From the NCBI GenBank assembly GCA_016463365.1, contig JAEMRJ010000025.1:1-20413 (forward strand): a DNA stretch of 20,413 bases, read 5' to 3'. The position numbers were made by a program, and so were the translations under genes. Origin of the DNA: Thermoleophilaceae bacterium (GTDB lineage: Bacteria > Actinomycetota > Thermoleophilia > Solirubrobacterales > JACPNS01). Positions 1 to 20,413 of this stretch are shown in pieces. Under the pieces are notes generated by a model that searched no databases, was not told the DNA's origin, and worked only from the letters and a program-made list of their open reading frames with translations. How positions within the stretch are numbered: position 1 is the stretch's first letter; the number at the start of each line of letters is the position of its first letter.

Positions 1-99
1 GTTTCTCGTTCGTCTTCGATCGCGTAGGGGGTTACTTGGGCGATTCGGAGTTTGGGTTTTGCGGGTGACACGGCGCTGACTATACGGCGATGCAACCGG

Positions 100-480
100 T
101 CATTCTGCGGTCGCGATGACTTCGCCCTCGAACAGGACGAGCGCGGGGATGAACTCCCGGTCCTCGTCAGAATGGATCGCGTTTGCCTTCGACAATGCGT
201 GTTTAGGGGTATCTGAGACAACGGTGAGTACTTCGGATTTGCCTTCATCCGACCAGCGTCCGACGACTTCAAATTCGACGCCTGCATTTAGGCGACTTTC
301 AAATTCGAAGTCGCCCCAAGACCAGTCGAGGATCGTTAGCCAGTCCCTTCGCGAGAGAGGACGGCCGTTCGTCTGTTGGTATTCGTCAGAACGGGGAAGC
401 CGTATTTTCACGTGCTCGACCCTTCTCGACACATCGTCATAGTCGACATCTACTTCGATCGTGCAGTTGACATGCGCCAT
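100..480 (-). CDS. hypothetical protein, 126 residues
   Basis: I do not recognise the family. The reading frame extends upstream to 552, but the ATG at 480 is the better start because an AGGAG (489-493) lies 8 bases upstream of it. The protein begins MAHVNCTIEVDVDYDD and is acidic, soluble-looking and probably beta-rich, with no signal peptide, membrane segment or cysteine motif. A central Trp-rich stretch (DWLTILDWSWGDFEFE) and an Asp/Glu-rich C-terminal half are the only notable features. It is divergent from the PLD-helicase gene starting at 593, so the 112-base gap may hold promoters for both. Whether it works with the helicase is unknown. Confidence 0.6.
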   Translation of the reverse strand: MAHVNCTIEVDVDYDDVSRRVEHVKIRLPRSDEYQQTNGRPLSRRDWLTILDWSWGDFEFESRLNAGVEFEVVGRWSDEGKSEVLTVVSDTPKHALSKANAIHSDEDREFIPALVLFEGEVIATAE

Positions 481-592
481 CTCCAACACTCCTAGCCTGG
501 GTTTTGCGTTGAACCTGGCCTGGCGGTCGGACGCCCAGCAATCCGTGCTCAATCTCTGGCATCCAGACCTGGACTCCGATTAGTGTGGCCGG

Positions 593-3500
593 ATGCGACC
601 GCAACTGCGTGAAGAGCTAATTACGCAATCCATCGGTGAGGAACTCGCGGCGGCACAAGCTCTGGCCACGCGCGAGGGTCTCGACCCCGGCGAGGCGGTG
701 GAGCGGCTCGTGCGCCATGCGGCGTCCGCGATTCGCCGCGAGCTCGGCGCAGTCGGCGAGGACGCAACTCCCGAAGAACAAGCCAAGTGGATCAACGAGC
801 TAGTCGCGCCGTTCTCTGACGATCCAATCGTGATTCCGCCCGAGATGCTCTACGGCCTCGGAGACCCGCTCCCACCTCGACCGACGATTCCGCTCACCTC
901 GAGTGATCTGCTGTTCAACGGAAATGGCCAGCCGCGAATCGGCAGCGAACTCAAGGCGGAGCTCAGAAGTGCGAAGGACGTAGACCTGATTTGTGCCTTC
1001 GTCATTCGGACCGGCATCCGTGTCTTGCGCGAAGAACTAAAGGATGTCGTCGACCGGGGAGGGCGTGTGCGGGTGATCACTACGTCCTATATGGGTGCCA
1101 CAGATCCGCGCGCATTGAACGAACTCTGCGAACTCGGGGCCGAGGTTCGCGTCGATTTCGATGCACGCTCGACCAAGCTCCACGCAAAGAGCTGGCTGAT
1201 CGAACGTGAGGGCGGGCTGACGACCGCTTTCGTCGGTTCCTCCAATCTCTCGCACACCGCACTTCTCGACGGACTCGAATGGAATGTGCGCCTCTCAACG
1301 GCCGATGCGCCGACCGTCGTCTCGCGTGTTCGTGCCGCATTTGAGACCACCTGGGAGAATCCTCATTTCGAGCAATACACACCTGCTCGAGAGCAAGAAC
1401 TTCGTGAATCCCTGAAGCGACCGACCACTTCTGGCCTGGAGATCGATTTCAGCGGAATCGATGTCACCCCCTACCGGCACCAAGAACAGATTCTTGAGCA
1501 ACTTACTGCGGCCAGGGAGCGACACGACCATCATCGGAACCTAATCGTTGCCGCGACGGGAATCGGAAAGACGGTCGTCGCTGCCATTGACTACCGCCGA
1601 CTGTGCGAGAAGGCCGGACGCGATCTGAAGCTGCTCTTCGTGGCCCACCGCGCGGAAATTCTCAAGCAGGCGATTGGCACCTACCGCCACGTGCTCAAAG
1701 ACGGCACCTTTGGTGAGCTGCTGGGCGCCGGGGAGCGGCCGACCGACGGCAACCACGTTTTCGCAATTGTGAACAGCCTCAACGATGAGTTCTTCTCGGC
1801 CTTTGCTGCGGATCACTTTGACGTGGTTGTTGTCGACGAGGTCCACCACGGCGTCGCCTCCATGTACACCGCCTTTTTGGAGCATTTTGAGCCGCTCGAG
1901 CTTCTTGGGATGACTGCCACTCCGGAGCGGATGGACGAGAAGGACGTCTTGGCGCTCTTCGACGATCGAGTTGCCTATGAGTTGCGTCTCTGGGAAGCGA
2001 TTGACGAGGGTTTTCTCTCCCCATTTCAATATTTCGGCGTGGCTGATGAGACCGACCTAAGCATCGTTAGTTGGACTAACGGCGACTACAACCGAAGTGA
2101 ACTGAGCAACCTCCTGACCGGCGACGACTACCGCGTTGGAAAGATTCTCGCTGCCATAACTGACATCGTCGACAACCCAGAAGCGATGCGCGCCCTCGGA
2201 TTCTGCGTGACAGTCGATCACGCGGAGTTCATGGCGGAACGATTCACCTCTGCCGGACTCGCAGCCGAAGCTGTGAGCGGAAATACGCCTCACGATCAAC
2301 GGAGCAAGATCCTTCGTCGGTTAGCAATCGGCGAACTTCGAGCGGTGTTCTCAGTCGATGTCCTCGGAGAAGGGGTCGACGTGCCAAACGTTGACACGAT
2401 CCTCCTGCTCCGGCCAACACAGTCAGCAACAGTTCTCACCCAGCAGATCGGCCGAGGCCTTCGGAGGGCCGAGAACAAGCGATGTCTGACAATCATCGAC
2501 CCGATTGGTCAGCATCACCGACGTTTCAGATTCGACCGTCGCCTGGCCGCCTTGCTCGATTTAACGCGAGGGACTGCGCTGCACCAGCTCGAGAACGACT
2601 TTCCCTACCTCCCATCGGGTTGCGATATTTCGCTCGACCGTGTGGCCACAGAACGGATTGTTCAGAATCTCCGCGACGCGCGCAGGCTCGATGAATGGCC
2701 CGCCGTGGCTGAAGACCTGAAGGATCTCGGCGATACCTCGCTGGCCGGCTTCCTCGCCGCAACGCAACGAGAGCTGAAAGATGTGTACCGAACGAACGAA
2801 CGGTCGTGGACACAGCTACGCGCGAAGGCCGGCCAGCTCGACCTTGCCGACGCAACCGACGATGAACTCGCGCTCCTACGCACACCTCGGCGGATGCTGC
2901 ATATCGACGACCGCGAGCGGTGCGCGTTTTTCGTGAAGGTGCTCTCCAGCGAAACGGCACCGCAACTGGCCGAATTCGACGAACGCGGAAGGCGGCTACT
3001 GAAGACGCTCGCATTCAGCCTGTGGACCAGTCGCTCATTTGACTCTCACGACCATGCTCTTGCCGTCGCGTGGAAGTACCCCCGCGTTCGTGATGAGCTC
3101 GTTGAATTGCTCACCTACCTTGACGACACGAGTGAAACCGTGCCCAAGTTCAGCGGGCTGGACCCCCGCATCCCGCTCGCGGTTCACGCTCGATACAGAA
3201 AGCTCGAGGCCCTCGTGGCGATCAAGTCCGCAGACTCTCGACCAAACATGCAGGGCGGAGTTGACTGGACGGACTCCGAAAAAATCGACTCGCTCTTCGT
3301 TGACATCAACAAGTCCGAGCGCGACTATTCACCAACAACGATGTACAACGACTACGCGATCTCTGCGTCGCATTTTCACTGGGAGTCGCAGTCGCGAACG
3401 CGCGAAGACAGCGGAGTAGGCCAGCGATACATCCATCACGAACGCGATGGGTCGACAGTGTTGCTCTTCATGCGTGAGCGCAAAGAGCAACCGTATTGGT

Positions 3501-3613
3501 TCCTCGGTCCAGTCTCTTACGTGTCGCATGCCGGCGAGCGTCCGATGTCGATCACGTGGAAGCTGAAGACGCCCATGCCGGAGTCAATCCTCGCGGCAGC
3601 CCGCCCGCTATAA
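593..3613 (+). CDS. PLD-like nuclease / SF2 helicase / DUF3427 fusion protein
   Basis: A 1006-residue protein with three visible parts. Residues about 105-260 form a phospholipase-D-type nuclease domain with the HxK signature (HAK, His197 and Lys199) followed by GSSN (215-218). Residues about 295-630 form a superfamily 2 helicase of the COG1061 type: Walker A AATGIGKT (320-327), DEVHH box (415-419), TATPERMD (441-448) and motif VI QQIGRGLRR (617-625). The rest, up to the C-terminus, resembles DUF3427, including a conserved-looking segment with SPTTMYNDYAIS. Proteins of this architecture are presumed DNA-processing enzymes and are often found among defence genes; the substrate is unknown. ATG 593 is the first possible start after an in-frame TAG at 581. 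It has no SD, so leaderless or weak initiation is likely. The toxin-antitoxin genes that follow fit an accessory island. Confidence 0.88.
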   Translation: MRPQLREELITQSIGEELAAAQALATREGLDPGEAVERLVRHAASAIRRELGAVGEDATPEEQAKWINELVAPFSDDPIVIPPEMLYGLGDPLPPRPTIPLTSSDLLFNGNGQPRIGSELKAELRSAKDVDLICAFVIRTGIRVLREELKDVVDRGGRVRVITTSYMGATDPRALNELCELGAEVRVDFDARSTKLHAKSWLIEREGGLTTAFVGSSNLSHTALLDGLEWNVRLSTADAPTVVSRVRAAFETTWENPHFEQYTPAREQELRESLKRPTTSGLEIDFSGIDVTPYRHQEQILEQLTAARERHDHHRNLIVAATGIGKTVVAAIDYRRLCEKAGRDLKLLFVAHRAEILKQAIGTYRHVLKDGTFGELLGAGERPTDGNHVFAIVNSLNDEFFSAFAADHFDVVVVDEVHHGVASMYTAFLEHFEPLELLGMTATPERMDEKDVLALFDDRVAYELRLWEAIDEGFLSPFQYFGVADETDLSIVSWTNGDYNRSELSNLLTGDDYRVGKILAAITDIVDNPEAMRALGFCVTVDHAEFMAERFTSAGLAAEAVSGNTPHDQRSKILRRLAIGELRAVFSVDVLGEGVDVPNVDTILLLRPTQSATVLTQQIGRGLRRAENKRCLTIIDPIGQHHRRFRFDRRLAALLDLTRGTALHQLENDFPYLPSGCDISLDRVATERIVQNLRDARRLDEWPAVAEDLKDLGDTSLAGFLAATQRELKDVYRTNERSWTQLRAKAGQLDLADATDDELALLRTPRRMLHIDDRERCAFFVKVLSSETAPQLAEFDERGRRLLKTLAFSLWTSRSFDSHDHALAVAWKYPRVRDELVELLTYLDDTSETVPKFSGLDPRIPLAVHARYRKLEALVAIKSADSRPNMQGGVDWTDSEKIDSLFVDINKSERDYSPTTMYNDYAISASHFHWESQSRTREDSGVGQRYIHHERDGSTVLLFMRERKEQPYWFLGPVSYVSHAGERPMSITWKLKTPMPESILAAARPL

Positions 3614-3622
3614 CGGGATCGC

Positions 3623-3817
3623 TCAGCGCGGATTCTCGGGCACCTCCACTCCTAGCTGCTCGCAGATCGCCCTTGCGACCACCGCTCCAATCTCACGATG
3701 CCGCGGGACGGTCGACCGCTTGCCAGCTGGCGATACCCAGCGATCATGACTCCCACCATGCTTGAAGCATTCGCAACCGTGAGCGCGAAGATGCTTTTCG
3801 AGCGCTCGCCGTTTCAG
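3623..3817 (-). CDS. hicA: HicA-like mRNA interferase toxin with CTG start
   Basis: Reading the minus strand in this frame gives 64 residues that match the HicA double-stranded-RNA-binding-like fold: KRRALEKHLRAHGCECFKHG, then GSHDRW with the conserved catalytic-type His (position 24), then STVPRHREI and a final helix ending GVEVPENPR. HicA toxins cleave mRNA and are neutralised by HicB. No ATG, GTG or TTG lies at the proper N-terminus. The only sensible start is a CTG whose last two bases overlap the hicB stop (CTGA), exactly where an ATGA overlap would be expected. Either CTG is used as a rare start, giving low toxin output coupled to hicB, or the start was lost by mutation and the toxin is silent. 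Family assignment is strong; expression is uncertain. Confidence 0.75.
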   Translation of the reverse strand: MKRRALEKHLRAHGCECFKHGGSHDRWVSPAGKRSTVPRHREIGAVVARAICEQLGVEVPENPR

Positions 3818-4038
3818 GATGCGACCGCGAGCGTTACCTGCTCGCTGTCTGGTGACTGGATCGCGTCGGTTTCGAGCACAAGACGCAGCGCGTCAAGCAC
3901 CATCTCTCGCGCCTCCTGGCGGGAACGACCCTGGCTGATCACCTCGGGAAGCTGCGGGACTCGGGCCAGAATCCAGCCGTCGTCTCCAACTTCATAAGCA
4001 ATTGTCAGCTTGATTGATTTAACAGTCACGGTTTCCAA
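3814..4038 (-). CDS. hicB: HicB-like antitoxin
   Basis: A 74-residue protein with the short HicB fold: LTIAYEVGDDGWILARVPQL, then the helix SRQEAREMVLDALRLVLE. HicB binds HicA and blocks its RNase activity. This is the short form with no visible C-terminal ribbon-helix-helix or HTH domain, so autoregulation, if any, must come from another region. The longest frame starts at a TTG (4038); a GTG at 4029, three codons in, is an equally plausible start. Neither has a strong SD. The gene precedes hicA and overlaps it by 3 bases, so the antitoxin is made first and the toxin is translationally coupled. Confidence 0.82.
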   Translation of the reverse strand: METVTVKSIKLTIAYEVGDDGWILARVPQLPEVISQGRSRQEAREMVLDALRLVLETDAIQSPDSEQVTLAVAS

Positions 4039-4105
4039 GATACCGTCGAAACGCTACGGGGAGGCGAGCAACGATTCAAGTCCGCTTTGTAAATCCTTCG
4101 CTACG

Positions 4106-4131
4106 AGCGCGTCAAAGTTGTGTGACGCGCT
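4106..4131 (-). terminator. 9-bp hairpin at the 3' end of the SRPBCC-like gene
   Basis: AGCGCGTCA (4106-4114) and TGACGCGCT (4123-4131) form a perfect GC-rich 9-bp inverted repeat with an 8-base loop. It overlaps the TAG stop of the minus-strand SRPBCC-like gene and lies between that gene and hicBA. No T tract follows on either strand, so a classical intrinsic terminator is not proven. It could be a U-less terminator or an mRNA 3'-end stabiliser. Confidence 0.4.
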
Positions 4132-4780
4132 AGGCCTCCACCCGCCCCCGCAACTCCACAAACTGCATCGTTTGCATGATCCAGTGAGCGGGCCCGAAGA
4201 AGAACAAGTCTGAAATCTTGGCCAACGCCAGCGGCTTGCTCGTACCGACCGACCGCACAATCAACCGCGTCTGCCCGATGCCCGCCGGAAGCAGATGAAA
4301 ACTCCACACCCCGTCCATGTAGGCCCGCGGTCTGCGCTCGGCGGGATTGAATGACAGGCCAGAGCCCAGGTCGAGCGACGCTCGCAGGACCAGCGTGCGG
4401 TCGGGGACCAGCTCCACGACGTCAAACCACGAGCGATCCGGCACAGTGTTGATCCTGCCGCCCTCGGCGAGGTCCTGCCACTCGGGGTGGATTCGGGTCG
4501 CGCTCGGCTCGCCGCCGTTGTCCAGCAGGTCCCAGCTGTAGAAGCCGGCGCGGTCGCTTCCCATCTGCACCAGCCACGGCCAGATCGCCGCGGGCGGGGC
4601 GTTGAAGGTGGCCGCGTAGGTGCTCGGCGGGTCGGCGTCCGGGATCAGATCGTCGCCGGGGTAGGTCGCCTCGTGCTCCTCGCAGGTTGCGCCCCAGACC
4701 CTCAGCCTTGGACGGATCGCGATCAAGAATGCGATCAGGATCAACTTCAAAACCAAGACTTTGCGGAGGAATTTCCACAT
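4130..4780 (-). CDS. SRPBCC-like protein with N-terminal membrane anchor
   Basis: 216 residues. Residues about 5-22 (FLRKVLVLKLILIAFLI) form one hydrophobic segment with flanking positive charges, so the protein is probably membrane-anchored or exported. The rest looks like an SRPBCC/START-type helix-grip fold: NAPPAAIWPWLVQMG near the start, a tryptophan/aromatic-rich middle, WSFHLLPAGIGQTRLIVRS near the end and a long final helix. Such domains bind hydrophobic ligands; the ligand is unknown. The ATG at 4780 shares the palindrome CATG (4778-4781) with the ATG of the divergent XRE gene, so the two start codons overlap by two bases. No convincing SD precedes it; TTG codons at positions 9, 11 and 13 are alternative starts. 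Confidence 0.72.
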   Translation of the reverse strand: MWKFLRKVLVLKLILIAFLIAIRPRLRVWGATCEEHEATYPGDDLIPDADPPSTYAATFNAPPAAIWPWLVQMGSDRAGFYSWDLLDNGGEPSATRIHPEWQDLAEGGRINTVPDRSWFDVVELVPDRTLVLRASLDLGSGLSFNPAERRPRAYMDGVWSFHLLPAGIGQTRLIVRSVGTSKPLALAKISDLFFFGPAHWIMQTMQFVELRGRVEA

Positions 4781-5231
4781 GGCTTCAGCCTATAAAGAAC
4801 TGCTCCCCCAAGTGTTTGAAAGTTGGCGCCAAGTTTTTGCAGATTCTTTAGAAATATGTCTTGAATCGCAACGCCGCCATCTGTTCAATCGAGAGATGAC
4901 AGATACCGCAGACTTCGAATTCGGGTTTGATCCCGACGCGCCCCGCGAGCCCTCTGACTCCGCCCACTTCGAAATCGAAATGGCTCGGTTCGAGGGCAAT
5001 CCACCCGGCCAGACAATGCGATGGATTCGTGCGTGGTCCGGCTACACCCTGGAAGCCGCCGCCGAGAAGATGGGGGTTTCGCCGGGAAAGCTTCTCGACT
5101 ACGAGAACGGCACAGTGAAACCCCAGTGGAACACCGTCTTCAAACTCGCGGAGGCCCTTGGCGTCACCGGTCGTAAGTGCGCCGCATGCGGAGGCGAGAA
5201 GCCAATCGATCCAGATGCGCTGATTTTCTGA
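4779..5231 (+). CDS. XRE-family HTH regulator with C-terminal CxxC
   Basis: 150 residues from the ATG at 4779, chosen because GGAGGA (4765-4770) sits 8 bases upstream; an ATG at 4761 in the same frame has no such site. Residues about 78-128 form an XRE-type helix-turn-helix (TMRWIRAWSGYTLEAAAEKM, recognition region GVSPGKLLDYENGTVKPQWN), a DNA-binding fold. A short CAACG (Cys-x2-Cys) segment follows. The first 75 residues are acidic and unknown. The gene is followed after 21 bases by an AbrB/RelE-like antitoxin-toxin pair, so it may regulate that pair or form a three-part module with it. Its promoter must lie inside the divergent SRPBCC-like gene. Confidence 0.78.
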   Translation: MASAYKELLPQVFESWRQVFADSLEICLESQRRHLFNREMTDTADFEFGFDPDAPREPSDSAHFEIEMARFEGNPPGQTMRWIRAWSGYTLEAAAEKMGVSPGKLLDYENGTVKPQWNTVFKLAEALGVTGRKCAACGGEKPIDPDALIF

Positions 5232-5239
5232 ATTTCCGT

Positions 5240-5245
5240 TATCCT
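5240..5245 (+). promoter_or_regulatory. possible -10 element for a leaderless antitoxin mRNA
   Basis: TATCCT lies 7 bases before the ATG of the AbrB-type antitoxin, which has no SD. In actinomycetes a -10 hexamer at this distance often marks a transcript starting at or next to the A of ATG. No good -35 is visible, so this is suggestive only. Confidence 0.25.
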
Positions 5246-5252
5246 GCAATTC

Positions 5253-5558
5253 ATGTCCTCAGACGACTCGCATTTCCTCGCGGTCCAGGGCCGCGGTCTG
5301 ATCACGCTGCCAGCGGACCTGCGTCGGCGCCATGGGCTCGACGAGCCCGGCGCCCAGGTGGAAGTGCGCGAACGCGAGGACGGCGTAATCGAACTCATCC
5401 CGCACCGGGCAGTGCCAGCAGATCAACGCTGGTTCTGGACGAAGGAGTGGCAGCAGATGGAGCGCGAGGCGGACGAAGACATCGCCGCCGGTCGCGTGAC
5501 CACATACGACTCCGCAGAAGAATTTGTTGACGCCATGAAACAGCTCGTCGATCCGTGA
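5253..5558 (+). CDS. AbrB/SpoVT-type antitoxin
   Basis: 101 residues. The N-terminal half (residues about 8-50) is a swapped-hairpin AbrB domain: FLAVQGRGLITLPADLRRRH, then EVREREDGVIELIP. This DNA-binding fold is common in type II antitoxins. The acidic, helical C-terminal half (EWQQMEREADEDIAAGRVTT, then SAEEFVDAM) is typical of the tail that wraps and inhibits a RelE-like toxin. It ends in a GTGA overlap with the toxin gene. It probably represses its own promoter with the toxin as co-repressor. The start at ATG 5253 has no SD, consistent with a leaderless message. Confidence 0.85.
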   Translation: MSSDDSHFLAVQGRGLITLPADLRRRHGLDEPGAQVEVREREDGVIELIPHRAVPADQRWFWTKEWQQMEREADEDIAAGRVTTYDSAEEFVDAMKQLVDP

Positions 5559-5869
5559 AGTTTCGAACCACGAATCGCTTCGAGCGCGACCTGAGGGCGC
5601 TCGCGAAGCGTCGTCAGGCCGAGCTTTTCCTGGAGGTCGTCGGCGGCAAGTTCACGCCGGCGGCCGAACGGTTCGTGAACGACCCGGGCGCCGGGTGGCC
5701 CAAAGGCCTTCGTGTGAAGAGCGTCGCCGACACTCCCGGCGTCTGGGAGTTCACATGGAGCATGAAGAATCCGGAAGGGCGAGCAACGTTTGAGTGGATC
5801 GCGATCGACGGTGAGCCGGCGGTGCTCTGGCGACGGGTCGGCGATCACTCGATCTTCAGCGACAGTTAG
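5555..5869 (+). CDS. RelE/ParE-like toxin
   Basis: 104 residues starting at a GTG whose last two bases overlap the TGA of the antitoxin (GTGA), so translation is coupled. The N-terminal helical hairpin (KFRTTNRFERDLRALAKRR) and the C-terminal strand GEPAVLWRRVGDHSIF match the RelE/ParE fold. RelE members cut mRNA on the ribosome and ParE members poison gyrase; the sequence alone does not decide between these. Genes of this type form a stable complex with the upstream AbrB-type antitoxin. It converges on the HerA-like gene with 6 bases between the stops and no visible terminator. Confidence 0.75.
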   Translation: MKFRTTNRFERDLRALAKRRQAELFLEVVGGKFTPAAERFVNDPGAGWPKGLRVKSVADTPGVWEFTWSMKNPEGRATFEWIAIDGEPAVLWRRVGDHSIFSDS

Positions 5870-5875
5870 CCCGCG

Positions 5876-7444
5876 TCACTTCATCTTGCTCTTGAGCACT
5901 CCGAAGGCTCCGCGGATCAGCTGATTCTGAATCTGTTTGCCCTGGCTGCTCTTCAGGAAGTCGGTCACAGCGTTGCCTTCTGGTTTGGGCTTCGCGGGCT
6001 TGCTCGCCGGGGCCGGCGCAGTTCCCGCAGCTGGCGGCGCGCCCTCCGGGATCGGGGCTGGCGTCGGCGTCACGCCCGGAGCCGCGGCGCTTGCCGCGAT
6101 CCGCGCCTCGAGCAGTTCCTTCGCAGTCTCTCCTTCGACCCGCGTCGCGTACTTCGGGTAGAGCTTTGACTGCGCGGTGGTCGCCTGGACGTTGTCGGCC
6201 AGTCCCATCTGCGAGCGAGGCGAAAGCAGGCGCGTATGGGCGACGGGCGTGGGCACTCCTTTTGAGCTCAGCACCGTGACCACCGCTTCTCCAATCCCCA
6301 GCGATGTCAGCACTTCCGAGAGGTCATAAAACTCCGACTTCGGATAGGTCGAAACAGTCTGCTTCAAAGCCTTCGCGTCATCCGGCGTGAACGCGCGCAG
6401 CGCGTGCTGCACCCGCGCGCCGAGCTGGCCCAGCACCTCACCCGGAATGTCGGTCGGATTCTGCGTGACGAAGAAGATGCCCACGCCCTTCGAACGGATC
6501 AGCCGAACGGTCTGGGCGACTGACTCCAGGAACGCCTTGCTCGCATCGTTGAAAAGCAGATGGGACTCGTCGAAGAAGAAGACCAGCTTGGGCTTCTCCA
6601 GATCGCCCGCTTCGGGCAGCGTCTCAAACAGCTCCGCGATCATTCCCATGAGCGCAGTGCTGAAGAGCGCGGGCTTGTCCTGCACGGCGGGCAGCTCGAT
6701 CGCGCTGATCACGCCGCGGCCGTCGGGGGCGATGCGCATCAGGTCCGCCACATCAAACTGCGGCTCGCCGAAGTACTCATCGCCGCCGGCATCGCCGAGC
6801 GCGGTGATCTGCCGCAGCAGCACGCCGATCGTCTGAGTGCTGACGCCGCCGATCCCCTTCAGGTCGGCCTTGCCCTCATCGGAGTCGAGAAACATCAGCA
6901 TCGCGCGCATGTCCTCAAGGTCGACCAGCGGCAGCTTGCGCTCGTCGGCGTAGTGAAAGAGCAGGGCGAGCGACTGCTCCTGGGTTTCGTTGCTGCCGAG
7001 GATCTTTGAAAGCAGCTGCGGACCGAAGTCGCTGATCGTGGATCGCACCGGGACGCCTGCGCCGATGCCGCCGAGGCTGAGGTATTCGACCGGACTCGCG
7101 GCGGGCACAAAGTCAACGCCGAGCTCGGCGAAGCGACCGGCGGCTGGGCCGTCGGCCGCGGCCGGGAGGGTCAGCCCGGAGAGGTCGCCTTTCATGTCGG
7201 CGACCACCACTGGCACGCCGGCAGTCGAAAGGTTCTCTGCCAGCAGCTGCAGCGTGATCGTCTTGCCGGTGCCGGTGGCTCCCGCGATCAGGCCATGGCG
7301 GTTGAACATCGCCAGCGGGACCTTGACGATGGCTTCGTTGTCCACAACCCCGCCTACTGAGACCCGTCCGAGGTCGATCGAAGGTTTGTCTGTTTCGTAG
7401 CCGGCGGCGATCTGCTTTGCGGCGTCTGTTGCGGCGTCGGCCAT
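5876..7444 (-). CDS. HerA-like ATPase (DUF853 family)
   Basis: 522 residues from ATG 7444, which has GGAGGG (7454-7459) 9 bases upstream; the longer frame to 7558 lacks support and overlaps the 3' end of the upstream exported gene. It is a FtsK/HerA-superfamily P-loop ATPase: Walker A GATGTGKT (55-62), Walker B FFFDESH (289-295), a sensor-like FFVTQNP (324-330) and a possible arginine finger in HALRAFTPDD (about 347-356). A Pro/Ala-rich linker (about 465-505) precedes a basic C-terminal segment ending LKSKMK. DUF853 proteins are common in bacteria and are thought to act on DNA as hexameric motors, but their role is not established. No NurA-type nuclease is nearby, so it should not be read as a HerA-NurA repair pair. 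Confidence 0.88.
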   Translation of the reverse strand: MADAATDAAKQIAAGYETDKPSIDLGRVSVGGVVDNEAIVKVPLAMFNRHGLIAGATGTGKTITLQLLAENLSTAGVPVVVADMKGDLSGLTLPAAADGPAAGRFAELGVDFVPAASPVEYLSLGGIGAGVPVRSTISDFGPQLLSKILGSNETQEQSLALLFHYADERKLPLVDLEDMRAMLMFLDSDEGKADLKGIGGVSTQTIGVLLRQITALGDAGGDEYFGEPQFDVADLMRIAPDGRGVISAIELPAVQDKPALFSTALMGMIAELFETLPEAGDLEKPKLVFFFDESHLLFNDASKAFLESVAQTVRLIRSKGVGIFFVTQNPTDIPGEVLGQLGARVQHALRAFTPDDAKALKQTVSTYPKSEFYDLSEVLTSLGIGEAVVTVLSSKGVPTPVAHTRLLSPRSQMGLADNVQATTAQSKLYPKYATRVEGETAKELLEARIAASAAAPGVTPTPAPIPEGAPPAAGTAPAPASKPAKPKPEGNAVTDFLKSSQGKQIQNQLIRGAFGVLKSKMK

Positions 7445-7532
7445 GAGGTCGTTCCCTCCGGAACTGCTCGTTTGCGCGTAAGGCCGGCAGACTACCGACC
7501 GGCCAAGTCCAGACGCGGCCCCGGAGCAGTCC

Positions 7533-8096
7533 CTATTCGCAGCTCGTGGTGAAAACAATCAGGCTCGTCACCCGACTGCCGCGCACGCGAGCAATCACGC
7601 TCGGCACCCTGCCTGCGGCGCAATCACTGCGATGCGTCGAAAGGATGTAGCCCTTGGCGCCGCAGTAGTGGAGCGGCTTGTTGCTGCACCTGGCGACAGA
7701 CTTCTTCCTTGCTTTCTTGGCGCTGCTGCCCGGGCGGATGCCGTTCGACGTGTGCCAGATTGAAGACGTCAGTTGAGCGCGGCCGAATAGACCCTGTTCA
7801 CAGGCATCCACGTCTGTGCCATAGGTGTTCAGGTCGACCTTCATGCCCAGCTCATTCCAACGCTTCTGGCAGCCGTAGCCATCGTTTGTGTACTGAGTTG
7901 AATCCGAAGACCCAAAGTTCGCGTCCAGATTCGCAGGGTCATCGCCCTGCCAACTTTCGACGAACCCCGCGAATTGCGCCGCTCCCCAGAGGCCGACCAG
8001 GTAGTCGTCGGCCGAGGCGGCAGGCGCCAGCGAGCAGGTTGCAATCAGTGTGACCACTGTTGCCAGCAACGCAGACCTGACAATGCGGGTGCTCAT
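7533..8096 (-). CDS. exported hypothetical protein
   Basis: 187 residues with a clear signal peptide: positive start, hydrophobic core LLATVVTLIATCSLA, and a probable cleavage site after ASA at about residue 29. The mature part has several cysteines, including the last-but-one residue, suggesting disulfides in an extracellular protein. A basic stretch (SSAKKARKKSVARC) is notable. I do not recognise a family. The ATG lies one base after the stop of the PPC-domain gene (TGA-g-ATG), so the two are translated together and probably act in the same place. Confidence 0.72.
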   Translation of the reverse strand: MSTRIVRSALLATVVTLIATCSLAPAASADDYLVGLWGAAQFAGFVESWQGDDPANLDANFGSSDSTQYTNDGYGCQKRWNELGMKVDLNTYGTDVDACEQGLFGRAQLTSSIWHTSNGIRPGSSAKKARKKSVARCSNKPLHYCGAKGYILSTHRSDCAAGRVPSVIARVRGSRVTSLIVFTTSCE

Positions 8097-8097
8097 C

Positions 8098-9225
8098 TCA
8101 GCGGATCGATATCGTCGCCGACCGCGTCCCGACTCCGGGGACGGTGAAACGCAACTTGTACTTCTTGTGCCGTCGGAGCGATCCCGTTGGAATCTTCGCC
8201 ACTCCGGATCGAATCGCCGAGGTTCCGCGCTTCACAAGATTTCCCTTTCGGCGGAGCGTCCAGGTAAGGCTCGTCGCTGATGAGTTCTCGACGTAGATTC
8301 GGATCGAGCGTCCGCGCTTCACCTTCCGGCTTGCAATCCAGAAGTACGGCGCGGGGTAGCCGATCGCAGAAGCGGGCGAGAGCTGTAGTCGGTATCGAGC
8401 TCCCAAGGACCCCCACAGCCGCACGTAGTAAGTCGCAGAATACGGGACGCTGTAGGAGCTGGCGTTGGAAGTATTCGCCGCCGGTGAGAGAGCGACAACG
8501 GACGATGACGTCGCCGAGGTCAGAAGCTCGGCATTGGCCTGGACAGATCCGGTGGAGAATTCCATCGTCAATGTGGTTCCTCCGAGCAGCGGCACATAGA
8601 GCCAATCCACATCGTTGTCGGTCTCGATCACTCCGGTGTAGACGACATCTGCGCTCAGAGGACCATTGGCCTGCCCCTCAAAATCGTTCGGTTCGCTTGT
8701 GGCGACCTTTGGAAGCGCCGGAAGCGGCGATGAATCCACAACATCTGTAGCTCCGCCGCCTGCTCCGGTGAATCCAACTGTGTAATTGCAGCTCCCGGAG
8801 TTTCTTGTGCTGACGACGATCTTCGCGATGAACGACGGTCCTCCGTAGATGCCGGGGGTCGTCACCGCATCGGTGTCAGATTCATTGTCATACAAATATG
8901 AAGCTTCGGCAATGTCAGTGCCGTCGAGCGTTTCAACTTCGAACTCCCCTGCGCTGCACTGAGCCGCCGAGAAGTGGATCTCGATCTGCCGCTGCGGGCG
9001 CAGACGCACAAGAAAGAAGTCCTGATCCGAACCTGAAGCGACTTGTCCGGAGGCGCCGCCAGGACCGATCGGCCCCGTCATCTGGAAAATGTCGTCGTTG
9101 GGTTCGATCTCGGACGTTGGGAGCGCCTGTGCGGTTGGGGCGCCGAAGAGGGCCATCGCGACGGCAAGTGGCGCCAAGAAGAATGGAAGCCTTGCGATAG
9201 GGCGGGCTCGTGGAATTGCGGACAT
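8098..9225 (-). CDS. exported protein with two PPC-like domains
   Basis: 375 residues. The signal peptide ends near AQA at residue 34. Two pre-peptidase C-terminal (PPC)-like beta domains follow, each opening with the usual EPND and closing with an Asp-rich aromatic strand: EPNDD (41-45) with GSDQDFFLVRL (65-75), and SEPNDFEGQ (about 177-185) with DNDVDWLYVPL. The last 100 residues look like an Ig-like beta sandwich rich in Arg/Lys. PPC domains usually accompany secreted proteases or sit alone on surface proteins; no protease domain is present. A weak GAAAGAGA-type SD precedes ATG 9225. It is the first gene of a two-gene unit with the exported protein downstream. Confidence 0.78.
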   Translation of the reverse strand: MSAIPRARPIARLPFFLAPLAVAMALFGAPTAQALPTSEIEPNDDIFQMTGPIGPGGASGQVASGSDQDFFLVRLRPQRQIEIHFSAAQCSAGEFEVETLDGTDIAEASYLYDNESDTDAVTTPGIYGGPSFIAKIVVSTRNSGSCNYTVGFTGAGGGATDVVDSSPLPALPKVATSEPNDFEGQANGPLSADVVYTGVIETDNDVDWLYVPLLGGTTLTMEFSTGSVQANAELLTSATSSSVVALSPAANTSNASSYSVPYSATYYVRLWGSLGARYRLQLSPASAIGYPAPYFWIASRKVKRGRSIRIYVENSSATSLTWTLRRKGNLVKRGTSAIRSGVAKIPTGSLRRHKKYKLRFTVPGVGTRSATISIR

Positions 9226-9393
9226 TTCGATTCTCTTTCAGAATTGATGCCTGGCAAGCAAGAATCAAGCTACCGGCCGAGTCCACACGAGAGCTTCAGC
9301 GTGGTCCAGTGCTTGATCTGATCGATCTTAGCGATTATCAACACTCTGAATCGTAATTCGAGTTGGGACCCCAGATCTGAGATGCAGGCGCCA
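9226..9393 (-). promoter_or_regulatory. 168-base gap: probable promoter of the two exported genes
   Basis: This is the only space between the end of the ubiquitin-like operon and the exported PPC-domain gene. On the minus strand it contains AT-richer sequence with a TTGATA that could be a -35, but no convincing -10 at the right distance. A palindrome CAGATCTG (9372-9379) lies near the operon end. No clear terminator hairpin with a T tract is visible, so read-through from the operon remains possible. Confidence 0.3.
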
Positions 9394-10488
9394 TCATGTC
9401 GGACCCGGGGCTGCGCCGGTGTTCTGGTCTGGAGTCGCTGGAGCGGGGTTCGTATTTCCTTTGCTCTTCGGCTGAAGGGAAGGCGCCCGTGGCGCGACCG
9501 GGCGGCCGTCGTTGCCAGTACGGTTGGGCGATATGTCTTCCAGTGGCTTCACTTTGATTCGCTTCGCCCTCTTGCGCTCGGCCGGCGCAGCCGTAGAGGG
9601 ACTGGAGCCGATCGGCGGGACGTTCGCATACCAGCGGCTCATTCTCGACGCTGCATCCAGAACCAACTGACTGCGTTTCTCTGAGCGCGATGTCGCCAGG
9701 TCGCTCGCCGTCTTCTCGCGACTCTCACCGCGGACCAGGAGGCCGGACACGCCAGCGAGCAGCGCTGCGTCGACGCCATTTCGATCTGTCTCCATGAGCA
9801 CCGTCAGATCTGAAGCAAGGCTCTTCAACCCCTCTGGCATGCCGCCACTCACACGTTCGACGAACACGGTTGCATTGCGGTTCACGAAGAGCGCGAGGCA
9901 TTTGCGCAACGCGGCCGAGTCGGCAGAGCCGGCCGACGGTAGACGGAAGACGGGCACCGCCCCGCCGCTGTAGAGTCCATCGGCAATCGCGCAGCCGTAG
10001 CGGTTGGCAGCGAGAAACCCGGTCGGGAGGATCAATGCCGAGACCCCAAGTCGGCGAAGCCTGACTCCGGCGTCAACCGAGGCGTTGCGCACGCGACGCT
10101 TTTCGCTCGAAGTCGCACTGAGCCATTTCTGGGAGTGGTCCAAGAACGCTTTGACCAATGCGACCGGGTCGTCCTCGGATATCCCGATATGAACGGTATT
10201 CAAAGGCTCGCCTTCGGCGCTCGCCGAGTCGATTTGCGCGGCACTGAAAATGTTTGCGCGGGCAACCTCCACGAGGCTCGGCACCCGCGCGCCGGCCGGT
10301 GCGCTGCCGATCGGCTTTCCGACATCCATGACGACGACCGAGTTGGCTGCGAAGGCTGCCTCGCGCTCGCTCGGTCCGTCCGCCTGCGCGACGATTGTCG
10401 ACGCCGCGGCAGCCATCAAGAATGTCGAGAACGCCGCGACGGCGAACACCGCGATGAGACTCCGCGAGATGCTGGTAGAGGCGGTCAT
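9394..10488 (-). CDS. exported or anchored protein of unknown function, last gene of the Ubl operon
   Basis: 364 residues from ATG 10488, which overlaps the stop of the upstream MPN- gene (ATGA); this coupling decides the start over a longer frame to 10545. Residues about 9-34 form a hydrophobic signal or anchor segment (SRSLIAVFAVAAFSTFLMAA) with a possible cleavage site after VAQA. A globular middle follows, with an alternating beta/alpha pattern (VSALILPTGFLAANRYGCAI). The last 70 residues are Pro/Arg/Asn-rich and probably disordered, ending GAAPGPT. I do not recognise a family. Its coupling to a membrane-tethered MPN-like protein suggests an outer-face partner or a client of the conjugation system. 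Confidence 0.72.
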   Translation of the reverse strand: MTASTSISRSLIAVFAVAAFSTFLMAAAASTIVAQADGPSEREAAFAANSVVVMDVGKPIGSAPAGARVPSLVEVARANIFSAAQIDSASAEGEPLNTVHIGISEDDPVALVKAFLDHSQKWLSATSSEKRRVRNASVDAGVRLRRLGVSALILPTGFLAANRYGCAIADGLYSGGAVPVFRLPSAGSADSAALRKCLALFVNRNATVFVERVSGGMPEGLKSLASDLTVLMETDRNGVDAALLAGVSGLLVRGESREKTASDLATSRSEKRSQLVLDAASRMSRWYANVPPIGSSPSTAAPAERKRAKRIKVKPLEDISPNRTGNDGRPVAPRAPSLQPKSKGNTNPAPATPDQNTGAAPGPT

Positions 10489-11129
10489 GAGAACGGCCAG
10501 GCTCCTCCGCCCGTCGCGGCCCAGGCTACAAGTCCCGCCGCGCAACCCAGGGCAGCTGCGGCGGCGACCTGCGGCGAGAACTGGAAACGCGGCTCCACCA
10601 GCGGAGCAATCCCAAGCATCTCGTGAAGATCACCGCGCCCGAGGCTGACGATTCTGCCCGCGGAGTCGCAAACATATGCCGCAATCTTCGCCGCAACCGG
10701 GTCAACGCAGAGCATCACGTAGTTCCCACCAGGGAAGTAGTGCTGGTGGGTTTCGACGTCGACCTCCGTCGGCACGGCACCGAGGTTGGGGCGTGAGCAG
10801 TACCAGCCGATGACGGTGGAATCCGGGTAGTGGGTCGAGCGCGCCTCGTGAACCCACCCCCAACTTGACCGGTCGAACGCGACGGCGCCGATCGCACCCT
10901 TTTCGACTGTCGCGACGATCCCGTTGATCTGCGGCCTTCCCTCGAACTCGACGCCGAGGATCGCGCCCGCCGCCGTTGACTTTCGATCCGCCAGAACATG
11001 CTTCAGGAAGCCATCGAGTACGCCCGGTGCCCACGCGCCAAAATCGCCACGGTCATCACGATCCTCGTGGGGAAGCTCGCGGGCCGCATCGACCGGTTCG
11101 CTTACCAGTTGCTGGTCGTGTTCCGTCAT
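10485..11129 (-). CDS. catalytically dead JAMM/MPN- paralogue with C-terminal membrane anchor
   Basis: 214 residues. Residues about 40-165 align by eye along the whole MPN fold with the JAMM protein of the same operon: HVLAD against HVFAH, VAFDRSSWGWVHEA against LTFTQDAWEEIHSA, VIGWYCSRP against IVGWYHSHP. The metal site is destroyed: the glutamate is replaced by Thr52, the two histidines by Cys111 and Arg113, the serine by Thr121; only Asp124 is kept. It should therefore be an MPN- scaffold, as Rpn8 is to Rpn11 or CSN6 to CSN5 in eukaryotes. A C-terminal hydrophobic segment (PQVAAAAALGCAAGLVAWAA, about 186-205) probably anchors it in the membrane. The first 35 residues are acidic and disordered. 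Confidence 0.78.
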   Translation of the reverse strand: MTEHDQQLVSEPVDAARELPHEDRDDRGDFGAWAPGVLDGFLKHVLADRKSTAAGAILGVEFEGRPQINGIVATVEKGAIGAVAFDRSSWGWVHEARSTHYPDSTVIGWYCSRPNLGAVPTEVDVETHQHYFPGGNYVMLCVDPVAAKIAAYVCDSAGRIVSLGRGDLHEMLGIAPLVEPRFQFSPQVAAAAALGCAAGLVAWAATGGGAWPFS

Positions 11130-11138
11130 GACCCCGGC

Positions 11139-11267
11139 TCAGCCGCCGATCACCGCGACGAGGACGAATCCCACCAGGAAGCCGCCGGCGAGGGCCAGCA
11201 TCGTCCTGCCCGGCCGCTCACCGAGTTCGCGTAGCGCGAGTCGCATCCAATCATTCACGGCAGCCAC
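11139..11267 (-). CDS. 42-residue single-pass membrane miniprotein
   Basis: A short frame fills the 142-base space between the RING gene and the MPN- gene. A GTG at 11267, 4 bases after the RING stop, gives 42 residues: a short amphipathic, charged start (NDWMRLALRELGERPGR) and one membrane segment (TMLALAGGFLVGFVLVAVI) ending in Gly-Gly. GTG 11258 and ATG 11246 are alternative starts. The next gene begins 9 bases after its stop. The gapless arrangement and the clean charged-then-hydrophobic layout support a real gene, perhaps a subunit tying the membrane components together, but there is no homology to lean on. Confidence 0.55.
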   Translation of the reverse strand: MAAVNDWMRLALRELGERPGRTMLALAGGFLVGFVLVAVIGG

Positions 11268-11271
11268 TGGC

Positions 11272-12054
11272 TCAGCATCCGTTCGGCCGTACGCGCATGC
11301 CGTGGCGACCGAGGTTCTCGCGTCCGGAACGGTTGTATGTGGACGGGTCATATCGCCACTCGCCGCCCTCGCGTTGCGCCCAGCTGATGCCCTTGAAGCA
11401 GCGCCGGTCGCTGTACGGGACGGAAAGTTGAAACTCCGCCTCGCGGCCGTCGATCTGCACGCGACTGACCGTGAGCCGATTCGGCTGGATGTTCCCGACC
11501 ATGTCGTGAGGCGAGTAGGCACTACGGAAGATCACGGCGGGGTCGCCGCTCTCACTGAGGTCGCTGATCTGCGGCTTGGCGAGATACCGCAGCGATCCCT
11601 GCCAGTGCCCCTGGTCGATCTGTCGGAATGCGCGCTTGAGGTCCTTGGCGATGGCCGCCGCCTGCGCCTTGCGCGCAGCTTCGGCGCTGCTTGAGCTGGT
11701 TTCGGCGGGCGAGGGCGCGACGGCCGAAGCGGTCGCTGCGCCGGAATCGCCCATCAACTTGACGGCAACCGCGACGATCGCCAACAGCGCGGCGGCGCCG
11801 AGAATTGCGAAGGCGGTGACCAGTACGAACTTTGAGTGTCGGCCCTGTTGTTCTGAGCTGGAGGCGCCGGCTCCGGACCCGGTGCGCTGCGCGTCTTCTC
11901 CGGCGCAACCAGGCTGAACACACCCGCCGTTCTCATCCCAACATTCCGTGTGCATCGGCGTCTCGCACTCCGAGCAGGTGGCGACCGAATCGGTGTCGCG
12001 CAGCATCGTGTGGCAGTACCCACAGCGCGCGCCGCGTCGCGGTGCGGAGTTCAT
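11272..12054 (-). CDS. transmembrane prokaryotic RING-type protein, candidate E3 ligase
   Basis: 260 residues. The N-terminus carries eight metal ligands in a cross-brace-like pattern: C11-x2-C14-x12-C27-x2-C30-x4-H35-x2-C38-x6-C45-x4-C50, including HTECW followed by GGC. This fits the Prok-RING_1 type of treble-clef domain, a family known to occur beside Ubl, E1, E2 and JAB genes and often fused to membrane helices. A Ser/Gly linker leads to one transmembrane helix (about 76-100). After an Ala/Ser-rich spacer comes an outer domain (about 125-250) that looks NTF2-like by its helix-then-strands pattern and a terminal GGEWRYDPST. ATG 12054 overlaps the JAMM stop (ATGA). With the RING inside and a folded domain outside, it could link an envelope signal to E2-Ubl transfer. 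Confidence 0.82.
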   Translation of the reverse strand: MNSAPRRGARCGYCHTMLRDTDSVATCSECETPMHTECWDENGGCVQPGCAGEDAQRTGSGAGASSSEQQGRHSKFVLVTAFAILGAAALLAIVAVAVKLMGDSGAATASAVAPSPAETSSSSAEAARKAQAAAIAKDLKRAFRQIDQGHWQGSLRYLAKPQISDLSESGDPAVIFRSAYSPHDMVGNIQPNRLTVSRVQIDGREAEFQLSVPYSDRRCFKGISWAQREGGEWRYDPSTYNRSGRENLGRHGMRVRPNGC

Positions 12055-12728
12055 GCGCCGATCACGATGTTGACAGCAACCAGGACAGCGGCAACGGCGT
12101 GCAGACCAACGCCGGCAATCACACCTATGGCCAAGCCGCTGAGCAGCGGAAGAGTCAGCGCGCCGCGTGCTCGTGGGGCCGCCTGTCCGAGCACGCCTCG
12201 CTCGCGCGACACAAACGTCGGCGAAGGATCGCTGTGTTGTGGCGGCGAGGCCTGAGCCGGCATTTCCGCCAGTCCGCCGCTGAGTTCGGACTCGACGCCC
12301 GGCCAGGCAGTCTCGCGTTCCCAGAACCCACGAAGCTCGCCCTCTTCCCAGCCGAAGAGGCCCTCGCGGCCCCCGATAGGGTCGATCACCAACGCGAGGC
12401 AGCTCGGGTCGGCAAAGAAGTTTCTGTGGATGAACTCGTCATGCCCCGAGAGGAAGATCCCGTGCCCCGGGTGTGAGTGGTACCAGCCGACGATGTCACT
12501 TCCGGTGTGGTCGCGTTCGATCGCGGAGTGAATCTCCTCCCACGCGTCCTGAGTGAAGGTGAGCGAGGTCAGATCGCCCTCGGCAAGATCCGCGCGAACC
12601 GACCCCTGGAGCAGGGCGCGCCCTTCTCCGAGCCGCGCGCCGACGAGTACGCCCCCGACTTCTGCGCCGGGATGCGCGAAGACATGCTCGTAGATGACAT
12701 CGCGGACGCGAACTGTGTAGCCGGACAT
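12051..12728 (-). CDS. JAMM/MPN+ metallopeptidase with C-terminal membrane segment
   Basis: 225 residues. A complete JAMM zinc site is present: Glu23 (in GAEVGGVLVG), then H84-x-H86-x7-S94-x2-D97 in WYHSHPGHGIFLSGHDEF. This is the signature of Rpn11/CSN5-type isopeptidases, so the likely job is to remove the ubiquitin-like protein from targets or to process it. A disordered Pro/Ser linker (about 150-180) leads to a hydrophobic C-terminus (LTLPLLSGLAIGVIAGVGLH onwards) long enough for one helix or a hairpin in the membrane, tethering the enzyme at the inner face. The start is ATG 12728; a GTG at 12746, overlapping the E1 stop as GTGA, would add six residues and is equally possible. Confidence 0.9.
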   Translation of the reverse strand: MSGYTVRVRDVIYEHVFAHPGAEVGGVLVGARLGEGRALLQGSVRADLAEGDLTSLTFTQDAWEEIHSAIERDHTGSDIVGWYHSHPGHGIFLSGHDEFIHRNFFADPSCLALVIDPIGGREGLFGWEEGELRGFWERETAWPGVESELSGGLAEMPAQASPPQHSDPSPTFVSRERGVLGQAAPRARGALTLPLLSGLAIGVIAGVGLHAVAAVLVAVNIVIGA

Positions 12729-12742
12729 GCCGCGTTCGCCGG

Positions 12743-13906
12743 TCACGCGCTGACCACCATTTGAACTCGATCGACTGCGTTTGGCGCGATCAGTGAAACC
12801 ACGTCTTGTCTCGGAAGTCCAAGATCGGCAAGCTCCAGCGCGTCGAACGCTTTGGGAAGTGGTTCGGCGAAGCGATTCGCGAGCTCTGCCTCGAGCTCGC
12901 TCCCGCACTTGGCGCAGGTCACCGCTTCAGCGCCGAGGCGCGCGGCGATCACGTTGGGGTGCAGCTCAAGCTCACATTCTCGGCAGGAGAGCTGCGTGAC
13001 GACCTCGTGGTCGAACTGGACGTACGCACCGTCCCCGAGCTCTTCGGTTGCGCGCGCCAGAACTTCTGCGAGCGTGGTCCCTGCCGAAATCGATTGCGAC
13101 GTGTCATAGCGGTCATGCGCCAAGCAGCCGGACTTGGCCGGATACTCGACGACGTATGAGTCGTGAGTGGTTCCGTTGAACACGAACCCTTTGCCGACGA
13201 GTGTGTCGCATCCGGGCGCGCCCTGGATGAGCTTGATCGCCTCCTGCACCTGGATTGCTGCGATGAGACTCGCTGAGGTTGCCGTCGTCGGAGTGCGCCC
13301 GTTGGAAATGTCCTCCGCCGAGAGCAGCGCGCAGGATCGACGCTGATTGATCATTGCCAGCGCCCGATCGCTGAGCGTGCACTCATAACACGAAGACTCA
13401 GGCGTGAACACGCGTGCGACGCCGATCAATCCTTCAATCGCCCCGTCGATGTACGGAACTCCCGCCTTCTGTGCGAGTGCGTTCAGCCGCAGACGCGCAA
13501 TGCGACTGTCCAGGCCACCGAGAATCACGTCGTACTCGGCAACCAGACCGACGCCCAGTTCGACGCGCAGGTCTCCGGTCAGCGCCTCGACCTCGACCTC
13601 CGGGTTCAGATCATTCGCTCGCATGGCGACGACGACGGCTTTCGGCTTTCCCACGTCGCTTTCACGCATGAAGACTCCGCGCGACAAATTCGAATGCTCC
13701 ACGTGGTCAAAGTCGACGACCGTGATCCTGCCTACCCCGAGCAGCGCCAGGCACTTGACGAGCTCATTGCCGAGCGCACCGGCGCCGACAACAAGCACGC
13801 GAGCCTCGGACAGCCGCTCCTGATCCCACCAGGCGATCAGTTCCTGCCGGGCGTAGCGACTCTCCGCCTCCTCGACTTCGACGGTGATGCGGGACGCCGC
13901 GGCCAT
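12743..13906 (-). CDS. E1-like ubiquitin-activating enzyme (ThiF/UBA family)
   Basis: 387 residues. The adenylation domain shows the nucleotide loop GAGALG (41-46), Asp65/Asp67 after the next strand, the E1 pair SNLSR (Asn73, Arg76), GKPKA (Lys87) and Asp133. It should adenylate the C-terminal glycine of the neighbouring Ubl. CYEC (173-176) precedes RRSC with Cys192, which sits where eukaryotic E1s such as UBA3 carry the catalytic cysteine, followed by the crossover region and the helix SASLIAAIQVQEAIKLI. This argues for a thioester-forming E1 rather than a ThiF/MoeB-type sulfur carrier. The C-terminal 120 residues contain C308-x2-C311 and C331-x2-C334, probably a zinc ribbon, and may recruit E2. 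It starts 3 bases after the Ubl stop. Confidence 0.92.
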   Translation of the reverse strand: MAAASRITVEVEEAESRYARQELIAWWDQERLSEARVLVVGAGALGNELVKCLALLGVGRITVVDFDHVEHSNLSRGVFMRESDVGKPKAVVVAMRANDLNPEVEVEALTGDLRVELGVGLVAEYDVILGGLDSRIARLRLNALAQKAGVPYIDGAIEGLIGVARVFTPESSCYECTLSDRALAMINQRRSCALLSAEDISNGRTPTTATSASLIAAIQVQEAIKLIQGAPGCDTLVGKGFVFNGTTHDSYVVEYPAKSGCLAHDRYDTSQSISAGTTLAEVLARATEELGDGAYVQFDHEVVTQLSCRECELELHPNVIAARLGAEAVTCAKCGSELEAELANRFAEPLPKAFDALELADLGLPRQDVVSLIAPNAVDRVQMVVSA

Positions 13907-13909
13907 TCG

Positions 13910-14170
13910 TCAGCCAGCGGTGATCTCGGCCACAAGGCGCAGCGTGTCGCCCTCGGAAACCTCCGCGTCCGTCAGCGTCTCATCGTCATCGAGCTGACGG
14001 CCGCTCGCCTTGTGGTGGAAGCGGTAGAGCAACGGCGCGCCGTCCGGGCCGACGGCGGGATAATTGAGCAGGTCCACCAACTTCTCGACAATGCGCCCGA
14101 TCGCGACGTCGCCGGGCAACGTCGCTTCTTCGCTCTTGCTGCCGGCCGCGTCAACAATGATGACGTCCAT
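13910..14170 (-). CDS. ubiquitin-like protein, 86 residues
   Basis: A small beta-grasp protein: beta hairpin MDVIIVD to EEATLPGDV, a helix (IGRIVEKLVDLL), YRFHHKASGRQLDDDETLTD as the ubiquitin-like middle and SEGDTLRLVAEI as the last strand, similar to EsaB/YukD-type bacterial Ubls. It ends Thr-Ala-Gly at the translation stop, so no peptide must be removed, but the usual Gly-Gly is replaced by Ala-Gly. AAGGAG (14176-14181) lies 5 bases before the ATG, and the start directly abuts the E2 stop (TGAATG). This is one of the best SDs in the operon, consistent with a need for more Ubl than enzyme. Its E1 and E2 neighbours make conjugation to targets the likely role. Confidence 0.88.
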   Translation of the reverse strand: MDVIIVDAAGSKSEEATLPGDVAIGRIVEKLVDLLNYPAVGPDGAPLLYRFHHKASGRQLDDDETLTDAEVSEGDTLRLVAEITAG

Positions 14171-14746
14171 TCAATCTCCTTGTTCCGGGTAGTCCGGCTT
14201 TGCGCCGGCTTTGTTCGTGCTGCCACTGGCGGGACGGTTGAGGGTGATCTCGACCTCTGCCTCAGGAGGCGTGAGTTCGACCCGGTCAAGCGGAAACAGC
14301 TCTGGATGCGCGTTCGCATAGAGCGCCGCATCGGCGTTCAAGGCGCTGTTGACGTTGAACTCCTGCCACTGGATCATCTCGCCGATGCGCTCGATCACAT
14401 CTGCAATCGACTCGGCTGGAGTCCAGATGTCACCGATGCAGTAGTGACCGGCGACGTTCGGATGAAACACCTCTGAAGTCGCTTCGACGTAAGGTGCGGC
14501 CCGCGGGTAGTCAATCCCCAGACGAATTTTGCAGACGTGCCTGTGAGTGACCCTCGGACGAGTTCCGTCGCGCGTCAGGCCCTTCAGCCGATAAATCACC
14601 TCGTACTCGGTCGGAGGCATGCCCTCGATCGCCTGGACAGTCACATGCTTGTGCCCGGAGAATCGCGAACGCACGGCTTCGTAATCCGATGCCAGTCGGC
14701 GAACTCGCGGAGAAACCGCTCGTGCTGTCGCCTGCGAATCAGCCAC
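14171..14746 (-). CDS. E2 ubiquitin-conjugating-like enzyme
   Basis: 191 residues with a UBC fold. After an N-terminal helix (RVRRLASDYEAVRSRF) and the beta meander come HPN (95-97), the candidate catalytic Cys103 in HYCIG, and Trp108 in IWTP, followed by the helices IADVIERIGEMIQWQ and NVNSALNADAALYANAHPEL, closely matching the C-terminal helices of eukaryotic E2s. It should accept the Ubl from E1 as a thioester and pass it to a target, perhaps with the RING protein. The last 35 residues are disordered. The start is a GTG at 14746 overlapping the stop of the preceding membrane-protein gene by 8 bases; a GGAG lies 10 bases upstream. Confidence 0.9.
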   Translation of the reverse strand: MADSQATARAVSPRVRRLASDYEAVRSRFSGHKHVTVQAIEGMPPTEYEVIYRLKGLTRDGTRPRVTHRHVCKIRLGIDYPRAAPYVEATSEVFHPNVAGHYCIGDIWTPAESIADVIERIGEMIQWQEFNVNSALNADAALYANAHPELFPLDRVELTPPEAEVEITLNRPASGSTNKAGAKPDYPEQGD

Positions 14747-15422
14747 TTGTTATCTGCTCCAGCGTTCGAACAGCGCCGTTGACCAGCCGCAGATTCGGAT
14801 ACGGGTGCGGAGCCTCTTCGAGTTCTTGTGTTTGCAGATTCGATACTGCGCGCTGCACTGCGTCTGCCGCATCATCAACGGTTTCGGTGGCTTCAGATGC
14901 GGCATCACCGCTCAAACGGTTGAGTGAGCCGAGATTGTCGTAAGCATCGAGCAGTTCGTCCTCGGCACCGAGCAGCGCGAGCGTCCCGGCGCGGACCTCG
15001 TCGTTGCCGATCTGCTGCGCCGACTGCTTGGCCGAATCGACCGCGCTCTGCGCACGCGAGACCGAGCTGACGGCACGGTTGAAAGCTGCAACGGTGGTGG
15101 CGTTTCCGACATCTGCGCTGATGTTGCTGACGCGCGCCGAGGGATCGATAAGGATTGTGACCGCCTGGGATTTTGATGTGTCGCGAAAAAGCAGCAGGTA
15201 GACGAGCACGATCGCGAGGAGCGCGATCGCGATAGCGCCGCCGAGCACCCACCACTTGTGTCGCACCAGGAACGGCTCGTCCGGGTGCGGTGCGGGCGTC
15301 ACAGACTCGCCTCCCGGTTCGGCTTCGGCGTTCATGTCCACCGTCACGCCTCGCGACTTGAGCGTGATCACCGCGACGTCGTCGGATTCGACCTCTTCGT
15401 ATGTCTGGTCGTCGTCGATCAA
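14739..15422 (-). CDS. single-pass membrane protein B of the Ubl operon
   Basis: 227 residues. A 50-residue acidic, cytoplasmic N-terminus contains ITLKSRGVTV (19-28). One transmembrane helix follows (about 57-79, after FLVRHKWW), then an outer alpha-helical, coiled-coil-like domain (about 85-190). It is a shorter paralogue of the gene just upstream: both have the ITLKS-x-G motif, FL-x-R before the membrane helix, and an outer segment IGN-x-E-x-R ending in LL-x-AY-x2-L-x4-R (138-169 here). The start is a TTG two bases after the upstream stop, chosen because it keeps the shared motif; no good SD is seen, so translation is probably coupled. I infer a receptor, adaptor or client for the conjugation enzymes. 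Confidence 0.78.
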   Translation of the reverse strand: MIDDDQTYEEVESDDVAVITLKSRGVTVDMNAEAEPGGESVTPAPHPDEPFLVRHKWWVLGGAIAIALLAIVLVYLLLFRDTSKSQAVTILIDPSARVSNISADVGNATTVAAFNRAVSSVSRAQSAVDSAKQSAQQIGNDEVRAGTLALLGAEDELLDAYDNLGSLNRLSGDAASEATETVDDAADAVQRAVSNLQTQELEEAPHPYPNLRLVNGAVRTLEQITSG

Positions 15423-15424
15423 TC

Positions 15425-16813
15425 TCAGACGTCCGGCATCGGCGGCGACTTGTACTGGCTCTTTGCCTGCTTCTGGGCAGAGGCGAGTTTCGTTTTGAAG
15501 ATCAGCCAGTTTCTGTCAACCGCGTCAGTCGCGCGGTCATATCCGGGAAAGTACGAGGACTCGGCGACTGTCTCGCTGCTGGACTGCGAGCCCCATGCCT
15601 TCCTCAGCTTCGGAAATGCGCGCACAGACATGTCGAGCGCATGCGCCAGGGCTCCGCGGGCGCCGAGAAGCAACTGGCCGACGTCGTAACCGGCGACGCT
15701 GGACTGGAGCGAACTGCGCTCGCTCTCGAAGTTGTCGACCGTCTCGCCGCCGGAGCTGTAGGTCTGGCTCGGAGGCGCGTCATAGAAGCGGCCGACTTCG
15801 GAACGCTGGGCTTCGAACTGATTTGAGAACGCCGCCAGCTGATCTGCCTGACCGTTGAATCGCAGTCGTTTGGCCTTTTGGGCTTTGAAACGCTTCGTCC
15901 AGCGCGCCATCGCCTTCTTTGCATCCGAGAGAGTTTCGTCCATGTTGTCCACTGCCGACGAGGTCAGGTTTTCGTCGACATCTGGCTTGCGGCCGACCGC
16001 GGTCATCGCGGTGCTCGCGGTGGCAAGTTCACGTTCGGCGTCCTTTGCCTGATCAGTCAGGTCGTCGACAGCCTTCATCTGCTTGCGCTGAACGTCGACG
16101 AGGCCCGCGTACGCATTCAAGAGTGCGTTCTGAGCATCAAGGACCGCGACCGTTGCCACTCGCTCCTCCGTGTTGCCGATCTCATTCGCACGCTGCTGTA
16201 GGCCGCTCATCTTGGCCCTTGCCGACTTCGCAGAGTGCGCCGCCTCTCGGAAGTCGGTGAGTTTGTCGGCGTCATCGATCTTCTCATTCACTGGCGTCAG
16301 AAGCGCGTTGGCGCTGACAGCGATCTTCTCGGACTCCGGGGTGGTGAGACTCTTGACCAGCAGAAATATCCCGAGGACGAGCAGGAGGGCGAAGAAAGCG
16401 GCGAGCGGGATCAACCACTTGCGATTGCGTGAGAGGAATGTCCCTTCCGGTTCGGGCGCGGAAACTGCGGCCGGAGGCTTCTTGGCGGGCGGGCCTCCAG
16501 CAGATTTCCTGGTTGCGGGGCCGGCGGCGGGCTTGGGCCGACTCGCTCTTGGAGCGCCCACTGTGTTGTTCACGCGGGTTGGCGCGTCAGCGCCGCCTTC
16601 GACGTCTTCGAGCGGAACGGTGATCCCGCTCGACTTGAGCGTGATGGCTGGAGCTATTGCAACGGCCTTTTTCGGCCCTTGCATCGCGCGTGCCTGCTCA
16701 GGCGTGGCCTGCTCGATCTCGGGCAGGTCATCTGCGCCGTCGGGTGCGTCGGGCGACCCCTCGCTGTCGCGGCTGGCAATCTTGATCAGATCTTCATCGT
16801 GACTGTCGGCCAT
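15425..16813 (-). CDS. single-pass membrane protein A, first gene of the Ubl operon
   Basis: 462 residues from ATG 16813, with AGGAGG (16822-16827) 8 bases upstream. The cytoplasmic N-terminus (about 130 residues) is disordered, acidic and then Pro/Ala/Lys-rich, and contains ITLKSSGITV (57-66). One transmembrane helix (WLIPLAAFFALLLVLGIFLL, 133-152) precedes a 300-residue outer domain that is mostly helical with heptad-like stretches (for example DLTDQAKDAERELATASTAM), suggesting a long coiled coil. The segment from IGN (212-214) to LLNAYAGL is shared with protein B. No known family is recognised. As the first gene of the operon with the strongest SD, it is probably a major structural or sensing component. 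Confidence 0.8.
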   Translation of the reverse strand: MADSHDEDLIKIASRDSEGSPDAPDGADDLPEIEQATPEQARAMQGPKKAVAIAPAITLKSSGITVPLEDVEGGADAPTRVNNTVGAPRASRPKPAAGPATRKSAGGPPAKKPPAAVSAPEPEGTFLSRNRKWLIPLAAFFALLLVLGIFLLVKSLTTPESEKIAVSANALLTPVNEKIDDADKLTDFREAAHSAKSARAKMSGLQQRANEIGNTEERVATVAVLDAQNALLNAYAGLVDVQRKQMKAVDDLTDQAKDAERELATASTAMTAVGRKPDVDENLTSSAVDNMDETLSDAKKAMARWTKRFKAQKAKRLRFNGQADQLAAFSNQFEAQRSEVGRFYDAPPSQTYSSGGETVDNFESERSSLQSSVAGYDVGQLLLGARGALAHALDMSVRAFPKLRKAWGSQSSSETVAESSYFPGYDRATDAVDRNWLIFKTKLASAQKQAKSQYKSPPMPDV

Positions 16814-16910
16814 GAGCGTGGCCTCCTCTACGAATATTTATTGTGAGCTGACCTGAGGCGAGATTCCGAGATGCCCCGAGTCGCGATCCAATGGCACCGG
16901 TTCGTGTAAC

Positions 16911-16977
16911 CAGTATGGATTAAGAATGCATACTAATCATTAATGGGGGAGTTTTGCAATCACCCAGTGGCAAAACT
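16911..16977 (-). promoter_or_regulatory. AT-rich promoter/operator region of the Ubl operon
   Basis: An AT-rich island in GC-rich DNA, about 100-160 bases upstream of the first operon gene. On the minus strand TTGCAA (16959-16954) and TAGTAT (16935-16930), 18 bases apart, are plausible -35 and -10 boxes. Two inverted repeats cover them: AGTTTTGC/GCAAAACT (16950-16957 and 16970-16977) overlaps the -35, and AGTATG/CATACT (16912-16917 and 16929-16934) overlaps the -10. Such placement is typical of operator sites. The outer repeat could instead be a hairpin at the end of the upstream PNPOx-like gene, but no T tract follows it. Confidence 0.45.
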
Positions 16978-16992
16978 TGAGCGGGTAGGCGT

Positions 16993-17664
16993 CTACGACC
17001 AGCGCTCGCGAATGCGAGCGACCGAAGCGGGCTCCTGGATGCCGGCATCCAGCTCGGGATCCGGCTGGGTCTCGCCAAGCGTGTGGTGGACCGGGATCAC
17101 GCCAGCCCAGATATCGAGCGCGTAGTCCTCGTCCTCATCCTCCGGGGGACCGGCGGAGATCTTGGCCGAAGCCTCGGTCAGCGGCAGCTTGAGGATTGCC
17201 GCGCGCTTGTACTCGTTCTCGGTCGGCTCACGCGACTCAGCCCAGCGCCCGGGGAAGACCTCTTCAAAGAAATCGTGCAGTGCCTGCTCTTTGTCGGCGC
17301 GGTCCTCGATCAGCGTCGCCCGGCCGAAGACCATCACCGAGCGGTAGTTGATGCTGTGGTTGAACACGCTGCGCGCGAGCACCAGTCCGTCGGTCTCGGC
17401 CACCGTTATGCAGATCTTCGCGCCGCCGCCGAGGGCTTTCAGCGTTCGGCTCGCCGCCGATCCGTGCACGTAGAGCTCGTCGCCCAGAAGCGCGTGGATC
17501 GTAGGAATCGAGAACGCCTGGCCGCTCGCGTCGGCGAACGCGATGTGGCACAGGTAGGTGTCGCGCAGGATCTGCCTGATCGATGCCCAGCTCGGGTCAG
17601 CGAGCTGGGGCTCCCGGCGGAGCTTTGTCAAGTCATTTACTGGGGCGGCATCGCTTTCGGGCAT
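16993..17664 (-). CDS. PNPOx-like flavin-binding split-barrel protein
   Basis: 223 residues of the pyridoxamine-5'-phosphate-oxidase-like split-barrel superfamily. The N-terminal barrel (TYLCHIAFADASGQAFSIPT) is followed by GDELYVHGSAASRTLKALGG, the usual phosphate-contact region, then ARSVFNHSINYRSVMVFGRA and a C-terminal helix with W/ENEYKR. Members bind FMN, F420 or haem and act as small reductases or oxidases; the substrate here cannot be read from sequence. It begins 10 bases after the stop of the MMPL transporter gene, so both are probably on one transcript. No clear SD is visible. It ends at a TAG with the promoter region of the Ubl operon downstream. Confidence 0.85.
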   Translation of the reverse strand: MPESDAAPVNDLTKLRREPQLADPSWASIRQILRDTYLCHIAFADASGQAFSIPTIHALLGDELYVHGSAASRTLKALGGGAKICITVAETDGLVLARSVFNHSINYRSVMVFGRATLIEDRADKEQALHDFFEEVFPGRWAESREPTENEYKRAAILKLPLTEASAKISAGPPEDEDEDYALDIWAGVIPVHHTLGETQPDPELDAGIQEPASVARIRERWS

Positions 17665-17674
17665 GCACGAAACA

Positions 17675-19873
17675 CTACGCCTGCTCAGTCGCCGGCGTCA
17701 TGTCGGCGGGCTCGATTTCCCAGTGCGGGAGGATCTTGTCGAGCCAGTTCGGGATCCACCAGTTGGCGTTGCCGAGTATCTGCAGAACGGCCGGCACAAG
17801 GATCATTCGCACGAGCGTCGCGTCAAGCAGAACCGCTGCCGCCATGCCAATTCCCATCAGCTGCAAAAAGACCAGACCGCTGAAGATGAACGACATGAAC
17901 ACGGCGATCATGATCGCCGCGGCCGCCGTGATCACGCGGGCCGTGCGGGCGAGCCCAATCGTCACGGCGTCGTGGGTCTCGGCACCCTTGAGGTACTCCT
18001 CGCGGACGCGGCTCATCAGGAAGACCTCGTAGTCCATCGAGAGCCCGAAAAGAATCGAGAACATGATCACCGGCACAAACGGCGCGATCGGCACCGCCTG
18101 GTCGATCCCCATCAGCTGACCGAACGTGCCGCCCTGTGCGGCGAGGGTGATCACCCCGTACGCCGCGCCGACGCTGAGCAGGTTCATGATGCCGGCCTTG
18201 ATCGCGATCAGTGGCGCGCGGAACGCGACGAGCAGAACCAGCAGCGAGAGCAGGACCACGCCGGAGATGAAGACAAGCAGCCGGTCGGCCAGGAAAGTGC
18301 TCTGGTCGATGTAGGACGGTGTCTGGCCGCCGAGCAGCGCCGTCACGCTGGAGCCTGCGACTGCAGCGGGCAGGACGGTCTCGCGGAGATTGTCTGCGAG
18401 TGCCTCTGTCTCGGGTGCCTGCGGAGAGCCCTTGGGGATCACGGTCACGATCGCAGCGTTGCCCGACGCGCTGATCACCGGCTTGGACACGGCGACGACT
18501 CCGTCAGTCGATTCGAGCTTGTCGGTCAAGGCCTGAAACGCGTCGGACGTGTCGTCCTCATCGCTCTTTGAGAGGTCAAGCGCGACGATGAACGGGCCGT
18601 TCGTGCCAGCACCGAATCCCTCGCCGATCAGATTGAACGCCTTGTAGGTGATGTCATCGGGCGAGTTGTTTGACGCGTCCGGAAAACCCAGATTCATGTT
18701 CAGTGCCGGGATCGAAAGCGCGACCAGAATCAAAGTGGTGATGACCGCCATCGGCCACGGGCGCTGCTGCACCTGCCGGCTCCAGCGGGCGGCCAACGGA
18801 AGATGGTCCGGATCGTTTTCGCGCTCGCGACGCTCGTGGGCGCTTGCGACGCCGGGGAGCTTCCACTTGTTCACGCGCGGCCCGAGCATCGCCAGCAGGG
18901 CGGGCAGCAGGGTGATCGCGGTGAACATCACGACCAGAACCGAAAGGCTTGTCGACAGAGCCACGCCGCGCATGTACTGAACGCCGACAAGGAACAGCCC
19001 CATGACCGCGAGCACGACCGTCGAGCCCGCGACGATCACACTGCGACCGGCCGTGGCGACGGCTTCGACGAGCGATTCTTCGACGTCGCCGGAGACGTCG
19101 AGGGAGTCGCGGAAGCGCGTGAGCACAAGCAGCGCGTAGTCGATTCCGACACCGATCGCGAGAAGGTCTGCGACCTGCGGCGCCCAGGTCGGAATGTCGA
19201 CAAAGCGGGCAAGCACGAGCGTCAGGAGTGAGCCGACGGCGAGTCCGATGACTGCGGTGACGATCGGCAGTCCGGCGGCGATCACCGATCCGAAAGCGAT
19301 CAGAAGGATGATCAGTGCTGCCAGGAACGCTGGCCCGTTCGGGGTCCCGCCCGGCTCGAAGAACCCGGCGATCATCTGCACCTCAACGGTGCCGTTGGTT
19401 GCGTCCTCGGCGATCTTCACGAACTTCGCACTTTCGCCCATTTCGAAGTCCCAGGATCGTTGCGTCAGCGGGACGTTGATGTAGCCGATTGATCCGTCCT
19501 CTGAGATCCGCGCGGTGGAAATCGGCGGCGGGGTGCCGATGCCCTTCTCGGCGGCGACCTTGTTCAGCACCGCCTCGATCTGCTTCTTGGTCTCTTCGGC
19601 CGACGCCCCCGCAGATGACTTCCAGACGATGTCCAGCCCCTCGCCTGTGTTCCCGGGAAACTCGTTGGCGATCAGCTCGGAGGCCGCCTTGCTGTCTGAG
19701 CCGGGCGTCAGGTAGTTCTCTTTCCAGTCGCCCTTGAAGGCCAGGAACAGCAACGTCGAGGCGATCACGATGCCCAGCCAGATCAGCAGCGTCAGCTTGC
19801 GGTGGTGGTAGATCCAACGGGCGAGTGCGGCCAGTGCGCCCTCATGTATGGCGGGGGTTGCCGGAGAGTTCAT
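17675..19873 (-). CDS. MMPL-family (RND-type) transporter
   Basis: 732 residues. A first transmembrane helix (about 28-48) is followed by an outer porter-like domain, a membrane bundle with GIGIDYALLVLTRFRD, a cytoplasmic basic loop, a second first-helix (PWPMAVITTLILVALSIPAL), a second outer domain and a second bundle with FGLSMDYEVFLMSRVREEY. The two Asp-Tyr pairs are the proton-relay signature of MmpL transporters. These proton-driven exporters move lipids or hydrophobic molecules across the membrane in actinomycetes; the substrate here is unknown. The ATG at 19873 has no strong SD. It is probably co-transcribed with the PNPOx-like gene immediately downstream. Confidence 0.92.
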   Translation of the reverse strand: MNSPATPAIHEGALAALARWIYHHRKLTLLIWLGIVIASTLLFLAFKGDWKENYLTPGSDSKAASELIANEFPGNTGEGLDIVWKSSAGASAEETKKQIEAVLNKVAAEKGIGTPPPISTARISEDGSIGYINVPLTQRSWDFEMGESAKFVKIAEDATNGTVEVQMIAGFFEPGGTPNGPAFLAALIILLIAFGSVIAAGLPIVTAVIGLAVGSLLTLVLARFVDIPTWAPQVADLLAIGVGIDYALLVLTRFRDSLDVSGDVEESLVEAVATAGRSVIVAGSTVVLAVMGLFLVGVQYMRGVALSTSLSVLVVMFTAITLLPALLAMLGPRVNKWKLPGVASAHERRERENDPDHLPLAARWSRQVQQRPWPMAVITTLILVALSIPALNMNLGFPDASNNSPDDITYKAFNLIGEGFGAGTNGPFIVALDLSKSDEDDTSDAFQALTDKLESTDGVVAVSKPVISASGNAAIVTVIPKGSPQAPETEALADNLRETVLPAAVAGSSVTALLGGQTPSYIDQSTFLADRLLVFISGVVLLSLLVLLVAFRAPLIAIKAGIMNLLSVGAAYGVITLAAQGGTFGQLMGIDQAVPIAPFVPVIMFSILFGLSMDYEVFLMSRVREEYLKGAETHDAVTIGLARTARVITAAAAIMIAVFMSFIFSGLVFLQLMGIGMAAAVLLDATLVRMILVPAVLQILGNANWWIPNWLDKILPHWEIEPADMTPATEQA

Positions 19874-19970
19874 GAGCGTGAAACCAATCGTTGCTTGGGG
19901 GGAGGTGGTTGCATAGTGAAAGTGTTCGGGTTGGAACGATAAACGCCGTTCAGCCCAGATTGCTCGTTAA

Positions 19971-20007
19971 ATGCCAACGGACTGTCGACTCGACAGCCCG
20001 ATGGCAT
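19971..20007 (-). terminator. 37-base imperfect palindrome, probable terminator of the inositol-phosphate synthase gene
   Basis: A long hairpin centred on base 19989. The inner arms CTGTCGA and TCGACAG pair perfectly around one base, the outer arms ATGCCA and TGGCAT pair perfectly, and the bases between pair with one mismatch and one G-T. On the minus strand it follows the synthase stop by 23 bases and is followed by TT, with only a weak T tract. It separates the synthase gene from the MMPL gene. An unusual binding site for a dimeric protein is an alternative. Confidence 0.5.
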
Positions 20008-20030
20008 CAAAACCGCTTGGGTATGCGGGG

Positions 20031-20413
20031 TTACTTCTTGGCGGCGGGGGCGCGCTTCTTCGCAGCCGGCTTCTTGGCAGCCGGCTTCTTGGTCGGCGCC
20101 TTCTTGGCGGCAGCGACCGGCTTCTTGGCAGCAGCGCTGGCGCGCTTGGCCGGCGTCCGGGTGGCGGCGAGCTTGGGCTTGCCGGCGTTCTTGGCGATGA
20201 ACGACTCGGTGTCGATCTGCGCCTGCGCGTCGGGACGCTGGTTCTGCGGCGACTTCATCAGGTAGGAAGACGGACCGTCGAGCTGGCCGCCGATGCCGTT
20301 GTTGAGCGCGAGCTTGCAGCAACGCACGGCGTCGATCACGATGCCGGCGCTGTTGGGCGAGTCCCAGACCTCGAGCTTGAGCTCGACGTTCAGCGGCACG
20401 TCGCCGAAGGCCT
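20031..20413 (-). CDS. ino1: myo-inositol-1-phosphate synthase, C-terminal part with Lys/Ala-rich tail
   Basis: Partial: the gene continues beyond the right edge. The first readable residues, [20 protein letters not shown] followed by [20 protein letters not shown], are a hallmark of actinobacterial myo-inositol-1-phosphate synthase, which converts glucose-6-phosphate to inositol-phosphate using NAD. Inositol feeds phosphatidylinositol and mycothiol-type thiols. After the end of the enzyme core (about [10 protein letters not shown]) the protein continues for about 65 residues, the last part being an unusual Lys/Ala/Pro repeat (KKPAA-type) like a histone-H1 or HupB tail, up to TAA at 20031. 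The frame has no interruption, so the tail appears to be genuinely encoded. Confidence 0.9.
20062..20091 (-). repeat. 15-bp tandem duplication encoding KKPAA units
   Basis: Bases 20062-20076 and 20077-20091 are identical 15-mers. They lie in the tail of the inositol-phosphate synthase and encode repeated Lys-Lys-Pro-Ala-Ala. Looser copies continue to about 20130. Such repeats can expand or contract by slippage. Confidence 0.8.

Follow-up and report, generated by a model that had tools for sequence, protein, structure and literature searches.

A candidate membrane-linked ubiquitin-like conjugation operon with active and inactive JAMM proteins in a Thermoleophilaceae bacterium

A nine-gene operon in a Thermoleophilaceae bacterium encodes, as judged by sequence, a complete ubiquitin-like protein (Ubl) conjugation cascade, with every level present as an initial annotation of the DNA had claimed. 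We think it somewhat probable that the operon's products conjugate Ubl reversibly on the cytoplasmic side of the membrane, in a way coupled to the state of the cell envelope. On sequence grounds the conjugation chemistry is well supported; the role of the operon in the cell we infer.

The window is the whole stretch of DNA analysed (20,413 nucleotides, contig JAEMRJ010000025.1). The ORF list and Pfam matches place nine packed genes on its minus strand at 9394-16813, with ORFs and coordinates as the initial annotation had described them. The E2, YukD-type Ubl, E1, catalytic JAMM and Prok-RING_1 identities that it had proposed, along with an HMM check, all scored above the Pfam gathering cut-offs. 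Transmembrane (TM) segments were called with a home-made Kyte-Doolittle hydropathy scan, which found one each in five of the nine products (462 aa, 227 aa, JAMM, RING and 214 aa) and a signal-like segment at the N-terminus of the 383/364-aa product, in keeping with the earlier count of five membrane products and a sixth exported. Among candidate starts, the JAMM gene probably begins at ATG 12728 in preference to GTG 12908, and the exported-protein gene probably at ATG 10488 in preference to TTG 10545. Between the RING and 214-aa genes there may be an extra short ORF, tentatively a small single-TM protein (11139-11351, minus strand), of 70 aa (ATG 11351) or 42 aa (GTG 11267), both ending at 11139. 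None of ten proteins scanned against NCBIfam passed a curated cut-off, and PADLOC gave the operon proteins only weak matches to JAB and E1-E2 models; either library may lack BIL models.

The 191-residue E2 (14171-14746, minus strand; UQ_con, 33.1 bits) and the 86-residue Ubl (13910-14170, minus strand; YukD, 44.5 bits against a cut-off of 27) belong to the UBC fold and the beta-grasp family to which they had been provisionally assigned. A 14-row alignment (A1) places the E2 HPN motif at residues 95-97, the catalytic Cys at 103 and a Trp at 108; Rad6-type E2s are the top PDB matches of a broader E2 profile (A2), and the C-terminal tail carries the motif EVEITL. The Ubl matches the Pfam ubiquitin family below cut-off and ends in LRLVAEITAG, with ITAG in place of GG. 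EI(T/V)AG is kept in all 27 aligned Ubls, nine of which have residues beyond the motif, a pattern that favours conjugation. The E1 (12743-13906, minus strand; ThiF, 179.1 bits) combines, by Pfam and predicted structure, a ThiF adenylation domain with a C-terminal UFD-like domain bearing a four-Cys, zinc-ribbon-like insert. Its Cys192 is invariant and sits in a loop of low model confidence.

The catalytic JAMM, or MPN+, protein (12051-12728, minus strand; Prok-JAB, 35.8 bits; JAB, 24.4 bits) has a C-terminal TM segment and an intact site, EVGG with HSHP-x6-S-x2-D. Its best PDB match is 6fjv and that of the Ubl is 6fnn, both of which we take to be structures from Caldiarchaeum. The 214-aa product (10485-11129, minus strand; JAB, 28.2 bits against a cut-off of 22.5) is a second JAMM-fold protein with a C-terminal TM segment at 188-206, so that active and inactive (MPN-) paralogues are encoded in one operon. 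The initial annotation had not mentioned this paralogue. The E, H and H ligands of the JAMM site are replaced in all nine members of the pseudo-JAMM family, the window's included; a tree groups the nine at support 1.0 on a long stem, with support of 0.26 for the sister group. Active and inactive genes are likely linked in three relatives too, as judged by contigs of equal length. LysM domains occur on 10 of 50 JAMMs scanned, with no match on the window's own JAMM.

The RING protein (11272-12054, minus strand; Prok-RING_1, 38.6 bits) consists of a C4HC3 finger, one TM segment and a C-terminal domain predicted to lie outside. C4HC3 fingers are found in PHD fingers as well, so E3 activity is putative here. 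An AlphaFold model of the protein built with four sequences had a mean pLDDT of 51.5, too poor to name the C-terminal domain, and a sensor role for that domain is accordingly a guess. The first gene of the operon encodes the 462-aa protein (15425-16813, minus strand; TM at 135-153), whose N-terminal tail is predicted to be cytosolic and whose large C-terminal part is predicted to lie outside; it is followed by its 227-aa paralogue (14739-15422, minus strand; TM at 59-77), the two being homologous at 1e-16 in phmmer. They find a match in one of 45 related loci (L049:2189-3841, at 2e-06 and 7e-07, respectively), where a JAMM gene encoded on the other strand lies beside the matching ORF. The exported or signal-anchored 364-aa protein (9394-10488, minus strand) has no match in any of the 45 loci and no family in Pfam, NCBIfam or PADLOC.

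A search of GTDB contigs with A1 for close relatives matched 23 stretches, none of them confirmed. The broader A2 matched 88 stretches, of which 41 were confirmed, giving 40 loci. The relatives are spread over several phyla and include a cultured Solirubrobacter strain, and all five core components occur in at least 17 of 45 loci, a lower bound given the cut contigs among them; the core set is found again in relatives, a point on which the initial annotation had made its claim depend. The operon is membrane-centred, as that annotation had said, and the wider family often shares the feature: the hydropathy scan calls TM segments in 57 of 73 JAMM and RING ORFs but in only 4 of the 110 ORFs for Ubl, E1 and E2. 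The partner membrane gene in relatives is a trypsin-type protease (seven loci) or a multi-TM FHA protein.

In the mechanism that we favor, E1 would adenylate the C-terminal glycine of the Ubl, hold it as a thioester on Cys192 and pass it, aided by the UFD-like domain, to Cys103 of E2. The transmembrane C4HC3 RING protein would then deliver E2~Ubl to membrane-proximal targets, and the tail-anchored JAMM, possibly paired with its inactive tail-anchored paralogue, would remove the Ubl. Because several parts are predicted to lie outside (the RING C-terminal domain, the 462/227-aa proteins and the exported protein, with LysM and the trypsin-type protease in relatives), the state of the envelope is the likely input. 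The short acidic-hydrophobic tails of the enzymes may also hold Ubl non-covalently.

An acidic-hydrophobic motif resembling SUMO-interacting motifs is common to tails of the E1, E2, JAMM, RING and protease, mainly in the branch with trypsin-type partners, examples being EVEITL in the window's E2 and DIDIDL in relatives; it was not found in the tails of the window's JAMM and RING. The pattern was derived from three loci (L002, L003 and L049), and twelve others had been viewed before it was tested (L001, L004, L005, L008, L010, L012, L013, L018 and L050-L053). Tails comprised up to 60 N-terminal or 80 C-terminal residues, with predicted TM segments masked and those under 8 residues dropped. With training loci left out and one locus kept per close group, 23 of 85 tails matched (5.0 expected) and 4 of 88 opposite sides (4.0 expected), a set that includes previously viewed loci. 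In loci not viewed before, 12 of 66 tails matched against 3.5 expected from shuffling, and 2 of 74 opposite sides against 3.5. L006, with an E2 identical at 164 of 180 positions to the E2 of L002, a locus used in training, supplies three of those 12; leaving it out gives 9 of 62 (3.2 expected), and leaving out L038 as well gives only 6 of 57 (2.7 expected). The stricter hold-out is weaker than the first. Five of the 12 fall in planctomycete loci (L016, L021, L023, L024 and L026), where they could have arisen by chance: the motif stands out clearly in the trypsin-type branch, with no comparable signal in the planctomycete branch. Ubl residue 30 (K/R) goes with the E2-tail motif (12/14 against 1/13), a correlation not counted as independent evidence since it follows a few clades and other columns correlate too.

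These observations allow a more specific proposal, which we put forward tentatively and would on balance doubt: a bacterial SUMO-like transmembrane signalling system. SIM-like cytosolic tails for one Ubl would be spread over the E1, E2, deconjugase, ligase and membrane protease; the deconjugase would span the membrane, with LysM on peptidoglycan in some lineages, so that damage to the wall or envelope would directly alter the Ubl state of cytosolic targets. In the window's lineage an inactive JAMM would have been taken on as another membrane subunit, an arrangement parallel to, and reached independently of, Rpn11/Rpn8 and CSN5/CSN6. Literature matches listed for an inactive JAMM/MPN or SUMO-interacting motifs with a bacterial Ubl, and for JAMM with LysM or TM segments, held no such report, in a search that left subscription papers and preprints outside, the papers listed for the first of these topics being mostly about Pup; the LysM, MPN- and tail findings are therefore not seen in the literature, which is short of proof of novelty.

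The initial annotation had preferred envelope signalling or quality control to defence, a preference that our results do not establish. A membrane-based anti-phage system, in which Ubl would be attached at the envelope to components of phage or host in the manner of BIL, is in our judgement unlikely; a gene for a type IV restriction enzyme at 593-3613 (PADLOC, 848 bits), about 6 kb from the operon, leaves room for it. Excerpts of PMC12687455 indicate that phage defence seems to be the main role of those bacterial Ubl pathways that have been studied experimentally. In Actinomycetota the distribution of the E2 is patchy (6 of 232 genomes of one order, and 1 of 246 in a sample of the phylum, that one being the sample's own centre genome), as defence would suggest, but in the classes to which two planctomycete loci belong it occurs in 44 of 148 and 20 of 150 genomes. 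A PADLOC scan took 100 flanking proteins of related loci, chosen at lengths below 900 aa from 208 candidates of at least 200 aa, and found 13 families at 1e-10 with one to four proteins each, including mad3, mad8, AriA, IetA and DpdF; it had no controls beside it and several of these names read as wide families of ATPases or kinases, so the scan marks no clear defence island either way. Nor are the LysM, FHA and trypsin-type partners specific to defence.

Quality control of membrane proteins, with the Ubl marking them for extraction or proteolysis much as in ERAD, seems to us quite improbable. The RING and JAMM both have predicted TM segments and seven loci have the trypsin-type partner, yet no unfoldase is found among the operon's Pfam matches. 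PF00227 matches in 18 of 29 hosts; since the E. coli and B. subtilis controls are hit as well, a match does not separate 20S from HslV and absence alone is informative; it is absent in all seven actinobacterial hosts scanned (G001-G004, G086, G371 and G376), making a 20S destination unlikely there if the assemblies are complete. We give very little credence to the Ubl being a non-conjugating YukD/EsaB-type helper of type VII secretion. It belongs to Pfam YukD and has a weak EccD match (24 bits, below the cut-off of 94.95), but the conserved and sometimes extended terminus and the adjoining E1, E2 and JAMM genes speak against this, and Pfam matches of 20 window proteins include no type VII family.

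If coupling of Ubl conjugation to the envelope is correct, ubiquitin-style tagging may be a means by which bacteria react to the condition of their envelope, through an E1-E2-RING-JAMM pathway at the membrane whose parts best match eukaryotic and Rpn11-like archaeal-type enzymes in PDB. Bacterial ubiquitination would then reach beyond phage defence, and the operon would offer both a naturally occurring set of active and inactive JAMM paralogues that have stayed together and a small system for testing non-covalent Ubl-binding tails.

Several known systems share parts of this architecture. Eukaryotic MPN+/MPN- pairs (Rpn11/Rpn8, CSN5/CSN6) likewise combine a catalytic JAMM with a JAMM-fold paralogue that is inactive; here both have a C-terminal TM segment and their pairing is putative. 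MARCH/RINGv proteins are transmembrane E3 ligases with a C4HC3 zinc finger and TM segments, a likeness by architecture to our RING protein, whose ligase activity is putative. The YukD fold family is shared with type VII YukD/EsaB, whose location among T7SS genes is not seen for the 20 window proteins. Burroughs, Iyer and Aravind reportedly predicted, in 2011, prokaryotic Ubl systems with E1, E2, RING E3 and JAB, so the kind is already known in prediction. The same core families lie in one operon, here too as five adjacent genes, and the E2 HPN and catalytic Cys and the UFD-like end of E1 are present. From the systems reported in that prediction the operon appears to differ in carrying TM segments on its RING and JAMM, in having an inactive paralogue of the JAMM and in its 462/227-aa membrane pair. 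Excerpts of PMC7159879 describe a system in which Ubl and E2 are fused and accompanied by JAB, E1 and RING, whereas the two are separate genes here, and prokaryotic RINGs in excerpts of PMC11354881 have C4HC3 with a longer last spacing, as ours does. The Caldiarchaeum subterraneum operon resembles ours in its Ub, E1, E2, small RING, Rpn11-type JAMM and pro-ubiquitin processing, and in the PDB matches of JAMM and Ubl; the excerpts of PMC5654768 give its modifier a GG end and mention no membrane anchor, whereas ours has the ITAG end and TM segments. BIL (BilABCD) also has Ubl, E1, E2 and JAMM in one operon, but according to excerpts of PMC11354881 its BilA has two consecutive Ubl domains and its operon four genes, whereas the operon described here has a single YukD domain in an 86-aa protein and adds RING and membrane parts in a tight array of nine genes.

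The minus strand of the window carries a tightly packed operon at 9394-16813, as found by ORF analysis, with the gene order 462-aa one-TM protein, 227-aa one-TM protein, E2, Ubl, E1, JAMM, RING, an uncertain small TM ORF, a 214-aa product and an exported 364-aa protein. With the preferred starts, neighbouring genes overlap or lie fewer than 20 bases apart, except in the space flanking the uncertain small ORF, and the operon is set off by 179 bp from the upstream gene and by 168 bp from the downstream gene. The complete conjugation set claimed in the initial annotation was borne out by Pfam, which placed all five core components above gathering scores: E2 (UQ_con, the UBC family), Ubl (YukD, the beta-grasp family), E1 (ThiF), JAMM (Prok-JAB and JAB) and RING (Prok-RING_1). 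The Ubl scored below cut-off against Pfam ubiquitin. No NCBIfam match listed for the operon proteins exceeded its curated cut-off, and PADLOC returned only E1-E2 models, weak JAB models and, for the 462-aa protein, weak matches of coiled-coil type. Just downstream (7533-9225, minus strand), two proteins of 187 and 375 aa have signal-peptide-like starts and no Pfam family, and possibly belong to the operon. At 5253-5869 on the plus strand, a gene with a MazE-type antitoxin domain is followed by an overlapping 104-aa ORF that has no Pfam match, a possible toxin-antitoxin pair.

All 27 aligned Ubls have the terminus EI(T/V)AG, which is final in 18 and extended by 1-19 residues in nine; the extended forms resemble pro-ubiquitin, and a passage of PMC5654768 describes trimming of Caldiarchaeum pro-ubiquitin by Rpn11. 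HPN...C...W is kept by 53 of 55 E2 ORFs, and E1 Cys192 is invariant in 30/30 aligned E1s; the loop that holds it (190-195) is modelled with low confidence, although the E1 model is good elsewhere (mean pLDDT 89.6). MoeB and ThiF align with the adenylation half of that model. Of the 50 structural matches listed, all that extend as far as residue 387 belong to E1s for ubiquitin, SUMO, NEDD8 or ISG15, and further listed chains of these same E1s end at about 266 or 344; we read the C-terminal part of the modelled E1 as a putative UFD. Judged by sequence, covalent conjugation of the Ubl is likely.

The 214-aa product, overlooked in the initial annotation, is a JAB-fold protein (Pfam 28.2 bits, cut-off 22.5). 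Aligned with catalytic JAMMs, it has T for E and C(S/A)RP for HSHP but retains the final D, and this lost-ligand pattern is common to all nine members of its family (the window's and eight found by search), which cluster apart from catalytic JAMMs in a tree. Three of the eight are most likely encoded in the same operon as E2 relatives, since their contigs have the same lengths as contigs of those relatives (7587, 21387 and 12548); the other five were not placed at any locus. The catalytic pattern is retained in 41 of 42 JAMM ORFs, the window's included. A JAB fold with lost ligands beside a JAMM with the catalytic pattern indicates that the operon encodes one JAMM predicted to be active and another predicted to be inactive, both of them carrying a C-terminal TM by hydropathy.

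Across the related loci, a simple hydropathy scan predicted TM segments in JAMM (30/40 ORFs) and RING (27/33), and seldom in E1 (2/30), E2 (2/54) or Ubl (0/26). Ten of the 50 JAMM-set proteins scanned have a LysM match, located after the TM in the sequences inspected. Fourteen partner membrane genes were classed by Pfam. Seven (L001-L004, L006, L012, L049) encode Trypsin_2 proteins whose TM is C-terminal, and six of these seven have a hydrophobic segment at the N-terminus as well; seven encode multi-TM proteins with FHA and/or Yop-YscD_cpl (L005, L008, L010, L011, L015, L026, L036), which may point to a connection with Ser/Thr kinase signalling. For a further gene scanned, L008:9074-9805, Pfam found no family. 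A homologue of the 462/227-aa proteins adjoins a JAMM gene in L049, and the window seems to belong to the trypsin-type branch, with other membrane proteins perhaps standing in for the protease.

Non-homologous operon proteins share acid-phi-x-phi-x-phi motifs (e.g. EVDIDL, DLEIEI, DIDIDL) in their tails at many non-planctomycete loci: at the E2 C-terminus (up to three copies), the E1 and JAMM N-termini, the N-side of RING and the C-terminal tail of the protease. Outside the three training loci (L002, L003, L049), the motif occurs in 12/30 E2 C-termini (2.2 expected) and in 9/27 E1 (2.0), 8/34 JAMM (1.8) and 6/25 RING (0.8) N-termini. Opposite tails are at expectation (E1 C 0/23, JAMM C 1/37, RING C 1/31, E2 N 2/29), as are flanking genes beyond the operons (N 20/286, 19.0 expected; C 26/286, 26.1); other genes within operons gave N 5/38 (1.9) and C 8/38 (2.8). 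A basic-residue version showed no enrichment. With one locus per close group, motif tails number 23/85 versus 5.0 expected, and opposite sides 4/88 versus 4.0. Among loci both unseen before the test and not close to training loci, the count is only 6/57 versus 2.7 expected, since the branch that bears the motif had by then been seen almost entirely. The tail motif is similar to the SUMO-interacting motif and may bind the Ubl; in SUMO systems such motifs are carried by E1, E3 and proteases, according to an excerpt of PMC12687455. In the window only the E2 (EVEITL) carries the motif, and JAMM and RING are without it; hydrophobic stretches of a related kind occur in the 462/227-aa tails but fail the acidic rule.

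The close E2 family is rare, with 15 proteins in a 5.8-billion-protein set: the window's own (P0001), 12 close and two distant. One distant relative, P0014, has 3799 relatives of its own, and two of the best 120 bear planctomycete names. A wider E2 profile found 40 loci in GTDB contigs, which carry the names Solirubrobacter pratensis (Thermoleophilia), Acidimicrobiia, Actinobacteria, Microbacteriaceae, Planctomycetota groups, Armatimonadetes, Zipacnadia, WS1, Syntrophomonas, Gelria, Ignavibacteria, Victivallales and Fibrobacteres. Five regions from further genomes brought the total to 45; one of these, L053, carries a small set of E1/E2-type genes distinct from the present system, next to an ORF that by eye resembles a J-domain. 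E2, Ubl and E1 occur together in at least 26 loci, with JAMM in at least 24, and all five core components in at least 17 of the 45, so that the core set recurs in relatives; these are lower bounds, as truncated contigs are numerous and the JAMMs of L051 and L052, though present in the sequence listing, were lost to the overlap filter. By genome, counting E2 only, matches were found in 6/232 of the order, 6/399 of the class (the L053 genome among the six), 1/246 of a phylum sample (the centre genome itself), and 44/148 and 20/150 in the classes of two planctomycete loci. Nine loci (L001, L002, L003, L004, L006, L014, L016, L038, L050) have two E2-type ORFs, each keeping HPN...C...W; the window has one. 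Within the Ubl operon of L002, at 8218-8860, lie a HicB-like antitoxin domain gene and a 75-aa ORF.

The reading we rank best, and consider reasonably probable, is a composite one: an envelope-coupled switch, favoured because of the membrane placement, the cell-wall binding domain in relatives and the partners predicted outside. That the operon is instead a defence system seems to us rather unlikely; it would fit the action of other bacterial Ubl pathways in defence, described in part of PMC12687455, and the type IV restriction enzyme encoded in the window (593-3613, plus strand), a PLD-helicase-DUF3427 protein matched strongly (848 bits) by the PADLOC methyl-directed model. Proteasomal destruction is unlikely in seven actinobacterial hosts, if their assemblies are complete, since PF00227 had no match in them.

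Our literature search, which covered neither subscription papers nor preprints, found no report of TM anchoring with LysM, no MPN+/MPN- gene pair for bacteria and no shared tail motifs of Ubl-operon proteins. Burroughs reportedly predicted complete bacterial Ubl/E1/E2/RING/JAB systems in 2011. The general kind of the system is already known, because such complete systems have been predicted before (in an excerpt of PMC7159879); complete bacterial operons are also mentioned in a passage of PMC5654768, and a 2014 survey reports no complete ubiquitin toolkit among the bacteria it examined (PMC4327156). BIL differs in plan, having a two-domain Ubl and a four-gene operon, neither of which is seen in the window.
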